In this document: one piece after another, positions 1-64,000 of the stretch
How the letters are laid out: every line of letters starts with the position of its first letter
Numbering within the stretch: the first letter of the stretch is position 1
DNA from: an uncultured Clostridia bacterium
GTDB taxonomy: Bacteria; Bacillota; Clostridia; TANB77; CAG-465
NCBI GenBank assembly: GCA_944387375.1
Contig: CALXEQ010000007.1
Coordinates: 1-64,000, forward strand
DNA length: 64,000 nt
Direction: 5' to 3'
Notes under the pieces: model-generated
Database searches by the model: none
What the model saw: the letters and a program-made list of their open reading frames with translations, nothing else
Told to the model about the DNA's origin: nothing
Translations under genes and position numbers: made by a program

Positions 1-3000
1 TTTCTATTACTATCTTCCCATGCTATTCCTTCTATTTTTCTTTCCACCACTTGTGACACTACATTACTTGTTACCATCTCTTCTGTTTCTTTATATACTT
101 GGGCTGTTGCACTATTTACATACTTATCTAATCCTTTATTTCCATTTGTCTTTAAATATATATCTACTGTTACACTTCCTTGTGCTCCTATTTCTCCTTT
201 TACTGCATATGCTGTTGCTTTTTGTTTTATTGTTTCACTATTTGCACTATTCCATCCTTGACCTAAATTTTCATCTTTACTTGTTACTCCATTTCTTACT
301 CCCTCATCATTTGTATAAAGTATTTGTAAGTTATCATTTGATATTGTTTGTTTAGTCTCATTTGTTTGTGTTACTACAAGTCTATCTAATGTATAATTCC
401 CTGTATAATTTGTTCCTCTACTGTCTCCATTATATGGTAGAATATCTAGCATTTGAAAATCTTTAATTATCTCATCCGTATTATTTTTATACGATACTGT
501 ATAATGTATTTCTCCATTTTTTTCTATTACTGGTGTTTCTATTGCTTTATATAATCTATGTGATGATAAGTTTATTACTTGTATTGTAGTAGAATCTGTT
601 CTAAATAATTCTTTACCATTTCCTATTTTATCTGCAGATATTACTGCTTTATTTGTAAATTGTGTTCCGTTTGATGTTTCTTCATTTATATGTGCTAAAA
701 ATGTTATTGGTTCTATTTCCTCTTCTACAACACAGTCATATATCTTCCAAATTAATGTACTAGTTCCATCATCATTTATAATAATTTCTGGATCATTATA
801 ATTTGAACTTCCAGATACATATGAAAGCCCTCTAGGTAATGTATCTGTTATTGTTACAGTTATTCCATCAGTTTTAATGTTATCACTTTCAGATGATAAT
901 ATAGGCTCAAGCTTAAATTTAACATCATACTCATTTTTTCCAAAATCATAATTTAATTTTTCATTTCCATTACCGTCAACAGTACTTACTTGAATAGTTT
1001 GATTAGCTCCTACAGCATAAATTGTATTTCCATATTGATAGCCACCATTATGAGTACCAGAAATAATACTTCCATTTTCATCATACTCTGTCTTTATATA
1101 TGGTTTATTCTCCTTTGTCCATGTAGGAGTTGGATAATCTTCTATACTAATATCTTTATTTTCTATAGTATAAATATCTCTATCTAACTGATTTTCTTTT
1201 GACCACCATTTACTTGAAAGAGTCATACCATATGTCTGATTAATTGTCGCATTATTTTTTACCTTCATCTCTACATATATAGTACTCCACAAAGGCTTTA
1301 CATATCCACCTTCTTTTGACTCAAAGAAAAGCCCTACACAAATATATCCTTCTGGTATATCTGATTTATTTTTATATATATTAAAATCTTCAATATTACA
1401 CATATTATTCATCTCTTCTTGTGAGCTCCAATTAGTACCATCCTTTTTAGTTAAATAATATGCATTAAATTTTAAAGTTGAACTAGAAAAATACACTATA
1501 TGATCAGATGAGGGTTCAAGACCAGAACCATCAAATTTGAAAATTTCATTAGCACTATAAATATATGCTTCTTCATCTGCACCATTATTAAGTGAAAATG
1601 TTAAACATGCATTAAACTTATTTCCATTAGTTAATACTGTATCTCCACCTCTTCCTCTATTAGTTAATCCAATTATTGGATTTCCATCAACAGCTTGGAT
1701 ATCTATAAAATGATCATATTTTCCTGGAGAAAATCTAACATGATTAACTTGCAATTTATCGTCTGTAGTAACTTGTTGATTCGACATACTTTGATCTGTA
1801 ATTGATTTTGCTTTCATATTACTATCACTTACAGTTAAATAATAATTACTATTTTCTTGTATTGAATATTCATTATCTGGTACTAAAATTTGAAAATACC
1901 ATGAACTAAAGCAACCTATATTATCTGTATAAATAATAGTATTTTTAAAATATTCACCATTATACTGAGGAAAAACACCATCAAATTTATAATCTTTTAA
2001 AGTTACGGTTATCTTACTTCCATTCTGTTGCATTACAACATTTCCAGAATTATATATACTATTATTTCTATCGTCTTTTAAAACTCCATATGGTGCTCCT
2101 CTTAAGTTATATCCTTCATCTGCATTAGTCCAAGACATAGCCCTATCAGTTATTACGCCCTTTCCTCCACTGTTATTTACCTTATAGTTCCAAAGTAATG
2201 GAGTACAATTATTTGTAATATCTTCTAAGCCACTTCCACTTACATTTGAGCGTTCAAACTTTAAATCTATATCAAAAGTAATATCTCCTTTAGGAAATTC
2301 TATTCCCTTCATTCCTTTTTCTTTATCTTTATTATATAATTGCACTATAAAAGAATATCCATATATTCTACCTGTTATCTCTTGTGAATCATAGTCTACA
2401 GTAAGTCTTTTTGAGCAATATGAATTTCTATTTAATTTTATATTATAACTAGGTGCAGAACTAACATATACACTTTCTATTCCTGATACCTTTATTTTCT
2501 CTTCATCATCATTTCCATTTAACCAAACTTTAATATCCGGCTTTATAACAGTTCCATTTCCAGCTCCAAGTACATCTACTATAAATACCAAAGTCTGTTT
2601 TCCTGGTATTGTAGTATTTTCTATATCCATTTGATAATAACCTGTTAAAATTTTATCATCAGAAGACAATTTAGCATCTTCTATCCATCCCATTGAATCT
2701 ATATCCCACTTTATCTCTTCACTTGAAATCTCACTTGGTAAAGTGGCTTCAAAATATATTTTTCCACCACTATAACTATCAGCTTCACTTCCATTTAATA
2801 CCATTGTATTTTCTATTGTCCATGTTACTTGATCAAAGGATCTTACTATATTATTATCCTCACTTGAATCATTTCCTGGTTCATCATTTTCATCAAATGG
2901 TCCTGTTCCCGTTTTTGTTTGTATTACTTGTGATGATGATATTTTCCCTCCATCATCTGGTAACTCTTCTACTGCTTTTACTTTATTTATATTAAACATA

Positions 3001-3047
3001 AAAAGAAATATTATTATAATTATTAAGCTTATTTTTATTTTTCTCAT
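1..3047 (-). CDS. Large secreted surface protein with DUF11 and SdrD-like repeats, 3' end outside the window
   Basis: An open minus-strand frame runs from an ATG at 3047 to the left edge without a stop, so at least 1015 residues are present and the C-terminus is missing. The first 25 residues form a signal peptide (basic start, long Ile/Phe core, VKA before Val-Glu-Glu). A Shine-Dalgarno GGAGGT lies 5 bases upstream. The middle carries a DUF11-like beta repeat (ITDTLPRGLSYVSGSS, later TNKAVISADKIGNG), and the last visible residues, EGIAWEDSNR, match the start of an SdrD B-like domain. Such proteins are usually sortase-anchored adhesins; the anchor would lie outside the window, so anchoring is inference. 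No enzymatic motif was seen. Confidence 0.85.
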   Translation of the reverse strand, partial: MRKIKISLIIIIIFLFMFNINKVKAVEELPDDGGKISSSQVIQTKTGTGPFDENDEPGNDSSEDNNIVRSFDQVTWTIENTMVLNGSEADSYSGGKIYFEATLPSEISSEEIKWDIDSMGWIEDAKLSSDDKILTGYYQMDIENTTIPGKQTLVFIVDVLGAGNGTVIKPDIKVWLNGNDDEEKIKVSGIESVYVSSAPSYNIKLNRNSYCSKRLTVDYDSQEITGRIYGYSFIVQLYNKDKEKGMKGIEFPKGDITFDIDLKFERSNVSGSGLEDITNNCTPLLWNYKVNNSGGKGVITDRAMSWTNADEGYNLRGAPYGVLKDDRNNSIYNSGNVVMQQNGSKITVTLKDYKFDGVFPQYNGEYFKNTIIYTDNIGCFSSWYFQILVPDNEYSIQENSNYYLTVSDSNMKAKSITDQSMSNQQVTTDDKLQVNHVRFSPGKYDHFIDIQAVDGNPIIGLTNRGRGGDTVLTNGNKFNACLTFSLNNGADEEAYIYSANEIFKFDGSGLEPSSDHIVYFSSSTLKFNAYYLTKKDGTNWSSQEEMNNMCNIEDFNIYKNKSDIPEGYICVGLFFESKEGGYVKPLWSTIYVEMKVKNNATINQTYGMTLSSKWWSKENQLDRDIYTIENKDISIEDYPTPTWTKENKPYIKTEYDENGSIISGTHNGGYQYGNTIYAVGANQTIQVSTVDGNGNEKLNYDFGKNEYDVKFKLEPILSSESDNIKTDGITVTITDTLPRGLSYVSGSSNYNDPEIIINDDGTSTLIWKIYDCVVEEEIEPITFLAHINEETSNGTQFTNKAVISADKIGNGKELFRTDSTTIQVINLSSHRLYKAIETPVIEKNGEIHYTVSYKNNTDEIIKDFQMLDILPYNGDSRGTNYTGNYTLDRLVVTQTNETKQTISNDNLQILYTNDEGVRNGVTSKDENLGQGWNSANSETIKQKATAYAVKGEIGAQGSVTVDIYLKTNGNKGLDKYVNSATAQVYKETEEMVTSNVVSQVVERKIEGIAWEDSNR

Positions 3048-3067
3048 ATAGCACCTCCATCAAATAT

Positions 3068-3097
3068 ATTGTATATTATTTTTATAACTTTTTTCAA
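3068..3097 (-). promoter_or_regulatory. Predicted sigma-A promoter of the SdrD-like surface protein gene
   Basis: On the minus strand TTGAAA (3097-3092) and TACAAT (3073-3068) are separated by 18 bases, about 20 bases before the start codon. Position and spacing fit a sigma-A promoter. Confidence 0.5.
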
Positions 3098-3140
3098 TAT
3101 TTTTCTTATTTATTATTTTTTGTATTTTTTATTTATATAT

Positions 3141-3180
3141 AAAAAAAGATAATAAACCTTTTTTAGTTTATTATCTTTTA
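3141..3180 (-). terminator. Intrinsic terminator after the VanW-family gene
   Basis: A perfect 14-bp inverted repeat (3144-3157 with 3166-3179) has an 8-base loop and ends in seven U residues on the minus-strand transcript, directly after the stop of the 3198-4331 gene. Confidence 0.8.
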
Positions 3181-3197
3181 AGATATTATGTTTTACT

Positions 3198-4331
3198 TTA
3201 TACTTTATATATAGTAACTGTTAAAGTATTATAATTATATGAAGTAACTATTTTTATACTATAATCGTTACAATTTCTAAAACAAAAATCCTGTGAGCCT
3301 GAACTTACCGTAGCCTCATATTTTCTTGGAACATAATTTACTTTTCCAGAATGTGGAGCTTGTGCAGTAACATTTAGTCCTGTCTTTATTCCTTTTTCTT
3401 CTGCAGAAGCAATAGCTGCATATGTAGTACTAGAAGTTTGACAAATTCCACCACCTGAAGCCTGAGCAGTTTTACCATTGCCAACAAAAATTGTAGAATC
3501 TACGTATATATTCTCTACTCCTTCTGGATGAACTACTTTTAAATGTGAATATGATTCACCTGGTGCAATTACAACTCCATTTTGATAATCTGCTGCAAGA
3601 TGCATATTATATCTACTATTTTTATTATATGTACTAGTAGAAGTATATGTCGCTATTATATTTTCACTTGGATTTAAAAGGTTATTAGTATCTGATGAAT
3701 ATGCTTTATATTCCTCATCTGTTAATATTTTTATATATTCACCACTTACATATCCTTCTATTGTATTTCCTTCTACTTTATACCAATTATTTTGCATCTT
3801 TTCATAAACCTTTAAAATACTTCCTGATTTTACATGTGTTAATGCACTTGCCTCTTTATTAGCTCTTTGCCTTATATTTAGACTATCGTTTACACTAACT
3901 ACTGCATACGTATTCTCATAAGTCCTATCTACTGTTATCTCACTTATTTCTTCCTCAGTAAGTACTTTTATATACTCACCTGAGACATAGCCATTATTTT
4001 GATTATAATTAACTTTATACCAGCCACTATCATATTTTATTTGTAACTCTAAAATATCGCCTTCTGGTATAGTTAAAATAATATTACTAGTCTCATTTGG
4101 CTCCTCCCTTAAGTTTAAATTTGAAATAGTTCTTGCCTTAATATTGTCTAGCTCTTCATAATCTTTTTTTGGCTCTTCTATTTTGTTTTCTACTACAGTT
4201 GTATTTTGCACATTAATATTTGATACATCTTCATCTTTTTCATTTATTTTCTTATTTGCAATATAAATAGTACCACATATTAAAAACAAAAATAAAGCAA
4301 TAATAATTATTCTTTTAAATACATCTTTCAT
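3198..4331 (-). CDS. Membrane-anchored protein with two SH3-like domains and a VanW domain
   Basis: The 377-residue product has an N-terminal membrane anchor (residues 7-25) and a polar linker. Two bacterial SH3 repeats follow (about 67-125 and 143-205), each ending in NGYVSGEYIK- or EGYVSGEYIK-like strands. A VanW-type domain (about 225-360) carries the signature GGGICQTSSTTYAA. SH3b domains commonly bind peptidoglycan; the biochemical role of VanW domains is not established. A cell-wall role outside the membrane is inference. AAGGAGG sits 7 bases before the ATG. It has its own terminator and appears monocistronic. Confidence 0.8.
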   Translation of the reverse strand: MKDVFKRIIIIALFLFLICGTIYIANKKINEKDEDVSNINVQNTTVVENKIEEPKKDYEELDNIKARTISNLNLREEPNETSNIILTIPEGDILELQIKYDSGWYKVNYNQNNGYVSGEYIKVLTEEEISEITVDRTYENTYAVVSVNDSLNIRQRANKEASALTHVKSGSILKVYEKMQNNWYKVEGNTIEGYVSGEYIKILTDEEYKAYSSDTNNLLNPSENIIATYTSTSTYNKNSRYNMHLAADYQNGVVIAPGESYSHLKVVHPEGVENIYVDSTIFVGNGKTAQASGGGICQTSSTTYAAIASAEEKGIKTGLNVTAQAPHSGKVNYVPRKYEATVSSGSQDFCFRNCNDYSIKIVTSYNYNTLTVTIYKV

Positions 4332-4416
4332 AAAAAAACCTCCTTAAAATTTAATTAAATTTAAGTTTACGATATAATGTCCTTTTATTATACACTAGTT
4401 ACCATAAAAAAGCAAT

Positions 4417-4453
4417 AAAAAAGAACCTGAAAATATAAATTCAAGTTCTTTTT
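4417..4453 (-). terminator. Terminator of the heat-shock operon, after dnaJ
   Basis: Arms at 4418-4431 and 4440-4453 form a 14-bp stem. The only imperfect pair is a G-U wobble in the minus-strand RNA, which assigns the strand. A run of U follows. It lies just downstream of the dnaJ stop. Confidence 0.75.
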
Positions 4454-4458
4454 ATCTA

Positions 4459-5607
4459 TTACCAAAAAATACCACGTTTTTTTGGATTTACTTCTTCACC
4501 AAAAGTCTTAGCAAATTCAGTTAAAATTTCTCTTTGTTTATCTGTAAGTTTTTTTGGGACATCTACATCAACAGTAAATTCTAAGTTTCCTCTTCCTTTA
4601 CCATTTAATATAGGAATTCCTTGGTCTTTTACTCTAAATTTTGTACCTGTTGTTGTTCCTTCTGGTATATTAAATTCCATCTCTCCTTCAAGAGTAGGTA
4701 TTTTTATATCACCACCAAGTGCCATTTTTGTAAATGGTACTCTAACATTTGCAGATATATCAAAGCCATTTCTTTTAAAATACTTATGAGGAGCAACTTT
4801 CATAACTACATATAAATCTCCATTTGGTCCACCTTTTTTGCCAGCATCTCCTTCACCACGTAATGATATAGCTTGACCATCATCTATACCTGCTGGTACA
4901 TTAATTTCTATTTTTCTAGATTTTCTAACTATTCCTTTTCCTGAACATTTCTCGCATGGTGTTTCAATTACTTTACCTGTTCCACTACACTTATCACAAG
5001 TCTTTACTGTAGAAAATGCACCCATAATAGTATTTTGAGTCATTTGAATTTTTCCTCTACCACCGCACTTATCACAAGTTATAACTCTGCTACCAGGTTT
5101 TGCTCCACTTCCATTACAAGAATCACACTTTTCATTTCTTGTTATACTAATTTCTTTTTTTACACCAAAAGCTGCTTCTTCAAATTTTAGCGACATATTA
5201 GTTCTTATATCAGCTCCTCTTGTAGGACCTTGTGATTTCTTAGAAGAAGAACCAAATCCTCCACCAAAAACACTTCCTAATATATCTTCTAAATCAAAGT
5301 CTATTCCACCAAAGCCACTAAAATCATAAGCATTAGAATATCCTCCAAAGCCACTACCACCAAAACCTGCTTGTTCAAAATTAGAGCCAAATCTATCATA
5401 TTGAGCTCTTTTATTTTCATCAGATAGAACAGAATAAGCTTCATTTATTTCTTTAAATTTAGCTTCAGCTTTTTTCTTATCTTCTTCTGTATGTTGAGCA
5501 TCTGGATGGTATTGTTTTGCAAGTTTTCTATATGCTTTTTTAAGATCATCTGCTGTCGCATCTTTAGATACACCTAAAATACTATAATAATCTTTTGACT
5601 CTGCCAC
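4459..5607 (-). CDS. dnaJ: Chaperone protein DnaJ
   Basis: The 382-residue Hsp40 co-chaperone stimulates the ATPase of DnaK and delivers substrates to it. The J domain (about residues 5-70) contains the HPD motif at 34-36. A Gly/Phe-rich linker follows, then four CxxCxGxG zinc-binding repeats (CDSCNGSG, CDKCGGRG, CDKCSGTG, CEKCSGKG; about 161-230) and the C-terminal substrate-binding barrels. The start is GTG at 5607, preceded by AGGAGGA. It is the last gene of the hrcA-grpE-dnaK-dnaJ operon. A hairpin in the dnaK-dnaJ gap may lower its expression relative to dnaK. Confidence 0.97.
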   Translation of the reverse strand: MAESKDYYSILGVSKDATADDLKKAYRKLAKQYHPDAQHTEEDKKKAEAKFKEINEAYSVLSDENKRAQYDRFGSNFEQAGFGGSGFGGYSNAYDFSGFGGIDFDLEDILGSVFGGGFGSSSKKSQGPTRGADIRTNMSLKFEEAAFGVKKEISITRNEKCDSCNGSGAKPGSRVITCDKCGGRGKIQMTQNTIMGAFSTVKTCDKCSGTGKVIETPCEKCSGKGIVRKSRKIEINVPAGIDDGQAISLRGEGDAGKKGGPNGDLYVVMKVAPHKYFKRNGFDISANVRVPFTKMALGGDIKIPTLEGEMEFNIPEGTTTGTKFRVKDQGIPILNGKGRGNLEFTVDVDVPKKLTDKQREILTEFAKTFGEEVNPKKRGIFW

Positions 5608-5627
5608 AAAACTTTCCTCCTATTACT

Positions 5628-5662
5628 AAAAATATAGGGTGGTAGAAAGACCACCCCTATAT
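5628..5662 (-). terminator. Terminator-like hairpin between dnaK and dnaJ
   Basis: On the minus strand ATATAGGGGTGGT pairs with ACCACCCTATAT around a short loop, with one bulged base, and five U residues follow. It sits between dnaK and the dnaJ ribosome-binding site, so it could act as a partial terminator or as a 3' stabiliser of dnaK mRNA. The function is inference. Confidence 0.55.
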
Positions 5663-5686
5663 CTTATATTAAATTATACTAATTTA

Positions 5687-7522
5687 TTACTTGTTATCGT
5701 CTTCTACTTTGTAATCAGCATCATGTACAACATTATCTTGATTATTATCTGTAGTTGTTTGTTGTGTATTATTAGTTGCACCTGCTTGATTTGCTTGAGA
5801 ATATAATTTTGAAGTCAAATCATAAAATACTTGTGTAAGTTTATCTGTTGCACTCTTAATAGCAGCTGTATCTGTTCCTTCAAGAGTTTTCTTTAAGTTT
5901 GCAAGTTCAGATTCAACTTTAGATTTTTCTTCATCTGATACTTTACCATCTAATTCTTTTAATGTCTTTTCTGTATTATATACTAATGAATCTGCATTAT
6001 TTCTAACTTCAACTTCTTCTTTCTTCTTCTTATCTTCAGCAGCATGTGCTTCAGCTTCTTTAACAGCATTTTGAATTTCTTCCTCTGTTAAGTTTGTGCT
6101 AGCAGTTATAGCTATTTTTTGTTCATTGTTTGTTGCTAAGTCTTTTGCAGATACATGAACAATACCATTAGCATCAATATCAAATGTAACTTCAATTTGT
6201 GGTACACCTCTAGGAGCTGCAGGAATTCCTGTTAAGCTAAATCTTCCTAAAGTTTTATTATATGAAGCCATTTCTCTTTCACCTTGTAGTACATGTACTT
6301 CAACTGATGTTTGACCATCTGCAGCTGTACTGAATATTTGAGATTTCTTAGTTGGTATTGTTGTATTTCTTTCAATTAATTTTGTAAATACTCCACCATA
6401 AGTTTCAATACCTAGTGATAGTGGTGTTACATCAAGTAATACTAGGTCTTTTACCTCACCAGTAAGTACACCACCTTGAATAGCTGCACCAATTGCAACA
6501 CATTCATCTGGGTTAATTCCTTTATATGGTTCTTTTCCAGTTATTTTCTTAACTGTTTCTTGTACTAAAGGTACACGTGTAGAACCACCAACTAATAATA
6601 TTTTATCTATTTTATCAAAAGTAAGTCCTGAGTCTTTTAATGCTTGATTTACAGGTCCAACTGTTGAATCTACTAAATCTGAAATTAATTCTTCAAATTT
6701 TGATCTTGTTAGAGTAATATCTAAGTGTTTTGGTCCTGTTGAATCTGCAGTTATAAATGGTAAATTAATTTGTGCTTGCATTACTCCAGAAAGTTCAATT
6801 TTAGCTTTTTCTGCAGCTTCTTTTAATCTTTGCATTGCCATACTATCTGTAGATAAATCTATACCATTATCTTTTTTGAATTCACTTACTAAATAATCTA
6901 TTATTCTTTGATCAAAGTCATCTCCACCAAGTCTATTGTTACCAGCTGTAGCCATAACTTCAAAAACACCATCAGCAATATCTAGTATTGATACATCAAA
7001 TGTACCACCACCTAAGTCATATACCATAATTTTTTGCTCAGCATCTTTGTCAAAACCGTGAGCTAAAGATGCAGCTGTTGGTTCGTTTATAATTCTTAAT
7101 ACTTCAAGCCCTGCTATTCTACCAGCATCTTTTGTTGCTTGTCTTTGAGAATCTGTAAAGTAAGCTGGAACAGTAATAACAGCTTGTGTAACTTTTTCTC
7201 CAAGATAATTTTCAGCATCAGTTTTTAATTTTTGTAAAATCATTGCTGAAATTTCTTGTGGTGTATAATCTTTATTATCTATTCTTATTTTTTTATCTGA
7301 TCCCATATCTCTTTTAATTGAGATAACTGTTCTATCGTGGTTTGTAACCGCTTGTCTTTTTGCTACTTGACCTACAAGTCTTTCACCATTTTTTGCAAAT
7401 GCAACAATTGATGGAGTTGTTCTTGCTCCTTCTGCATTTGGAATTACTATTGGTTCACCGTTTTCAATAACGGCAACACATGAATTTGTAGTACCTAAGT
7501 CTATACCTATAACTTTTGACAT
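5687..7522 (-). CDS. dnaK: Chaperone protein DnaK (Hsp70)
   Basis: The 611-residue ATP-dependent chaperone binds exposed hydrophobic segments in the cytosol, with DnaJ and GrpE as partners. The phosphate-binding loop [10 protein letters not shown] is at residues 6-15, and [11 protein letters not shown]-type and LVGGSTRVP motifs mark the actin-like ATPase. The beta-sandwich substrate domain and helical lid follow, ending in an Asn/Gln-rich tail and the typical acidic end. ATG at 7522 has an AGGAGG-type Shine-Dalgarno. It lies between grpE and dnaJ under HrcA/CIRCE control. Confidence 0.98.
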
Positions 7523-7564
7523 ATTAAATTACCTCCTAAAAATATTCAAGTTACTTATATTATA

Positions 7565-7598
7565 TACTCATGTTTTAGTTCTAATACTAAAATGAGTA
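7565..7598 (-). other. Stem-loop in the grpE-dnaK intergenic region
   Basis: TACTCA and TGAGTA flank TTTTAGT and ACTAAAA, giving a 13-bp stem with a 2-base bulge. No U-run follows on the minus strand, so it is not a clear terminator. It may be an mRNA processing or stability element upstream of dnaK; this is inference. Confidence 0.45.
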
Positions 7599-7609
7599 AC
7601 TACCAAATT

Positions 7610-8149
7610 TTAATTTGCTACTTTTACCATAGCATGACGAATTATTTTGTCACCAATTTTATAGCCTTTTCTAAATACTTCAATTATTTCTTTTTCCCCA
7701 AAACTTTCATCTTCTACATGCATTACTGCTTCATGAAAATTAGGATCAAATACTTTATTTAAAGCATCTATTTCTTCAACTCCAAGTTTTTGTAATGTTT
7801 CATTAAATTGGTTATATATCATAGCCATACCGTTTTTATATGACTCATCTAGTGTTTCTGCATTTAATGCTTTATCAAAATTATCAAGTATTGGTAATAA
7901 TTCTGATATTATATCTGCAGAAATTGTATTATACATCATGTCTTTCTCTTTAGATATCCTCTTTTTAAAGTTATCAAACTCAGCCATATTACGTTTTAAA
8001 TGCTCATAATATTCATCTGATTTTTCTTTTTCCTCTTTAAGCTGTGCTTTTAATGTCTCTAAATCACTATTTTCATTTTTTTCTTGAATTTTATTATCTT
8101 TCACTTCTTCAACTTGTTCTTCAATATTGTTATCTTCTTCCTTTTTCAC
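7610..8149 (-). CDS. grpE: Nucleotide exchange factor GrpE
   Basis: The 179-residue GrpE releases ADP from DnaK. An acidic, charged N-terminal region and long coiled coil (to about residue 100) precede the C-terminal beta domain with the family-typical FDPNFHEAVMHVEDE and GYKIGDKIIRHAMVKVAN. The start is GTG at 8149 with AAGGGGGA upstream. It overlaps the end of hrcA by 20 bases, which indicates translational coupling in the heat-shock operon. Confidence 0.95.
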   Translation of the reverse strand: MKKEEDNNIEEQVEEVKDNKIQEKNENSDLETLKAQLKEEKEKSDEYYEHLKRNMAEFDNFKKRISKEKDMMYNTISADIISELLPILDNFDKALNAETLDESYKNGMAMIYNQFNETLQKLGVEEIDALNKVFDPNFHEAVMHVEDESFGEKEIIEVFRKGYKIGDKIIRHAMVKVAN

Positions 8150-9188
8150 TATTATCCCCCTTTACATTACCTTTATTTTTATTTGATATTAAAGTATTTT
8201 TAAATTTATCATTAATATACTTTAATGTAGATATTGTTTTTGCATAATTCATTCTTTTAGGTCCTATAACAGATAATTTTCCTAAATATTTATTATCTTG
8301 TTCTATATCTAAAGAGATTATAGTGTAATCATTTAATAATACCTCTTTATTTTCAGAGCCTATAACAATACTTAATTTATTATCTTTACTTTTTTGTAAA
8401 GCAGAATCAATTATCTCTTTAGTTGACATCATATTTATAAAATTCTTAACTTTATCTATATCGGAAAATTCTGGTTTTTCTAATATCTTTTCCATTCCAC
8501 TATTTAATTTTTTCATGTCTTTTGACATTTCATACTTAATACTATTTACTACATCATCCATTATACCTGAAAAAGCTTGTAAATCTTTCATTATTACTGT
8601 ATTTAATGCTAAATGCAATTCTTTAATAGGTGTTCCAGCCAAATCTCTGTTTAATATATTTGTCATCTGTTCTATAACATTATCCTCAACTGTATCTGTA
8701 AGCTTTGCTATACAATCTTTAACAGTTCCATTTTTTGACATTAATACTATTAAAAGTAATTTATCTGAAATTTTCACAACTTTTATATTTTCTATTGTAT
8801 CTGTGTTATTTTTGGTAATAACAGTTGGTGTAGATAAAATTTTAGAAACAACATCTGCTATCTGTTCAAATATAGCATCTGTATCTCCAAATCCGTTTAT
8901 AGTATTATCTATATAATTTATATCTACCATAGATAATTTTCTTTCTTTCATTAAATTATCTACATAATATCTATAACCTTTGGTAGATGGTATTCTTCCA
9001 GCGGAAACATGTGGTTGTTCTAGATATCCTGCTTCTTCTAAAAGTTTCATTTCATTTCTTATAGTAGCACTACTATAATCTAAGTGATATTTTTCCACTA
9101 AAGTTTTAGATCCTACTGGTTCTGCTGATTCAATGTAATCTTCTACTACAGAAGAAAGTATTTTTTTCTTTCTTTCATCTAAATTCAT
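8130..9188 (-). CDS. hrcA: Heat-inducible transcription repressor HrcA
   Basis: HrcA represses its own operon by binding CIRCE. The N-terminal winged helix (MNLDERKKKILSSVVEDYIESAE onward) and the motif YSSATIRNEM are visible, with the HrcA core through the rest of about 352 residues. The longer frame begins with TTG at 9212, but that codon lies inside the CIRCE operator and lacks a Shine-Dalgarno. ATG at 9188 has GGTGAT 4 bases upstream and gives the usual HrcA N-terminus, so it was chosen. It is the first gene of the operon; grpE overlaps its 3' end. Confidence 0.95.
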   Translation of the reverse strand: MNLDERKKKILSSVVEDYIESAEPVGSKTLVEKYHLDYSSATIRNEMKLLEEAGYLEQPHVSAGRIPSTKGYRYYVDNLMKERKLSMVDINYIDNTINGFGDTDAIFEQIADVVSKILSTPTVITKNNTDTIENIKVVKISDKLLLIVLMSKNGTVKDCIAKLTDTVEDNVIEQMTNILNRDLAGTPIKELHLALNTVIMKDLQAFSGIMDDVVNSIKYEMSKDMKKLNSGMEKILEKPEFSDIDKVKNFINMMSTKEIIDSALQKSKDNKLSIVIGSENKEVLLNDYTIISLDIEQDNKYLGKLSVIGPKRMNYAKTISTLKYINDKFKNTLISNKNKGNVKGDNSEKGRR

Positions 9189-9201
9189 AACTATCACCAT
9201 T

Positions 9202-9228
9202 TTAGCACTCAAATTTATTAAGTGCTAA
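9202..9228 (-). promoter_or_regulatory. CIRCE operator
   Basis: TTAGCACTC, nine bases, then AAGTGCTAA match the CIRCE consensus (TTAGCACTC-N9-GAGTGCTAA) with one mismatch. It lies 13 bases upstream of the hrcA start and downstream of a sigma-A promoter, the standard position for HrcA repression. Confidence 0.95.
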
Positions 9229-9238
9229 CTACGTCTAT

Positions 9239-9267
9239 ATAATACACCTATTTTTTTATATTGTCAA
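9239..9267 (-). promoter_or_regulatory. Sigma-A promoter of the hrcA-grpE-dnaK-dnaJ operon
   Basis: TTGACA (9267-9262), 17 bases, TATTAT (9244-9239) on the minus strand, just before CIRCE, so that HrcA bound there would block transcription. Confidence 0.8.
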
Positions 9268-9300
9268 GCTTTTTATATAAAAAAATTACAAAAAAATATC

Positions 9301-9353
9301 AAAATAAAAATACACAAAATTTTTTAATTTTAAACTAAAATTTTGTGTATTTT
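9301..9353 (-). terminator. Terminator of hisS
   Basis: A perfect 17-bp inverted repeat (9307-9323 with 9337-9353) surrounds a 13-base loop, with A/T runs on both sides. It lies directly after the hisS stop. Confidence 0.8.
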
Positions 9354-9360
9354 ATACATT

Positions 9361-10680
9361 TTATTTATTTAAAACTTTTAAGATTTCATCTGTTGTTAAC
9401 ATTTTTTGTTCACCAGAGATCATGTTCTTTAATGTATATAATCCTTTTTCCTTTTCCTCTTGACCTATTATAATAACATATGGTATATCTAAATTATTTG
9501 CATAAGAAAATTTATTCTTTATTTTAGTATCTTCCTTATATATTTCATTTGGTATATTATTTTCTCTTAGTATATTAGAAATTTTTACTGCTTCTTCAAT
9601 TCCAACCCCCATTGCTATTATACCTGCCTTAGATATAGACTTTTTAGAAGATTTTAAAAGTCCTAATTCCTTTAAATTATAAAATAATCTTGTAAGTCCT
9701 ATTGAAATTCCAACTCCAGGTAAATTTTTCTTTGTGTAGTAACTTGCTAAATTTTCATATCTACCACCAGAGCAAATACTTCCTATTGACTCATATCCAA
9801 CTAAATTTGTTTCATATACTGTTCCAGTATAATAATCTAGTCCTCTTGCAATAGTTAGATCCACTACAAAATTTTTTTCTTCTACATTAAATAATCTTAC
9901 ATATTTTACTACTTCTTTAAGTTCTTCTAATCCCTCTTTAAATATCTCACTATTAAAATTTAATCTTTCAAGTTTTTCTAACTTTTCATCAGTTGCTCCA
10001 TCAATTTTAAAAAATTGCTCTATTTTATTTATTTTCTCATCTGATAAATTTAATTTTGAAAGTTCTTCTTTTACTGCCTCCATTCCTATTTTTTCTAATT
10101 TATCTATTATTATTAATATCTCAGTCTTTTTATCTGATATATTTAGTTCATCAAATAGCCCATTTAATATTTTTCTATTATTAATCTTTATAACAAAATT
10201 ATCAAAACCTAAATTCTTAAAAGTTGTGTAAATAACGCTTGGAATTTCTGCATCATTAATTATACTTAATTTTCCATCACCTATAATATCAATGTCACAT
10301 TGATAAAACTCTCTATATCTTCCTTTTTGTGCTCTTTCTCCTCTAAATACTTTACCTATTTGATATCTCCTATATGGAAATGTTAAATCATTATAATATT
10401 GAGCTACGTACTTTGCAAGTGGTACAGTTAAATCAAATCTTAAACTTAAATCTTTATCTCCTTTTTTAAAAGAATAAATTTGTTTTTCTGTTTCTCCACC
10501 AGCTTTAGCAAGTAATACCTCTGATGATTCAATTATTGGTGTTTCTTCTGGCAAAAACCCATATAATTCATAAGTATTTTTTATTGTATCTAACATTTCA
10601 TTAAATTTTATTTGATCTTGTGGTAATAACTCCATAAATCCACTTAATGTTCTTGGCTCTACTCTTTTTATATTTTCCAT
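9361..10680 (-). CDS. hisS: Histidyl-tRNA synthetase
   Basis: The 439-residue class II synthetase charges tRNA-His. Motif 1 and 2 regions (FDLTVPLAKYVAQYYND, YREFYQCDIDIIGDG), the histidine-specific signature ARGLDYYTGTVYE, and motif 3 (GVGISIGLTRLFY) are all present. The C-terminal anticodon-binding domain follows (GIIAMGVGIEEAV to the end). ATG at 10680 has GGGAG 6 bases upstream. It is expressed from a promoter at 10908-10936 through a leader that encodes a His-rich peptide and ends in a terminator, so transcription is probably attenuated by histidine supply. No T-box motif is present in this leader. Confidence 0.97.
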   Translation of the reverse strand: MENIKRVEPRTLSGFMELLPQDQIKFNEMLDTIKNTYELYGFLPEETPIIESSEVLLAKAGGETEKQIYSFKKGDKDLSLRFDLTVPLAKYVAQYYNDLTFPYRRYQIGKVFRGERAQKGRYREFYQCDIDIIGDGKLSIINDAEIPSVIYTTFKNLGFDNFVIKINNRKILNGLFDELNISDKKTEILIIIDKLEKIGMEAVKEELSKLNLSDEKINKIEQFFKIDGATDEKLEKLERLNFNSEIFKEGLEELKEVVKYVRLFNVEEKNFVVDLTIARGLDYYTGTVYETNLVGYESIGSICSGGRYENLASYYTKKNLPGVGISIGLTRLFYNLKELGLLKSSKKSISKAGIIAMGVGIEEAVKISNILRENNIPNEIYKEDTKIKNKFSYANNLDIPYVIIIGQEEKEKGLYTLKNMISGEQKMLTTDEILKVLNK

Positions 10681-10727
10681 TGTAATCTCCCTTTCTTAAA
10701 TTAAAATATTATATCTATGTTTTTTTA

Positions 10728-10760
10728 TAAAAAAACACGTAAGTTTTTGGCCTTACGTGT
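10728..10760 (-). terminator. Attenuator terminator in the hisS leader
   Basis: ACACGTAAG (10760-10752) pairs with CTTACGTGT (10743-10735), and seven U residues follow. The hairpin lies about 50 bases upstream of hisS and downstream of its promoter, so it must be bypassed to express hisS. Confidence 0.8.
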
Positions 10761-10848
10761 AAAATATATCACACATCAGGCACAACAAACTATGCCTGAG
10801 CTAAATTTCATTTTAAAGCGCAGACATAGAATAAATATGATGATGTGC
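10755..10848 (-). promoter_or_regulatory. Competing RNA pairings of the hisS attenuator
   Basis: Three alternative pairings can be read in the minus-strand RNA. AUGUGUGA (10776-10769) can pair with UUACACGU (10762-10755), which would disrupt the terminator. GCACAUCA (10848-10841), which overlaps the histidine codons, can pair with the same segment (10778-10771) and release the terminator. UCAGGCA (10799-10793) pairs with UGCCUGA (10782-10776). A ribosome stalled on the His codons would mask the first segment and favour read-through. The switch model is inference from base complementarity. Confidence 0.6.
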
Positions 10849-10878
10849 CAATGTGTTATTAAGTTTTACTATATTCAT
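10813..10878 (-). CDS. His-rich leader peptide of hisS (21 residues)
   Basis: An ATG at 10878 with AAAGGAG (10894-10888) nine bases upstream opens a 21-codon frame ending in TAA at 10815-10813. Its centre reads TLAHHHIYS: codons 12-14 are three consecutive CAT histidine codons (10845-10837). It lies between the hisS promoter and the attenuator terminator. By analogy with his-operon leader peptides of Proteobacteria it would sense charged tRNA-His by ribosome stalling. The peptide itself probably has no other function. It is too short for routine gene callers. Confidence 0.8.
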   Translation of the reverse strand: MNIVKLNNTLAHHHIYSMSAL

Positions 10879-10907
10879 TTTATTCTACTCCTTTCAAATA
10901 CACAATT

Positions 10908-10936
10908 ATTATACACTAGAATAGAATAATTGTCAA
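10908..10936 (-). promoter_or_regulatory. Sigma-A promoter of the hisS leader
   Basis: Consensus TTGACA (10936-10931), 17 bases, consensus TATAAT (10913-10908). It partly overlaps the stop codon of the preceding gene. Confidence 0.85.
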
Positions 10937-11274
10937 TTAAAAAGTATTAAAGACAATAAAATATACATAAAAAATACAACTAAAAATACTAAATATGTAA
11001 TGCAAGTAGAAAAAAATAATCTAGCTTTTCTAATACAAGCTTTAGCTATATTTTTAATATCTATATTCCAAAAGCATAATATATTTTGTATAACAGATGC
11101 AAAATATATACTATACATTGGAATTAAAAAACATATATTCCAAATTTTATTTAAATTATAAATCCTATTTATGCATAAAATTATAATTGAAATTAATATA
11201 GCTACAATGCACATACTATACATAGCTTTTGTTGAAGTAATAATAACTAATTCATATCTTTTTTCATCATTCAT
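10933..11274 (-). CDS. Small multi-pass membrane protein of unknown function
   Basis: About 113 residues with roughly three to four hydrophobic segments (MCIVAILISIIILCI, WNICFLIPMYSIYFASVI, and FFSTCITYLVFLVVFFMYIL) and a short polar N-terminus, MNDEKRYEL. A longer frame starts at 11304, but GGGTGAT sits just before the ATG at 11274, so this start was chosen. No family was recognised. It is divergent from the YtaF-like gene on the other side of a 109-bp gap. Confidence 0.6.
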   Translation of the reverse strand: MNDEKRYELVIITSTKAMYSMCIVAILISIIILCINRIYNLNKIWNICFLIPMYSIYFASVIQNILCFWNIDIKNIAKACIRKARLFFSTCITYLVFLVVFFMYILLSLILFN

Positions 11275-11383
11275 TCTATCACCCTTTGCCCTATATAATA
11301 CCATTTTATTTTTATAAAATAAATATTTTTTAACATATTTTTTTATTTATCATTTAATATAGTAAAAAGAAAGGAGTAATAAT

Positions 11384-11920
11384 GTGAGTTTAATATCTAC
11401 TCTTTTATTTACTATATCCGCTAATTTAGATAATATTCCAATTGGAATTTTTTTTGCTATAAATAATAATAAGTTAAAAATATTTGACTTAATTGAAATT
11501 TCTTTTTTTACTAGCATTTTTACTTTTATTATAATGTTAATAGGAAACATTATTGCTAAAATATTACCTATTGAATTTTCAAATCAAATAGGTGCATATA
11601 TTATAATTATTATTGGAGTATATGGGATTATAAAAGAAATTTTCAAAAAAAATAAAATACAAGAAAATAATAAAACTTTTATATCTAAATTTCAAACTAT
11701 TATTTTACTTTCTATAAATAATTTAGCCTTAGGAATTAATGCAAGTATAACTGGTATTAATTGTTTGCCCTCTAGTATATTTACATTTATATTTAGTTTT
11801 ATATTTTTATATATAGGCTCCTTTATAGGAAAAAAGATAAATTATAATTTAATATCTGATATATCCAATTACTTATCATATATTATAATTTTAATATTAG
11901 GAATAGTAGAACTTATATAA
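11384..11920 (+). CDS. YtaF-like sporulation membrane protein (DUF204/MntP-related)
   Basis: The 178-residue protein has about six membrane segments in two pseudo-repeats. The family-typical phrases SANLDNIPIGIFFAI and NNLALGINASITG carry the acidic and polar residues seen in the MntP/YtaF group. YtaF is a sporulation-associated membrane protein of unknown activity; MntP exports Mn2+. Similarity to YtaF seems closer because of the D-N-[IL]-P-I-G motif. The start is GTG at 11384 with AAGGAG 7 bases before it; an ATG two bases upstream would stop at once. It is followed by a bidirectional terminator. Confidence 0.7.
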   Translation: MSLISTLLFTISANLDNIPIGIFFAINNNKLKIFDLIEISFFTSIFTFIIMLIGNIIAKILPIEFSNQIGAYIIIIIGVYGIIKEIFKKNKIQENNKTFISKFQTIILLSINNLALGINASITGINCLPSSIFTFIFSFIFLYIGSFIGKKINYNLISDISNYLSYIIILILGIVELI

Positions 11921-11921
11921 T

Positions 11922-11962
11922 AAAGGACAGCTCAAAGTATTTTACTTCAAGCTGTCTTTTTA
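11922..11962. terminator. Bidirectional terminator between the YtaF-like gene and the giant adhesin
   Basis: AAAGGACAGCT pairs with AGCTGTCTTTTT around an A/T-rich inner stem. The inner pairs are G-U wobbles only in the minus-strand RNA, while the better U-run is on the plus strand. It sits between convergent genes and probably serves both. Confidence 0.7.
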
Positions 11963-11993
11963 TATATTATTTTAAGAAGATTTCTTTTTTATA

Positions 11994-14900
11994 TTATTTT
12001 TCTTTATTTTGTCTTTTTCTTCTTACTATTACTAACACTATTCCTGCTATACATACCACTGCTATTACTACTATTGCTACTACTGCTATATCTCCTGTCT
12101 CTGGGGCTTTCTCATTTGTTATTCTTACTTTCATCTCTTCTGCATTTATCTCTATTTCATGTGCCTCTGTATCTATTATGTACTCTTCTGGTGCTTCTAT
12201 TTCTCTATATGTATATTTTCCATATGGTACATTCTCAAATACATATACTCCGTTTTCATCTGTTACTCCTTCTACTACATAATCTGTCTCTAAACTTCTT
12301 AATTCAAATTTACAATTTGGTATTGCTTTTGAATCTGCAAAGTCTACTTTCTCAAATGTTACTCTTGATTCTTTTCTTGTATTCTCTACCACTTGTTTTT
12401 CTACTGCCCATTTTCCTTCTTCATCAAAATGTGCTGTAAATTCAAATTCTTCTTCATTTAATTTATATTTCTCTGGAGCTTTTACTTCTTTATATGTATA
12501 TTTCTTTCCTTCCTCAAATAAATCTACTGGTATATATCCTGTTCCTTCTTCATCTGTTGTTGATCTTAATATTACTTCTCCTTCTTCATTTCTTATCTCA
12601 AATTCACAGTTTGGTATTTTCTCCCCTGTAAATATGTCTACCTTTTCCATATATCCTGATTTTACTGGATATTCATTTAATACTCTATATACCATTTGAT
12701 CTTTATTTTCTCTTGTTAGATCTACACTTATTACATTTTCTGCTAACTCATATTTTTCTGGTGCTTCTATCTCTTTTATATAATATCTTCCTAGTGGTAT
12801 ATTATCTAGTCTTATCATTCCTTTTTCTGTTGTTGTTAGTTTGGCTTCTTTATATTCTTCTTCTCCTTCTTCTTTTATGTATAATGGTTTTGTACATTCT
12901 TCATCTATGTATATTCCATATACTGCTCCTTCTATTCCCTTTATTCCTTCTTCTTCCATATATTCTTCTACTTCTTCTGGTGTCATTGCTCTTATTATAT
13001 TTAAGAAGTCTTCTACTTTTTTATCTAGCTCTACCACATTCATTTCATTTCCTGTTAATATTATATCTTCTAGTAATGTTGTTGCTGATATCTTTATTAA
13101 TGATAATGATGCTTCTTCATAATCATTTACCATTCCTTCTAGCTCATATGTTATGAATTCTCTTTCATTTCCTTCATATCTTACTTCTACTTCTCTTGTC
13201 TCTTCATTTATTGTATATGGATATGATGTCTCTAATTCTCTTACATAATAGCTTCCTTCTGGTAAATCTATTGTACTTGTTACATCTTCATTTCCTTCTA
13301 CTTCTATTATATCTAATAAGCTATCTGCTTCTATTACTTCTTTTTTATCTACTGTTTCTAATCTTTCTTTTGTATATACTCCAAATACTGCTCTTTGCTC
13401 TAGTTCTTGACCATTTGCAAAGTTTATATCTTCAAATTCTTTTCTTAAACTTATTAATAATTTTTGTCTTACATCATTTAGTTCTTTTGTTGTTGTCTCT
13501 ACTCTTACTAATTCATCTTCACTTTTTAATACTACATTTTCTATATCTTCATCTATTAAGTATCCTTCTGGTGCCTCTATCTCTTCTATTCTATATTCTC
13601 CTGGATATAGTTCTTTACTTGTTGCTATCCCTTCTGCTAATGTTGTTATTGTATCTACTTTTTCTCCTTCTTCTACATATGTTACTCTTCCATCTGGTGA
13701 TACTATATCTTTTGCTGCATATATTTCATATGTTACTCCTTCTAGTCCTCTTAACTCCCAGATTGGTGTATATTTACTTCCATATTCTGTTTGTTCTTGA
13801 CTTATATTTGTAAACATTTCTCCTGTCTTTACTATCTCTAGTTTTGACATTAATGGTTCATCTTCCATATCTACTATATAATATAAATCTAATTGATTTG
13901 CTGGCTTATTCTCTTCTATCTCCATTGCTGCTTTATCTATTCTTACATGTTTTCCGCCTTCTCCTATTACTCCTATTTTATTTTCATCTTCTGGTATTCT
14001 CCATTCTTCTTGTAAGTAATATCCTTCTGGCGCTTTTGTCTCATATATTATATAATCTCCTGCTTTTATCTTTTGTGGTGTTATGAAGCTTCCTTCTTCA
14101 TTTGTCTTGTATGTTGTTATTTTCTTATCTTCTGTTGTATCATATAGCTCTAACCATTTATCTTCTTGACAATCCCATATCTTAAATTCTGCTCCTGCTA
14201 AGTTTACTGTTGCTCCTGTGTCTGCATCTCTTTTTTGTACTTTCAAGTAAAACTCTACTGGCTCATCTGCTTCTATTCTATATTCTTTTTGTACTTGTCT
14301 TTTTATTGTTACATCTTCTGGTTGAATAAACCAATGTGTATGTTCTCCTTCATTACTTTCTTTTATCTCTGTTAGTTCATATTCTCCATATGGTATTGTA
14401 TATGGATAATATTTATCCCTTGATTCTTCTTCTACAAATTCTCCATATCCATATTTATCTATTGTTAGCTCATAATACTTCTCTGGATTTGATTTTAATG
14501 TTAATCTTAATATTGCTCCTTCTGATGCTGCTTCTTCTGTTTGTCCTAATTGATTGTCATATTTTATTACCTCTACTCTTCCCCTTATTACCTCTTCTTT
14601 TGACACATCCATATGATATGTTCTTTCTTCTGTTTGCTCTGATGGGTTTTGTTCAAAGTAATATTCATTTGGATCTGCTAAGTATCCTTCTGCATATGAG
14701 TAATTATATGTTACTCCTTCTACTGTCTCTGTATGACTTATTTTCTCTTTTACCATATAGTTTCCTACTAGTAAGTCTTTTGACTCTGCACACCAGTATC
14801 CTTCTTCATCTTGATGATCTACTTCTATATCATATACTTTCTCTGTATATCCATCTGTTTGTGGATCATATCTATATATTTGATATATCGCTCCTTCTAG

Positions 14901-17900
14901 TGTTGCATCTCCTTGTGTATAATCTGGGGCATCTGTGTCTTCTCTATTTGCATCTACTTTTCTTATCTTTATTTGCATTACCTTTGGTGTATCTACTATA
15001 TCTTTACTATATGGCTCTACTTGTACCTTTCTATCTTTTTCTACAAATACTATAAAGTCTTCACATTTTAATGAGATTGGTGATACTAAACTCTCTGTTA
15101 CTGTATATTCTCCATATGGTAGATCTTCTATTATACAATATCCATTTTCATCTGTTTGAGCTGTACATTTTCTTGTAAATGTTGGATCTGAGTTTAATAT
15201 TGCTGTAAATTCACACTTATCTAGTGGAAATTGTGGTGTGTTACTTGTTGCTCCTATCTCTTTATATATCTCTATATCATTTCTATTTGGCTCATTTTGT
15301 ATTGTTATTGGTACTGTTACTAATTCTGTTCCTTGTACTGTGTTGTCTGCTGTTACCATATATACTTTTTCTCTATATGTTACTTCTTCTCCTGGTATTG
15401 TTGCATCTGGATCTATTCCTTCTGGGAATGTTGTCTCTTTTAAATAATATGTTCCTGTTCTCATTGTTCCTGATATTGCATATCCATTTGCATCTGTTGG
15501 TCCTATTACTACTGTTTCTCCATTTTTATCTATATATTCTTGTTCTCCTTGCGCATCTCTATATACTGTAAAATATGCTCCTTCTACTTTTGCATCTGTT
15601 GCTTCTCCTTCATGTAGTAATATTTCTTTATATATCTCTATTTTCATATCTTTTGAGTTATCTACTTTTGTATACTCATATGTTTTATTTTTCTCTTCTA
15701 CAAATACATTAAAGTTTTGTATTCTTTCTGCTTCTGGTGGTGTTACACACTCTTCTACTAAATATTCTCCATATGGTAAATTTTCTATTCTACATATTCC
15801 ATCTTTTCCTGATACATTTGAATAGTATGTCTTAATTGGGTTAGATATTAATGTTGCCTTAAATTGTGCTCCCTCTAAATTTATCTCAGGGTCATAATCT
15901 AATTCTCCTAATCTTTTTAAGATCTCTATATGTCCATATACTGGTTCATTTTGTATTGTTATTGGTACTGTTACTAATTCTGTTCCTTGTACTGTATTAT
16001 CTGCTTCTACTATATATACTTTTTCTCTATATGTTACTTCTTCTCCTGGTATTGTTGCATCTGGATCAAATCCCACTGGGAATGTTGTTTCTTTTAAATA
16101 ATATGTCCCTGTTCTCATTGTTCCTGATATTGCATATCCACTCGCATCTGTTGGTCCTATTACACATACTTCATCTGTACATGCTTCATCTCTATATACT
16201 GTAAAATATGCTCCTTCTACTTTTGCATCTGTTGCTCCTCCATCTCTCATATATATTTCTTTATTTACTTCTATTTTCATGTCCTTTGATGTATCTACTT
16301 TTGTATATTTATATGTCTCATTTTCTTTACTTACTGTAACATTAAAGTTTTCTATTTTTTCTGCTTCTGGTGGTACCAAACACTCTTCTACTACATATTC
16401 TCCATATGGTATATGGATTATTCTACATATTCCATCTTCTCCTGATATGTTTGAATAATATACTTGATCTTCATGCAATGTTCCATTCTCATCTATATAT
16501 GTTGCTTTAAATTGAGCTCCTGCTAAATTTATTTCCTCATCATAATCTAGCGCTCCTAATCTTTTTAATATCTCTATATTTCCGTATATTGGTGTCTCTG
16601 GTGCTTCACATAAAGATTCTGCTATTACTGTAGTATATTGATCTACATAGTTAATACTTACGTTTATTCTATTTCCATTTATATTAAATCCTTCTGATGG
16701 TTGGATTTCTTGATAGTAATAATTTCCAAGTGGTAAATCTGTTACAGCTTGTGTATTTCCATATTCATCTGTTACTATATCTGCTTTTACTAATTCATTT
16801 GCACTATATCTTCTATTATTTCCTTCATAAATATCTTGTGCTGCATATAGGTTATATACTGCTCCTGCAAGTGTTGCATCTCCTTTTGTATTTCCTCTAT
16901 TATCTGCATCATACTTTACTAGCCTTACACTTCCTTTTGGATATCCATTTTTTCTTGTATATGTCACTGTTGCCTGAGGATTTACAGTAACCTGTACAGT
17001 TCTATTTGATTCTTCATTTACCATTTTATCTGGTGCTTGCGTTTCTGTAACTGTATATGTTCCCATTAAAATATTATTTAAATATGCCTTTCCGTCAGCA
17101 CCTGTAGTTATATCAAATTCTCCGCTTGGTCCTGATACATGGAAAGACGCACCTGATTTATAATCATCATATACATCCTTTTTTTCTACAACTAAATTTC
17201 CTAATGGATTAATTGTTCCACCTATACTATAATACTCATTATCTTGCCAACCACTTCCTGAAGACACAACTTCTTGGTTAGCACTAGCATTATCATAATA
17301 TAATGTAGCATCATTATATCTATATTTTCCAACTTGAACATTAAGTTGTATATTTATTTGACCACCTATATCACTGCCACGCTGTACAACACGGAATTGA
17401 TTACCACTTTGTTGTACTCCCCAATCACCGTAACCACCATTAGCTGTTACATTCATATAATTTGAATATGCTGGTTGATTAATAGTTATCCATTGAGATA
17501 CCCAATATGTACCATCATATGTAAAATTAAGTTGTGATGCTCCTATAGGATTTCCAAGTGTTCCTTCAGTAGCATTAACATAATTTATAGCTTCCCAATA
17601 CAAATCTTTAGCCCATTGAGCATGGCTTCCACTTAACTCATCTATACCAAAATATCCAGTATATGACCAAATTACCGCTTGTTTTACTTGCTCATCTGCA
17701 TCAACATTTCCAGTACCCACATTTTTATCATAAACATATGACGCTGCCTTGCTATACTGATGGCTCCATGATCTTGTTCCATCATAAGCTATTTTACTTG
17801 TAAAAATTACAGTAGGTTCAACGCAATACACTCTTTTACCGTCTATATAATATCTCCATGTACAGTTACTTGGATGATTTAATCTTGATGGTAATGTTAT

Positions 17901-18011
17901 ATATGATACACCGCATTGATTACCGCTAGGAGACATAGCATAAGCTATGTCTCCCACAGTAATTATTACAAGTAGCATAATAATAACACTAATGTATTTT
18001 AATTTTTTCAT
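11994..18011 (-). CDS. Giant thioester-domain adhesin with many SpaA/Cna-B repeats (2005 residues)
   Basis: A signal peptide (residues 1-26, ending AYA) is followed by a thioester-type domain. Cys63 in VYCVEP and Gln111 in VKQAVIW match the Cys and Gln motifs that form the internal thioester in TED adhesins. From about residue 270 a chain of a dozen or more SpaA/Cna-B beta-sandwich repeats follows, each ending in a phrase such as YGEYVVEE or LGRYYIKEIEAPE; in this family the Lys, Asn and Glu residues form isopeptide bonds. The C-terminus is APETGD, a membrane helix and RRKR, a non-LPXTG sorting signal. It probably binds host surfaces covalently; that is inference from the family. It lies 16 bases after a paralogue. 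Confidence 0.88.
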   Translation of the reverse strand: MKKLKYISVIIMLLVIITVGDIAYAMSPSGNQCGVSYITLPSRLNHPSNCTWRYYIDGKRVYCVEPTVIFTSKIAYDGTRSWSHQYSKAASYVYDKNVGTGNVDADEQVKQAVIWSYTGYFGIDELSGSHAQWAKDLYWEAINYVNATEGTLGNPIGASQLNFTYDGTYWVSQWITINQPAYSNYMNVTANGGYGDWGVQQSGNQFRVVQRGSDIGGQINIQLNVQVGKYRYNDATLYYDNASANQEVVSSGSGWQDNEYYSIGGTINPLGNLVVEKKDVYDDYKSGASFHVSGPSGEFDITTGADGKAYLNNILMGTYTVTETQAPDKMVNEESNRTVQVTVNPQATVTYTRKNGYPKGSVRLVKYDADNRGNTKGDATLAGAVYNLYAAQDIYEGNNRRYSANELVKADIVTDEYGNTQAVTDLPLGNYYYQEIQPSEGFNINGNRINVSINYVDQYTTVIAESLCEAPETPIYGNIEILKRLGALDYDEEINLAGAQFKATYIDENGTLHEDQVYYSNISGEDGICRIIHIPYGEYVVEECLVPPEAEKIENFNVTVSKENETYKYTKVDTSKDMKIEVNKEIYMRDGGATDAKVEGAYFTVYRDEACTDEVCVIGPTDASGYAISGTMRTGTYYLKETTFPVGFDPDATIPGEEVTYREKVYIVEADNTVQGTELVTVPITIQNEPVYGHIEILKRLGELDYDPEINLEGAQFKATLISNPIKTYYSNVSGKDGICRIENLPYGEYLVEECVTPPEAERIQNFNVFVEEKNKTYEYTKVDNSKDMKIEIYKEILLHEGEATDAKVEGAYFTVYRDAQGEQEYIDKNGETVVIGPTDANGYAISGTMRTGTYYLKETTFPEGIDPDATIPGEEVTYREKVYMVTADNTVQGTELVTVPITIQNEPNRNDIEIYKEIGATSNTPQFPLDKCEFTAILNSDPTFTRKCTAQTDENGYCIIEDLPYGEYTVTESLVSPISLKCEDFIVFVEKDRKVQVEPYSKDIVDTPKVMQIKIRKVDANREDTDAPDYTQGDATLEGAIYQIYRYDPQTDGYTEKVYDIEVDHQDEEGYWCAESKDLLVGNYMVKEKISHTETVEGVTYNYSYAEGYLADPNEYYFEQNPSEQTEERTYHMDVSKEEVIRGRVEVIKYDNQLGQTEEAASEGAILRLTLKSNPEKYYELTIDKYGYGEFVEEESRDKYYPYTIPYGEYELTEIKESNEGEHTHWFIQPEDVTIKRQVQKEYRIEADEPVEFYLKVQKRDADTGATVNLAGAEFKIWDCQEDKWLELYDTTEDKKITTYKTNEEGSFITPQKIKAGDYIIYETKAPEGYYLQEEWRIPEDENKIGVIGEGGKHVRIDKAAMEIEENKPANQLDLYYIVDMEDEPLMSKLEIVKTGEMFTNISQEQTEYGSKYTPIWELRGLEGVTYEIYAAKDIVSPDGRVTYVEEGEKVDTITTLAEGIATSKELYPGEYRIEEIEAPEGYLIDEDIENVVLKSEDELVRVETTTKELNDVRQKLLISLRKEFEDINFANGQELEQRAVFGVYTKERLETVDKKEVIEADSLLDIIEVEGNEDVTSTIDLPEGSYYVRELETSYPYTINEETREVEVRYEGNEREFITYELEGMVNDYEEASLSLIKISATTLLEDIILTGNEMNVVELDKKVEDFLNIIRAMTPEEVEEYMEEEGIKGIEGAVYGIYIDEECTKPLYIKEEGEEEYKEAKLTTTEKGMIRLDNIPLGRYYIKEIEAPEKYELAENVISVDLTRENKDQMVYRVLNEYPVKSGYMEKVDIFTGEKIPNCEFEIRNEEGEVILRSTTDEEGTGYIPVDLFEEGKKYTYKEVKAPEKYKLNEEEFEFTAHFDEEGKWAVEKQVVENTRKESRVTFEKVDFADSKAIPNCKFELRSLETDYVVEGVTDENGVYVFENVPYGKYTYREIEAPEEYIIDTEAHEIEINAEEMKVRITNEKAPETGDIAVVAIVVIAVVCIAGIVLVIVRRKRQNKEK
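15292..15945 (-). repeat. Second copy of a 654-bp tandem repeat in the giant adhesin
   Basis: This stretch repeats the adjacent one at an offset of 654 bases with long identical runs. It encodes two SpaA-type domains from YGHIEILKRLGELDYD to TVPITIQNEP (about residues 689-906). It differs from the other copy by a few insertions, such as the longer QGEQEYIDKNGE loop. Confidence 0.85.
15946..16596 (-). repeat. First copy of the tandem repeat in the giant adhesin
   Basis: Encodes YGNIEILKRLGALDYD to TVPITIQNEP (about residues 472-688), nearly the same two-domain unit as the following copy. The most conserved part is the GTMRTGTYYLKETTFP to EEVTYREKVY segment. Confidence 0.85.
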
Positions 18012-18027
18012 ATTTCCTCCATTTATT

Positions 18028-21000
18028 TTATGCTAACTTTTTTTTATTTCTTAACACAACATATACTATTCCTATTACAGATACAGCTGCAATTGATGCT
18101 AATACAACTACTGCAATGTCTCCTGTATTTGTAACTTCAAATATTAATGTATCTGGTGTTTCATCATCTATTGTAAATTCATATCCATCCATTTCTTGTT
18201 CTGCTAAGTCATATCCTTCTGGTGCCTCTACTTCAATAAATCTGTATGAACCATATAATGGATTTTCAACTCTATATTCACCATTTTCATCTGTTACAGC
18301 ATCTTTAACCATATAGATTGTTTCTCCATCCTCATTTACATATGGTTCTCCATTTTTATCTAGTAATACTATTGAGAATTTACATCCTTGTAGTGGTTCA
18401 CCTGTTTCTTCATCTACTTTTCTTACTATTAATTCTCTAGTGCTTGGTCTGTAGTTAGAAACATTAGTAATCTCACTTGTATATTCCATTTCTCCTGTTT
18501 CTTCATTATATTCTAATTCTATTACAAAAGGATGTCTTTCTGTATTTAATTCATATAATATACCATCTTCGTAATAATATGGTTCTTTAGCACTTATTTC
18601 CTCATAATAATATGTTTTACCCTCTTCAAACAATCCTAAAGATACACGCGCTTTTCCATCAGCATCAGTGATCATATTAGTAATTACATTTTCATCTTCA
18701 TCTATAATTCTAAATTCACAATTAGGTACTGGATCTCCAGTAAATATATCTGTTTTTTCAAAATCCTTTGTATCATTACCGTCAAAAGCAACATTAAATA
18801 ATTTATCAAATTCATCTTTATTATACAAATTTAATTCTATCTTATCATTAGAAATATCGTGAAGTTCTGGTGCTTTTAACTCTTTTACCCAATATCTACC
18901 TAAAGGAATATTTTCTAATATAAACATACCATTTTCATCTGTTGTAACAACTGTATTTTCTGGTTCATCTTGTGAACCATCTGTTTTTATACGTTGTAAT
19001 GGTATTGTACAAGCTTCATCCCAATAAATACCATATTGAGCAGATGACAAAGGAACATAATTCTTGTCTTTAAATTCTTCTGAATTAAAATATTCTACCA
19101 TATCATCCATAGATAAATCTCTTACATCTTCATAAATCTCTTCACTTGTTGTAGTTAATATTTCAGAATCAACTCTACCATTCTCCAATATACCATATCC
19201 AGATGCTGGTGCAACTGTTGCAGTACTTAGTTTTAATAATGCAATATCTGCTGTATCTGGGTAATTTGTTACTGTTTTACCTTTTACATCAAGTACTGGT
19301 AAATTCTCTTCTGTATATGTAATATTAAAATCATATCTATCTTGGTCAATCACATATGGTTCTGTTACATATAATTCTTTGTAATAATAATCACCTTCTG
19401 GTAAATCTAGTTTTACATCAACTTGTTCACCTTTATTTACTGTAACAACATCCATTAATTGATCTTTATTAATTAAAACTTTACCTTTATAATCTGTTAT
19501 ATCATGATTTGTATATATTCCAAATACTGCATATACTGGTTTTTCATTTCCATTTTCGTCTTTTAGAATATATCTATATTCTTGTTCTTCTCCTTCTGGA
19601 GCTTCTTGGAATTCTTTATCAAATTTTAATTCCACTTGTTTATTTGTATTTTTCTTATCTAAATTAACTTCTACTTCTTGAACATATTGTCCAGGATATT
19701 CAGCTTCAAAATATGTTTTTTCTTCATCCAATAAAACTTTATTATCTTCAGAATCAGACTCTACTACATAATATTTTCCTAATGGTAATTCATCAATTTC
19801 AGCTATACCATTTTCGTCTGTTGTAATACTCTCAATAAATTCATCTTTATTATAAAAATGAACTCTACCATCAGCAGATTTTATTTCTTCTGCTGCATAC
19901 AAATCAAAAGTTACTCCTGGTAACACTTGTTCTGTGTATACTGGTTGTAGTGCATCACCATATTCTGTAGCCTCTTGCTTAGTATCAGTAATAACTAAAC
20001 CTTTTTTAAATATTTTTAAATGTACAGGAGTTGGTTTATCTCCCATTTCAACTTTATATATTAAGTCTCCTGCATCAAGTCCTGGGTACTGAGCATCCTC
20101 AGCAATACCTAATGCTTGTTTATCTACAGTTATATGTTTTCCACCTTCACCAAGTCTAGATTCATCTATTACATAATTTCCATTTTCATCTTCAATAATA
20201 TTTCCATTCTCATCTTTTTCCATTGGTGCTGCCCATTCTTCATTTAAGACATAACCATCTGGAGCTTTTACTTCATAAACTATATATTCTCCTGCATATA
20301 ATACATCTGGTGTTATTAAATATCCATTTTCACCAGTATAGAAAGTATCAATATATTTATCTTGCTGTGGATCAAATAAACTTACAAATTCTTTATCAGC
20401 TATACTGTAAATTTTAAATCCAGCCCCCTCAAGAGCAACAGTCTGATTAGTTTTTAAATCTTTCTTTATAATTTGTAAATGCATAGGAACAGGTTCATCC
20501 ATTTCTATTCTTTGCTCTGTTTCTCCCTCTACATCTACAATAACAGTTTCTGCTTGTATATAATAATTAAAATGTTCTCCACTATCACTTTCTTTTACCT
20601 CTGTAAGAGTATATTCACCATAAGGTATAGTGCATTCCTCTTCTGGATGCTGTTCATGAAATACTTCATCTATAAATTCAGCAAATCCATTTTTATCAAC
20701 TTCAGCTCGATAAAATTGACTTTCATCACTCTTTAAAGTTATTTGTAATATAGCTCCCTTTGCAGGGCTTTCTTCTGTACTATCCGGATTATTATCCATT
20801 TTTATAACTTGAACTCTTCCTTTTATAGGAGTTTCTAAGTGTTTTTTAACAACAGGATCCATATCTGCAGCATATACATCATCAGGATCATCATTAGTTA
20901 TAGATATATTTATAGGTTCATCATTTAGATTAAATCCTTTTGATGGTTTTATTTCTTTCCAGTAGTAATTTCCAATTGGTAATCCATCCAACTCTTTATT

Positions 21001-22356
21001 TTCAAGTTTACTTTTTACATTTTTTATAACTGGTGTATAACCATCTTTATCTGTTTTAACTTTATCAGTCTCTCCAGTATCTGTAACTACTGTAATAGGC
21101 TCATTAGCTTCAAATAATAATGTACGATATGGTTCAACACCTTCATAAATATCTTCAGCAGCATATAAAGTATATTCTGCTCCCTCTAATATTGAATCGC
21201 CTTTAGGATCGGTATCTTCATATACATCTCTTTTATATAATTGTGCACTTCCTCTTTTATAATAGTTTGTACTTTCAAATTCAAAAGTAGCACCACTTGT
21301 TACTGTTATAGTTTTATTTATATTTGTTTGATGTATATAATAATTTCCTTCTACTGGAACCTCAACTTCTGTAAGAGTATATGTACCTACTCTTACACCT
21401 TTTACTGTAGCAGTACCATTTTCATTTGTTATTATAGTATTATGATATCCATAAGGCCCTGTAATTTCAAATTTACAATTAGCAACAGGTTTTCCATGTT
21501 CATCTATTTTTATTACATCATAATTACCAACTGCTTCTATTGTAAAACTTCTACTAGTTCCTTGACCAGTAACAGTGCCTAATCCACCAGTTATAACAAC
21601 TTGATGTGTTCCATCTCCCCACATTGTAGCTGGTGCATAAGTAGTAGCAGTAGTATTACAATCTGCATGAATAGTTACAGTGATATCACCTGAAACAGCT
21701 GTTGCTGGAACAACAATTTCATATAATCCATCTGCTCTTTGTCTTATACTTGAGCCTGCTGGTGCTTCACTTAACCAGTTATTAGATGAGTTTTGAATCT
21801 CCATAGCTGGTGAGATATATGCATTTTCAGCTTCATTATAAGTAAATTTATCACCAGTTGCATTAATTACTGCATTTGCTACTTGACCATTGTTAGCAGT
21901 TCCTGCAGTAGCTTTATCTATCCAAGCTTGTATTTCTGCAGGCATTATTTCAGTTGTTTGACCTTCTCCCGCAACAAGCTTAGAACCATTACCTAGCACG
22001 TCACCTGCTAAAGCCCATATAGCTGCTTGTTTTTCTTGTTCATCAGTCACGTTATAAATAAGCCAACTAAATCTAGGATCTTCAATTGTTCCTTGCTCAC
22101 TATATAAAGCACCTTTTGAAATAGCAACACCAGCTTCTATACAATAAGCATAAGTATCTCCAACTTTATACCTATAAGATGAGTGATCAGTTGTAGTAGA
22201 GCCTCTTGCACCAGTTGCCCAATATCTACATCCTGTCACATCACCTTCTAATCCAAATGATAATTGTGTGGCAGTTACAGTTGTAAAGCAAATACCTACA
22301 CACATTAGCATAAGAATCATAAGTATTGAAATCTTCTTAAAATGTTTTTTCATCAT
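18028..22356 (-). CDS. Thioester-domain adhesin with SpaA repeats (about 1442 residues)
   Basis: A signal peptide (core ILMILMLMCVGICF) precedes a thioester-type domain. Numbered from the chosen start, Cys72 in AYCIEAG and Gln110 in EKQAAIW are the candidate thioester pair. About ten SpaA/Cna-B repeats follow. The C-terminus is VTNTGD, a hydrophobic helix and a basic RNKKKLA tail, a sorting-signal layout without LPXTG. Its last third parallels that of the downstream 2005-residue protein (EKTDIFTGDPVPNCEF against EKVDIFTGEKIPNCEF), so the two arose by duplication. A GTG at 22362 is part of the GGGGTGA Shine-Dalgarno; ATG at 22356 is preferred, and ATG at 22353 is also possible. Confidence 0.87.
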   Translation of the reverse strand: MMKKHFKKISILMILMLMCVGICFTTVTATQLSFGLEGDVTGCRYWATGARGSTTTDHSSYRYKVGDTYAYCIEAGVAISKGALYSEQGTIEDPRFSWLIYNVTDEQEKQAAIWALAGDVLGNGSKLVAGEGQTTEIMPAEIQAWIDKATAGTANNGQVANAVINATGDKFTYNEAENAYISPAMEIQNSSNNWLSEAPAGSSIRQRADGLYEIVVPATAVSGDITVTIHADCNTTATTYAPATMWGDGTHQVVITGGLGTVTGQGTSRSFTIEAVGNYDVIKIDEHGKPVANCKFEITGPYGYHNTIITNENGTATVKGVRVGTYTLTEVEVPVEGNYYIHQTNINKTITVTSGATFEFESTNYYKRGSAQLYKRDVYEDTDPKGDSILEGAEYTLYAAEDIYEGVEPYRTLLFEANEPITVVTDTGETDKVKTDKDGYTPVIKNVKSKLENKELDGLPIGNYYWKEIKPSKGFNLNDEPINISITNDDPDDVYAADMDPVVKKHLETPIKGRVQVIKMDNNPDSTEESPAKGAILQITLKSDESQFYRAEVDKNGFAEFIDEVFHEQHPEEECTIPYGEYTLTEVKESDSGEHFNYYIQAETVIVDVEGETEQRIEMDEPVPMHLQIIKKDLKTNQTVALEGAGFKIYSIADKEFVSLFDPQQDKYIDTFYTGENGYLITPDVLYAGEYIVYEVKAPDGYVLNEEWAAPMEKDENGNIIEDENGNYVIDESRLGEGGKHITVDKQALGIAEDAQYPGLDAGDLIYKVEMGDKPTPVHLKIFKKGLVITDTKQEATEYGDALQPVYTEQVLPGVTFDLYAAEEIKSADGRVHFYNKDEFIESITTDENGIAEIDELPLGKYYVVESDSEDNKVLLDEEKTYFEAEYPGQYVQEVEVNLDKKNTNKQVELKFDKEFQEAPEGEEQEYRYILKDENGNEKPVYAVFGIYTNHDITDYKGKVLINKDQLMDVVTVNKGEQVDVKLDLPEGDYYYKELYVTEPYVIDQDRYDFNITYTEENLPVLDVKGKTVTNYPDTADIALLKLSTATVAPASGYGILENGRVDSEILTTTSEEIYEDVRDLSMDDMVEYFNSEEFKDKNYVPLSSAQYGIYWDEACTIPLQRIKTDGSQDEPENTVVTTDENGMFILENIPLGRYWVKELKAPELHDISNDKIELNLYNKDEFDKLFNVAFDGNDTKDFEKTDIFTGDPVPNCEFRIIDEDENVITNMITDADGKARVSLGLFEEGKTYYYEEISAKEPYYYEDGILYELNTERHPFVIELEYNEETGEMEYTSEITNVSNYRPSTRELIVRKVDEETGEPLQGCKFSIVLLDKNGEPYVNEDGETIYMVKDAVTDENGEYRVENPLYGSYRFIEVEAPEGYDLAEQEMDGYEFTIDDETPDTLIFEVTNTGDIAVVVLASIAAVSVIGIVYVVLRNKKKLA

Positions 22357-22502
22357 ATTCACCCCTTACGCATAATATATCACAAAACTTTCTTTTTTTA
22401 TATAAAACAAATTTTTTTCCTTATTTTTTTGCCTTATATTATAATACTATTTCTTCTATATTTCAGAATTGTTTTATAAATATTTCAATAAAATTACAAA
22501 AT

Positions 22503-22565
22503 AAAATACACCCACATATTTAAAGTGTTTAACATTTTTAACAACTCTAATATTGGGTGTATTTT
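22503..22565 (-). terminator. Terminator of thrS
   Basis: AAAATACACCCA (22503-22514) pairs with TGGGTGTATTTT (22554-22565) around a 39-base loop. It lies immediately after the thrS stop. The rest of the 22357-22502 gap is A/T-rich and presumably holds the promoter of the adhesin pair; no convincing -35/-10 pair was found there. Confidence 0.65.
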
Positions 22566-22567
22566 TA

Positions 22568-24325
22568 CTATTTAGACAAATTTTTAATTTCCTCTTCAAC
22601 TTTTTCAATAAATTTTTCTTTTTCTATACTTCCAAGATCTCCTTTATCTCTTGAACGCATACTAACTTTATTTTCTTCAACTTCTTTATCTCCAATAATT
22701 AACATATATGGTACTTTTTGAAGTTGAGCTTCTCTTATTTTATATCCCATTTTTTCTTCTCTATCATCAAGTTCTACTCTTATTCCTTTAGATGACATTT
22801 CTTTCATTAATTTTTTAGCATAATCTACATGTCTATCTGCTATTGTTAATATTTTTACTTGTACTGGTGCAAGCCAAGTTGGAAATGCTCCTGCATATTG
22901 TTCAATTAATATTCCAATAAATCTTTCGATACTTCCAAATATAACTCTATGTAGCATTACTGGTCTATGTTTTTCTCCATCCTCGCCAATATAAGTTAAA
23001 TCAAATCTTTCTGGCATTTGGAAATCCAATTGAATTGTACCACATTGCCAACTTCTTCCTAGACAATCTTTAATATGAAAATCTATTTTTGGACCATAGA
23101 AAGCGCCATCTCCTTCATTAAGTTCATATTTCATATTTAAATCTTTTAAAACTTTTTTTAGAGCTCCTTCTGCCATCTCCCATTGTTCATCTGACCCCAT
23201 AGAGTCTTCTGGTCTTGTTGATAATTCAATTTCATATTCAAATCCAAATATACTATATACTTCATCAATTAATTTTATTACATTTGAGATTTCTTCCTCA
23301 ATTTGTGATGGCAAGCAGAATATATGAGCATCATCTTGTGTGAAGCATCTAACTCTAAATAATCCGTTTAATTCTCCAGATTTTTCATGTCTATGTACAA
23401 GTCCAAGTTCTCCAGCTCTTATTGGTAAATCTCTATAAGAATGCATAGAATTTTTATATACTAGCATTCCTCCTGGACAGTTCATTGGTTTTATACCATA
23501 GTCTGTATCATCTATTTTTGTTGTATACATGTTTTCTTTATAATGATCCCAGTGACCTGAACGATGCCATAATTCTTCATTTAAAATCATTGGAGTTTTT
23601 ATCTCTACATATCCATGTTCTTTATGTATTTTTCTCCAAAAATCTTCAAGTACATTTCTTAACTCCATACCTTTGGGTAGGAAGAATGGAAAACCAGGAC
23701 CTTCTGGTGCTATCATAAATAATTCTAACTCTTTTCCTATTTTTCTATGATCTCTTTTTTTAGCTTCTTCTAATTCTTCTAAATATTTTTCTAAGTTTTC
23801 TTTATTTTCAAAAGCTGTTGCATATATTCTTTGTAGCATTTTATTTTTTTCATCTCCACGCCAATATGCACCTGTAATATTCATTAGCTTAAATACTTTT
23901 ACTGCTTTTGTGTATAGCATATGTGGACCTGTACATAAATCTACAAATTCACCTTGTTTGAAAAATGATATTTCTTCATCTTCTGGTAAATCATTAATAA
24001 GTTCAACTTTATATGGCTCATTTCTTTCTTCCATTAATTTTAAAGCTTCTTGTCTTGGTAATTTAAAACTTTCTATTTTTAAATTCTCTTTTATTATTTT
24101 TTTCATTTCAGCTTCTATTTTTTCTAAATCAGCTTCAACAAGTTTTGGCTCTACATCAATATCATAATAAAATCCATTTTCTATTGCTGGACCTATTGCA
24201 AGTTTTGCTTGTGGAAATAATCTTTTTATCGCTTGTGCCATTATGTGAGATGCTGTATGTCTTAAAACTTGTAAATCTAAATCTCCTTCATATACTTCAT
24301 TATTACTATTTACATATTTACTCAT
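22568..24325 (-). CDS. thrS: Threonyl-tRNA synthetase lacking the TGS domain
   Basis: The 585-residue class II synthetase charges tRNA-Thr. It begins directly near the editing domain (HTASHIMAQA, the HxxxH editing site), followed by the SAD domain (FVDLCTGPHM). The catalytic core has MNCPGGMLVYK with the zinc Cys, VHRHEKSGELNGLFRVRCFTQDD motif 2, and HRPVMLHRVIFGS near motif 3. The anticodon-binding domain is at the C-terminus. Typical bacterial ThrRS has about 640 residues; the missing part is the N-terminal TGS domain. ATG at 24325 has AGGAGTG upstream. It is controlled by a T-box leader. Confidence 0.96.
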   Translation of the reverse strand: MSKYVNSNNEVYEGDLDLQVLRHTASHIMAQAIKRLFPQAKLAIGPAIENGFYYDIDVEPKLVEADLEKIEAEMKKIIKENLKIESFKLPRQEALKLMEERNEPYKVELINDLPEDEEISFFKQGEFVDLCTGPHMLYTKAVKVFKLMNITGAYWRGDEKNKMLQRIYATAFENKENLEKYLEELEEAKKRDHRKIGKELELFMIAPEGPGFPFFLPKGMELRNVLEDFWRKIHKEHGYVEIKTPMILNEELWHRSGHWDHYKENMYTTKIDDTDYGIKPMNCPGGMLVYKNSMHSYRDLPIRAGELGLVHRHEKSGELNGLFRVRCFTQDDAHIFCLPSQIEEEISNVIKLIDEVYSIFGFEYEIELSTRPEDSMGSDEQWEMAEGALKKVLKDLNMKYELNEGDGAFYGPKIDFHIKDCLGRSWQCGTIQLDFQMPERFDLTYIGEDGEKHRPVMLHRVIFGSIERFIGILIEQYAGAFPTWLAPVQVKILTIADRHVDYAKKLMKEMSSKGIRVELDDREEKMGYKIREAQLQKVPYMLIIGDKEVEENKVSMRSRDKGDLGSIEKEKFIEKVEEEIKNLSK

Positions 24326-24436
24326 AAAAAATCACTCCTATAAAAAATTAATATTACTTTATTTTATACTTTAATGTTTATCTCGTGACTTTTCTTGCAT
24401 ATTTTTTCATAGAACCTTTTCCTCCTTTAAATTACT

Positions 24437-24664
24437 ACAAAAAATGTACCCCTACAGACACATTTTTTGTCTATAGGGGTACAATATATTTATTGCACGG
24501 TTCCACCCTAATTTTTAACTTAATTTATGATTGTACGAAATCAACGGTAGTTTCCTACTAACTCCGGGGTAGTCTTCGGTAATATCTTATTAAAATTGGC
24601 TTCCAGCCCATGACCAATTCTCTCTTGTAACAGTGTTAAAACTTACTCGTCCCATCAACGTTAT
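24437..24664 (-). ncRNA. T-box leader of thrS
   Basis: The transcript contains the conserved T-box AGGGTGGAACCGTGC (24509-24495) and a strong terminator hairpin. The terminator arms are 24468-24483 and 24445-24460, with a U-run following. Upstream is a Stem I region with an AGUA loop-E motif, AGAGAG, and a distal GGUCAUGGGCUGGAAGCC loop. GAAGACUACC in the 3' side of the specifier loop contains ACU (24573-24571), a threonine codon followed by A, and overlaps ACC; ACU is the better specifier candidate. Uncharged tRNA-Thr should stabilise the antiterminator and allow thrS transcription. Confidence 0.93.
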
Positions 24665-24670
24665 GTAATA

Positions 24671-24699
24671 ATTATACTCTTTTTTTATGTATAAGTCAA
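24671..24699 (-). promoter_or_regulatory. Sigma-A promoter of the thrS T-box transcript
   Basis: TTGACT (24699-24694), 17 bases, TATAAT (24676-24671), a few bases upstream of Stem I. Confidence 0.8.
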
Positions 24700-24705
24700 T
24701 ATAAA

Positions 24706-25587
24706 TTATTTATTTCCTTTCATAGTCTCACTTAATACATTAAAACAATTGTCATTTTCATACTCAAACACATTATATGTTACATTAAATTCTGTAACTT
24801 CTCGTGTTATTATCTCGCTTTTACCATCTCCATTTAAATCTGCTAAAAATTCAACAGAATATATAGGAAAATCATCACTATTTTCTAGATCTTTTGTATA
24901 GCTATATTGAAGAATTTTAGCTTTATTTTCATTTGGAAAAGCTAAAATTATACTACTATAGACTCCACCAAACATTCCCTTTCCATTACTTGTTACAGTT
25001 AAGATTCTTACTGGCGTATTAGCATTAATATATCCATTATATACATTTTTTATATTCATAGTTGTATTATATAGTCTATATAATCCCAAAGCTTTTTTTA
25101 CATATTCATAATCTTTTTGTTCCACTTGTGTCTGTCCAAACTGTGAAACTAAAGCATAATTTGAATCTTTAGCAATAGCAAAATACTCATCTACATAATT
25201 TGGATAGCTAGTATTTACAAATACTGTATTTTCATCTGTTAAAAATTCCTTTATTTTATATGTACCAGCCTTTACGTCATCATTATATACATCTATCTCA
25301 CAATCATTTTTGTTATTACTTTTAAAATAATATTTATTTGCACTAACCCACCTAGAATTATATGTAGCTCCAACTACTAAATTATCTATAATTATGGGGG
25401 TAGAATTTAGTGCCACATCATCTGAAACATTAATAGCATCATTTTTTTGACTTTCTATCTCTATTCTATCATTAAAACAAAAACACGCAAGAAGCACTAT
25501 ACCTATAACTAGTAATACTACAAAAATACTTATTAAAAACACATATAACTTTTTAAACCTTAAAACATTTTTTGAATACTTTTTCAA
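24706..25587 (-). CDS. Membrane-anchored protein of unknown function
   Basis: The 293-residue product has a basic N-terminus and one membrane helix (about residues 15-37, ending LLACFCF), then an extracytoplasmic domain. A Cys pair lies at the end of the helix but no clear lipobox is present. Near the C-terminus VEFLADLNGDGKSEIITRE resembles an FG-GAP/VCBS-type DxDGxxE calcium-binding loop. No family was recognised. It starts on the base next to the queH stop, so it is the last gene of the ruvB-queH operon and is cotranscribed with DNA-repair and tRNA-modification genes without an obvious functional tie. Confidence 0.7.
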   Translation of the reverse strand: MKKYSKNVLRFKKLYVFLISIFVVLLVIGIVLLACFCFNDRIEIESQKNDAINVSDDVALNSTPIIIDNLVVGATYNSRWVSANKYYFKSNNKNDCEIDVYNDDVKAGTYKIKEFLTDENTVFVNTSYPNYVDEYFAIAKDSNYALVSQFGQTQVEQKDYEYVKKALGLYRLYNTTMNIKNVYNGYINANTPVRILTVTSNGKGMFGGVYSSIILAFPNENKAKILQYSYTKDLENSDDFPIYSVEFLADLNGDGKSEIITREVTEFNVTYNVFEYENDNCFNVLSETMKGNK

Positions 25588-26166
25588 TTAATATACCCAC
25601 TTTCCTGAATCAAAAGAAAACACACAACCACAAAATTTTTGCATATAAAGTCCGTATTCTCTAGCTTTTCTTTGTCCTTCATAGTATGTAGAACGATAAT
25701 CTGAATATACATACTCAACACCATATTTTTTAGATAATTCTTCTGCCACCTTATTTATAACATCATGATTTTGATAAGGACTTCTAGTAAGTGTAGTTGA
25801 TACTATATCATACCCATTTTCACTTGCATATTTAAATACATTTTCTAATCTTCTATAATAACAATACTTACATCTAATATTATATTTTTTATTTTCTCCA
25901 ACATTTTCTACTACATCTTTTACAAAGCCGTTAAGATCATATTCATCACAAATAATTCTATCCACATTCTTCATATCACAAAACTTAATAAAAGACTCTT
26001 TTCGTCTTTCATATTCCGCCTTTGGATGAATATTTGGATTATACCAATATGCACTAAGTTCAACCTTTTCTCTTTTTTCATTTATTAACATTCCATTTTT
26101 TTCTATATCTTCTTGTATAGTTATAAAGCATGGTGCACAACAAACATGCATTAATACTTTTTTCAT
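25588..26166 (-). CDS. queH: Epoxyqueuosine reductase QueH
   Basis: QueH reduces epoxyqueuosine to queuosine in tRNA and replaces QueG in many anaerobes. The 192-residue sequence starts MKKVLMHVCCAPC and has YNPNIHPKAEYERR. A C-x2-C-YYRR motif (IRCKYCYYRR), TLTRSPYQNHD and a C-terminal FCGCVFS complete the cysteine set that binds the metal cofactors in this family. It lies one base after ruvB and directly before an unknown membrane protein. No other queuosine gene is in the window. Confidence 0.93.
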   Translation of the reverse strand: MKKVLMHVCCAPCFITIQEDIEKNGMLINEKREKVELSAYWYNPNIHPKAEYERRKESFIKFCDMKNVDRIICDEYDLNGFVKDVVENVGENKKYNIRCKYCYYRRLENVFKYASENGYDIVSTTLTRSPYQNHDVINKVAEELSKKYGVEYVYSDYRSTYYEGQRKAREYGLYMQKFCGCVFSFDSGKWVY

Positions 26167-26167
26167 A

Positions 26168-27196
26168 CTAACTCCTTTTTCCCGGTTTATATTCTATATT
26201 TAAATGATCATATGCCAAAGGCGTTGCCATTCTTCCTCTTGGTCCTCTACTTAAAAATCCAATTTGCATTAGATATGGCTCATAAACATCTTCTATTGTA
26301 TCTTTATCTTCACCAATACATGCAGCTAAAGTATCTATTCCAACCGGTCCACCATTAAATTTTTCTATTACTGTTTTTAGCATTAATCTATCTGTATTGT
26401 CTAGTCCAATCTCATCTATTTCAAGTCTATCTAAAGCTTTTTTTGCTATTTGATAATCTATTGATTCTTTTTTTTCTACTTGTGCAAAATCTCTTACTCT
26501 TTTTAATAATCTATTTGCAATTCTTGGTGTTCCCCTACATCTTGATCCAATCTCTAAGGCTGCTTCTTCATCTATTTGAGCTCCCAAAATTTTAGAACTT
26601 CTTTGTATAATAGTTGCAAGTTCTTTTTGCGTATATAAATCAAGTCTATGTATTATACCAAATCTATCGCGAAGTGGTGAAGAAAGAGATCCAGCTTTGG
26701 TTGTTGCACCAACTAAAGTAAATTTAGGTAAATCAAGCCTTATAGATTTAGCAGAAGGACCTTTTCCTATTACAATATCTAAACTAAAATCTTCTAAAGC
26801 TGGATATAGAATCTCTTCAACTGATTTATTTAATCTATGTATCTCATCTATAAACAAAATATCATTTTCTTGTAAATTTGTAAGAATTGCAGCTAGATCT
26901 CCTGCTTTTTCTATTGCAGGACCTGAAGTTATCTTTATATGACTATTCATTTCATTTGCAATTATCATAGCAAGCGTTGTCTTTCCAAGTCCTGGAGGTC
27001 CATATAAAAGTACATGATCTAAAGCTTCTCCTCTATCCTTTGCTGCTTCTATATATACCTTTAAATTTTCTTTTACTTTTTCTTGACCTATATATTCACT
27101 AAAAGTTTGAGGTCTTAAAGTTGTCTCATCTATTTTTTCATCAAAATTATCATCTTCATATATAAGTTCTGGAGATATAACTCTATCTTCAATCAT
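26168..27196 (-). CDS. ruvB: Holliday junction helicase motor subunit RuvB
   Basis: The 342-residue AAA+ ATPase drives Holliday-junction branch migration with RuvA. Walker [12 protein letters not shown], Walker [11 protein letters not shown], the [18 protein letters not shown] sensor and arginine-finger region, and the C-terminal winged helix ([17 protein letters not shown]) are all present. Length is normal. It is the first gene of a ruvB-queH-unknown operon with its own promoter; ruvA is not adjacent in the window. Confidence 0.98.
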
Positions 27197-27222
27197 AATA
27201 TAAGCACCTCTTTTTCTTGTAT

Positions 27223-27251
27223 ATTATATCAAACATAAGTTTTTAAGTCAA
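27223..27251 (-). promoter_or_regulatory. Sigma-A promoter of ruvB-queH
   Basis: TTGACT (27251-27246), 17 bases, TATAAT (27228-27223), about 27 bases before the ruvB start. Confidence 0.8.
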
Positions 27252-27304
27252 ACTATAATGAATATTAATTTTTGTAGATTAATATACTTATTATGAGGTT
27301 GATT

Positions 27305-28039
27305 ATGAAGACTGTATATATAAAAAAATCTACTATTAAATTATTTTTTATAATTCTAGCAATATTTGTTTTTGACATAACACTAGTACATATAAATAGT
27401 GATAGTTTTTCACCTTCACCTAAAGAACAAGAATTAATAGAAAAATATAATAATAAAAAACTTCTAATTTTAACTTTTGACGATGGACCAAGTAAACATA
27501 CATCGGACCTACTTAATATATTAAGAGAAGAAAATGTTAAAGCTAATTTTTTTATATTAGGTGAAAATGCTATAAAATATCCAGAAATATTACAACAAGA
27601 AAAAAATGAAGGGCATGTAATTGGAATACATAGCTATAAACATCTATTTTTTACTAAAATATCTCGCGAAGAAGTACTAGATCAAATAACAACAACTAGT
27701 AATATAATATATGAAATAACTCAAGAAATCCCATCATATATACGAGTTCCATATGGAATACTAAATGATGACGTAAAAGATATAATAGAAAGTCAGGAAC
27801 TACAAAGTGTTTTATGGAATGTAGATTCTTTAGATTGGGATTATAAAAACACAGAAAAAATAGTCAGTCACGTAATTGATACTACAACAGGAAATGACAT
27901 TATCCTTATGCATGATACTTTTGATACAACTGTTTCTGCTGTCCAAAGACTTATTAAATACTATAAAGAAAATGGTTTTGAATTTGTAACATTAAGTGAA
28001 TTTGAAAGAATAAAAAATATGTCTAAGTCATTAAAGTAA
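27305..28039 (+). CDS. Membrane-anchored polysaccharide deacetylase
   Basis: A NodB-type (carbohydrate esterase 4) deacetylase of about 244 residues with an N-terminal membrane anchor (LFFIILAIFVFDITLV). Family motifs are LTFDDGPSKHT (catalytic Asp and metal Asp), IGIHSYKHLFF (H-x3-H metal site), IRVPYG, NVDSLDW and IILMHD. It probably removes acetyl groups from peptidoglycan or another polysaccharide outside the membrane. A longer frame starts at 27293, but GAGG lies inside it, just before the ATG at 27305, so the shorter start is preferred. Confidence 0.88.
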   Translation: MKTVYIKKSTIKLFFIILAIFVFDITLVHINSDSFSPSPKEQELIEKYNNKKLLILTFDDGPSKHTSDLLNILREENVKANFFILGENAIKYPEILQQEKNEGHVIGIHSYKHLFFTKISREEVLDQITTTSNIIYEITQEIPSYIRVPYGILNDDVKDIIESQELQSVLWNVDSLDWDYKNTEKIVSHVIDTTTGNDIILMHDTFDTTVSAVQRLIKYYKENGFEFVTLSEFERIKNMSKSLK

Positions 28040-28068
28040 TTGCTAAAGAAAAAACTTTCATGTATAAT
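28040..28068 (+). promoter_or_regulatory. Predicted promoter of the nuclease gene
   Basis: TTGCTA, 17 bases, TATAAT, ending 19 bases before the start codon. The -35 box begins directly after the deacetylase stop codon. Confidence 0.6.
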
Positions 28069-28087
28069 ATCATATGGAAGGTGAATT

Positions 28088-28663
28088 ATGAAAAAATATA
28101 TAAAAAAAATAATAACTGTTATATTGTTAGTTGTTATAGCTATACTTTTTGCTGTATATTATAAAAATTACTTAAATAACAATATTAATATTTATCAAGA
28201 AAACAATACTATAACAAGTATAGATAATCCAAATAATCAAATAGAACTTACCGAAGCTACAGTTACAAAAGTGATTGATGGCGATACAATATGGGTAAAC
28301 ATTAATGGAAAAGAAGAAAAAGTAAGATTTATTGGTGTAAATTGTCCTGAATATACAACTAAAATTGAAGAATATGGTAAAGAAGCAACAGAATATACTA
28401 CTAATGAACTTTTAGGTAAAAAAGTATATTTACAAAAAGATATATCTCAAACAGATGATTATAACAGACTTTTAAGATATGTATGGCTTGAAAAAATAGA
28501 CACAATAAATGAGGAAAATATTGAAAATTATTTATTTAATGCAAAACTTGTAATTAATGGATATGCTCAAAGCAATTATTATAAACCAGACATTTCTTTA
28601 CAAGATTATTTAGAAAAATTTGAAAATGAAGCTAAACAACAAAAAATTGGAATATGGCAATAA
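28088..28663 (+). CDS. Membrane-anchored thermonuclease-family (SNase) nuclease
   Basis: A 191-residue staphylococcal-nuclease-like protein with an N-terminal membrane helix (ITVILLVVIAILFAVYY). TKVIDGDTIWV, VRFIGVNCPEYTT (Arg and Glu with the Arg35/Glu43 spacing of SNase) and DDYNRLLRYVW (Arg87 equivalent) give a complete catalytic set. The C-terminal EAKQQKIGIWQ is also typical. It should cleave nucleic acid outside the membrane with Ca2+. GGAAGGTGA precedes the ATG. It ends in a hairpin shared with the convergent S66 gene. Confidence 0.88.
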   Translation: MKKYIKKIITVILLVVIAILFAVYYKNYLNNNINIYQENNTITSIDNPNNQIELTEATVTKVIDGDTIWVNINGKEEKVRFIGVNCPEYTTKIEEYGKEATEYTTNELLGKKVYLQKDISQTDDYNRLLRYVWLEKIDTINEENIENYLFNAKLVINGYAQSNYYKPDISLQDYLEKFENEAKQQKIGIWQ

Positions 28664-28690
28664 AAAATGCACTTTAAAAGTGCATTTTTT
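28662..28690. terminator. Bidirectional terminator between the nuclease and S66 genes
   Basis: AAAAAATGCACTT pairs with AAGTGCATTTTTT in both directions, with A and T runs on the two sides. The stop codon of the minus-strand S66 gene lies in the T-run. Confidence 0.85.
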
Positions 28691-29705
28691 ATATTAATTT
28701 TTGTATAAGTTTTCCTTTTCCATTTTTATAATGAAATTTTGCATAAGCTCCATTTATTATAGTCATTTGTGGTGGTATATGTCCAAGATCCACATTATAT
28801 ACAATTGGTACATTATATTTTTCTAATGCTCTTTTTACAGCATCTTTAAAGCTAAAATAATAATCATTATTATTCTCTTGCATCATAGACCTTCCTATTA
28901 AAAATCCTTTAACATTTTTAAAATATCCCATTTGATCCATATGCCATAATCTTCTATAAAATTCTAAAGGCTGTAATTCACAATTGTCTATGTACCAAAT
29001 TATTCCCTCATCAAATTGTGAAATAAAGTTGTTTATATTATCCATTTTAGTACCAGATATAAGAGAAAATGTATCTATACATCCGCCAATTATTCTTCCC
29101 TCAAATTCTATATCATTTATATCACATTCATATATATTATCTTCTGTTAAGTTATATCCTTTAATATTTCCTTCTTCATATTCATTTTTTTGATACTTAG
29201 GATAACTCTCTTGCACAAACTCCTCATCATTACTAAACATAAAATCTATACAATCTTGGATTGATTTATATCTTGGATTCATAGCATAGTCACTAATGTT
29301 TTCCATATGAATAGTAGCTATATTAAACTTAGTAGTAATGTATAAATTTAAAAGAGATGGGTCTGAAAATCCTTGAAACCATTTTGGGTTATTTCTTATA
29401 ACATCTTGATGTTCATCTAAATATGGTAACATCTCCATTAAAAATTCTCCACCTCTTGCTGCAATTATATATTTAACACTGGTATTTTTATATAATTCTA
29501 AAAGTTCAGTTGCTCTTTGTTCTCCATTAGAGCTTACTATTCCTTCATCTTTTCTTACATTATCTGTTTCAATAACATTTAAGCCAAGATTCATAATATT
29601 GTCTATTGCTAAATCTATTTTTTGAGCATTAGACGTTGCAGACACTGCTGTAATTCCAACAATATCCCCTTTTTTTAATTTATCTGGATATATCATAATT
29701 TTCAT
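28689..29705 (-). CDS. S66-family serine peptidase (LD-carboxypeptidase/MccF type)
   Basis: About 338 residues. The nucleophile is in FQGFSDPSLL (GxSDxS like the GYSD of LdcA). YIDNCEL supplies the Glu and VDLGHIPPQM the His of the Ser-Glu-His triad known for the family. LdcA homologues trim the D-Ala from tetrapeptides of recycled peptidoglycan and MccF homologues cleave microcin-type acyl phosphoramides; the choice is open, though sequences of this length in Firmicutes are often MccF-like. GGAGGA precedes the ATG at 29705, one base after the rsmE stop; the longer frame to 29732 was rejected. Confidence 0.85.
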   Translation of the reverse strand: MKIMIYPDKLKKGDIVGITAVSATSNAQKIDLAIDNIMNLGLNVIETDNVRKDEGIVSSNGEQRATELLELYKNTSVKYIIAARGGEFLMEMLPYLDEHQDVIRNNPKWFQGFSDPSLLNLYITTKFNIATIHMENISDYAMNPRYKSIQDCIDFMFSNDEEFVQESYPKYQKNEYEEGNIKGYNLTEDNIYECDINDIEFEGRIIGGCIDTFSLISGTKMDNINNFISQFDEGIIWYIDNCELQPLEFYRRLWHMDQMGYFKNVKGFLIGRSMMQENNNDYYFSFKDAVKRALEKYNVPIVYNVDLGHIPPQMTIINGAYAKFHYKNGKGKLIQKLI

Positions 29706-29706
29706 A

Positions 29707-30441
29707 CTATTCCTCCATTTCATATAAAACAATAGATAACAAATTTAAAGCTGCTGTTTCTGCTCTTAATATTCTGCTACCAAGTGATATACATGCAACA
29801 TTATCTATATTTTCTAGCTTTTGTGCCTCTTTAGGAGTGAATCCACCTTCGGCTCCAATAATAATACCAATATTTGTATATTCTTTGTCTTTTATATCAT
29901 TTAATTTTTCCTTTAAAGAAATGTGAGATGACTCATAAGCAAAAAGTACAGCATCATTTTCACATAATTTTTCACACATTTTATCCCAAGTTACTATATC
30001 TGCTACATCTACCATATCCATCCTACCACATTGCTTACATGCTTCTTCAGCTATTTTTTGAAGTTTTTCTTTTCTTTTAATCTTTCCCTTGTCATCTAAT
30101 TTTACTATTGTATTAGAAGATGTAAATGGTACTATCTTTTTTACTCCAATTTCTACTGCTTTTTGAATAACAAAATCTAGTTTATCATTTTTAAGTAAAG
30201 CAATATAAAGAGTAACATTTGTTTTAGGTATTCCTATTAATGGTGCCTCTTTTTCATACTTTAATGTAATATCTTCTCTTCCAATTTTTACTATACTATA
30301 TATCTTATCATTTATAATTATTTCATCTCCTATATTGTGCCTTAAAACTTGAATATGTTTTACTTCTCTTCCTGATATAATAATATTATTATCATCTATA
30401 CTATTTATATTATCATTTTCAACAATAAATCTTCTTGCCAC
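29707..30441 (-). CDS. rsmE: 16S rRNA m3U1498 methyltransferase RsmE
   Basis: A 244-residue SPOUT methyltransferase that N3-methylates U1498 of 16S rRNA using SAM. The N-terminal PUA-like domain is followed by a knotted SAM domain with IGAEGGFTPKEAQ and SLGSRILRAETAALNLLSI, the family signature. The start is GTG with GGAGGA upstream. It forms a pair with the S66 peptidase gene that begins one base after its stop. Confidence 0.96.
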   Translation of the reverse strand: MARRFIVENDNINSIDDNNIIISGREVKHIQVLRHNIGDEIIINDKIYSIVKIGREDITLKYEKEAPLIGIPKTNVTLYIALLKNDKLDFVIQKAVEIGVKKIVPFTSSNTIVKLDDKGKIKRKEKLQKIAEEACKQCGRMDMVDVADIVTWDKMCEKLCENDAVLFAYESSHISLKEKLNDIKDKEYTNIGIIIGAEGGFTPKEAQKLENIDNVACISLGSRILRAETAALNLLSIVLYEMEE

Positions 30442-30494
30442 TTTTTCCTCCTAAATATAATAAAATTATAAAACTAAAAAAAGTTAAAGTCAAC

Positions 30495-30529
30495 AAAAAA
30501 TGCTTTCAAGTATAAACTCAAAAGCATTA
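30495..30529 (-). terminator. Terminator of the der-plsY-ppaC operon
   Basis: AATGCTTT pairs with AAAGCATT, extended by wobble pairs in the minus-strand RNA to 12 bp, and six U residues follow. It lies just after the ppaC stop. Confidence 0.7.
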
Positions 30530-30533
30530 TTTT

Positions 30534-31454
30534 TTAAGCGTTTTCTTGTAATACTGGTAATATTTGTTTTTTTCTTGATACTACTCCAGGTAAAAAGGCA
30601 GTATTGTCTTCTAATTTTTTATTAAATCCTCTTTCAAATATATCTGTATTTTTACCAAGAACTATTGCTTGTGAATTGCTATTTATAATATCTGTAATAG
30701 CAAATACAAATAAATCTAAATTATTTTTTTCAATATCTGCACTTATAGCTTGTTCTATTTCTTCTTTTCTATTCATCATATCATTAATATCTGCAGTATT
30801 TACTTGTGCAACCTTTGCATTTTTATCTTTTAATGTACATACTTTACAGTCTAAAGATATCAATTCGTCTGCTGTAAATCCACTTAAATCTGTTCCAGCT
30901 TTTAACATATCAAGACCATATACTTGAGCATTTAATCCAGATATTTTTTCCAATTCTTTTACTGCGTTTTCATCTTCAACTGTTTTAGTTGGAGATTTTA
31001 AAAGTAATGTATCAGAAATAATAGCACTCATCATAAGAGACGCAATTTTTTTATCTATTTCCACATTATTTTCTTTATAAAGTTTATATAATATTGTACA
31101 TGTACATCCTACAGGCTCTGCTCTATAATACAATGGCTCTGATGTTTGAAAATCACAAATTCTATGATGATCAACAACCATTTTTATTTTAGCATTTTCA
31201 ATATTATCTACACTTTGTGAAAACTCATTATGATCAACAAGTATTACTTCTTGTCCATCTTCAACTTTTTCAATCATTCTTGGTGCATTAACACCTAAAT
31301 AATTAAGTACATATTCTGTTTCCTTATTTAAATTTCCAAGTCTTACAGCTTCTACTTCTTTTCCTAATTTTTTTTGTAAATTTTCCATTACAATTGCAGA
31401 GCAAATTGTATCAGTATCTGGACTTTTGTGTCCAAAAATTAACATTTTTTCCAT
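30534..31454 (-). CDS. ppaC: Manganese-dependent inorganic pyrophosphatase (family II)
   Basis: The 306-residue DHH-family enzyme hydrolyses pyrophosphate to two phosphates in the cytosol. GHKSPDTDTICSA, ILVDHNEFSQ and MVVDHHRICDF are the metal-binding motifs. The C-terminal DHHA2 domain ends with GVVSRKKQILP, the SRKKQ substrate-binding motif. It has no CBS insert, so it is the short unregulated form. It lies 16 bases after plsY. Confidence 0.96.
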   Translation of the reverse strand: MEKMLIFGHKSPDTDTICSAIVMENLQKKLGKEVEAVRLGNLNKETEYVLNYLGVNAPRMIEKVEDGQEVILVDHNEFSQSVDNIENAKIKMVVDHHRICDFQTSEPLYYRAEPVGCTCTILYKLYKENNVEIDKKIASLMMSAIISDTLLLKSPTKTVEDENAVKELEKISGLNAQVYGLDMLKAGTDLSGFTADELISLDCKVCTLKDKNAKVAQVNTADINDMMNRKEEIEQAISADIEKNNLDLFVFAITDIINSNSQAIVLGKNTDIFERGFNKKLEDNTAFLPGVVSRKKQILPVLQENA

Positions 31455-31470
31455 AAATTATCTTCCTTTC

Positions 31471-32070
31471 TTATATTGTATTTTCTTGTTTATTTATCAT
31501 TCTTTGAATATTTTCCCTATGCTTATATAACACAATTAGTAATGATATAATTAAAGCTGGAATATAACTACATCCAAGTATTAAAGATAAAATTAAATAT
31601 AATATACATCCAGCAAGCGTGCCTTTAGCTACTACTTTAGTTATTGCTATTACAATTAATCCTACTACCATACAAACTGCAACATATCTAGTACTAAATA
31701 TACTCATAAGTATTATAAATTCTACTATTCCTTTTCCACCATTAAATTTATATATGGCAGGAAAGCAATGTCCTATCATACAACCTAAAATAACAGTAGA
31801 CTCAAACATAGTACTTGCTATATTTTCTCCTAAATAAATAGCTATAAACTTTGCAATATAATAACTTAATATCACTTTAAAAATTGTAAGTAATAACACT
31901 AATATTCCAGTAAAATTTCCCATTACCTTAAATGAATTGTATACACTTGCATCCATATTACCAAGTCTACGTATATCTTCTTTTGTTTTAAGTTTACAAA
32001 TTATAATAGAGGGATTAAACATATTAATAATATAAACAATAACAAATATTAAAACTATATTTATACTCAT
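31471..32070 (-). CDS. plsY: PlsY-type acyl-phosphate:glycerol-3-phosphate acyltransferase, divergent motif 1
   Basis: A 199-residue, multi-pass membrane protein. Motif 2 (GHCFPAIYKFNGGKGIV) and motif 3 (KHRENIQRM) match PlsY, which makes lysophosphatidate from acyl-phosphate and glycerol-3-phosphate. Motif 1, usually GSGNxGATN, reads RLGNMDASVYNS, so the Gly and Thr residues are altered. It may be a working but divergent enzyme or a paralogue with another acceptor; the sequence alone does not decide. It sits in the der-plsY-ppaC operon, and der-plsY adjacency is common in Clostridia. Confidence 0.8.
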   Translation of the reverse strand: MSINIVLIFVIVYIINMFNPSIIICKLKTKEDIRRLGNMDASVYNSFKVMGNFTGILVLLLTIFKVILSYYIAKFIAIYLGENIASTMFESTVILGCMIGHCFPAIYKFNGGKGIVEFIILMSIFSTRYVAVCMVVGLIVIAITKVVAKGTLAGCILYLILSLILGCSYIPALIISLLIVLYKHRENIQRMINKQENTI

Positions 32071-32079
32071 ATTACCTCA

Positions 32080-33408
32080 CTAGTCTTTATCACTTTTTCT
32101 TTCTCTAATAATCATATGTATAGGTGTTCCTTTAAATCCAAATTGCTTTCTTAAATGATTTTCAATATATCTTACATATGAAAAATGCATTAATTCTTTA
32201 GAATTAACAAATATAACAAATGTAGGTGGTCTTGTTGAAACTTGTGTCATGTAATATATCTTTAATCTTCTACCCTTATCTGAAGGAGGCTGAGTTATTG
32301 CTATTGCATCAGATAATACATCATTTAGCATTCCAGTAGAAATTCTTTGACTATTTTGCTTATCTACCTCATTTATTAATTCAAATATTTTATCTACCCT
32401 TTGACCAGTAACAGCAGAAATAAATATTATTGGTGCATAGTCTAAATATGCAAGTTTAGCATAAACTTGTTTTTTATACTTTTGCATAGTATTTGTTTCT
32501 TTTTCTACTAAATCCCATTTATTTATTACTATTATTACACCTTTTCCTGCTTCATGTGCAATACCTGCAATTTTTTCATCCTGTTCTGTTACACCTTCTG
32601 TTGCATCAATCATTATTAAGCAAACATTAGCTTTTTCAATAGCACTTTTTGCTTTAAGCACAGAATATTTTTCAAGTTTATCATAAACTTTATTCTTTCT
32701 TCTAATACCTGCAGTATCAACAAAAATATATTTTCCAAACTTATTTTCAAAATATGTATCTATTGCATCTCTTGTAGTTCCAGCAATATCTGATACAATT
32801 ACTCTTTCTTCTCCAAGTATTTTGTTTATAAGGGAAGATTTTCCAGCATTAGGCTTTCCAATTACTGCAACCCTTATTGTATCTTCATCTTCAATCTCAG
32901 TTTCTACACTACCAAATTTATTATATATTTCATCTAAAAGTTCACCAATTCCAAGCTTCTTACCAGCAGAAATTGGCATAGGATCTCCAAGCCCTAAGTT
33001 ATAAAACTCATATAACTCATCAGGAGGTGCTCCAACTCTATCACATTTATTACAAACTAAAATAACAGGTTTCTTTGTCTTCCTTAGCATTTGAGCAACT
33101 TCCTCATCTGACACTGTAACTCCTGTCTTTACATCAGTTATAAATACGATAACATCAGCAATATCCATAGCAAGCTCTGCTTGTCTTCTCATTTGCTTTA
33201 TTATTATATCATCAGATTCTGGTTCAATTCCACCAGTATCAATCACTTGAAATGTTGTTCCACGCCAAGCACAATCTGCATATATTCTATCACGTGTTAC
33301 TCCTGGTATATCTTTTACAATTGAAATTTTCTCTCCAGCAAATACATTAAATAAAGTAGATTTTCCAACATTAGGTCTTCCAACAATTGCTACTACTTTT
33401 TTTGCCAT
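32080..33408 (-). CDS. der: Ribosome biogenesis GTPase Der (EngA)
   Basis: About 442 residues with two tandem GTPase domains: GRPNVGKSTLFN and VDTGGIEP, NKCD in the first; GKPNAGKSSLIN, DTAGIR, NKWD in the second. A C-terminal KH-like domain follows. It acts in assembly of the 50S subunit. A longer frame begins at 33501, but its first 31 residues lie over the promoter and GGAGG sits directly before the ATG at 33408 (MAKKVVAIVG), so this start was used. It is the first gene of der-plsY-ppaC. Confidence 0.97.
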   Translation of the reverse strand: MAKKVVAIVGRPNVGKSTLFNVFAGEKISIVKDIPGVTRDRIYADCAWRGTTFQVIDTGGIEPESDDIIIKQMRRQAELAMDIADVIVFITDVKTGVTVSDEEVAQMLRKTKKPVILVCNKCDRVGAPPDELYEFYNLGLGDPMPISAGKKLGIGELLDEIYNKFGSVETEIEDEDTIRVAVIGKPNAGKSSLINKILGEERVIVSDIAGTTRDAIDTYFENKFGKYIFVDTAGIRRKNKVYDKLEKYSVLKAKSAIEKANVCLIMIDATEGVTEQDEKIAGIAHEAGKGVIIVINKWDLVEKETNTMQKYKKQVYAKLAYLDYAPIIFISAVTGQRVDKIFELINEVDKQNSQRISTGMLNDVLSDAIAITQPPSDKGRRLKIYYMTQVSTRPPTFVIFVNSKELMHFSYVRYIENHLRKQFGFKGTPIHMIIRERKSDKD

Positions 33409-33451
33409 TTTTTTCGCCTCCTTATTAAAAAAATAAATTTTTACATGTAAT

Positions 33452-33480
33452 ATTTTAACATTTTTTATGTAAAAAGTCAA
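33452..33480 (-). promoter_or_regulatory. Predicted promoter of der-plsY-ppaC
   Basis: TTGACT (33480-33475), 17 bases, TAAAAT (33457-33452), in the gap between the upstream terminator and der. Confidence 0.65.
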
Positions 33481-33517
33481 AAAAATATAAAGAGTAAACA
33501 TAATTTACTCCTTATAT
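33479..33517 (-). terminator. Terminator of the sortase operon
   Basis: A 14-bp stem (33485-33498 with 33504-33517) has one G-U wobble that pairs only in the minus-strand RNA, followed by seven U residues. Confidence 0.8.
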
Positions 33518-33523
33518 CATTAT

Positions 33524-33730
33524 TTAAATTATTGGATCGTCTGGATCATCTTTTTTTAAGCTATTATTTTCTCTTTTATTTTTTCTACTACTAATAGTAT
33601 TAGATAATACATCTAATACTACTGCAAGTATAATAACTAATGTAGGATAAATAATACTCAAACCATAATATTTACAAATAAATACAAGCACTATAGCAAT
33701 ACATGCTATTACTAAAACTAAATAATGCAT
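33524..33730 (-). CDS. Small membrane protein of unknown function in the sortase operon
   Basis: A 68-residue protein with two hydrophobic segments (LVLVIACIAIVLVFICKYYG and IIYPTLVIILAVVLDVL) and a charged tail ending KKDDPDDPII. The ribosome-binding site is weak, but it begins one base after the preceding stop, so translational coupling is likely. No family was recognised. Confidence 0.55.
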   Translation of the reverse strand: MHYLVLVIACIAIVLVFICKYYGLSIIYPTLVIILAVVLDVLSNTISSRKNKRENNSLKKDDPDDPII

Positions 33731-33731
33731 T

Positions 33732-34268
33732 TTATTTATATATTATATCCTGATCAAAATATTTCTTTATGACTTGAGCAAATTTTTCTTTTTCTATATG
33801 TGTAGTAGCATTACTAGAATAATATTTTTCGGTTCCATCAGCAAGCTCTATTTCAAAACTCCAATCTGCATCTTTTCCACTATCTCTATTTTGAGTATCA
33901 TAATCTAAAATACCACTTGCATATATTTCTTCATTATAATCTAGGAATTTATCTTCTCCCCACTTTTTCTCATCGCTATTATTAGGAGTTGAAAAAGTAG
34001 CATAAACTTCACCTTTATCATTCCTTATCACATAATACACATTATATCCTTCATCAACTTTTTCGCTATAAATTAGCCTTTCAACAGCATTTGAAGAATT
34101 TACATGATAGCTATCTTCTAAATATCTATAAACTCCCACACCTACACAAATACATACTAAGATAATAAATAAAGCTATAAAATAATAATGCACATTATTT
34201 ACATTTATAAACTTCTTTTCACTATTTTTAAATTTTAGTTCTTTTTCTTTCTTTATTTTTTTTGGCAT
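33732..34268 (-). CDS. Membrane-anchored protein of unknown function, coupled to the sortase
   Basis: A 178-residue protein with a Lys-rich cytoplasmic N-terminus, one membrane helix (YYFIALFIILVCICVGVGVYRY) and an extracytoplasmic domain of about 125 residues. Its ATG overlaps the sortase stop codon by one base (TAATG), a sign of coupled translation. It could be an accessory factor or a substrate of the sortase, but it has no C-terminal sorting signal, which argues against substrate. No family was recognised. Confidence 0.7.
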   Translation of the reverse strand: MPKKIKKEKELKFKNSEKKFINVNNVHYYFIALFIILVCICVGVGVYRYLEDSYHVNSSNAVERLIYSEKVDEGYNVYYVIRNDKGEVYATFSTPNNSDEKKWGEDKFLDYNEEIYASGILDYDTQNRDSGKDADWSFEIELADGTEKYYSSNATTHIEKEKFAQVIKKYFDQDIIYK

Positions 34269-34918
34269 TATTTTACACCTTCTTCTTGCTCCTTAGCGTC
34301 AAGCTCTCTTTCTGAAGTTAATTCACCTTTTACAACTATTCTTTTAGTTGCAGCTTGTGTACAAGTAATAAGAGTTATTTCTCTTTTAGTTCCTCCATTT
34401 AGCACGTCAGTTCTAGAAGGATCAACTACTTCTGTTGAAGTTACAGTATATACATATTCATGTGTTTTTGTTACAATTCTTACTTTATCTCCAACTTGTA
34501 CTTTATGTAAATCTCTAAAAAGCTCAGTATATATATTATTATGTGCAGCTAAACAATAATTACCAATCTGTCCTGCTTCAGCACAACCTTCAAATTTTCC
34601 TATGTAATTTTTTAAAGTTTCATCATCTGTTCCCTCTGCTATTTGGCCCCTTATAGAATAAGCTGGAATATCTAAAACTGCTATTGCATTTCCAGTAACT
34701 CTTAATGGAGTATCTTCTGCAAGAGATGCTAAAATACCACCGTTATTTTCTTGTGTTCCCCCAGAAATACTTATTTGTTCTGTTAAATTTTTTATTTTTT
34801 CCTGATTTAATAAATTCTTTATCTCAATTATAGCAAAAGATGTAACTGCTATAAAAATTATTAATATTAACACTTCCTTAGCTCTAGCTTTAAATTTTAA
34901 TCTTCCTATTTTTTTCAT
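34268..34918 (-). CDS. Sortase (transpeptidase, class D-like)
   Basis: About 216 residues with an N-terminal membrane anchor (VLILIIFIAVTSFAII) and the sortase barrel. The catalytic His is in CLAAHNN, the catalytic Cys in ITLITCTQA (TLxTC motif) and the Arg in KRIVVKGEL. Sortases cut a C-terminal sorting motif and attach the protein to the cell wall or a pilus. Class is uncertain; the compact form and the VLDIPAYSIRGQIAEG region fit class D or E best. ATG at 34918 has AGGAGG 9 bases upstream; the ATG at 34927 abuts that site and was rejected. The adhesins at 11994-22356 are plausible substrates. Confidence 0.9.
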   Translation of the reverse strand: MKKIGRLKFKARAKEVLILIIFIAVTSFAIIEIKNLLNQEKIKNLTEQISISGGTQENNGGILASLAEDTPLRVTGNAIAVLDIPAYSIRGQIAEGTDDETLKNYIGKFEGCAEAGQIGNYCLAAHNNIYTELFRDLHKVQVGDKVRIVTKTHEYVYTVTSTEVVDPSRTDVLNGGTKREITLITCTQAATKRIVVKGELTSERELDAKEQEEGVK

Positions 34919-34969
34919 TAGTACCATCCTCCTACATTAAGTAATATCCATAATTACTTAGATAATTAA

Positions 34970-34999
34970 ATTATAACACATTTATTTAATTTTAGTCAA
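34970..34999 (-). promoter_or_regulatory. Promoter of the sortase operon
   Basis: TTGACT (34999-34994), 18 bases, TATAAT (34975-34970). It is divergent from the glycosyltransferase promoter in the same 251-bp gap; nothing else was seen there. Confidence 0.7.
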
Positions 35000-35075
35000 T
35001 TATTTTGTTATTATATCTTATGTAATCCCATATATTTATACTACAGTATTATTTTACCAAAAAAATCTCTCAATA

Positions 35076-35104
35076 TTGACTTTTTTTATTAATTAATATA
35101 TAAT
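35076..35104 (+). promoter_or_regulatory. Promoter of the glycosyltransferase gene
   Basis: TTGACT (35076-35081), 17 bases, consensus TATAAT (35099-35104), 65 bases before the start codon. Confidence 0.75.
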
Positions 35105-35169
35105 ATTTGTGTTATTTTAGCTAAAAATGTATTATTTTTTACATACATTTTTTAAGGAGTTGTAATATT

Positions 35170-36450
35170 ATGAAAATTGGTATTTTTACCGACACATATA
35201 ATCCTGTTACATCAGGTGTTGTAACTTCGATTAATATGATAGAACAAGAAATGAAAAAGAGAGGACATCAAGTATACGTCTTTACAACATCAAAATCTAT
35301 ACAACCAAATGAAAATCAAACATTATATATGTTAAATAGCATTCCTCTACTTATTGCTAAACAATATAAAAACAGAGTAGCAACCTTTTACTCTAGAGAA
35401 ATAGCTAAACAAATAAAAGAATTAAATTTAGATATTGTGCATACACAATCTGAATTTTCACTTGGTGCATTTGGAAAAATAATCTCAAGAAAATATGACA
35501 TTCCTTTTATCCACACTTATCATACAATGTGGGAAGATTATGTACATTATATAACTCCAATAAAAGGAAGAAATATTTATTTAAAAAGATTAGTCAGAAA
35601 ATTTTCTAGAAGATTTTTAAGAAAAGCAGAATGTGTCATTACTCCTTCAAATAAAACTGCTAAATACTTAAAATATAAATGTAATGTAAAAAATAAACCT
35701 ATATATGTTATTCCTACTGGTATCGATATAAAACCTTTTTCAAAATCTAATTTTACATTAGAAGAGAAAAACAAACTAAAAGAATCTTTAGGAATAAAAC
35801 CTGAAGAAAAAGTAATACTTTTTCTTGGTAGAGTTGCAACAGAAAAAAGTATAGATGTTATTATGAATGTAATGCCCTCTATATTTAATGAATATCCTAA
35901 TTGTAAATTTTTAATTGTAGGGGATGGTCCTTCAAAAAAAGATTTACAAGAACAAGCTAAAGAATTAAACATTCAAGATAAAGTTATCTTTACTGGTAAA
36001 ATACCATATAATGATGTTCCTAAATATTATAATTTAGGTGATGTATTTGTAAATGCATCTCTTACAGAAACACAAGGATTAACATTTATCGAAGCAATGG
36101 CAGCAGGTATTCCAGTTGTTGCAAAATATGCTCCAAACTTATCTGAATATATTAAAAATGGTAAAAATGGTATTCTTGTAAAGAAAAATGCCGAGTTTAA
36201 AAATTATATTCTAAAATTATTTAATGATGAAAAAATGGCAAATTCTTTGGTTAGCAATGGATATCAAACAGCAAAAGAATATTCAATAGAACAATTTGGA
36301 GATAAATTAGAAATGCTTTACACTGAGATTATAAAGCTACACAATCTAAAAAAAGAAGCACAAACAAAAGAAGAAAAAAACAAACAAAAGAAAACTATAT
36401 ACAAACGTATCGGAGAAAAACTATTATATATAACAAGAATCAAAAAATAG
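35170..36450 (+). CDS. GT4-family glycosyltransferase, probable 1,2-diacylglycerol 3-glucosyltransferase
   Basis: A 426-residue GT-B enzyme. The N-terminal domain begins MKIGIFTDTYNPVTSGVVTS, as in bacterial diacylglycerol glucosyltransferases, with HTYHTMWEDYVHY and a basic, membrane-binding stretch around residues 137-158. The C-terminal UDP-sugar domain has ILFLGRVATEKS and the E-x7-E motif in TETQGLTFIEAMAAGIPVV. It would transfer glucose from UDP-glucose to diacylglycerol at the membrane. The C-terminus is Lys-rich. A membrane-protein gene follows at once. Confidence 0.82.
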   Translation: MKIGIFTDTYNPVTSGVVTSINMIEQEMKKRGHQVYVFTTSKSIQPNENQTLYMLNSIPLLIAKQYKNRVATFYSREIAKQIKELNLDIVHTQSEFSLGAFGKIISRKYDIPFIHTYHTMWEDYVHYITPIKGRNIYLKRLVRKFSRRFLRKAECVITPSNKTAKYLKYKCNVKNKPIYVIPTGIDIKPFSKSNFTLEEKNKLKESLGIKPEEKVILFLGRVATEKSIDVIMNVMPSIFNEYPNCKFLIVGDGPSKKDLQEQAKELNIQDKVIFTGKIPYNDVPKYYNLGDVFVNASLTETQGLTFIEAMAAGIPVVAKYAPNLSEYIKNGKNGILVKKNAEFKNYILKLFNDEKMANSLVSNGYQTAKEYSIEQFGDKLEMLYTEIIKLHNLKKEAQTKEEKNKQKKTIYKRIGEKLLYITRIKK

Positions 36451-36462
36451 GATGTGATATTT

Positions 36463-37071
36463 ATGTGGCTTATTACCGTTTTATTAGTTATACTTATTAC
36501 GTTAGTATTAATTGTAATTATGGACACAGCAATGAAACTAGCATTAATGATTACTACACTTTATAACTATGAAACAAAAAAATTATTTATACCAGCTACT
36601 CTTACAGTATTTCTTTGGGCTATATTACTTGTAGGATGCTTTAATTCTATAAATACTTCTTTGGGAGGAAATGCTATTGACATTATCTTTTCAATGATAT
36701 TTGATAATACATTAGTATCCGAATATAGTACTGTACTTATTAGAACATTACTTTCAACATTTTTAATTGGTACACTACTTCAATCATTTACATATTATAC
36801 AGTTAATATAAATTATCAAAAAGTCACTGGTACTGTAAGATTTTCATTTAAAAAATTAATAAGAAATTTATGTAAAAAAATATTTAAAAAAGATATTTTC
36901 AAAAAAGAAAATAATTCCTCTTTATCTGAAATACAAAGAGGTCCTAAAAAACTTACTTTTGGTAGAGCTATAATGACTAGTATAATTTCTGTTATAATAA
37001 CAGTAATTGTATGTGTTGTACTATTTTTAATTGGAAATGCATTAAGCTCAAAAGTTATAACAATGTTTTAA
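36463..37071 (+). CDS. Multi-pass membrane protein of unknown function
   Basis: About 202 residues with four or so membrane segments (WLITVLLVILITLVLIVIMD, LFIPATLTVFLWAILLVGCF, and a C-terminal IMTSIISVIITVIVCVVLFLIG) and a Lys-rich cytoplasmic loop (KKIFKKDIFKKENNSS). A GTG at 36454 is possible, but ATG at 36463 is better spaced from AGGATGTGA. It follows the lipid glucosyltransferase by a few bases and may act with it in the membrane; that is inference. No family was recognised. Confidence 0.65.
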   Translation: MWLITVLLVILITLVLIVIMDTAMKLALMITTLYNYETKKLFIPATLTVFLWAILLVGCFNSINTSLGGNAIDIIFSMIFDNTLVSEYSTVLIRTLLSTFLIGTLLQSFTYYTVNINYQKVTGTVRFSFKKLIRNLCKKIFKKDIFKKENNSSLSEIQRGPKKLTFGRAIMTSIISVIITVIVCVVLFLIGNALSSKVITMF

Positions 37072-37096
37072 AAAGCATGTGAATCACATGCTTTTT
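37070..37096. terminator. Bidirectional terminator between convergent genes
   Basis: AAAAAGCATGTG pairs perfectly with CACATGCTTTTT around a three-base loop and works in both directions. The stop codon of the HD-protein gene lies inside the hairpin. Confidence 0.85.
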
Positions 37097-37866
37097 ATTT
37101 TTTTATCAATATAATTATTACAAATGCATAATAACTTTTCCACTTTTATATTTATATTCCTACTTTTAAAAGTTTCTTTAACTCTTTGATAAAATCTTTC
37201 TAGAAATTTATTATCTTTTATATTTTTTAAACAATAATTAAAGTTAAAATCAAAAACATAGCCATAAAAAGCTAAAATTAAATCTGCATTATTTTTTATA
37301 TCTTTATAATTTATAAAATGTGTATTTTCAAATTCATTCATTAATTTTTCAGAAATATCTAAATTTTCAAAATTGTCATACCAAAAAATATCCTTCATAT
37401 CATCTTCATTTATTACTCGATAAATGTCTATTTTATCTGCATCTCTTATAATTTCTGAAAATATTAAAGCATCTCCCTTTACATCATCCGCAATTTTTGC
37501 TTTATTATGATAAAATACAGCTTTTTTTATAATATCATCGTATTTATGAGTATCAATAAATTTTTCAATTAATTTATCATCATATAGTACTTTTAAACTA
37601 TATTCTCCATGATCAAGGCCTGTATCTTTATCACTAAAAGTATTATAAATTCTAACCTGCTCAAATCTACCTATATCATGAAATAATCCTATAAGATATG
37701 CAAGTTTAATCTGTTCATCATCTAATTTTAAACTCTCAGCTATTTCTTTGCAATTTTTAGCAACATTTAATATATGAATCATTTTCAATTTTATTTTTCC
37801 ATTGTTTATATCATAATTTTTAACATAATCTAAAAATGTATCTTTCGCATTTTGTATATTTATCAT
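37084..37866 (-). CDS. HD-domain phosphohydrolase of unknown substrate
   Basis: A 260-residue metal-dependent HD protein. The metal ligands are visible in MIHILNVAKN, LIGLFHDIGRFEQ (the HD pair), LDHGEYS, and RDADKIDIYRV. Related enzymes hydrolyse nucleotides or cyclic nucleotides, but nothing here fixes the substrate. It lies 8 bases after recG and probably belongs to the same transcript. Confidence 0.82.
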   Translation of the reverse strand: MINIQNAKDTFLDYVKNYDINNGKIKLKMIHILNVAKNCKEIAESLKLDDEQIKLAYLIGLFHDIGRFEQVRIYNTFSDKDTGLDHGEYSLKVLYDDKLIEKFIDTHKYDDIIKKAVFYHNKAKIADDVKGDALIFSEIIRDADKIDIYRVINEDDMKDIFWYDNFENLDISEKLMNEFENTHFINYKDIKNNADLILAFYGYVFDFNFNYCLKNIKDNKFLERFYQRVKETFKSRNINIKVEKLLCICNNYIDKKIKSM

Positions 37867-37874
37867 TTCTTCTC

Positions 37875-39935
37875 CTATCCAACTATATTATTTAATTGAT
37901 CTCCATATTTAAATAATAGCTCCTTTTTTATCATTTGATTTTGTGGCAAAATTAATTTTTTGTCTTCTGATACTACTTCTTTTACAGCAAGTTGAGTCTT
38001 CTCTAATATCTTAGTATCTGTAAGTAAATTTGCAAGTTTAAATTCTGGCATTCCAGATTGTCTTATTCCAAAAAAGTCTCCTGGTCCTCTTAATTCTAAA
38101 TCTTTTTTTGCTATTAAAAATCCGTCATTACTTTTTCTCATAATATCAAGCCTTTGCCTAGAAATCGCAGATTTATTGTTACTTTTTAAAATACAATAAG
38201 ATGCTTCACTTCCTCTTCCTACTCTTCCTCTTAACTGATGCAAAGCTGCAAGGCCAAATCTATCTGCATTTTCAATAACCATAACTGTAGCATTTGAGAC
38301 ACTTATTCCTACCTCAATTACAGTAGTAGATATTAACATATTTATTTTATTTTCTTTAAATTCATTCATAATCTCATCTTTTTGCTTATTCTTCATTTTA
38401 CCATGAAGTATTCCAACAGAATAATCTGAAAATTCTTTTTTATATTCTTCATATAATTTTTCTACAGAGTTTAAATCTAAATCTTCATTTTCTTCTACTA
38501 AAGGGCATACAATATATACTTGTCTTCCCTCATTCATTTGCTTTTTTAAGAAATTATTCACACGCATATTATAATTGTCATTTACAACATAAGTTTCAAC
38601 TGGTTTTCTTCCAGGTGGTAACTCATCTATAATAGAAATATCTAAATCTCCATATAAAACTATAGCAAGAGATCTAGGAATAGGAGTTGCTGTCATAACT
38701 AAAGTATCTACTACATTCCCTTTACTAGACAATTTCATTCTCTGTTTTACACCAAATCTATGTTGCTCATCTGTTACAACAAGACCTAAGTTGTTAAATT
38801 CAACATTATCTTCTATTATAGAATGTGTTCCTATTAAAATATCTATTTCATTGTTTTTAAGTCTTTCAATTATTTTTTCCTTTTGTCTTTTAGTATTAGT
38901 AGATGTTATAATCTCTACATTTATATTTAGTTTTTTAAAATAATTACTAAGTTCTAAATAATGCTGATTTGCAAGAATTGTAGTAGGTGCCATAAGAGCT
39001 GCTTGATATCCATTTTTTACTGCCAAATACATAGTAATTGCAGCAACCATTGTCTTTCCTGATCCAACATCTCCTTGAACTAGTCTATTCATAACAATAT
39101 TTGAAGATAAATCATTTTTTATCTGTGCTACTACCTTTTTTTGAGCATTAGTAAGCTCAAAAGGTATTATTTTTAAAAATTCGCTATCATCTAAATTACT
39201 ATACTCATTAGTTTTTTGTGTCACTAAATTATGATCTTTCATATTTAATAAAGCAAGTTGAAATAAAAATAATTCTTGAAATATTATTCTATCTCTTGAG
39301 AGTTTTACCATATCATAATTTTTAGGAAAATGTATATTTCTTACAGCATAATTTATCTCTGCAAGTTCATATTTCTTTCTAAATTCAGTAGAAAAAATCT
39401 CATTTAGCATTATATTTTTATCTATTAAGCCACTTATTAATTTAAACAAATAATTTTGAGTAATTCCGGCAGTTAGACTATAAATTGGATATAAGCCTTG
39501 AATTTTATCTACATCTGATACATTATATATATTACATGATTCAACGCATGCTCGAGTACTACTTGTAGCAGTTACTTTTCCATAAAAAAGATACACTTCT
39601 CCTTCTTTTAATTTATCTTTTATATATACTTGATTATACCATTTTAGTAATGCCATATCTCCATTTTCATCTATAACGACAGTAGATAATATTTTTTTTC
39701 TATTTACATAAACAACACTTACTGGTTTTATTAATCTACCTATAAATAAAGCATTTTGATCTTTTATAAATTCTTTAATATTTAAAATTTTAGTTCTATC
39801 ATCATATGTTCTTGGATAATATTCTATTAAATCTCTTACTGTATAAATTCCAAGTTTATTTAAAAGCTCAAACATTTTAGGTCCAACACCTTTTAAATAT
39901 TGTACACTTGTATCTAGCTTAATATTTTCCATCAT
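37875..39935 (-). CDS. recG: ATP-dependent DNA helicase RecG
   Basis: About 686 residues. RecG remodels stalled replication forks and Holliday junctions. An N-terminal wedge/OB domain is followed by superfamily 2 helicase motifs: Walker A QGDVGSGKTMVA, DEQHRFGVKQR (motif II), TATPIPRSLAI, and QLRGRVGRGSEASYC (motif VI). A longer frame begins with TTG at 39959 inside the promoter; ATG at 39935 or 39932 follows GGTGAT. The predicted promoter leaves only a very short leader. Confidence 0.96.
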   Translation of the reverse strand: MMENIKLDTSVQYLKGVGPKMFELLNKLGIYTVRDLIEYYPRTYDDRTKILNIKEFIKDQNALFIGRLIKPVSVVYVNRKKILSTVVIDENGDMALLKWYNQVYIKDKLKEGEVYLFYGKVTATSSTRACVESCNIYNVSDVDKIQGLYPIYSLTAGITQNYLFKLISGLIDKNIMLNEIFSTEFRKKYELAEINYAVRNIHFPKNYDMVKLSRDRIIFQELFLFQLALLNMKDHNLVTQKTNEYSNLDDSEFLKIIPFELTNAQKKVVAQIKNDLSSNIVMNRLVQGDVGSGKTMVAAITMYLAVKNGYQAALMAPTTILANQHYLELSNYFKKLNINVEIITSTNTKRQKEKIIERLKNNEIDILIGTHSIIEDNVEFNNLGLVVTDEQHRFGVKQRMKLSSKGNVVDTLVMTATPIPRSLAIVLYGDLDISIIDELPPGRKPVETYVVNDNYNMRVNNFLKKQMNEGRQVYIVCPLVEENEDLDLNSVEKLYEEYKKEFSDYSVGILHGKMKNKQKDEIMNEFKENKINMLISTTVIEVGISVSNATVMVIENADRFGLAALHQLRGRVGRGSEASYCILKSNNKSAISRQRLDIMRKSNDGFLIAKKDLELRGPGDFFGIRQSGMPEFKLANLLTDTKILEKTQLAVKEVVSEDKKLILPQNQMIKKELLFKYGDQLNNIVG

Positions 39936-39947
39936 ATCACCAGTTAA

Positions 39948-39976
39948 ATTATACCTCAAAACATACGTTTATTCAA
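39948..39976 (-). promoter_or_regulatory. Promoter of recG
   Basis: TTGAAT (39976-39971), 17 bases, TATAAT (39953-39948). Transcription would start only about 5-10 bases before the ATG. Confidence 0.6.
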
Positions 39977-39981
39977 GTGAA

Positions 39982-40009
39982 CAAAAAATAAAGTAGCAAA
40001 AAATGCTAC
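39982..40009 (-). terminator. Terminator of the superoxide reductase gene
   Basis: GTAGCA and TGCTAC form the stem and TTTATTTTTT follows on the minus strand. The TAG stop codon of the gene lies within the stem. Confidence 0.7.
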
Positions 40010-40377
40010 TCTACCTCTGTTTTCCATAACCCATGTTTATTACAATATGAATATAGTGTTGCACCTTTAATATATGGAAATCTAGCTTGTGCCTCTTGTT
40101 CAGGATATAGTGTTATCATTATTTTTTTGTTTTCATACACCATACAAATCCATTCTATATAATGTTCTTTTTCCATAACATGATTAACTTTTACAAGTAT
40201 TTCATCTTCTACCTTTTCATATGTAGGAATATGTTTTTCTATAGCACATTCTTCTGTATTTGATTTTACCTCAAGCATTGGTACACCACAACAGCTAATT
40301 CCATCACATTTATTATTTAGTACTTCTATTACATTCCCACATTTTGTACATCTTTTTAAAATCAATTCATTCTTCAT
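40006..40377 (-). CDS. Desulfoferrodoxin-type superoxide reductase
   Basis: A 123-residue protein that reduces superoxide to hydrogen peroxide in anaerobes. The N-terminal desulforedoxin domain has four Cys (CTKCGN and SCCGVP) for the FeCys4 centre. The C-terminal domain supplies the catalytic Fe(His4Cys) site: KHIPTYE, VNHVMEKEHYIEW (two His) and YSYCNKHGLW (Cys and His). All ligands are present. It is transcribed alone from its own promoter. Confidence 0.93.
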   Translation of the reverse strand: MKNELILKRCTKCGNVIEVLNNKCDGISCCGVPMLEVKSNTEECAIEKHIPTYEKVEDEILVKVNHVMEKEHYIEWICMVYENKKIMITLYPEQEAQARFPYIKGATLYSYCNKHGLWKTEVE

Positions 40378-40397
40378 CTTACTATCCCTCCATCGCT

Positions 40398-40426
40398 ATT
40401 ATACTATTTATATTAATTTTTGTCAA
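40398..40426 (-). promoter_or_regulatory. Promoter of the superoxide reductase gene
   Basis: Consensus TTGACA (40426-40421), 17 bases, consensus TATAAT (40403-40398), 20 bases before the start codon. Confidence 0.85.
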
Positions 40427-40459
40427 AAGAAATACACCTAAAATTTATTAGGTGTATCA
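40424..40459 (-). terminator. Terminator of the DUF4358 gene
   Basis: ATACACCTA pairs with TAGGTGTAT (40432-40440 with 40450-40458) and a U-rich tail follows on the minus strand. It just precedes the next promoter. Confidence 0.65.
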
Positions 40460-40462
40460 TTT

Positions 40463-40954
40463 TTATTTTATTAAATCTACTATATCGCTAGCATAATCAC
40501 TAACAATAAAATATACATAGTTTCCTTTTGCTCCAATTTTTCTATTTTTAACAAGTTCATACTCTTCTGTTAAATAATCCTTCCACATTTCATCATAACT
40601 TTCTCCGTATTTTTCAAAAGCAGAAACTACGTTATCTACATTTCCCTCTGTTACTTCAACTATAACATACATACTTGATGTAACATTTACATATGGTCTT
40701 TGACCTATTACTTGTTTTACCCATTCACTATTTATCGAAAAATCATTTTGTAAATCTTCTATTGTTATTTGCTTCATTTTTGAACTATCAAAATTAGTAG
40801 ATTCCTCTATTTCTGATGAAAGTGCTGCAAAATCAACATTTACTGGAACAGTATCATCAGGCTTATTACTTATAACTGCATTAACCAGTATAAAAACAGC
40901 ACATATAACAAATATAGCTATTACTATTCCAAGTATAATATTTGTCTTTTTCAT
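40463..40954 (-). CDS. DUF4358-type membrane-anchored protein
   Basis: About 163 residues with an N-terminal membrane anchor (IILGIVIAIFVICAVFILV) and a secreted domain resembling DUF4358 (family function unknown): a DFAALSSEI beginning, YVIVEVTEGNVDNVVSAFEKYGES, and a C-terminal KGNYVYFIVSDYASDI. GAGGAG precedes the ATG at 40954; the longer frame to 40975 contains this site. It follows gatB but is separated by a short gap, so cotranscription is possible. Confidence 0.65.
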   Translation of the reverse strand: MKKTNIILGIVIAIFVICAVFILVNAVISNKPDDTVPVNVDFAALSSEIEESTNFDSSKMKQITIEDLQNDFSINSEWVKQVIGQRPYVNVTSSMYVIVEVTEGNVDNVVSAFEKYGESYDEMWKDYLTEEYELVKNRKIGAKGNYVYFIVSDYASDIVDLIK

Positions 40955-40993
40955 CACTATCACTCCTCTATACATATATATTAATATTATACA

Positions 40994-42427
40994 CTATTTA
41001 TTTATTATTTCAAGTAACAATTTGTTAACAATTTGTGGATTTGCTTTTCCTTTTGTCTCTTTCATTACCTGTCCTACCATAAATCCAATTGCTTTATCTT
41101 TTCCTGCTTTATAATCTGCTACAGATTGTGGGTTTGCTTCTACAACTTTTTCTACAATAGCCTTAATTGCTCCTTCATCAGAAATCTGTACAAGCCCTTT
41201 TTTCTCTACAATATCTTTTGCATTCTCTCCTGTTTTAAACATTTCCTCAAATATCTGCTTAGCAATTTTTGATGAAATAGTTCCTTTATCTATCAATGTA
41301 ATAAGACAAGCCAAATTATCTTCTTTTACTTTAGATTCATTTATTTCTATTTCACTCTCATTTAGCATTCTTGCAAAGTCTCCCATAATCCAGTTTGCTA
41401 CAGCTTTTGGATTATTACAAATATCATTTGTCTTTTCAAAAAAGGCAGCAGTATATTTTGAAGAAGTTAAAATTTCTGCATCATATTCTGGAAGACCAAA
41501 TTCTTTTATATATCTTTCTTTTTTAATATGTGGCATTTCTGGTAATGAATTTTTAATATTTTCAATATATTCATCACTTAAAACTATTGGTGCAAGGTCT
41601 GGCTCTGGAAAATATCTATAATCTTGTGCGTCTTCTTTTGTACGCATAGCATATCCAATTCCTTTTGCATCGTCAAATCTTCTAGTCTCCTGATAAATTT
41701 TTCCACCATTTTCAAGTACTTCAATCTGTCTTTGAATTTCAAATTCAATACAGTTATGTATTGCTTTAAATGAATTTAAGTTTTTAGTTTCTGTTCTTGT
41801 TCCAAATTCTTTTTGTCCAACTGGTCTTACAGATAAATTAACATCACATCTTAATGAGCCTTCCTGCATCTTACAATCACATACTTCTAGATATTCTAAT
41901 ATAGATTTTAAAGTCTGCATATATGCTACTGCTTCTTCTGCACTTCTAATATCTGGCTCAGATACTATCTCTATTAAAGGTACAGCACATCTATTCATAT
42001 CTACTAAAGTATCTCCTGTATATGCATCATGTATTAATTTTCCTGCGTCTTCTTCTATATGAATTCTTGTTATTCCAATTGATTTTTTATTTCCATCTAC
42101 ATTTATATCTATATGTCCACCAATACATAAAGGTAAATCATATTGAGATATCTGATATGCTTTTGGCAGATCTGGATAAAAATAATTTTTCCTATCTTGT
42201 TTTGAAAATCTAGATATTTCACAATTTGTCGCAAGACCTGCTTTTACTGCATATTCAACAACTTTTTCATTTAATACAGGTAATGTTCCTGGCATTCCTG
42301 TACATATAGGACAGCAATGAGTGTTTGGATCTGCACCAAAAGAAGTAGTACAATTACAATATATTTTTGTTTTAGTTGAAAGCTCAGCATGAACTTCAAG
42401 TCCAATTATTACTTCGTATTCTTTCAT
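40994..42427 (-). CDS. gatB: Asp-tRNA(Asn)/Glu-tRNA(Gln) amidotransferase subunit B
   Basis: The 477-residue GatB binds the misacylated tRNA and phosphorylates its side chain before amidation. [20 protein letters not shown], the C-x-C...C-x2-C zinc site (CNC, CCPIC), [13 protein letters not shown] and the C-terminal YqeY-like tail ([21 protein letters not shown]) are diagnostic. It starts one base after gatA in gatCAB. Confidence 0.98.
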
Positions 42428-42428
42428 T

Positions 42429-43901
42429 TTATTTTCCCTCCTCTATTGCTGGTTTTTTATCTATATATGATGTGTTTTTTTCAAAAGTGTAAGCTACTTG
42501 TAATAAATTTTGCTCATCAAAAGCTTTAGCAATAAATTGAATTCCTATTGGCATTCCATTTTTTCCAAATCCACCCGGAACTGAAATTCCTGGAAGACCA
42601 GCTATATTTACAGGAACTGTATAAATATCTTCTAGATACATTTCAAGTGGACTTGCATTATGTGCTCCAAATTTAAATGATGTGTTAGGAGCAGTTGGTA
42701 TCATAATTACATCACATTTTTCAAAAGCTTTTTTAAAGTTTTCTACAATAAGTGTTCTTACTTGTTGAGCTCTTTTGTAATATGCATCATAATATCCTGA
42801 AGATAATACATAAGTTCCAAGCATTATTCTTCTTTTTACTTCATCCCCAAAACCTTCTGTTCTTGATTTTACATATAATTCATCAAGATCATTAAAATCT
42901 TTTGCTCTATATCCATATCTTATACCATCATATCTTCCAAGATTTGATGAAGCTTCTGCAGTTGCAATTATATAGTATGTTGCTAAAGAATATTTTGCAT
43001 ATTCTAATTTTATTTCTTCAATTTTTGCTCCTGCCTCTTTTAGTGTATCAATAGCATTATCATATGCTTGCTTTACATCTTCACTTATTCCCTCTGTTAT
43101 AAAATCTGTTGGAATTCCTATAACTTTTCCTTTTACATCATTTACCAATGATTTTGTATAATCTACCTTTTCTATATCTGCAGATGTTGTATCTAATTTA
43201 TCATGACCAGATATAACATTTAGCATAACTGCTGCATCTTCTACAGTTTTTGTGAAAGGTCCTATTTGATCAAGTGAAGAAGCAAAAGCTATAAGTCCAA
43301 ATCTAGATATTAATCCATATGTTGGCTTAAGCCCAACAACAGAACAATATGAAGCTGGTTGTCTTATTGATCCTCCAGTATCTGAGCCTAAAGCTGCAAA
43401 TGCCATATCTGAAGATACAGCAGCTGCACTTCCACCTGAAGATCCTCCTGGTACTCTATTTAAATTCCAAGGATTTTTTGTTTTCTTAAAATATGAAGTT
43501 TCTGTAGATGATCCCATAGCAAATTCATCCATATTAGTTTTTCCAACTATAATAGCACCTGCTTCTTCTAATTTTTTTACTACAGTTGCATCATAAATTG
43601 GTGTAAAATTCTCCAACATTTTAGATGCACATGTTGTTTTAACTCCATTTGTACAAATATTATCTTTTATAGCTATTGGCACTCCACCAAGTACTCCTAT
43701 ATCTTCTCCGTTATTTAATTTCTCTTGTAATTCTTCTGCTCTTTTATATGCTAAATCTTTAGTTAAAGTAATATATGCATCAACTTTAGGTTCAACATCT
43801 TCAATTCTAGAGTAGATATCATCTAAAACTTCTTTTATAGTAACTTCTTTATTTCTAATTTTTCCAGCCACTTCACTTAAAGTTAAATCGTATAAACTCA
43901 T
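42429..43901 (-). CDS. gatA: Asp-tRNA(Asn)/Glu-tRNA(Gln) amidotransferase subunit A
   Basis: The roughly 490-residue GatA is the amidase that releases ammonia from glutamine. The Ser-cisSer-Lys triad lies in [11 protein letters not shown] (Lys) and [13 protein letters not shown] (Ser residues). A longer frame to 43946 overlaps gatC and has no ribosome-binding site; ATG at 43901 ([10 protein letters not shown]) has GGGGGA upstream and gives the normal N-terminus. Confidence 0.98.
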
Positions 43902-43915
43902 CTTATTTATTCCCC

Positions 43916-44203
43916 CTATTCTACTACTTTTGGAACACTTACGCATCCTGCATCTTTGCTTGGTGCATTTTTTAATATCTCTTCTCTATCATATGAAGGT
44001 TGTACTTCATCTTTTCTAAATACATTTTTTATATCTAATATATGAGCAGTTGGCTTTATACCTTCTACATTTATATTTGATAATTCATTTGCAAAATCCA
44101 CAATACTAGATAATTCATTAGTATATTTTTCTAGTTCTTCTTGTGTTAAATTTAATTTAGATAATTTTGCAATATGTTTTACGTCTTCTTTTGAAACGCT
44201 CAT
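43916..44203 (-). CDS. gatC: Asp-tRNA(Asn)/Glu-tRNA(Gln) amidotransferase subunit C
   Basis: The 95-residue GatC stabilises the GatA-GatB interface. [20 protein letters not shown] and the C-terminal [15 protein letters not shown] are typical. It is the first gene of gatCAB, which supplies Gln-tRNA and perhaps Asn-tRNA by transamidation. Confidence 0.96.
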
Positions 44204-44229
44204 CTAAAAGCCCCCTTTACATATTGATA

Positions 44230-44258
44230 ATTATACTTTAAATAGCTTTATCTGTCAA
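44230..44258 (-). promoter_or_regulatory. Promoter of gatCAB
   Basis: Consensus TTGACA (44258-44253), 17 bases, consensus TATAAT (44235-44230), about 26 bases before gatC. Confidence 0.85.
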
Positions 44259-44301
44259 GGTAAAAGACTGGTATATACGCACTTTTGACTTATTTTTATA
44301 T

Positions 44302-44332
44302 AAAAAAAATAACTAACTTTTATAGTTAATTA
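44302..44332 (-). terminator. Terminator of the FUSC-like gene
   Basis: On the minus strand a 9-bp stem (TAATTAACT with AGTTAGTTA, one wobble) is followed by eight U residues. The stop codon of the gene overlaps the base of the stem. Confidence 0.65.
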
Positions 44333-44848
44333 CTTTTCCTTTACAACACTTATTCTAGAATTTCTTTTATGTCTTGGTGTATATAAATTAACAACCATTG
44401 CAACTATACTTGCAACTATAGTATTGGCCATTACATATATTGGATAAATCCATCCACTTGATGGCTCCTCATCTAAAGTAATAGCTAAAAACACATAACA
44501 TGCTATAAGTATAAATTCAGATCTATTTATTAATTTACTGCAAAAATACAATATTAAAAAAATTCCTAATGGTATTAATATAATATTTACTATTTGTGAT
44601 GAGTTTATAAAACTTATTGCCATAGCAATCGTTCCAATTATTCCTCCAACTACAGTTGCAGAAATTCTATTTTTTACCTCTTTAAATGTTTTTGCAACGT
44701 CAGCTTGAATAGCCAAAACAGCAACAATAGTCATTTCATAAGGCTGAAGTATCCCATTACTAAATGTTCCTATAAGCATTACTATTAAAACTGCTATTAC
44801 TGTTTTTATTATTCTAAGTCCTGGTGCTTCTATATTTACTTTTTTCAT
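44330..44848 (-). CDS. Small FUSC/aromatic acid exporter-type membrane protein
   Basis: About 172 residues with four to five membrane segments. The N-terminal LRIIKTVIAVLIVMLIG, the QPYEMTIVAVLAIQ segment and the VKNRISATVVGGIIGT turn resemble the N-terminal membrane half of the FUSC/ArAE family. The C-terminal cytoplasmic domain of full-length exporters is missing, as in many short Firmicute members. GAGGG precedes the ATG at 44848, so the frame from 44893 was shortened. Transport function is not established for the short form. Confidence 0.7.
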   Translation of the reverse strand: MKKVNIEAPGLRIIKTVIAVLIVMLIGTFSNGILQPYEMTIVAVLAIQADVAKTFKEVKNRISATVVGGIIGTIAMAISFINSSQIVNIILIPLGIFLILYFCSKLINRSEFILIACYVFLAITLDEEPSSGWIYPIYVMANTIVASIVAMVVNLYTPRHKRNSRISVVKEK

Positions 44849-44864
44849 ATAATCCCTCACAAAA

Positions 44865-44893
44865 ATAGTATCATAAATAATTTTTTTATTCAA
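44865..44893 (-). promoter_or_regulatory. Predicted promoter of the FUSC-like gene
   Basis: TTGAAT (44893-44888), 17 bases, TACTAT (44870-44865). The gene may in addition receive read-through from the transcript that ends at 44925. Confidence 0.5.
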
Positions 44894-44924
44894 TATTATT
44901 ATTTACAAAATATTATAAATATAT

Positions 44925-44957
44925 AAAAATGGAGACAGATCAACGGGATCCGTCTCC
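44925..44957 (-). terminator. Strong terminator of an unannotated transcript
   Basis: GGAGACGGATC pairs with GATCTGTCTCC in the minus-strand RNA (11 bp with one G-U wobble, loop CCGTT) and AUUUUUAUAU follows. It is far more GC-rich than its surroundings. It ends either the 45146-45188 transcript or a 370-base 3' UTR of the histidine kinase gene. It lies upstream of the FUSC-like gene, so it could also be an attenuator for it. Confidence 0.75.
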
Positions 44958-45063
44958 TAAAATCAAGTTTATATATGAAAAAACCTATTTATATTATTTG
45001 TTTCTTTTCGTTCATTTTTATTATTTTTTGTATAGGAATTGTTTTTTTATAATTTTTCTATAA

Positions 45064-45123
45064 TTATGGATAACTGTAAATTTTAAAGCCTAAATTTACT
45101 AAACTCCTTTTATCATATATCAC
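45064..45123 (-). CDS. Possible small ORF of 19 residues in an otherwise gene-free stretch
   Basis: GTG at 45123, preceded by AAAGGA at suitable spacing, opens a 19-codon frame ending in LVNLGFKIYSYP. An overlapping five-codon frame (ATG 45116, MIKGV) starts after GAGGTGAT. Which one, if either, is translated is unknown. The 44894-45324 stretch holds this, a promoter-like array and a terminator, but no longer gene. Confidence 0.35.
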   Translation of the reverse strand: MIYDKRSLVNLGFKIYSYP

Positions 45124-45145
45124 CTCATTTCCTTTCTACATCACT

Positions 45146-45188
45146 ATTATAATAGTTTAATGTGTCAATAGTATGTAATTAATGTTAA
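45146..45188 (-). promoter_or_regulatory. Activator-type promoter with three direct repeats
   Basis: Three hexamers TTAACA (45188-45183), TTACAT (45178-45173) and TTGACA (45168-45163) are spaced exactly 10 bases apart, and TATAAT (45151-45146) lies 11 bases after the last. This resembles PhoP/OmpR-family binding arrays overlapping the -35 region. The neighbouring OmpR-type regulator is the natural candidate; that link is inference. Confidence 0.5.
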
Positions 45189-45279
45189 AGTATTATGAAG
45201 TTTAAATTATTTGTATTTTGTTAGAGATTAGTTAAATACTATAATAACTTAACTTCTTGGCTGTATTATACATACTAAT

Positions 45280-45300
45280 TGTGAAAAATGTATGATATAT
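45280..45300 (-). repeat. 21-bp element also found upstream of the response regulator
   Basis: The plus strand reads TGTGA, then AAAATGTATGATATAT; it matches 47530-47550 at 18 of 21 positions. This copy lies just after the kinase gene. Confidence 0.4.
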
Positions 45301-45324
45301 AAATGAAATACAAGAAAAAATATT

Positions 45325-46812
45325 TTATTCTTTTTTATTTTTCTCAATATTCATTTCTTTTTTAGAAACTCTTTCTAAATCAAACCAAAAATTACTTCCT
45401 TTTCCTTCTGTTGATTCTACGCCAAAATTTGATTTATGTTTTAATAATATATTTTTTACTATAGACAAACCTAGCCCACTACCTTGAACATTTCTAGTAA
45501 ATGATTCACTAGCTTTATAATATCTATCCCATATATGTTCTAAATCTTTTTTAGATATTCCAACACCATCATCAATTACTTCAACTTTTACTCTTTTTTG
45601 AGTAGCAGTAACTTTTACATTAATATTTCTTTTTCCTTCTCCACTATGCTTTATAGCGTTTATAACTAAATTATATAATACTTGCTCTATCTTAGTTCTA
45701 TCAGCATACACATATAATTCATTTGGTATTGTATATTCAATAATATGCTCTGTTTCCATACTAGATAATTTTATTCTATCAATTAAAGATGATGCAACTT
45801 GAGAAAAATTGAACTTCTCTTTATTTATAGTTATAATTCCAGACTCAATTTTAGATAAATCCATCATATCATTAACAAGTCTTGTTAATCTATCAGTCTC
45901 GTCAATAATTACTTTCAAATGTGCCTCTCTTTTTTCTTTATTATTTCCAGATAGATCTCTTATCATCTCAGAGTATGCCTTAATCATTGTAAGTGGAGTC
46001 TTTAAATCATGTGATACGTTTGCCATAAGTTCTCTTCTTATTTCATCTGTTCTTTCCAAAGAATTTGTAGCTCTATTTAACGTATCTGCCAACTCATCAA
46101 GCTCTTCATATCCACATTTTTCAAATACAACATCATAGTCTCCCTTTTCAAGTTTTTTTGCCTCTTCATTCATTCTTTTTATAGGCCTTGAAATTCTCTT
46201 AGACATAAACAATGAAATCACAGTAGAAATAATAAGTGAAATTACAGTTATATATATTAGTTGATTTCTAATCACATTAGACGTAGCATCAATTGGATCA
46301 ATTGACATTATTATTACATAACAATAATCTGTATCTGGTATGTCTTTTCCATATACATAAATCTGAGTTTTTAATTTATCCACATTCAATGTATATGACA
46401 CTCTTTTATTTGGACTTTTATAAATATTTTCAACTATATCACTTAAGTCTATAGACACATTCCTTCCTGGCATCTGAGCCAGATAAGTAGCTTCATTTTG
46501 ATTATAATATGATATTGCTGATGTAGTATTTGTATAAAAAATATCACCATCATCAGTTAAAATATATATTGAAGCTGAATTTCTATAAGCTGTTTTATCA
46601 ATTTGATCTTTATAATCTAAAGCATTTTTGAAAATATTTTCTATTTCAGCTCCAATTTGAGCAGTTTCTGTCTTTTTCATAGAGCTATAATATGTCTGTA
46701 AAAAAACAACTTGCATAAACCACAAAAGAACAAATATTATAATGGCTAAACATATAAAATATAGCCACAACATAAAAGTTAAAGATTTTGAGTTAAATTT
46801 TTTACTCTTCAA
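45325..46812 (-). CDS. Sensor histidine kinase of a two-component system
   Basis: A 495-residue kinase. Two membrane helices (about 12-36 and 186-205) flank an extracytoplasmic sensor domain. A HAMP domain follows (RISRPIKRMNEEAKKLEKGD), then the phosphoacceptor His in ELMANVSHDLKTPLTMI and the ATPase N box (LYNLVINAIKHSG), G1 (VEVIDDGVGI) and G2 (GSGLGLSIVK). It starts with TTG at 46812, overlapping the response regulator by 11 bases, with GGGG 8 bases upstream. The signal is unknown. Confidence 0.93.
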   Translation of the reverse strand: MKSKKFNSKSLTFMLWLYFICLAIIIFVLLWFMQVVFLQTYYSSMKKTETAQIGAEIENIFKNALDYKDQIDKTAYRNSASIYILTDDGDIFYTNTTSAISYYNQNEATYLAQMPGRNVSIDLSDIVENIYKSPNKRVSYTLNVDKLKTQIYVYGKDIPDTDYCYVIIMSIDPIDATSNVIRNQLIYITVISLIISTVISLFMSKRISRPIKRMNEEAKKLEKGDYDVVFEKCGYEELDELADTLNRATNSLERTDEIRRELMANVSHDLKTPLTMIKAYSEMIRDLSGNNKEKREAHLKVIIDETDRLTRLVNDMMDLSKIESGIITINKEKFNFSQVASSLIDRIKLSSMETEHIIEYTIPNELYVYADRTKIEQVLYNLVINAIKHSGEGKRNINVKVTATQKRVKVEVIDDGVGISKKDLEHIWDRYYKASESFTRNVQGSGLGLSIVKNILLKHKSNFGVESTEGKGSNFWFDLERVSKKEMNIEKNKKE

Positions 46813-47476
46813 ATTTATACCCCATTCCTCTTACTGTAACAATTTTATCTCTATATTTTCCTAAATTATTTCTTAACATTTTTACATGTGTATCAACTGT
46901 TCTATCTTCTCCAAAAAAGTCATATCCCCAAACTTCATTTAATATTTTTTCTCTGGATAATGCAATATTTTTATTTATTATAAAATATTGTAACAATTCA
47001 TACTCTTTAGGAGTTAAATCTTTTTTAACACCATCAACATACACATTTCTACCCAACATGTCAACTTCTAATCCTTCTAAGACATATTTATCTTGTAACA
47101 CATTTTTACCTGCTGCTGATTTACTTCTATTTATAACTGCATTTATTCTTGCCATTAACTCTTTAGGACTAAATGGTTTTACAACATAATCATCTATCCC
47201 TATTTCAAATCCAAAAAGCTTATCATATTCCTCGCTTCTTGCTGAAAGCATTATTACTGGAATATTTTTAGTTTTTCTTATTTCTTTTATAGAAGAAAAT
47301 CCATCAAGTTTTGGCATCATTATATCCATAATAATTATATCATAATTATTATCTTTACACTTTGTAATAGCTTCCATGCCATCACACGCCTCGTCAATTT
47401 CATAACCTTCAAATTCTGCATATTCTTTAATTACATTTCTTATCTTTTCCTCATCATCAACAACTAATACTCTCAT
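46802..47476 (-). CDS. OmpR/PhoB-family response regulator
   Basis: A 224-residue regulator. The receiver domain has acidic residues VDDEE, the phosphoacceptor Asp in IIIMDIMMPKLDG, and Lys in YVVKPFSPKEL. The C-terminal winged helix (LTPKEYELLQYFIINKNIALSREKILNEVWGYDF...DTHVKMLRNNLG) binds DNA. It is cotranscribed with the kinase. Candidate operators are an inverted repeat in its own upstream region and the direct-repeat array at 45146-45188. Confidence 0.95.
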   Translation of the reverse strand: MRVLVVDDEEKIRNVIKEYAEFEGYEIDEACDGMEAITKCKDNNYDIIIMDIMMPKLDGFSSIKEIRKTKNIPVIMLSARSEEYDKLFGFEIGIDDYVVKPFSPKELMARINAVINRSKSAAGKNVLQDKYVLEGLEVDMLGRNVYVDGVKKDLTPKEYELLQYFIINKNIALSREKILNEVWGYDFFGEDRTVDTHVKMLRNNLGKYRDKIVTVRGMGYKFEE

Positions 47477-47529
47477 ATCTTCCCACCTTTATCATTTCAA
47501 TTTAACATAACTTTATACTAACATACATA

Positions 47530-47550
47530 TGTGATAAATTTATGATATGT
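47530..47550 (-). repeat. 21-bp element shared with the 3' side of the kinase gene
   Basis: The plus strand reads TGTGATAAATTTATGATATGT; it matches 45280-45300 at 18 of 21 positions. It overlaps the left arm of the inverted repeat at 47541-47568. Confidence 0.4.
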
Positions 47551-47568
47551 TTATAAAATTATATCATA
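47541..47568. promoter_or_regulatory. Inverted repeat upstream of the response regulator gene
   Basis: TATGATAT, 12 bases, ATATCATA is a perfect 8-bp inverted repeat overlapping a candidate TATAAT -10 box. It may be an operator for autoregulation; this is inference. Confidence 0.4.
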
Positions 47569-47586
47569 TAGTTTCGTATTTTAAAA

Positions 47587-47622
47587 GAAAAAAATATCTA
47601 AGTTTTTTACTCAGATATTTTT
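47587..47622 (-). terminator. Terminator of the 47654-47920 gene
   Basis: AAAAATATCTGAGT pairs with ACTTAGATATTTTT in the minus-strand RNA, with one G-U wobble, followed by a U-run. Confidence 0.75.
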
Positions 47623-47653
47623 GCTTACATTAAAATTTTTCATATTAATTCTC

Positions 47654-47920
47654 CTATAACCTTATCTTAAATTTCTTTTTTAATATTTTATATAATTCTT
47701 TAACTTTTATATTATCTGTTATAAATATAGTCATAGGAAAATAATCATAAACTATACAATATGTACCATTTTTTACATTAGTTTCGTCAGTTAAAAACTC
47801 TATTTTTTCTCCATCTGTAATAAAATGGTTTGAATCTAAATTTATATTCATTGTTTCTAGTTTATGTATTTTTATATCATTTTCTTTTGCTTTTTTAATA
47901 AACTTATCCAATTGATTCAT
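47654..47920 (-). CDS. Small cytosolic protein of unknown function
   Basis: An 88-residue soluble protein with a strong GGGAGG ribosome-binding site, its own promoter and a terminator. It is rich in Lys, Asp and Ile, with no membrane segment. Notable phrases are KIEFLTDETNVKNGTYCIVYDYFPMT (avoiding longer quotation) and a basic C-terminal KELYKILKKKFKIRL helix. No family was recognised. Confidence 0.65.
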   Translation of the reverse strand: MNQLDKFIKKAKENDIKIHKLETMNINLDSNHFITDGEKIEFLTDETNVKNGTYCIVYDYFPMTIFITDNIKVKELYKILKKKFKIRL

Positions 47921-47983
47921 AATTATATTCCTCCCTTTAATCTACATATTAATGTATTTTTTTACATTTTTTATTTCCTTAGA

Positions 47984-48012
47984 ATTATACCATTATATCT
48001 TAAGAATTTCAA
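47984..48012 (-). promoter_or_regulatory. Promoter of the 47654-47920 gene
   Basis: TTGAAA (48012-48007), 17 bases, TATAAT (47989-47984). Confidence 0.65.
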
Positions 48013-48017
48013 ATCAA

Positions 48018-49214
48018 TTATATATTCTTAACAATTTCATATGTATCTCTTGCTATCATAAGTTCTTCATTTGTTGGTACAACATATAATTTTACTTTTG
48101 AATCATCTGTACTTATTAAAGCTTCACATGCTCTTACATTATTTCTATCTTTATCTAATTTTATGCCTAGAAATTCTAAATGTTTACATATTCTTTCTCT
48201 TGCTTCTATTCCCTTTTCGCCTACACCACCACTAAATGTTATAACATCTAATCCTTGTAGAGGTACCATATACGAAACTATAGTCTGTGCTATTTTATAT
48301 GCTTGTGTATCTAAAGCAAGTATAGATCTTTCATCTCCTTGCTTATATTCTTTTTCTATGTCCCTATAATCTTCTGATACACCAGATACTCCCCAAGCTC
48401 CTGACTTTTTATTTAACATTCCTTCAACTTCATTAGTATCCAAATTTTCTAAATTCATAATATATGGAATTATTGCTGGATCTATATCTCCACATCTTGT
48501 GGCCATAGGAATTCCTGCTGTAGGTGTAAGTCCCATCGTAGTATCTACTGATTTTCCAAAGTTTATCGCACAAATAGATGCACCTTGACCCAAATGACAA
48601 TTAATTATTTTTAATTCCTTTATATCCTTATGTAAAATTTGAGCAATTCTATTTGATACGTACATATGACTTGTTCCATGAAAACCGTATTTTCTAATTT
48701 TATACTTTTCATAATATTTATATGGTATTTGATATATGTATGCAGTTGACGGTAAACTTTGATGAAAAGCAGTATCAAAAACAGCAACCATAGGTTTATC
48801 CTTCATCACTTTTTTTGTAGCCTTTATTCCAGCAAGCCCTTCAGGATTATGAAGTGGAGCAAGAGGTACACATTTTTTTATTTCTTCTACCACTTCATCT
48901 GTTATTAGAACAGATTTATTATACTTTTCTCCACCATGAACTATTCTATGACCTACAGCACCAATTTCATCTAGCGAAGATATTAAATTATATTTTGGAT
49001 CCTGCAATAAATTTAAAACTGTTTTTATAGCCTCCTCATAACTTCTTGCTGCTTTTTCAATCTCATGTTTTTCACCTTTTATATTAATCCTTAAACAGGA
49101 TCTTTTTCCACCTATTCTTTCATAATTTCCTTTAACCATTCTCTCTTCATTTTCCATATCAATAAGTTGAAATTTTAAAGATGAGCTTCCACAATTTAAA
49201 ACTAATATTTTCAT
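48018..49214 (-). CDS. ackA: Acetate kinase
   Basis: About 398 residues; makes ATP from acetyl phosphate in fermentation. ILVLNCGSSSLKF, RIVHGGEKY, VFDTAFHQSLP, RYGFHG-type HGTSHMYVS, CHLGQGASICAI and FSGGVGEKG are the acetokinase signatures. A GTG at 49223 overlaps the Shine-Dalgarno, so ATG at 49214 was chosen (AGGAG 8 bases upstream). pta is not adjacent in the window. Confidence 0.97.
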   Translation of the reverse strand: MKILVLNCGSSSLKFQLIDMENEERMVKGNYERIGGKRSCLRINIKGEKHEIEKAARSYEEAIKTVLNLLQDPKYNLISSLDEIGAVGHRIVHGGEKYNKSVLITDEVVEEIKKCVPLAPLHNPEGLAGIKATKKVMKDKPMVAVFDTAFHQSLPSTAYIYQIPYKYYEKYKIRKYGFHGTSHMYVSNRIAQILHKDIKELKIINCHLGQGASICAINFGKSVDTTMGLTPTAGIPMATRCGDIDPAIIPYIMNLENLDTNEVEGMLNKKSGAWGVSGVSEDYRDIEKEYKQGDERSILALDTQAYKIAQTIVSYMVPLQGLDVITFSGGVGEKGIEARERICKHLEFLGIKLDKDRNNVRACEALISTDDSKVKLYVVPTNEELMIARDTYEIVKNI

Positions 49215-49243
49215 TATAATCACTCCTTTTAAGTTGATGTATT

Positions 49244-49272
49244 ATTATATCATCTAAAAATATTATTGTAAA
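49244..49272 (-). promoter_or_regulatory. Promoter of ackA
   Basis: TTTACA (49272-49267), 17 bases, TATAAT (49249-49244). Confidence 0.7.
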
Positions 49273-49293
49273 TATTTTTTATAAATATAAGTA

Positions 49294-49324
49294 TAAAAAA
49301 ATACTAGCTATAAAATAGCCAGTA
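49294..49324 (-). terminator. Terminator of the nucleotidase gene
   Basis: TACTGGCTAT pairs with ATAGCTAGTA in the minus-strand RNA (one G-U wobble) and seven U residues follow. Confidence 0.75.
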
Positions 49325-49331
49325 CATAAAT

Positions 49332-49898
49332 TTATCCAAGTAAAAGCTTTTCTATTTGTCTCCATCCTTTTACTCTTTTTATATTTGCTTTATTTAAAGT
49401 CTCATCATCAATATCACGGTTATGATATGCATCATATAGTAGCTTTGTTTTTACATTACCTTGTAAATGATGTATTCTATCATCAATTTGTACATCTGCA
49501 TCAAATAAGTTTTTAGAATTTGTAAATATGAATTTTCTAGGATCTAGAAAAGGAAATTCCTTTATTAAATAATTAAACTTATCCATATAAAGTTTTCCAG
49601 ATCTTAGCTCTATGCCAAACATTACACATGCTGTACAAATGTATATGTCATACTCTGTCATAAGATTTTTTAATACTTCTTTTACATCATTCATTAAAAT
49701 TGCATCATCATATCCATTATGCTGTAAATAAAAATTATAAAATTCTTCCTTTTTTTCTTGAGGTCCTATAATATCATCAATAATATATTCTTTAAAGTCC
49801 TCTTCCTTATAATTTGTATTTAAAAATTTGTTTAATATTGTCAAAAATCCAGGATAGCATATGACATAATCTAAATCTACTAATAATTTCTTTTTCAT
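49332..49898 (-). CDS. Putative 5'(3')-deoxyribonucleotidase (HAD, NT5C type)
   Basis: A 188-residue HAD protein. LLVDLDYVICYPG carries the DxD nucleophile pair, YICTACVM the motif II Thr, and DADVQIDDRIHHL the motif IV Asp pair; KTKLLYDAYHN fits the NT5C-type family. It would dephosphorylate deoxynucleoside monophosphates. The usual residue after DxD is Gly or Thr rather than Tyr, so the exact substrate is uncertain. It lies 12 bases after an unknown gene. Confidence 0.72.
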   Translation of the reverse strand: MKKKLLVDLDYVICYPGFLTILNKFLNTNYKEEDFKEYIIDDIIGPQEKKEEFYNFYLQHNGYDDAILMNDVKEVLKNLMTEYDIYICTACVMFGIELRSGKLYMDKFNYLIKEFPFLDPRKFIFTNSKNLFDADVQIDDRIHHLQGNVKTKLLYDAYHNRDIDDETLNKANIKRVKGWRQIEKLLLG

Positions 49899-49910
49899 AA
49901 TATTACCTCC

Positions 49911-50867
49911 CTATATTAAACCACAATCAAGTTTTATGTTAGGATTATATAATGTATTACTCACATTTAATAATAATTCTATTATACAATATTTTTCATT
50001 TTCATCAAAAGTATTAAATACATTTTCATAAAATAAATAACTTATATATCTATATATTTCTATTTCTGTTTTATATTTAAAAATTAAATATTTAGTGTGT
50101 GTATCACTATTTTCCATAAAAATTGCAAATAGACTTATTTTCTTTAAATATTCTTCTGGAATTATTGAAAATATATATTCAAAATTATTCTTTCTTTTAT
50201 TCATTGCTAATTCTAAAACATTACTACCTGCTATTTGTAATAAAGTTTCTAAAAACTTTGATCGTCTATAAAAAATATTATTATAATTTGTCACAAAAGA
50301 TGAGATTATATCTGAACTTGCATAATCTATATAAGTGCACCACTTATCTAAAATACTTCTTCTAAACCCACCTATATATGGTAATTTGTTTCCTCCAAAG
50401 TCTGTAAGCATTGTATATTCAAAATTTCTATTTTTCTTTAAGGCATTTTCTAAAATTTTATAACTTTGAAATACTTTTTCCTCATTTTTGCTTACATACT
50501 CCTCTATTAAAAAAGCAAGTGCTTTTATAAGTACTCCAATATCACAAGATGAAACCGTTTCTTCCCACATTATAATTTTTTTATCACATCTATTACTATA
50601 TATTATGCTTTCAATTCCAAAGTCTATATATCCATATGAGTGAATATTTCTATCTATATCATGAGCTACATTATCTGCAGATGTTATAACTTTTTCTGTC
50701 TTTATTTTTAATTTCTTTGTTTTTAAATCAGTCAATAAATTTTTAATAATTTCCTTACTATATATTTCTTTTGCCTCTTTCATACAAATTAAAACTTGTC
50801 TTAGTGGTTCTTTTAATCTTTGATCAACATTATCTAAAAGCTCTATATTAACGTCTTCAAAATACAT
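49911..50867 (-). CDS. Protein of unknown function (318 residues)
   Basis: A soluble, mainly helical protein without signal peptide or membrane helix. Short recognisable segments include KVITSADNVAHDIDRNIHSYGYIDFG and DSDTHTKYLIFKYKTE-like stretches in the C-terminal third. It starts with MYFEDVNIELL after an AGGAGGTGA site. No family was recognised. It is followed by the nucleotidase in the same operon. Confidence 0.7.
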   Translation of the reverse strand: MYFEDVNIELLDNVDQRLKEPLRQVLICMKEAKEIYSKEIIKNLLTDLKTKKLKIKTEKVITSADNVAHDIDRNIHSYGYIDFGIESIIYSNRCDKKIIMWEETVSSCDIGVLIKALAFLIEEYVSKNEEKVFQSYKILENALKKNRNFEYTMLTDFGGNKLPYIGGFRRSILDKWCTYIDYASSDIISSFVTNYNNIFYRRSKFLETLLQIAGSNVLELAMNKRKNNFEYIFSIIPEEYLKKISLFAIFMENSDTHTKYLIFKYKTEIEIYRYISYLFYENVFNTFDENEKYCIIELLLNVSNTLYNPNIKLDCGLI

Positions 50868-50966
50868 TACATCACCTCCTAAAATTTAATTAAATTTTAT
50901 TATTATAATTCTCAACAAACACTATTATATCATTATGTTAATTACATGTCAATTAAATATGACAGC

Positions 50967-50997
50967 AAAAAGACTCGTAAATTTTACGAATCTTTTT
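50967..50997 (-). terminator. Terminator at the end of the frameshifted gene
   Basis: AAAAAGATTCGTAAA pairs with TTTACGAGTCTTTTT, with one G-U wobble in the minus-strand RNA. The stop codon of the upstream frame lies inside the stem. Confidence 0.8.
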
Positions 50998-51422
50998 CAA
51001 CTTTAACAAAATATATATGATTTGTCTTTATTTTATATACATCATCAGTTATTTTCTTTATATGTTTTACTGGAGTTGTTGTTATACTATCTTCATATAC
51101 TCCACCATAATAATACATTAATCTTTTACACACAAAAGGTTCGTTTTTCTTTGGAACATCTTTTGAAATAGCTAAATATGCATTATTCTTTTTGTTTTTT
51201 GAAGATAATATTAAATATGTATTTTTAAAATCATTCATTATAAAAATATTAGTTGCTAACCATTTTATACTTTTTTTATCATATAAAACAGTATCTTTGT
51301 ATCCATTTATACAATTATTTTCTATATTTAATATAGATACTCCTATTCTACTACCGATTTAAAAATAATGGTATTTTTGCATCACTAACAGCAAACAATA
51401 CATTTCTTTTACTTAAATTCAT
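50984..51422 (-). pseudogene. Gene of unknown function broken by a one-base frameshift
   Basis: ATG at 51422 has a very strong GGAGGGA site and starts MNLSKRNVLFAVSDAKIPLF, but that frame stops at TAG at 51353-51351. The +1 frame is open across the break and continues without interruption as IGSRIGVSILNIENN into MNDFKNTYLIL and on to the stop at 50984. Removing one A near 51357-51365 restores a single protein of about 145 residues. The internal ATG at 51238 has no ribosome-binding site. Either a real recent frameshift or a sequencing error explains this. No family was recognised. Confidence 0.7.
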
Positions 51423-51501
51423 AATTATCTCCCTCCTAAAAATTTTTATTTGTTTATATAAATATTATACCATTTAATGATACCATATTTTACATAAAAA
51501 A

Positions 51502-52212
51502 TCAAGAGAGACACCCCTTTAAAATTTTTACACTTTTTTTATATTCTGGCATATATTTTTCTACTAAATTCCAAAATTCCCTTTGATGATTCATATATTT
51601 TAAATGACAAAGCTCATGCAAACACACATACCTTATTTCATCTTTACTATACCAAATTATATTTTGATTAATTTTAATTATTTTTTTGGATGAACAACTT
51701 CCCCATATACTTTTAAATTTTCTAACTTCAACTTTTAGTGGTAAAAGTTTTGTCTTCTTTATCATTTCATTCATAATTTTTTGAATATAAAAAATAGCAA
51801 TTTCTTTTTGTTTTTGCTCTATTTTTCTTTGTACTATACTATAATCTGATATCTTTATGTAATTAGGAACAACAACATTACAAGTTTTTTCATCCATATC
51901 TACTTCTATTTTTTTTACATCTTTAACAATAAAATTTATATCTATTCTTTTACCGAGAATATACAAATATTTATTTTTTAAAATATTTGTATCTCTATTT
52001 TCTCTTTTTTCATACTCTTTTAGATTTTTATATATCCATTTTGATTTTTTGCTTACTAATTCTTCTATTTTTTTATCTGTCACATAAATCGGAGATTTTA
52101 CTATAACTTGTCCATTCTTTATGTGTATGTATATATTTTTTATTCTAGATTTTAATATTATATATTTTACATCAATATCTTTATATTTAAATTCTTTTTG
52201 TATACTTTTCAT
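51502..52212 (-). CDS. YgjP/SprT-like M48-type metallopeptidase
   Basis: A 236-residue protein of the YgjP (DUF45) family. WGSCSSKKIIKINQNIIWYS, the zinc motif in YVCLHELCHLKYMNH (HExxH with a third His), and FWNLVEKYMPEYK are diagnostic. YgjP-type proteins are often linked to restriction-modification loci or nucleotide metabolism, and no substrate is established. It lies 8 bases after the HMUDK-helical-domain gene. Confidence 0.85.
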   Translation of the reverse strand: MKSIQKEFKYKDIDVKYIILKSRIKNIYIHIKNGQVIVKSPIYVTDKKIEELVSKKSKWIYKNLKEYEKRENRDTNILKNKYLYILGKRIDINFIVKDVKKIEVDMDEKTCNVVVPNYIKISDYSIVQRKIEQKQKEIAIFYIQKIMNEMIKKTKLLPLKVEVRKFKSIWGSCSSKKIIKINQNIIWYSKDEIRYVCLHELCHLKYMNHQREFWNLVEKYMPEYKKSVKILKGCLS

Positions 52213-52220
52213 AATTCACC

Positions 52221-53162
52221 TTATATTTTAGCATCCCATTTCAAAGGAAGTATATATTCTATTTTATTATTATTCTTAATATATTTCTTTTTTATTTTTA
52301 TTCTATTGGATTTTAAATCTGGTCTTCTAACTCTTAAATATTTGTCTAATTCACAAAACAAATTTTGTATATCAATATATTGAAGTTTTCTACCATTTAT
52401 ATACTTAAATTTTAATTTTAATCTCTCAAATTCAGACTCTTGCACATCATACATATACTTAATTACATCTTCATATGTTGATCCTTCTAAATTAGAAAAA
52501 CACTTTTTTATTCCCCTTATTGCACCAGGACCTGCAATAGTAAATTCATCTTCTCTAAAATTTACTACCTCACTATAATTTATATCTGTAACTAATTGAT
52601 AAGCCATAAAATTGCCAATAAGTGGATATTCTTTTAAAACATTAAACGCTTCTTTCATGCTTTTACAATTTATAATTTTATTTTGCATTTTATCTTTTAT
52701 AAACATCTTTTCTAACAATGCTAAATGATTTTGATGTTTCATTTCATAACCAAAAGCTTTATTTGCACATGATATATATGCATCATTATATATTTTATTT
52801 CCATTATTTTTATATTCTATTAATAGCCTATCATAAGACTTAAAAGAAAAATTCTCTAATACTATATCTTTAAGTTCTTCCACTAAATAATTCCAAGTAT
52901 CCTCTTTATTAAAAATTTTAAATAACACTATTCTAAATATAATATCCTCTTTTGAATATTCTACACCATTATATATAACGTTTTTTAATAAAAATTGTGA
53001 TACTCTATCAAGTACTCTATAACAATTACAAAATTTATACTCTTGTAATATTTTATCATTAGTATATGGCATATTTTTTCCATTTAACTTATTATAAAAT
53101 ATATTTTGTCTTTCATATGCAAAATACCAATACATATCATATATTTCCTGTCTTTTAATCAT
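52221..53162 (-). CDS. HMUDK helical-domain (alpha-glutamyl/putrescinyl thymine pyrophosphorylase-related) protein
   Basis: The 313-residue sequence begins with a segment containing YFAYERQNIFYNKLNG, MPYTNDKILQEYKFCNCYRV and LDRVSQFLLKNV. This matches the pattern (PxTxDxILxxYxFCNxYRxxDRVSQ) I associate with the helical domain of phage 5-hydroxymethyluracil DNA kinases and pyrophosphorylases, enzymes that build hypermodified thymine. No phage gene is nearby, so a chromosomal role is unknown. The assignment is from memory of the family pattern. It lies between ybaK and the YgjP gene. Confidence 0.6.
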   Translation of the reverse strand: MIKRQEIYDMYWYFAYERQNIFYNKLNGKNMPYTNDKILQEYKFCNCYRVLDRVSQFLLKNVIYNGVEYSKEDIIFRIVLFKIFNKEDTWNYLVEELKDIVLENFSFKSYDRLLIEYKNNGNKIYNDAYISCANKAFGYEMKHQNHLALLEKMFIKDKMQNKIINCKSMKEAFNVLKEYPLIGNFMAYQLVTDINYSEVVNFREDEFTIAGPGAIRGIKKCFSNLEGSTYEDVIKYMYDVQESEFERLKLKFKYINGRKLQYIDIQNLFCELDKYLRVRRPDLKSNRIKIKKKYIKNNNKIEYILPLKWDAKI

Positions 53163-53171
53163 AATTTACTC

Positions 53172-53642
53172 CTATTTTACTATATCATAAAATTCTGCTC
53201 TTACAACATCTGATAAATCATTTACTCCTACTTCTATTTGATATCCAATTCTTCCTCCACTAACAAATATATTACTATATTCTTTAGCAGATATATCTAT
53301 TATAGTTTTAAAACTTTTCTTCATTCCTATTGGCGAACATCCACCATGAACATATCCAGTAAGAGGTAGCAGTTCTTTTTGTTTAATCATTTCTACACTT
53401 TTTTCTCCAACACTTTTTGCAGCTTTTTTCAAATCCAATTCTTTATTTACTGGAACTATAAAAACATAATATACTCCACTTCCTGCTCTTGTAACCAAAG
53501 TTTTAAATACTTGATTTGGATCTTCATTAAGTACATTTACTACTTCCATTCCAGATATAGCATTTGTGTCTTTATAACAATAAGGTTTATACCATATTTT
53601 CTTACTATCTAAAATTCTCATAACATTTGTTTTGTCTTGCAT
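53172..53642 (-). CDS. ybaK: Cys-tRNA(Pro)/Cys-tRNA(Cys) deacylase YbaK
   Basis: A 156-residue editing-domain protein that hydrolyses mischarged Cys-tRNA(Pro). FKTLVTR, the catalytic Lys in that strand, GYVHGGCSPIGMKK and VSGGRIGYQIEV are the YbaK/EbsC signatures. It is the first gene of a three-gene unit with the HMUDK-related and YgjP proteins. Confidence 0.93.
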   Translation of the reverse strand: MQDKTNVMRILDSKKIWYKPYCYKDTNAISGMEVVNVLNEDPNQVFKTLVTRAGSGVYYVFIVPVNKELDLKKAAKSVGEKSVEMIKQKELLPLTGYVHGGCSPIGMKKSFKTIIDISAKEYSNIFVSGGRIGYQIEVGVNDLSDVVRAEFYDIVK

Positions 53643-53658
53643 TTATATCACCTTTTTT

Positions 53659-53687
53659 AGTTTATCATAGTATATTTTTAATTTCAA
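53659..53687 (-). promoter_or_regulatory. Promoter of ybaK
   Basis: TTGAAA (53687-53682), 17 bases, TAAACT (53664-53659). Confidence 0.6.
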
Positions 53688-53691
53688 CTAA

Positions 53692-53718
53692 AAAGAAAAA
53701 AGCACTTAAATAAAGTGC
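53692..53718 (-). terminator. Terminator of the DUF3298-like gene
   Basis: GCACTT pairs with AAGTGC and a long U-run follows on the minus strand. Confidence 0.75.
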
Positions 53719-53725
53719 ATTAAAT

Positions 53726-54778
53726 TTATTTAGAAGAGACAAACGCCCTATCTTTTGTTTCTTCACTAACTGTAGATTCTAAAATTGTAAATACTTTTTT
53801 TGATACTGAAGATGATTCAAATAATTTTGTGTCATCTTTAAATCTATTATATATAGCTATATTTTTATAGTTATCTTTCATATCTATTTTTATTTCTTCT
53901 AAATCATCATTATATATGTATATATATTGTGGATCAAAATAAAATGTATTTACTTTACCTTTTACATATTCTTTATATATAGTTTTTATATTTGCATTAT
54001 CTGTAAATAAATCCTCAAATTCAATTTCTTCCATATCTTCTAGTGAAATGTTTAATGTTTTAATATCCTCGTTTACTCTATTTCCATCTATATCTTCGTA
54101 TGTTTTATATACTACATATGAAAGTGTATTAAAATTTACACTTAATTTAGTATGAACATCTATAAATAAAGTATTTTCATCACCAAGATAATTCTTATCA
54201 TAAAAATCTACACTTAAAGATTTTAACATTTCATTTATTTCATCTTGCTTGTCCTCATCTTTTAATCCATTTATTTGCTTATATTCAACATAAGCTTTAT
54301 CTCCTTCTATTCCTTCATAATTGTTATAAAAATTCCCACCCTTTACATGAACAACGCTTTCTATTTCTATTGGATATGCATTATAATTTTCATTAATGCT
54401 TGAAATACTTAAATTTGACGAATTATTACTATCGCTATTACTACTATTTGAAGCATTGTTTTGATTATTCGAATTATCTGTTTGCGTAACATTATTATTT
54501 GTATTTTGCTCTTCATTTGTATCAGATGTACCCTTAAATACTTTTATCATTACAAAAATTGCTATTATAATAACGATTATAGCTATTATAATTATCACTG
54601 TATTAAAGATATCTCCACTTTCTTCATTCTCCACTTTTTGAATTCTTTTTTCCTCATTATTTTCCTTTATTTGATTTTCATATGAGCCACCTCTTCTTCT
54701 ATAAGTATCACTTTGAGGATACCTTTCCTCTATCTTTTTATCTGATAAAAAATTTTCTTCTTCATCTTCATATTTCAT
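53726..54778 (-). CDS. Single-pass membrane protein with Asn-rich linker and DUF3298-like domain
   Basis: A 350-residue protein. An acidic cytoplasmic N-terminus of about 58 residues precedes one membrane helix (IIIIAIIVIIIAIFVMIKVF), an Asn/Ser-rich linker (about 85-125) and an extracytoplasmic domain. The phrases LSVNFNTLSYVVYKTYEDI and TLNISLEDMEEIEFEDLFT resemble RsiV/PdaC-type DUF3298 domains. Role unknown; sensing of the cell envelope is one possibility. It is the last gene of a three-gene operon with two hydrolases. Confidence 0.65.
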   Translation of the reverse strand: MKYEDEEENFLSDKKIEERYPQSDTYRRRGGSYENQIKENNEEKRIQKVENEESGDIFNTVIIIIAIIVIIIAIFVMIKVFKGTSDTNEEQNTNNNVTQTDNSNNQNNASNSSNSDSNNSSNLSISSINENYNAYPIEIESVVHVKGGNFYNNYEGIEGDKAYVEYKQINGLKDEDKQDEINEMLKSLSVDFYDKNYLGDENTLFIDVHTKLSVNFNTLSYVVYKTYEDIDGNRVNEDIKTLNISLEDMEEIEFEDLFTDNANIKTIYKEYVKGKVNTFYFDPQYIYIYNDDLEEIKIDMKDNYKNIAIYNRFKDDTKLFESSSVSKKVFTILESTVSEETKDRAFVSSK

Positions 54779-54790
54779 ATAACTCCCCTC

Positions 54791-55702
54791 CTAACTAATA
54801 TTATTATCTAAAAATTTAAATATTTTATCCCAATATTTAATACCATCTTTATACATTGATTTTGCATGTGTAGCTTCACTTATTACTAATAAATCTTTTT
54901 TAGATTTATATTGATTATATAGTTCATATACCATAAATGTCGGAACAAAAGTATCTTTATCTCCATGTATAAATAATATTGGTACTTTACATTTATTAAG
55001 CTGAGTTATACATGATGCCTCTTTAAAATAATATCCCGCTTTTAGTTTACAAATAATACTTGAAATATATATTACAGGAAATTTAGGCAGCTTAAAAATC
55101 TTTTTTAGCTGATAAGACATTTCATCTTCAACAGACACATATCCACAATCTTCAATTGCACAAACAACATTTTTTAAATTTTCACCTACACTCATCATAA
55201 CAGTGGCAGCTCCCATAGATACACCATATAATATTATTTTTTTATTTGGATAGTTATTATTTATATATTCTACCCATTTTTTAATATCAAGTCTATCAAG
55301 CCATCCCATTCCTATATATTTTCCTTCACTTTTACCTGATGCTCTTAAATCTGGAAGTAAAACACTATATCCCCTTGTCTTAATAAATATATCTGCTCTT
55401 TGTTCCATATAAACAGAATTAGCACAATATCCATGAATTAATATTACAAACACATCTGATGAATTATTTACTACAACACTTGCATGTAATTTTAAATTAT
55501 CATATGAATTAATATATATTTCTTCTTTATTATTTAAAACAAAATATTCATTTTTTTCTTCTTCATCAGTATTATTCTTAAAAATCAAATTCTTGTTTGT
55601 ATCATTTCTTATTACTATATTAAAAAGTATATATGAAAATATAATAAAAAATACAAAAACTAAAACTATAAAACAAACAATAACAGTAATAGCTATATCC
55701 AT
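54791..55702 (-). CDS. Membrane-anchored alpha/beta hydrolase
   Basis: A 303-residue protein with an N-terminal helix (ITVIVCFIVLVFVFFIIFSYIL) and a serine-hydrolase domain. The oxyanion loop is VFVILIHGYCANS, the nucleophile Ser is in LYGVSMGAATVM, the Asp in LFIHGDKDTFVP and the His in SEATHAKSM. It resembles BAAT/YqkD-type hydrolases. Substrate unknown. It lies between the metallo-hydrolase and DUF3298-like genes with about 10-base gaps. Confidence 0.8.
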   Translation of the reverse strand: MDIAITVIVCFIVLVFVFFIIFSYILFNIVIRNDTNKNLIFKNNTDEEEKNEYFVLNNKEEIYINSYDNLKLHASVVVNNSSDVFVILIHGYCANSVYMEQRADIFIKTRGYSVLLPDLRASGKSEGKYIGMGWLDRLDIKKWVEYINNNYPNKKIILYGVSMGAATVMMSVGENLKNVVCAIEDCGYVSVEDEMSYQLKKIFKLPKFPVIYISSIICKLKAGYYFKEASCITQLNKCKVPILFIHGDKDTFVPTFMVYELYNQYKSKKDLLVISEATHAKSMYKDGIKYWDKIFKFLDNNIS

Positions 55703-55710
55703 TTTTTCTC

Positions 55711-56343
55711 CTATATCATTATTTTACAATCAATTTTTCTATCTAATAAACATTTAAAATTTTTGGCATCCTCTTTTGTACCAACTATTTTTCCATAATG
55801 AATTGGTACAGCAATAGTAGGCATTATAGTATTTACAAGTTTTGCAGCCTCAGCATAATCCATTGTATACGTACCTCCAACAGGAACAAAAACTAAGTCA
55901 CACTTTACATTTAAATTCTCTGGTGTTATATCTGTATCTCCAGTAATATATATTCTTTCACAATCTAAATTTAAAATATAGCCTACCCAACCATTTTCTT
56001 TAGGATGAAATGTTTTATTTACATTATACGCACTAACAGTCTCAAGCATCAAATTATTTATTTTATATTTCTTATTAGGCTCTACAATAACTACTCTATT
56101 TTCTTTAAATCCAAGTTTTAAGACATTTACATATATATCTTCTGTAATTACAATTATTGTATTTTCATTTTTTACTTTTAAAATATCTTCTGGTGAAAAA
56201 TGATCATAATGTGAATGTGTAATACAAATATAGTCTGCATCATTTTCCTCTTTTTCTATACAAAATGGATCTATATATATTATCTTATTATCTGCTACAA
56301 TTCTTATTGCACTATGGCATATTACATTAAAGCTTTCAATCAT
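55711..56343 (-). CDS. Metallo-beta-lactamase-fold hydrolase (UlaG-like)
   Basis: About 210 residues. ICITHSHYDHFSPED supplies the HxHxDH metal motif, ITGDTDITPE an Asp ligand, and VPIHYGKI the final His. The short UlaG/YtkL-like form often acts on small phosphorylated or lactone substrates; none is fixed here. GAGGTG precedes the ATG at 56343, so the frame to 56361 was shortened. It is the first gene of the operon. Confidence 0.82.
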   Translation of the reverse strand: MIESFNVICHSAIRIVADNKIIYIDPFCIEKEENDADYICITHSHYDHFSPEDILKVKNENTIIVITEDIYVNVLKLGFKENRVVIVEPNKKYKINNLMLETVSAYNVNKTFHPKENGWVGYILNLDCERIYITGDTDITPENLNVKCDLVFVPVGGTYTMDYAEAAKLVNTIMPTIAVPIHYGKIVGTKEDAKNFKCLLDRKIDCKIMI

Positions 56344-56422
56344 ATTTACACCTCTTTCCAATTCGATTATAGCATAAACATATTAAAATTTTCTATATTG
56401 TAATATAATTTTAACTTATAAG

Positions 56423-56465
56423 AAAAAAAGCTCTAAATGAAATAAAATATCTTTCATTTAAAGCT
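56423..56465 (-). terminator. Terminator of the coiled-coil gene pair
   Basis: AGCTTTAAATGAAA pairs with TTTCATTTAGAGCT, with one wobble in the minus-strand RNA, followed by seven U residues. The stop codon of the gene lies in the stem. Confidence 0.8.
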
Positions 56466-56826
56466 CTCTCATTTTTGCTGCTGAAACTAATTTATAATAT
56501 CCAGACTTTTTATCATTTAACATATTTTCTAACTCATTAATTCTAATATCATAATATTCATCTAACGACTCTAGTTCATCCTCATCAAGACCATCTATAT
56601 AATCTATATTTTCTTTAATACTATTTTCAATATTTGCTAAATCTTCCAATGTAAGTTCTCTTTTTATTTTTCTTTCTATCTTTTCTTCCTTTAAAATTTT
56701 AGCAGTTCTATTACAATCTTCTTTAATTTCTTCTTGCTTTATTCCAAAAAAGTTTTTCAAACTTTTAATTATCTTACTTATTATATTATCATTATTAACA
56801 ACAAGTAAGCTTCTTTCTCTTCTCAT
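56458..56826 (-). CDS. Charged helical protein of unknown function
   Basis: A 122-residue, highly charged protein. SKIIKSLKNFFGIKQEEIKE near the N-terminus is amphipathic, and LANIENSIKENIDYIDGLDEDELESL forms a likely coiled coil. No membrane helix, signal peptide or known motif. It follows the 56845-57612 gene by 18 bases and shares its promoter, so the two probably work together. Confidence 0.65.
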   Translation of the reverse strand: MRRERSLLVVNNDNIISKIIKSLKNFFGIKQEEIKEDCNRTAKILKEEKIERKIKRELTLEDLANIENSIKENIDYIDGLDEDELESLDEYYDIRINELENMLNDKKSGYYKLVSAAKMREL

Positions 56827-56844
56827 ATTTCACCCCTATTTATA

Positions 56845-57612
56845 TTATTTAAGTGTAAATTTTTTTATCTTACTATCAAGCATGTCAATTTGGCTCATTA
56901 ATTCATTGACTTTTTTTGCTTTTTCTTTTAAAGATACTCTTTTTTGTTTAAATTCATCATATACAATACCATTTTTACTACAATTATATCTATCTTCTAT
57001 TTCTATTAAAGTATTATTTGTTAACTCAATTAATGAATTTTTTAATAAATTAACATTTTTTATCCCGTCTTGTATAATCTTTTCAATTAATATATCTGCA
57101 TAGTCATTATACATACTTTCTTCTATCTGTTCAACTACAGAATCAATTGTATTTTGACTGTATCTATTCTTTTCTAAATTTTCAACAATACTAGACTTAT
57201 ATTTATTTAAATAATTCAATAGAGCATTTTTTATCAAATTTTCATCTAAATCATCATTTAAATTATATTCATATTCTTCATATGAATACTCTTCATTTTG
57301 CTCTAAAGATTCAAGTTTATATGAAATGTTATCTAAAGCGTCATATATTTTTCCCTGCAATATATTTTCTAAATTATCTTGATTATACATATTAATATTT
57401 TCTTCAAGATTATGCAAATTATCCTCTATTAATTGATATAAAAACTCATTTTTTTTATTTTCAAAAATATTATTATTTTGCAAAATACTTTTACTTGTTT
57501 TTCTTAGCTCATCTATTCTTGTGACGTCTAAGTCCTTTTGTATATTTAAAACCCCATCAAAAATATTATATGCCTTTTGCTTATACTTTGCCTCAAGATC
57601 ACTTAGCTTCAT
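56845..57612 (-). CDS. Helical/coiled-coil protein of unknown function
   Basis: About 255 residues, nearly all helical and rich in Glu, Asn, Lys and Leu, with long heptad-like stretches from the N-terminal LSDLEAKYKQKAY to the C-terminal LKEKAKKVNELMSQID. An acidic Tyr/Glu stretch (EEYSYEEYEYN) lies near residue 115. No signal peptide. A GTG at 57618 belongs to the GAGGTG site; ATG at 57612 was chosen. No family was recognised. Confidence 0.65.
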   Translation of the reverse strand: MKLSDLEAKYKQKAYNIFDGVLNIQKDLDVTRIDELRKTSKSILQNNNIFENKKNEFLYQLIEDNLHNLEENINMYNQDNLENILQGKIYDALDNISYKLESLEQNEEYSYEEYEYNLNDDLDENLIKNALLNYLNKYKSSIVENLEKNRYSQNTIDSVVEQIEESMYNDYADILIEKIIQDGIKNVNLLKNSLIELTNNTLIEIEDRYNCSKNGIVYDEFKQKRVSLKEKAKKVNELMSQIDMLDSKIKKFTLK

Positions 57613-57634
57613 TAATAACACCTCTATATACGAA

Positions 57635-57663
57635 AGTGTATCACAAATTTATAAAATATTCAA
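57635..57663 (-). promoter_or_regulatory. Promoter of the coiled-coil gene pair
   Basis: TTGAAT (57663-57658), 17 bases, TACACT (57640-57635). Confidence 0.6.
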
Positions 57664-57696
57664 TAAGTATATATACTTTTCATAAGTAAAAATTCT

Positions 57697-58758
57697 TTAG
57701 TATAATCTTTTATGCAACAATACATATTTATATTCATTCTTTATTAGTTCTTTAAAATAGACTTTATTGGCATTTCCCGTTTTTATTAATGCACCTATAG
57801 AAGTAGCCCTATTTTTTTTGAGCTCTTCTTTCATACTTTCTGCTAAAGCCCTACCAAGTCCTAAATGTTCTTTTTCAACTCCAAGATACATTAAGATATA
57901 TTCCCTTTTCATAAATTTATGTAATATAATTTTCAAATAATTTTTTCTACATACAAAATTTTTATAATTTGGTATTGCTACAAAAAATCCTACCATCTTA
58001 TCATTATAATATGAAAGTTTTATCATAGAAAAATCTACTATTTTATTTAAATCTTTATATAAACTATAAAAATCATCAAGCTCTATTTCTTTATATCCTG
58101 GAAAAGTACTGTATAATTTTAAAATCATTTTTCCAATATCTTTTAGTTGATTATTAAAAGTTTTTTTAGTAGGAGTTATAAATTTATATCCTCTACATTC
58201 CAAATTTTTTAATCTAGTAGAAAATTTTATATTATCTTGATTTATATTTACTTTATCAAATATATTAGAGCTATATTCTTGATATATTTCATAGCCGGCT
58301 TCTTTAAAAAAATATGGATAATAAGGTTTATTATATGGTTCTCCTATATATGGATGACTAAAATTATCCAACTTAAATCTATATCCTATCCAAAAAGAAC
58401 AATTTAATGGTCCAATAATACTTTCATATCCTCTATATTTTACATATTTTTCAACATATTCAAGTAACATATTACTGACATCTATATTTTCTATACATTC
58501 ATAATACCCCACATATGCTGTTTTATCATTCTCATAAAAAGTAACTATAGCTCTAGCAACAGCTTTTTCTTTTTCATTTAGCACCAAAAAATTGTTTATT
58601 TTAAAATACTTACTCAATATATGAGTTCCCATTAAAATCTCTTTTTCTTCTTTTTCATCTTGCATAATTTCTCTTTTTGAATATAGTCTCTTAGGTAACT
58701 TTAAAAATTCATTTATATATTTTTCTTCATTTTCAAACTCGATAACCCTATACTTCAT
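57697..58758 (-). CDS. GNAT-like acyltransferase of the lipid operon
   Basis: A 353-residue protein resembling YghO-type GNAT proteins. YVGYYECIENIDVSNMLLEY, GPLNCSFWIGYRFKLDNFSHP and EPYNKPYYPYFFKEAGYE are typical of that group, and a second GNAT core near the C-terminus reads LGVEKEHLGLGRALAESM, an acetyl-CoA binding loop. It probably transfers an acyl group, but the substrate is unknown. It lies 9 bases after the phosphotransferase and is the last gene of the operon. Confidence 0.7.
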   Translation of the reverse strand: MKYRVIEFENEEKYINEFLKLPKRLYSKREIMQDEKEEKEILMGTHILSKYFKINNFLVLNEKEKAVARAIVTFYENDKTAYVGYYECIENIDVSNMLLEYVEKYVKYRGYESIIGPLNCSFWIGYRFKLDNFSHPYIGEPYNKPYYPYFFKEAGYEIYQEYSSNIFDKVNINQDNIKFSTRLKNLECRGYKFITPTKKTFNNQLKDIGKMILKLYSTFPGYKEIELDDFYSLYKDLNKIVDFSMIKLSYYNDKMVGFFVAIPNYKNFVCRKNYLKIILHKFMKREYILMYLGVEKEHLGLGRALAESMKEELKKNRATSIGALIKTGNANKVYFKELIKNEYKYVLLHKRLY

Positions 58759-58767
58759 TTTATCACC

Positions 58768-61143
58768 TTATTTTTTTATTATTTCAATAACTCCTTTATC
58801 TGCATCTAACCTTACATAATCATTATCCTTTAAAATTTTAGTTACGTTTTTTACTCCAACTATTGCAGGCTTTTGCAATTCTCTAGATATTATAGCACTA
58901 TGTGAAAGTAATGATCCTTTCTCTGAAATTAATCCTATAGCCTTGGCAATTAAATATATCCATCCTGGATCTGTCATCTTTGTAACTATTATTTTTCCCT
59001 TTACATCAACATCTTGTATATTATTAGAATTTATAACTACTACTTGTCCTTGTACAATACCGCTAGAACATGCTATACCTATCAATTCATCATTATTTAC
59101 CTTTATAACATCATTATTAATATTTTCATGTTTTTTATCGAAAACTTTACTTGAAAAAATAATTCTTGTATACGAAGGCAACATTTCATACATTTTATAT
59201 TCATTTTTTCTAGATGAAATAATACTTTTTAAATCTACATTTTTTGAATTTATAACATCTTCTATTTCATTGTAATATAAATAGAAAATATCATCTACAT
59301 TTTCTATTATTTTTTCATTTACAAAATTTTCCGAAATACTTAAAACTATACTTCTCATATATCCATAAAGCTTACTTCGCGCAAGTCTAGATTTTTCTCT
59401 TGCTCTAATTCCATCTTCTGCATTTTTTAAATATTTTTTTAATTTTGAAGATATTTTTATATCTAAATCTTTATCTACATTTAAACTTAAATATGTATCT
59501 AAATTATTATCATTTGAATATTCAATTATCTTTTTTACAAGTATAATTGGAGAGGTCCTAAAAGTCTTACTTTCTAGTTTTAATTCTTCAATATTTCTAT
59601 CACCATAATTTTTTATATAATTTATAAATTCACTTTTAAACTTTTTATCTACTGTATTTGAGCATAAATATTTTTTAACCTCATTATCTGTATTCAACTT
59701 TTCTAAATCTTTTAAAATATTATTTTCTTTGACATATTTACTTATATTTATAATTCCTTCTAATGGTTTCATACTTTCTAAATTTTTTATTTTTGATATT
59801 AACTTATTTGACACTATTTCATAATCTTCTACCTTTTCTTTTCTTAATTGTCTTTTTACAAGATAAGTATATATAAAAGCATACATGTCATTTATAATTG
59901 TTATATACCATTTTTTTATAACCATATTTTTTAGCTCTTCATAAAGTTTAATTAAAGATTTATTATCTAAATCTTTAGTATAATTTTTATTATAATAATC
60001 TTCAATTTTTAAAAAGTACTTTTCCAATTCATGCATTTCTTGACTATTACTTTTTAAAAGTTCAAAAAATGATCTAATAACTTTAATTTTAGTACTAAAA
60101 TTTATTTTTATTTCTTTATTCCATATAATATTCTTATAATCAATCCCCATCATTTCTTGCCATATCTTAATTATGTTCTTTTCAAAAGGTAAAAGTTTTA
60201 AAATGTTATAAAAATTATTTAAAATATAATATACACGTCCATTTGCCACAGTTATAGTATTTCTTAAAACAACACTATATTTATCTAACACTTCTGTACT
60301 ATTAGTAATTCTAAATAATGCTCCTTTAAACACCTGATAATATGCCTCTTTAATAAAAGATTGAGTAAGAGGTAAAGTAATATTAGGATAACTTTCAACG
60401 ATATTACTATTATCTAAAACTATCGGATTATTAACATCCAACGTAGTTATTTTCCTTACTTGTAGAATATATATTTTATTATTAGCGATAGCAAATTCTA
60501 TATCTAGCATTTTACCAAATATATTTTCTATTTTTTTTACATTTTCTATTAATTCATCTACCTCATCACTAGTTAATAATATTGCCCCTTCCTGCTTTTC
60601 ATAATAATATACATTATCTGTTCTATTATAATAATATGATGTTGTTGCTATTTTATCTTCAACAATGTTTTTTCCAATACCTTTTCCTACAACAATAACA
60701 GTCTCATTAAGTATTCCTTGTGGATTAGAAGTAAATATAACACCAGACTTTTGAGAATTTACCATCTCTTGTACAATAATATTAATTTCTATTTTATTTT
60801 TTCCATTAGCATAAATAGCAAGTACATTTTTAGATATAGGATTTCTACATTTTTCTATTACTTCTTTTAAATCTTTTCTCTCTATATTTAAATATGTATC
60901 AAATTGCCCAGCAAAAGATAACTCATCTGAGTCTTCTACTGAACTTGATGATCTAATTGCAAATTTTACACCTTTTTTAAAATTTTCATCTAAATATTTA
61001 TCTATTTTATCTGTTAAAGAATCCTTACTTTTTATACAAAATAAATTTGGAACATTTATGCCTTCTTTTTTTAATAAAAATAAATTTTTTGCTTTTATTC
61101 CAATTTTTTCATTTTTAAAGTTTTTGTCTGTAACTATTTTCAT
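58768..61143 (-). CDS. PPDK/PEP synthase-like phosphotransferase with rifampin-phosphotransferase-type layout
   Basis: A 791-residue protein. The N-terminal half is the ATP-grasp PPDK_N domain: FAIRSSSSVEDSDELSFAGQFDTYLN, VQEMVNSQKSGVIFTSNP and IEFAIANNKIYILQVRKI. The middle is a helical domain of unknown sort. The C-terminal swivelling domain has the phospho-His in SEKGSLLSHSAIISRELQKPAIVG. It has no C-terminal PEP/pyruvate barrel, so it is not PEP synthase or PPDK; rifampin phosphotransferase has the same order. It would move a phosphate from ATP through His to an unknown acceptor, perhaps a lipid precursor. It overlaps the UbiA gene by one base. Confidence 0.82.
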   Translation of the reverse strand: MKIVTDKNFKNEKIGIKAKNLFLLKKEGINVPNLFCIKSKDSLTDKIDKYLDENFKKGVKFAIRSSSSVEDSDELSFAGQFDTYLNIERKDLKEVIEKCRNPISKNVLAIYANGKNKIEINIIVQEMVNSQKSGVIFTSNPQGILNETVIVVGKGIGKNIVEDKIATTSYYYNRTDNVYYYEKQEGAILLTSDEVDELIENVKKIENIFGKMLDIEFAIANNKIYILQVRKITTLDVNNPIVLDNSNIVESYPNITLPLTQSFIKEAYYQVFKGALFRITNSTEVLDKYSVVLRNTITVANGRVYYILNNFYNILKLLPFEKNIIKIWQEMMGIDYKNIIWNKEIKINFSTKIKVIRSFFELLKSNSQEMHELEKYFLKIEDYYNKNYTKDLDNKSLIKLYEELKNMVIKKWYITIINDMYAFIYTYLVKRQLRKEKVEDYEIVSNKLISKIKNLESMKPLEGIINISKYVKENNILKDLEKLNTDNEVKKYLCSNTVDKKFKSEFINYIKNYGDRNIEELKLESKTFRTSPIILVKKIIEYSNDNNLDTYLSLNVDKDLDIKISSKLKKYLKNAEDGIRAREKSRLARSKLYGYMRSIVLSISENFVNEKIIENVDDIFYLYYNEIEDVINSKNVDLKSIISSRKNEYKMYEMLPSYTRIIFSSKVFDKKHENINNDVIKVNNDELIGIACSSGIVQGQVVVINSNNIQDVDVKGKIIVTKMTDPGWIYLIAKAIGLISEKGSLLSHSAIISRELQKPAIVGVKNVTKILKDNDYVRLDADKGVIEIIKK

Positions 61144-62042
61144 TATATCTTACCTACTATCAAATATATAACAACTGTAAAAATCATAACTATTTCAGTT
61201 ATATATGTATATCTTTCTACTTTTTTAATAAATTTAAATTTATTTGGATTTATAATAAAAATTATACTATCTACAATAAACCAAATCAAATTCAAAAGTA
61301 ATATAACAATTGAAATTTTATTTAAATTAAATACAAGTATAATATTAGTTATAATATCTACTATAGTAATTAATAAAACAAATTTTACACATTTTTTATA
61401 TCCAAATAATTTAGAATATGTAACATATTCTGTTTCATCTTTTGGTGCTCTAATTTTTCTTGAAATTTCCCATATAAGAGCTGGAAAATATAAAGTAAAT
61501 GCTGTAAATACAGTAATATATGTTAGTGGCTCAAGATGATATTTTATACATGTAAATGATATAATATATATGTTCATAATCATCTGTACAGGATTATGTG
61601 TGACCAAAGCAAGTGGCAAGCTTGGCTGAATTTTAGCCTTTTGAAAAAACCATACAGACATAAGTCCACCATAAATATATAAAAATAAAAAGAAAACTAT
61701 ATTATTCATGAATATAATATTCAAAATAAATGTTATTACTATAAGTATTGTTACAAATATTTTTAAATCTTTCTTCTTAACTCTTCCTGAAGGAAGTGGA
61801 CGCTTTGGAAAAAGCTTACAATCCAATTCATAATCTTTAAAATCATCTGCAATCCTTAACATAAGTAAAAAACTAAAAATCGTAAATGCACCAATAAGTT
61901 CTTGAGCACCTATATTAAAACTTGATACTCCATAATTTAAAAGTATTATAAAATATATCTCTGCAAATATAATTATTCCTAATAGAAATCTTGGAATAAT
62001 CGGATACATTTCCTTAAAATAACAATTTAATCTCTTAATCAT
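61143..62042 (-). CDS. UbiA-family membrane prenyltransferase-like protein
   Basis: A 299-residue protein with about eight or nine membrane segments. The first Asp-rich motif is RIADDFKDYELDCKLFPKRP (DDxxDxxxD) and the second is RAPKDETEYVTYSKLFG. The UbiA superfamily transfers prenyl groups to aromatic or glycerophosphate acceptors; the acceptor here is unknown. It overlaps psd by 8 bases and the phosphotransferase by one base. Confidence 0.8.
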   Translation of the reverse strand: MIKRLNCYFKEMYPIIPRFLLGIIIFAEIYFIILLNYGVSSFNIGAQELIGAFTIFSFLLMLRIADDFKDYELDCKLFPKRPLPSGRVKKKDLKIFVTILIVITFILNIIFMNNIVFFLFLYIYGGLMSVWFFQKAKIQPSLPLALVTHNPVQMIMNIYIISFTCIKYHLEPLTYITVFTAFTLYFPALIWEISRKIRAPKDETEYVTYSKLFGYKKCVKFVLLITIVDIITNIILVFNLNKISIVILLLNLIWFIVDSIIFIINPNKFKFIKKVERYTYITEIVMIFTVVIYLIVGKI

Positions 62043-62892
62043 ATTTTTCTCCTATTTTCATACCAATTTCTACTTTTGTTTCAATATTTTCTTTTGATTT
62101 TGCTAAAATGTCACCATCTATTTTTATTTTTTCTTTTTCAAATAATTGTACTATTGTAGACCCCCCGAAATCAAAATAACCTTTTTCTTCTAATCTTTTA
62201 AAATTTATTTTTTTATAATTTACTATCTTTCCAACAAGCATTGCTCCAACTTCTATTTGTATAACCCTACCAAAATTTTTAGTGTTAAGAAATGTTACCT
62301 GTCTAGAATTCTGGCAAAAAACATTATATCTTTTAGATATTGGTCTTATAGTATGTAATACTCCTTTGATTTTTTTAGAATTTATTATATTTCCATCATC
62401 TAAAAACATAAATCTATGATAATCATCCATAGATAATCTATAAATCAAACATGTTCCATCTTTATATTTTTTTGCAATTTGTTCATCCTGTATCAATTCA
62501 TTTAAAGAATATATACTTTGCTTTATTTTAAGTTCTAAATTATCCTGTATACTAAAAACTTGTAATTTAGAATCAGCAATAGCAATTAATTCGTTTTCAA
62601 AAGATTCATTTTTAATATCTCTTTTTCTTTTGAAAAAATCTGCAAATGAATTATAACTTTGATTTTCATATACTGACATATCTACATTATATTTTAAAAT
62701 AAATGGTAAAATCTTTCTTTTAGATATTTTACTATTTTGATATATAGCCTGTAATTTTGAAAACCATACTCTTGAAAAAATCAATTTTAATAATATTCTT
62801 CCTAAAAAAGTATTATATAAAAAATCTAGCTTTTTCTTTCCATATTCTTTTTCTTCATAAAATATATTTCTTTTTCTATCCCATATTTTCAT
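62035..62892 (-). CDS. psd: Phosphatidylserine decarboxylase
   Basis: A 285-residue proenzyme that makes phosphatidylethanolamine. The catalytic His is in MDDYHRFMF, the membrane-side motif in VGAMLVGKIV, and the self-cleavage site in FDFGGSTIVQLF (GST, where Ser becomes the pyruvoyl group). It lies three bases after pssA, so the two steps are coupled. Confidence 0.94.
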   Translation of the reverse strand: MKIWDRKRNIFYEEKEYGKKKLDFLYNTFLGRILLKLIFSRVWFSKLQAIYQNSKISKRKILPFILKYNVDMSVYENQSYNSFADFFKRKRDIKNESFENELIAIADSKLQVFSIQDNLELKIKQSIYSLNELIQDEQIAKKYKDGTCLIYRLSMDDYHRFMFLDDGNIINSKKIKGVLHTIRPISKRYNVFCQNSRQVTFLNTKNFGRVIQIEVGAMLVGKIVNYKKINFKRLEEKGYFDFGGSTIVQLFEKEKIKIDGDILAKSKENIETKVEIGMKIGEKYD

Positions 62893-62895
62893 AAT

Positions 62896-63504
62896 CTATT
62901 TCACCAACAATAATATTAAACTAATTAATATTGCTAAAACAATAAAAACAATATATGCCATCTTTCGTGGTTTAGGAATTTTTATATTAAGAATAAATAA
63001 AACTGCAAAAATTATATAAACTATAGGGTAGATAAAATCAATATTTAATTTAAAAAGCATATCCATTGCATATATAATAGGTAATACTACAGCTATATAT
63101 GCAACAGGTACTCCTATGAAATATTTTACAGCTTCTTCTTTAGAAGATATTATATTAAACCAAGCCAATCTAATTATTCCACTTAAAAGATAAAATATCA
63201 TAATTATACATAACCATATATTAATATTTAAAAAAAGCTTTATTGCTATTACACAAGGAAGTGCAACAAAAGAAAAAACATCAACTAAAGAATCAATTTG
63301 TTTTCCAAATTCCTTTTCTATATCAGTTCTTTTACACATTCTTGCTATTTTCCCATCAAATAAATCACATATTCCTGCTAACATAAGACATATTAATGAA
63401 TATTGTAAATTATCTATTATTGCAAATATCATTCCAAATAAAGCAAAAATTCCGCCTATATATGTAAGTATAACGGACTTATTGTACTTTCCTATTATTA
63501 CCAC
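62896..63504 (-). CDS. pssA: CDP-diacylglycerol-serine O-phosphatidyltransferase
   Basis: A 202-residue CDP-alcohol phosphotransferase with several membrane helices. CDLFDGKIARMCKR followed by EFGKQIDSLVDVFSF gives the DGxxAR...GxxxDxxxD catalytic signature, with an 11-residue gap typical of clostridial PssA. It transfers phosphatidate to serine. The start is GTG with GAGGTGATAAC. psd follows it. Confidence 0.92.
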   Translation of the reverse strand: MVIIGKYNKSVILTYIGGIFALFGMIFAIIDNLQYSLICLMLAGICDLFDGKIARMCKRTDIEKEFGKQIDSLVDVFSFVALPCVIAIKLFLNINIWLCIIMIFYLLSGIIRLAWFNIISSKEEAVKYFIGVPVAYIAVVLPIIYAMDMLFKLNIDFIYPIVYIIFAVLFILNIKIPKPRKMAYIVFIVLAILISLILLLVK

Positions 63505-63515
63505 GTTATCACCTC

Positions 63516-64000
63516 TTAAATATTTTTTCTAATTCTTAATCCATACAATATTAAATTTACAATTATATGTGTAATACCTCCAAGAAAAATATATAATAAA
63601 AATTGAAACAATGTAATTTTGCACCAAATACATAAAATTAATGTTACACCTATTATACTATCAATTTGATCAAATAAATAACATATAACACCTTTTACAC
63701 CAGTTACAGTTTTACCAGGTGCTATATCTATTCTTCTTTTTATGTAACTATTAGGTAGCTCGCATAAAACATAGGCTAGTCCAAATAGAGCTCCTATAAA
63801 TAAATTGTTTAATACTGTATTTTCTATAGCATTATACAAATAATTTCTACCTATAAACCAATTAAAACTACAAATACTTCCCCAGATAATTTGCGCCAAA
63901 CTAGTAAATATTATCATTGAAAAAAATCCTATCCACGTTTTATTGTCTCCAAATAATCTCTTACCATCTTTTAATTTTTTACCTCCATCGATAGGATATC
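63516..64000 (-). CDS. CarS-like CDP-archaeol/CDP-diglyceride synthase family protein, 5' end outside the window
   Basis: The frame is open to the right edge, so the ATG at 63917 is internal. The visible N-terminal residues YPIDGGKKLKDGKRLFGDNKTWIG are the CarS (DUF46) signature (GKKxxDGKRxFGDxKTWxG), followed by CELPNSYIKRRIDIAPG and YLFDQIDSIIGV. Archaeal CarS activates unsaturated archaetidic acid with CTP; bacterial members are also known. Here it would make a CDP-lipid for PssA. At least 160 residues are visible. It lies 11 bases before pssA. Confidence 0.88.
   Translation of the reverse strand, partial: YPIDGGKKLKDGKRLFGDNKTWIGFFSMIIFTSLAQIIWGSICSFNWFIGRNYLYNAIENTVLNNLFIGALFGLAYVLCELPNSYIKRRIDIAPGKTVTGVKGVICYLFDQIDSIIGVTLILCIWCKITLFQFLLYIFLGGITHIIVNLILYGLRIRKNI

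Follow-up and report, generated by a model that had tools for sequence, protein, structure and literature searches.

A histidine leader-peptide attenuator predicted ahead of hisS in an uncultured Clostridia bacterium, with diverged relatives before other histidine genes

Aminoacyl-tRNA synthetase genes of Firmicutes are usually controlled by T-boxes, and the 64,000-nucleotide stretch of clostridial DNA analysed here (the window) raises the question of what governs hisS, the histidine--tRNA ligase gene. A preliminary description of the window, made from its letters alone, had proposed that hisS is preceded not by a T-box but by a classical attenuator, i.e., a promoter, an AAAGGAG site, a 21-codon frame with a run of CAT codons at 10845-10837, competing hairpins, and a terminator. 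Checked against the sequence, each of these features lies on the minus strand exactly where it had been placed, and the two pairings named there (10848-10841 with the segment termed D below, and 10776-10769 with segment E) both exist. The parts of the locus, all on the minus strand, are as follows.

10936-10729, minus strand: whole element, comprising promoter, Shine-Dalgarno site, leader ORF, competing hairpins, and intrinsic terminator ahead of hisS
10908..10936, minus strand: sigma-70-type promoter TTGACA-17-TATAAT, 12/12 consensus bases (-35 TTGACA at 10936-10931, spacer of 17 nt, TATAAT at 10913-10908)
10888..10894, minus strand: Shine-Dalgarno site AAAGGAG, 9 nt upstream of the leader ATG
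10813..10878, minus strand: leader ORF, encoding MNIVKLNNTLAHHHIYSMSAL, 21 codons plus TAA
10841..10848, minus strand: segment A, GCACATCA, predicted to pair with D when not covered by a ribosome
10837..10845, minus strand: putative sensor, three consecutive His codons CAT CAT CAT, CATCATCAT
10821..10829, minus strand: segment B, CTATGTCTG, starting 7 nt past the last His codon; partner C
10815-10813, minus strand: leader stop codon
10790..10799, minus strand: segment C, TCAGGCATAG; predicted partner B (stalled ribosome) or D (ribosome at stop)
10769..10783, minus strand: segment D, GTGCCTGATGTGTGA; partners C (-12.4 kcal/mol), E (-14.3 kcal/mol), or A
10750..10762, minus strand: segment E with loop, TTACACGTAAGGC; antiterminator 3' arm (with D) and terminator 5' arm (with F)
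10735..10743, minus strand: segment F, CTTACGTGT; terminator 3' arm (E:F, -11.9 kcal/mol)
10760-10735, minus strand: intrinsic terminator stem, followed by T7
10729..10735, minus strand: T7 run, expected 3' end of a truncated transcript
9361..10680, minus strand: hisS, histidine--tRNA ligase (TIGR00442, 399.4 bits, cut-off 286.75), the gene predicted to be regulated

Judging from the promoter, the transcript would start at about 10902. Promoter-like hexamers are visible at the corresponding place in the same-genus loci, and AAAGGAG is invariant across a 12-sequence alignment of same-genus leaders; one intrinsic terminator was found, against 0.1 expected in shuffled sequence. On the other side of hisS, a perfect CIRCE element (TTAGCACTC-N9-AAGTGCTAA, window 9202-9228) lies between hisS and hrcA-grpE-dnaK.

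We consider it very probable that the hisS 5' leader senses charged histidyl-tRNA and works as a ribosome-mediated transcription attenuator, a reading supported by related genomes, by covariation, by folding with a masked ribosome, and by the histidine-related roles that the downstream genes have in common. The marks by which a leader-peptide attenuator is recognized were found as follows: (i) a translatable short ORF with its Shine-Dalgarno site lies downstream of a promoter, (ii) CAT CAT CAT precedes hisS and, in relatives, likewise hisZ-hisG, pepD, and a polar amino-acid transporter, (iii) antiterminator and terminator pairings are mutually exclusive and show covariation, and (iv) in silico, the position of ribosome stalling picks the fold, an effect that is weak in several elements.

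The predicted switch is made of six segments, A to F, in which B:C and D:E constitute the antiterminator, whereas C:D and E:F constitute the terminator configuration. B:C joins 10829-10821 (CUAUGUCUG) to 10798-10790 (CAGGCAUAG) over 9 bp at -14.3 kcal/mol, and the helix resumes beyond one mismatch for 3 more bp. C:D joins 10799-10792 to 10783-10776, the first part of D, at -12.4 kcal/mol, and A:D joins 10848-10841 to 10778-10771 over 8 bp at -9.4 kcal/mol; in the free-RNA fold of one related locus (L161), an 8-bp A:D is built from different bases. D:E pairs as GCCUgAUGUGUGA/UUACACGUaAGGC, in which 10776-10769 is contained within D and to which a GCCU/AGGC extension belongs, and the AGGC of the terminator loop is therefore part of the antiterminator. 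At -14.3 kcal/mol the full D:E helix thus beats E:F (-11.9 kcal/mol), and the D:E that is left once C has captured the GCCU part (-6.9 kcal/mol) loses to the terminator. The preliminary description had recognized A:D and one antiterminator arm, but had missed B:C, C:D, and the GCCU/AGGC extension of D:E.

Were His-tRNA(His) scarce, the leading ribosome would stall on CAT CAT CAT and cover A while B stayed free; B:C would then form, freeing D for E, and D:E would keep F from completing the terminator, such that RNA polymerase would continue into hisS. Read-through under low charged tRNA(His) would thus yield more HisRS. With ample His-tRNA, the ribosome would reach the stop codon at 10815-10813 and cover B, allowing C:D and then E:F to form, and transcription would cease at about 10729. 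Should the leader go untranslated, A:D would form and termination would again be favoured. The stall, the termination at 10729, and the response to histidine are those that we infer from this arrangement. Elsewhere among the relatives, genes for histidine synthesis, uptake, and dipeptide cleavage would be controlled by elements of this kind.

Folding with and without a ribosome footprint had been proposed as a check, and it produces the predicted switch in the window element and in most others. The ribosome was represented by a mask of about 30 nt, the standard assumption for its footprint, placed over each of the three His codons in turn; this masking was carried out for 31 elements and, alongside shuffled controls, for 17. 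When the window element is folded with a ribosome stalled on any of its His codons, B remains wholly or largely uncovered; as F emerges from the growing transcript, D holds about 7.8 of the 9 bases of E, and E:F pairing is close to 0. With the ribosome at the stop codon, B is covered, C:D forms, and E:F (5.4) appears as F emerges; without a ribosome, D is held by A:D and E:F likewise appears. Averaged over the 17 elements, the stall-minus-stop difference in E pairing comes to 7.5 bases, whereas shuffles give 0.87 +/- 0.80 (0/100 as high). Taken singly, the window element has its stall-minus-stop difference reached by 15 of 100 shuffles, and its stalled D:E pairing by none. Little or no switch is seen by masked fold in two of the f3 hisS elements (L191, L193) and at loci L194, L158, and L204. 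Stall position is thus predicted to select the fold in the window element and most others, chiefly through B:C versus C:D and D:E versus E:F, with A:D coming into play mainly when the leader carries no ribosome. Classical attenuation, as first proposed, is in outline the best reading, but the masking of A, which had been taken as the deciding step, is not predicted to be the main discriminator.

The upstream regions of hisS in related genomes, a comparison that the preliminary description had also called for, bear this architecture out. The leader is present in 13 same-genus genomes, the window's own counted, where HisS is 69-100% identical to that of the window, and the leader pattern yields one match per genome, upstream of hisS. 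All 13 loci checked retain the Shine-Dalgarno site, the ATG, the three His codons, the stop codon, all arms, the terminator, and the T run. Residues 2-9 of the leader peptide vary freely among them, whereas the ORF, HHH, and the stop codon are constant; at its C-terminus the peptide, LAHHHIYSMSAL, hardly changes within the genus, and the codons of this constant part overlap RNA segments A and B. Same-genus leaders show no change in arms B, C, D, E, or F, and arms and loops are conserved beyond what pairing alone demands. In G008, a more distant member of the genus with HisS 60% identical, a clearly different leader (MKVITINTHVHHHG) has the same architecture, with A:D, B:C, C:D, D:E, and E:F made largely from changed bases.

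These comparisons weigh against the idea that the short ORF encodes a functional small protein, e.g., a His-rich metal-binding peptide, from a transcription unit of its own, with hisS read by leakage. A genuine Shine-Dalgarno site and ATG, a strong terminator, and the near-constant LAHHHIYSMSAL would suit such a protein, but its N-terminal half varies freely, its constant C-terminal codons overlie segments A and B, and in some other elements the peptide ends directly after HHH (MLNIRKYLKLHHH, MKVITINTHVHHHG) while the RNA arms persist; competing pairings, moreover, would serve no need of a protein. We deem this highly unlikely.

Not every genome of the genus has the leader before hisS. In G012, hisS lacks it and the element instead precedes the next gene, which encodes a PepD-type beta-Ala-His dipeptidase (TIGR01893, 386 bits, cut-off 343.75); this pepD leader scores 58 bits (E 3e-10) with a model, R1, built from 12 same-genus leaders. 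With filters off, R1 also gives 37 bits to the G008 hisS leader and 29 bits to leaders found before an MBL-fold hydrolase gene (see below). At the G012 locus (L158 3090-3204), the attenuator lies directly downstream of the leaderless hisS, as if shifted to the neighbouring gene. A different HisRS type (TIGR00442 about 470-498 bits; L108-L121) is carried by 11 of 28 genus genomes; those of its loci that were viewed have a short upstream region with the promoter adjoining the gene and no leader, and no T-box was detected in the 10 loci scanned. Genomes with this second HisRS type are neither support for the attenuator nor a refutation of it.

Across the order, 385 genomes were searched with a pattern combining His codons with AGGCA...TGCCT, which matched in 42 genomes versus one match to a reversed control. 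Some of the 42 were coding and were set aside, and three pattern matches (L205, L206, L208) were rejected as coding or unrelated. Accepted elements precede (i) hisS in three genomes of another family (G367, G281, G196), (ii) hisZ, followed by hisG, in G261 (HisG, PF01634; HisZ, TIGR00443 at 243.6 bits, just below the cut-off of 271.65), (iii) the gene for a polar amino-acid ABC transporter substrate-binding protein in nine genomes (G375, G245, G282, G271, G297, G187, G221, G371, G202), with a transporter permease adjoining it at the loci examined, and (iv) an MBL-fold hydrolase gene (PF00753) in G165 and G286 (L203, L204). All of them possess a Shine-Dalgarno site, a leader peptide of 13-21 residues whose HHH lies close to the end, the B:C and C:D helices, and a terminator followed by a T-rich stretch; most have D:E as well. 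Two elements stand in series in G221 (L201 683-960) and apparently in G371 (L202 509-801), each with its own leader ORF and terminator; the second leader of G371 reads H-Y-H instead of HHH.

Covariation rests on these diverged elements because the arms are invariant within the genus; the compensatory changes that the preliminary description had proposed as a test are present, but only outside the set of near relatives. Three consecutive His codons occur in 31/31 family elements examined, a feature that the search pattern required of those not preceding hisS. The AGGCA/TGCCT cores of C and D were also required by the pattern, and independent evidence therefore comes from the flanking columns and the other helices only. 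When B:C columns are counted with the first base of AGGCA set to 0, 17 of the 31 elements have A-U and 13 have G-C at column +5, 18 have G-C and 7 have A-U at column -1, and column +7 takes four different kinds of base pair. Each subfamily assembles its D:E and E:F helices from sequences of its own.

A pattern variant that tolerates CAC gave no clear new elements, and 307 further genomes of the class, outside the order, gave matches that by inspection were only coding-looking; the family was therefore not seen beyond the order. Among 80 hisS loci from named genomes, most are without a His leader, and only L020-L022 and L098 have one. In G261 (L194 700-3201), the attenuator, hisZ, and hisG are followed by an ORF that matches no Pfam family and, to the eye, looks like a DapF-type epimerase; hisD and hisA/hisF were not found in that assembly. 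One transporter attenuator, at L202 484-625, bears sub-threshold Rfam likenesses to RF02634 (Enterococcus sRNA EF3314_EF3315), with 32.7 bits out of 100, and to RF04312 (trpB motif), with 32.2 bits out of 59; these families may themselves be leader-peptide attenuators that were catalogued as sRNAs or motifs.

The same family bears on whether a real terminator might answer to some other signal, either a general slowdown of translation or HisRS binding to its own leader, with the His codons incidental. Loops and arms conserved within the genus beyond the needs of pairing leave room for a protein ligand. We nevertheless give this idea very little credence: three His codons lie shortly before B in every confirmed relative, and most targets are histidine genes (hisZ-hisG, pepD, the transporter), at which HisRS autoregulation would be unexpected.

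As to the T-box itself, scans for RF00230 gave nothing at hisS, whether over the window with E allowed up to 1 or over the leader with E allowed up to 10. An identical scan does find the T-box that the preliminary description had reported for thrS, at 24472-24667 on the minus strand (66 bits, E 4e-12, short of the Rfam gathering score of 93), upstream of a gene (22568-24325) that is ThrRS by its domains and lies 14 kb from hisS. A divergent T-box reading uncharged tRNA(His) directly, for which one might cite this thrS match and the T-box of Bacillus hisS (PMC2965389), is thus scarcely credible, given the empty scans, a leader in which no TGG-containing antiterminator bulge is seen, and a translated ORF, Shine-Dalgarno site, and His-codon run for which a T-box has no need. 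In the hisS leader, other Rfam families gave nothing above threshold, only sub-threshold matches; RF00514 (His_leader) went unmatched there at E up to 10 and likewise, at E up to 1, in 12 loci that carry diverged elements.

Histidine leader-peptide attenuation is classical in enterobacteria, and in the Salmonella his attenuator B:C and D:E pairing for antitermination is set against C:D and E:F pairing for termination. The window leader resembles the Salmonella/E. coli his leader (RF00514) in its run of His codons within a leader peptide and in its six-segment logic, yet it has no Rfam match to that family, and no sequence relation was found. It also differs in host phylum, in having three His codons rather than seven, in preceding hisS rather than the his operon, and in pairing A with D rather than with B. 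Attenuation of a synthetase gene by its own amino acid through a leader peptide is known from pheST/pheM of E. coli, from which the present case differs in amino acid (histidine, not phenylalanine), in phylum, and in sequence.

Within Firmicutes, Naville and Gautheret (2010) predicted a His leader-peptide attenuator for Bacillus hisS* and hisZ (PMC2965389), which is like the present element, compared by description, in being a predicted His attenuator before a Firmicute hisS paralogue or hisZ; there, however, hisS* is an extra copy and the main hisS keeps its T-box (PMC2965389), whereas the leader in the window precedes the only hisS found in the genome. Ashniev et al. (2022) described candidate his-operon attenuators, with three to five His codons in short leader peptides, in the B. 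cereus group, Peptostreptococcaceae, Lutispora, and Erysipelotrichales (PMC9413887). Those candidates share with ours the short His leader peptides, the terminator/antiterminator hairpins, and an occurrence in Firmicutes including clostridia, but they concern his biosynthesis operons only, with hisS unmentioned, whereas our elements occur in uncultured gut Clostridia and would control hisS, pepD, a transporter, and an MBL-fold hydrolase in addition to hisZ-hisG. The preliminary statement that no description was known for clostridial hisS needs qualifying, in that His leader peptides had already been predicted in Firmicutes (PMC2965389, PMC9413887); the mechanism is therefore known. No description of a His attenuator for hisS, pepD, or the transporter in Clostridia was found among the open-access papers searched, and within that literature the lineage and most target genes appear new. 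Given a Salmonella-like working, no match to RF00514, and no such clostridial description found, what is added is hence a new lineage and a wider target set.

How the element came to be distributed is reflected in the HisS tree, where leader-bearing genes fall in three places; four label changes are needed, at least three of them forced by well-supported branches, and a single origin with simple inheritance is therefore not supported. The tree is consistent with the element having been gained, lost, or moved, as opposed to inherited as a single copy. Because no hisD (in a search that also missed a B. subtilis control) and no HisA/HisF above the family cut-off were found in the window's genome assembly, which is 97% complete, the organism is probably, if not firmly, a histidine auxotroph. 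It would be sensible for such an organism to make more HisRS and to step up uptake and dipeptide cleavage whenever charged tRNA(His) is in short supply.

Ultimately, our analysis predicts that a housekeeping synthetase in Clostridia is placed under leader-peptide attenuation, where a T-box would be the textbook expectation; such attenuation has long been taken as a proteobacterial device, and the same genome uses a T-box 14 kb away. The family supplies a signature by which genes responsive to histidine might be recognized in the sequences of uncultured gut bacteria, and its tandem attenuators and many natural variants offer material for learning how ribosome position chooses between RNA folds. 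Whether one attenuator family amounts to a dispersed, mobile histidine regulon in the order, its six-segment cassette having moved among hisS, hisZ-hisG, pepD, a histidine-type ABC transporter (at times as a tandem pair), and an MBL-fold hydrolase, is in our estimation evenly balanced. If it does, translation would perform the task carried out by T-boxes or the HisR repressor in other Firmicutes, and the MBL-fold hydrolase (PF00753), for which guilt by association already suggests a histidine-related role, would be marked as a histidine-related enzyme.
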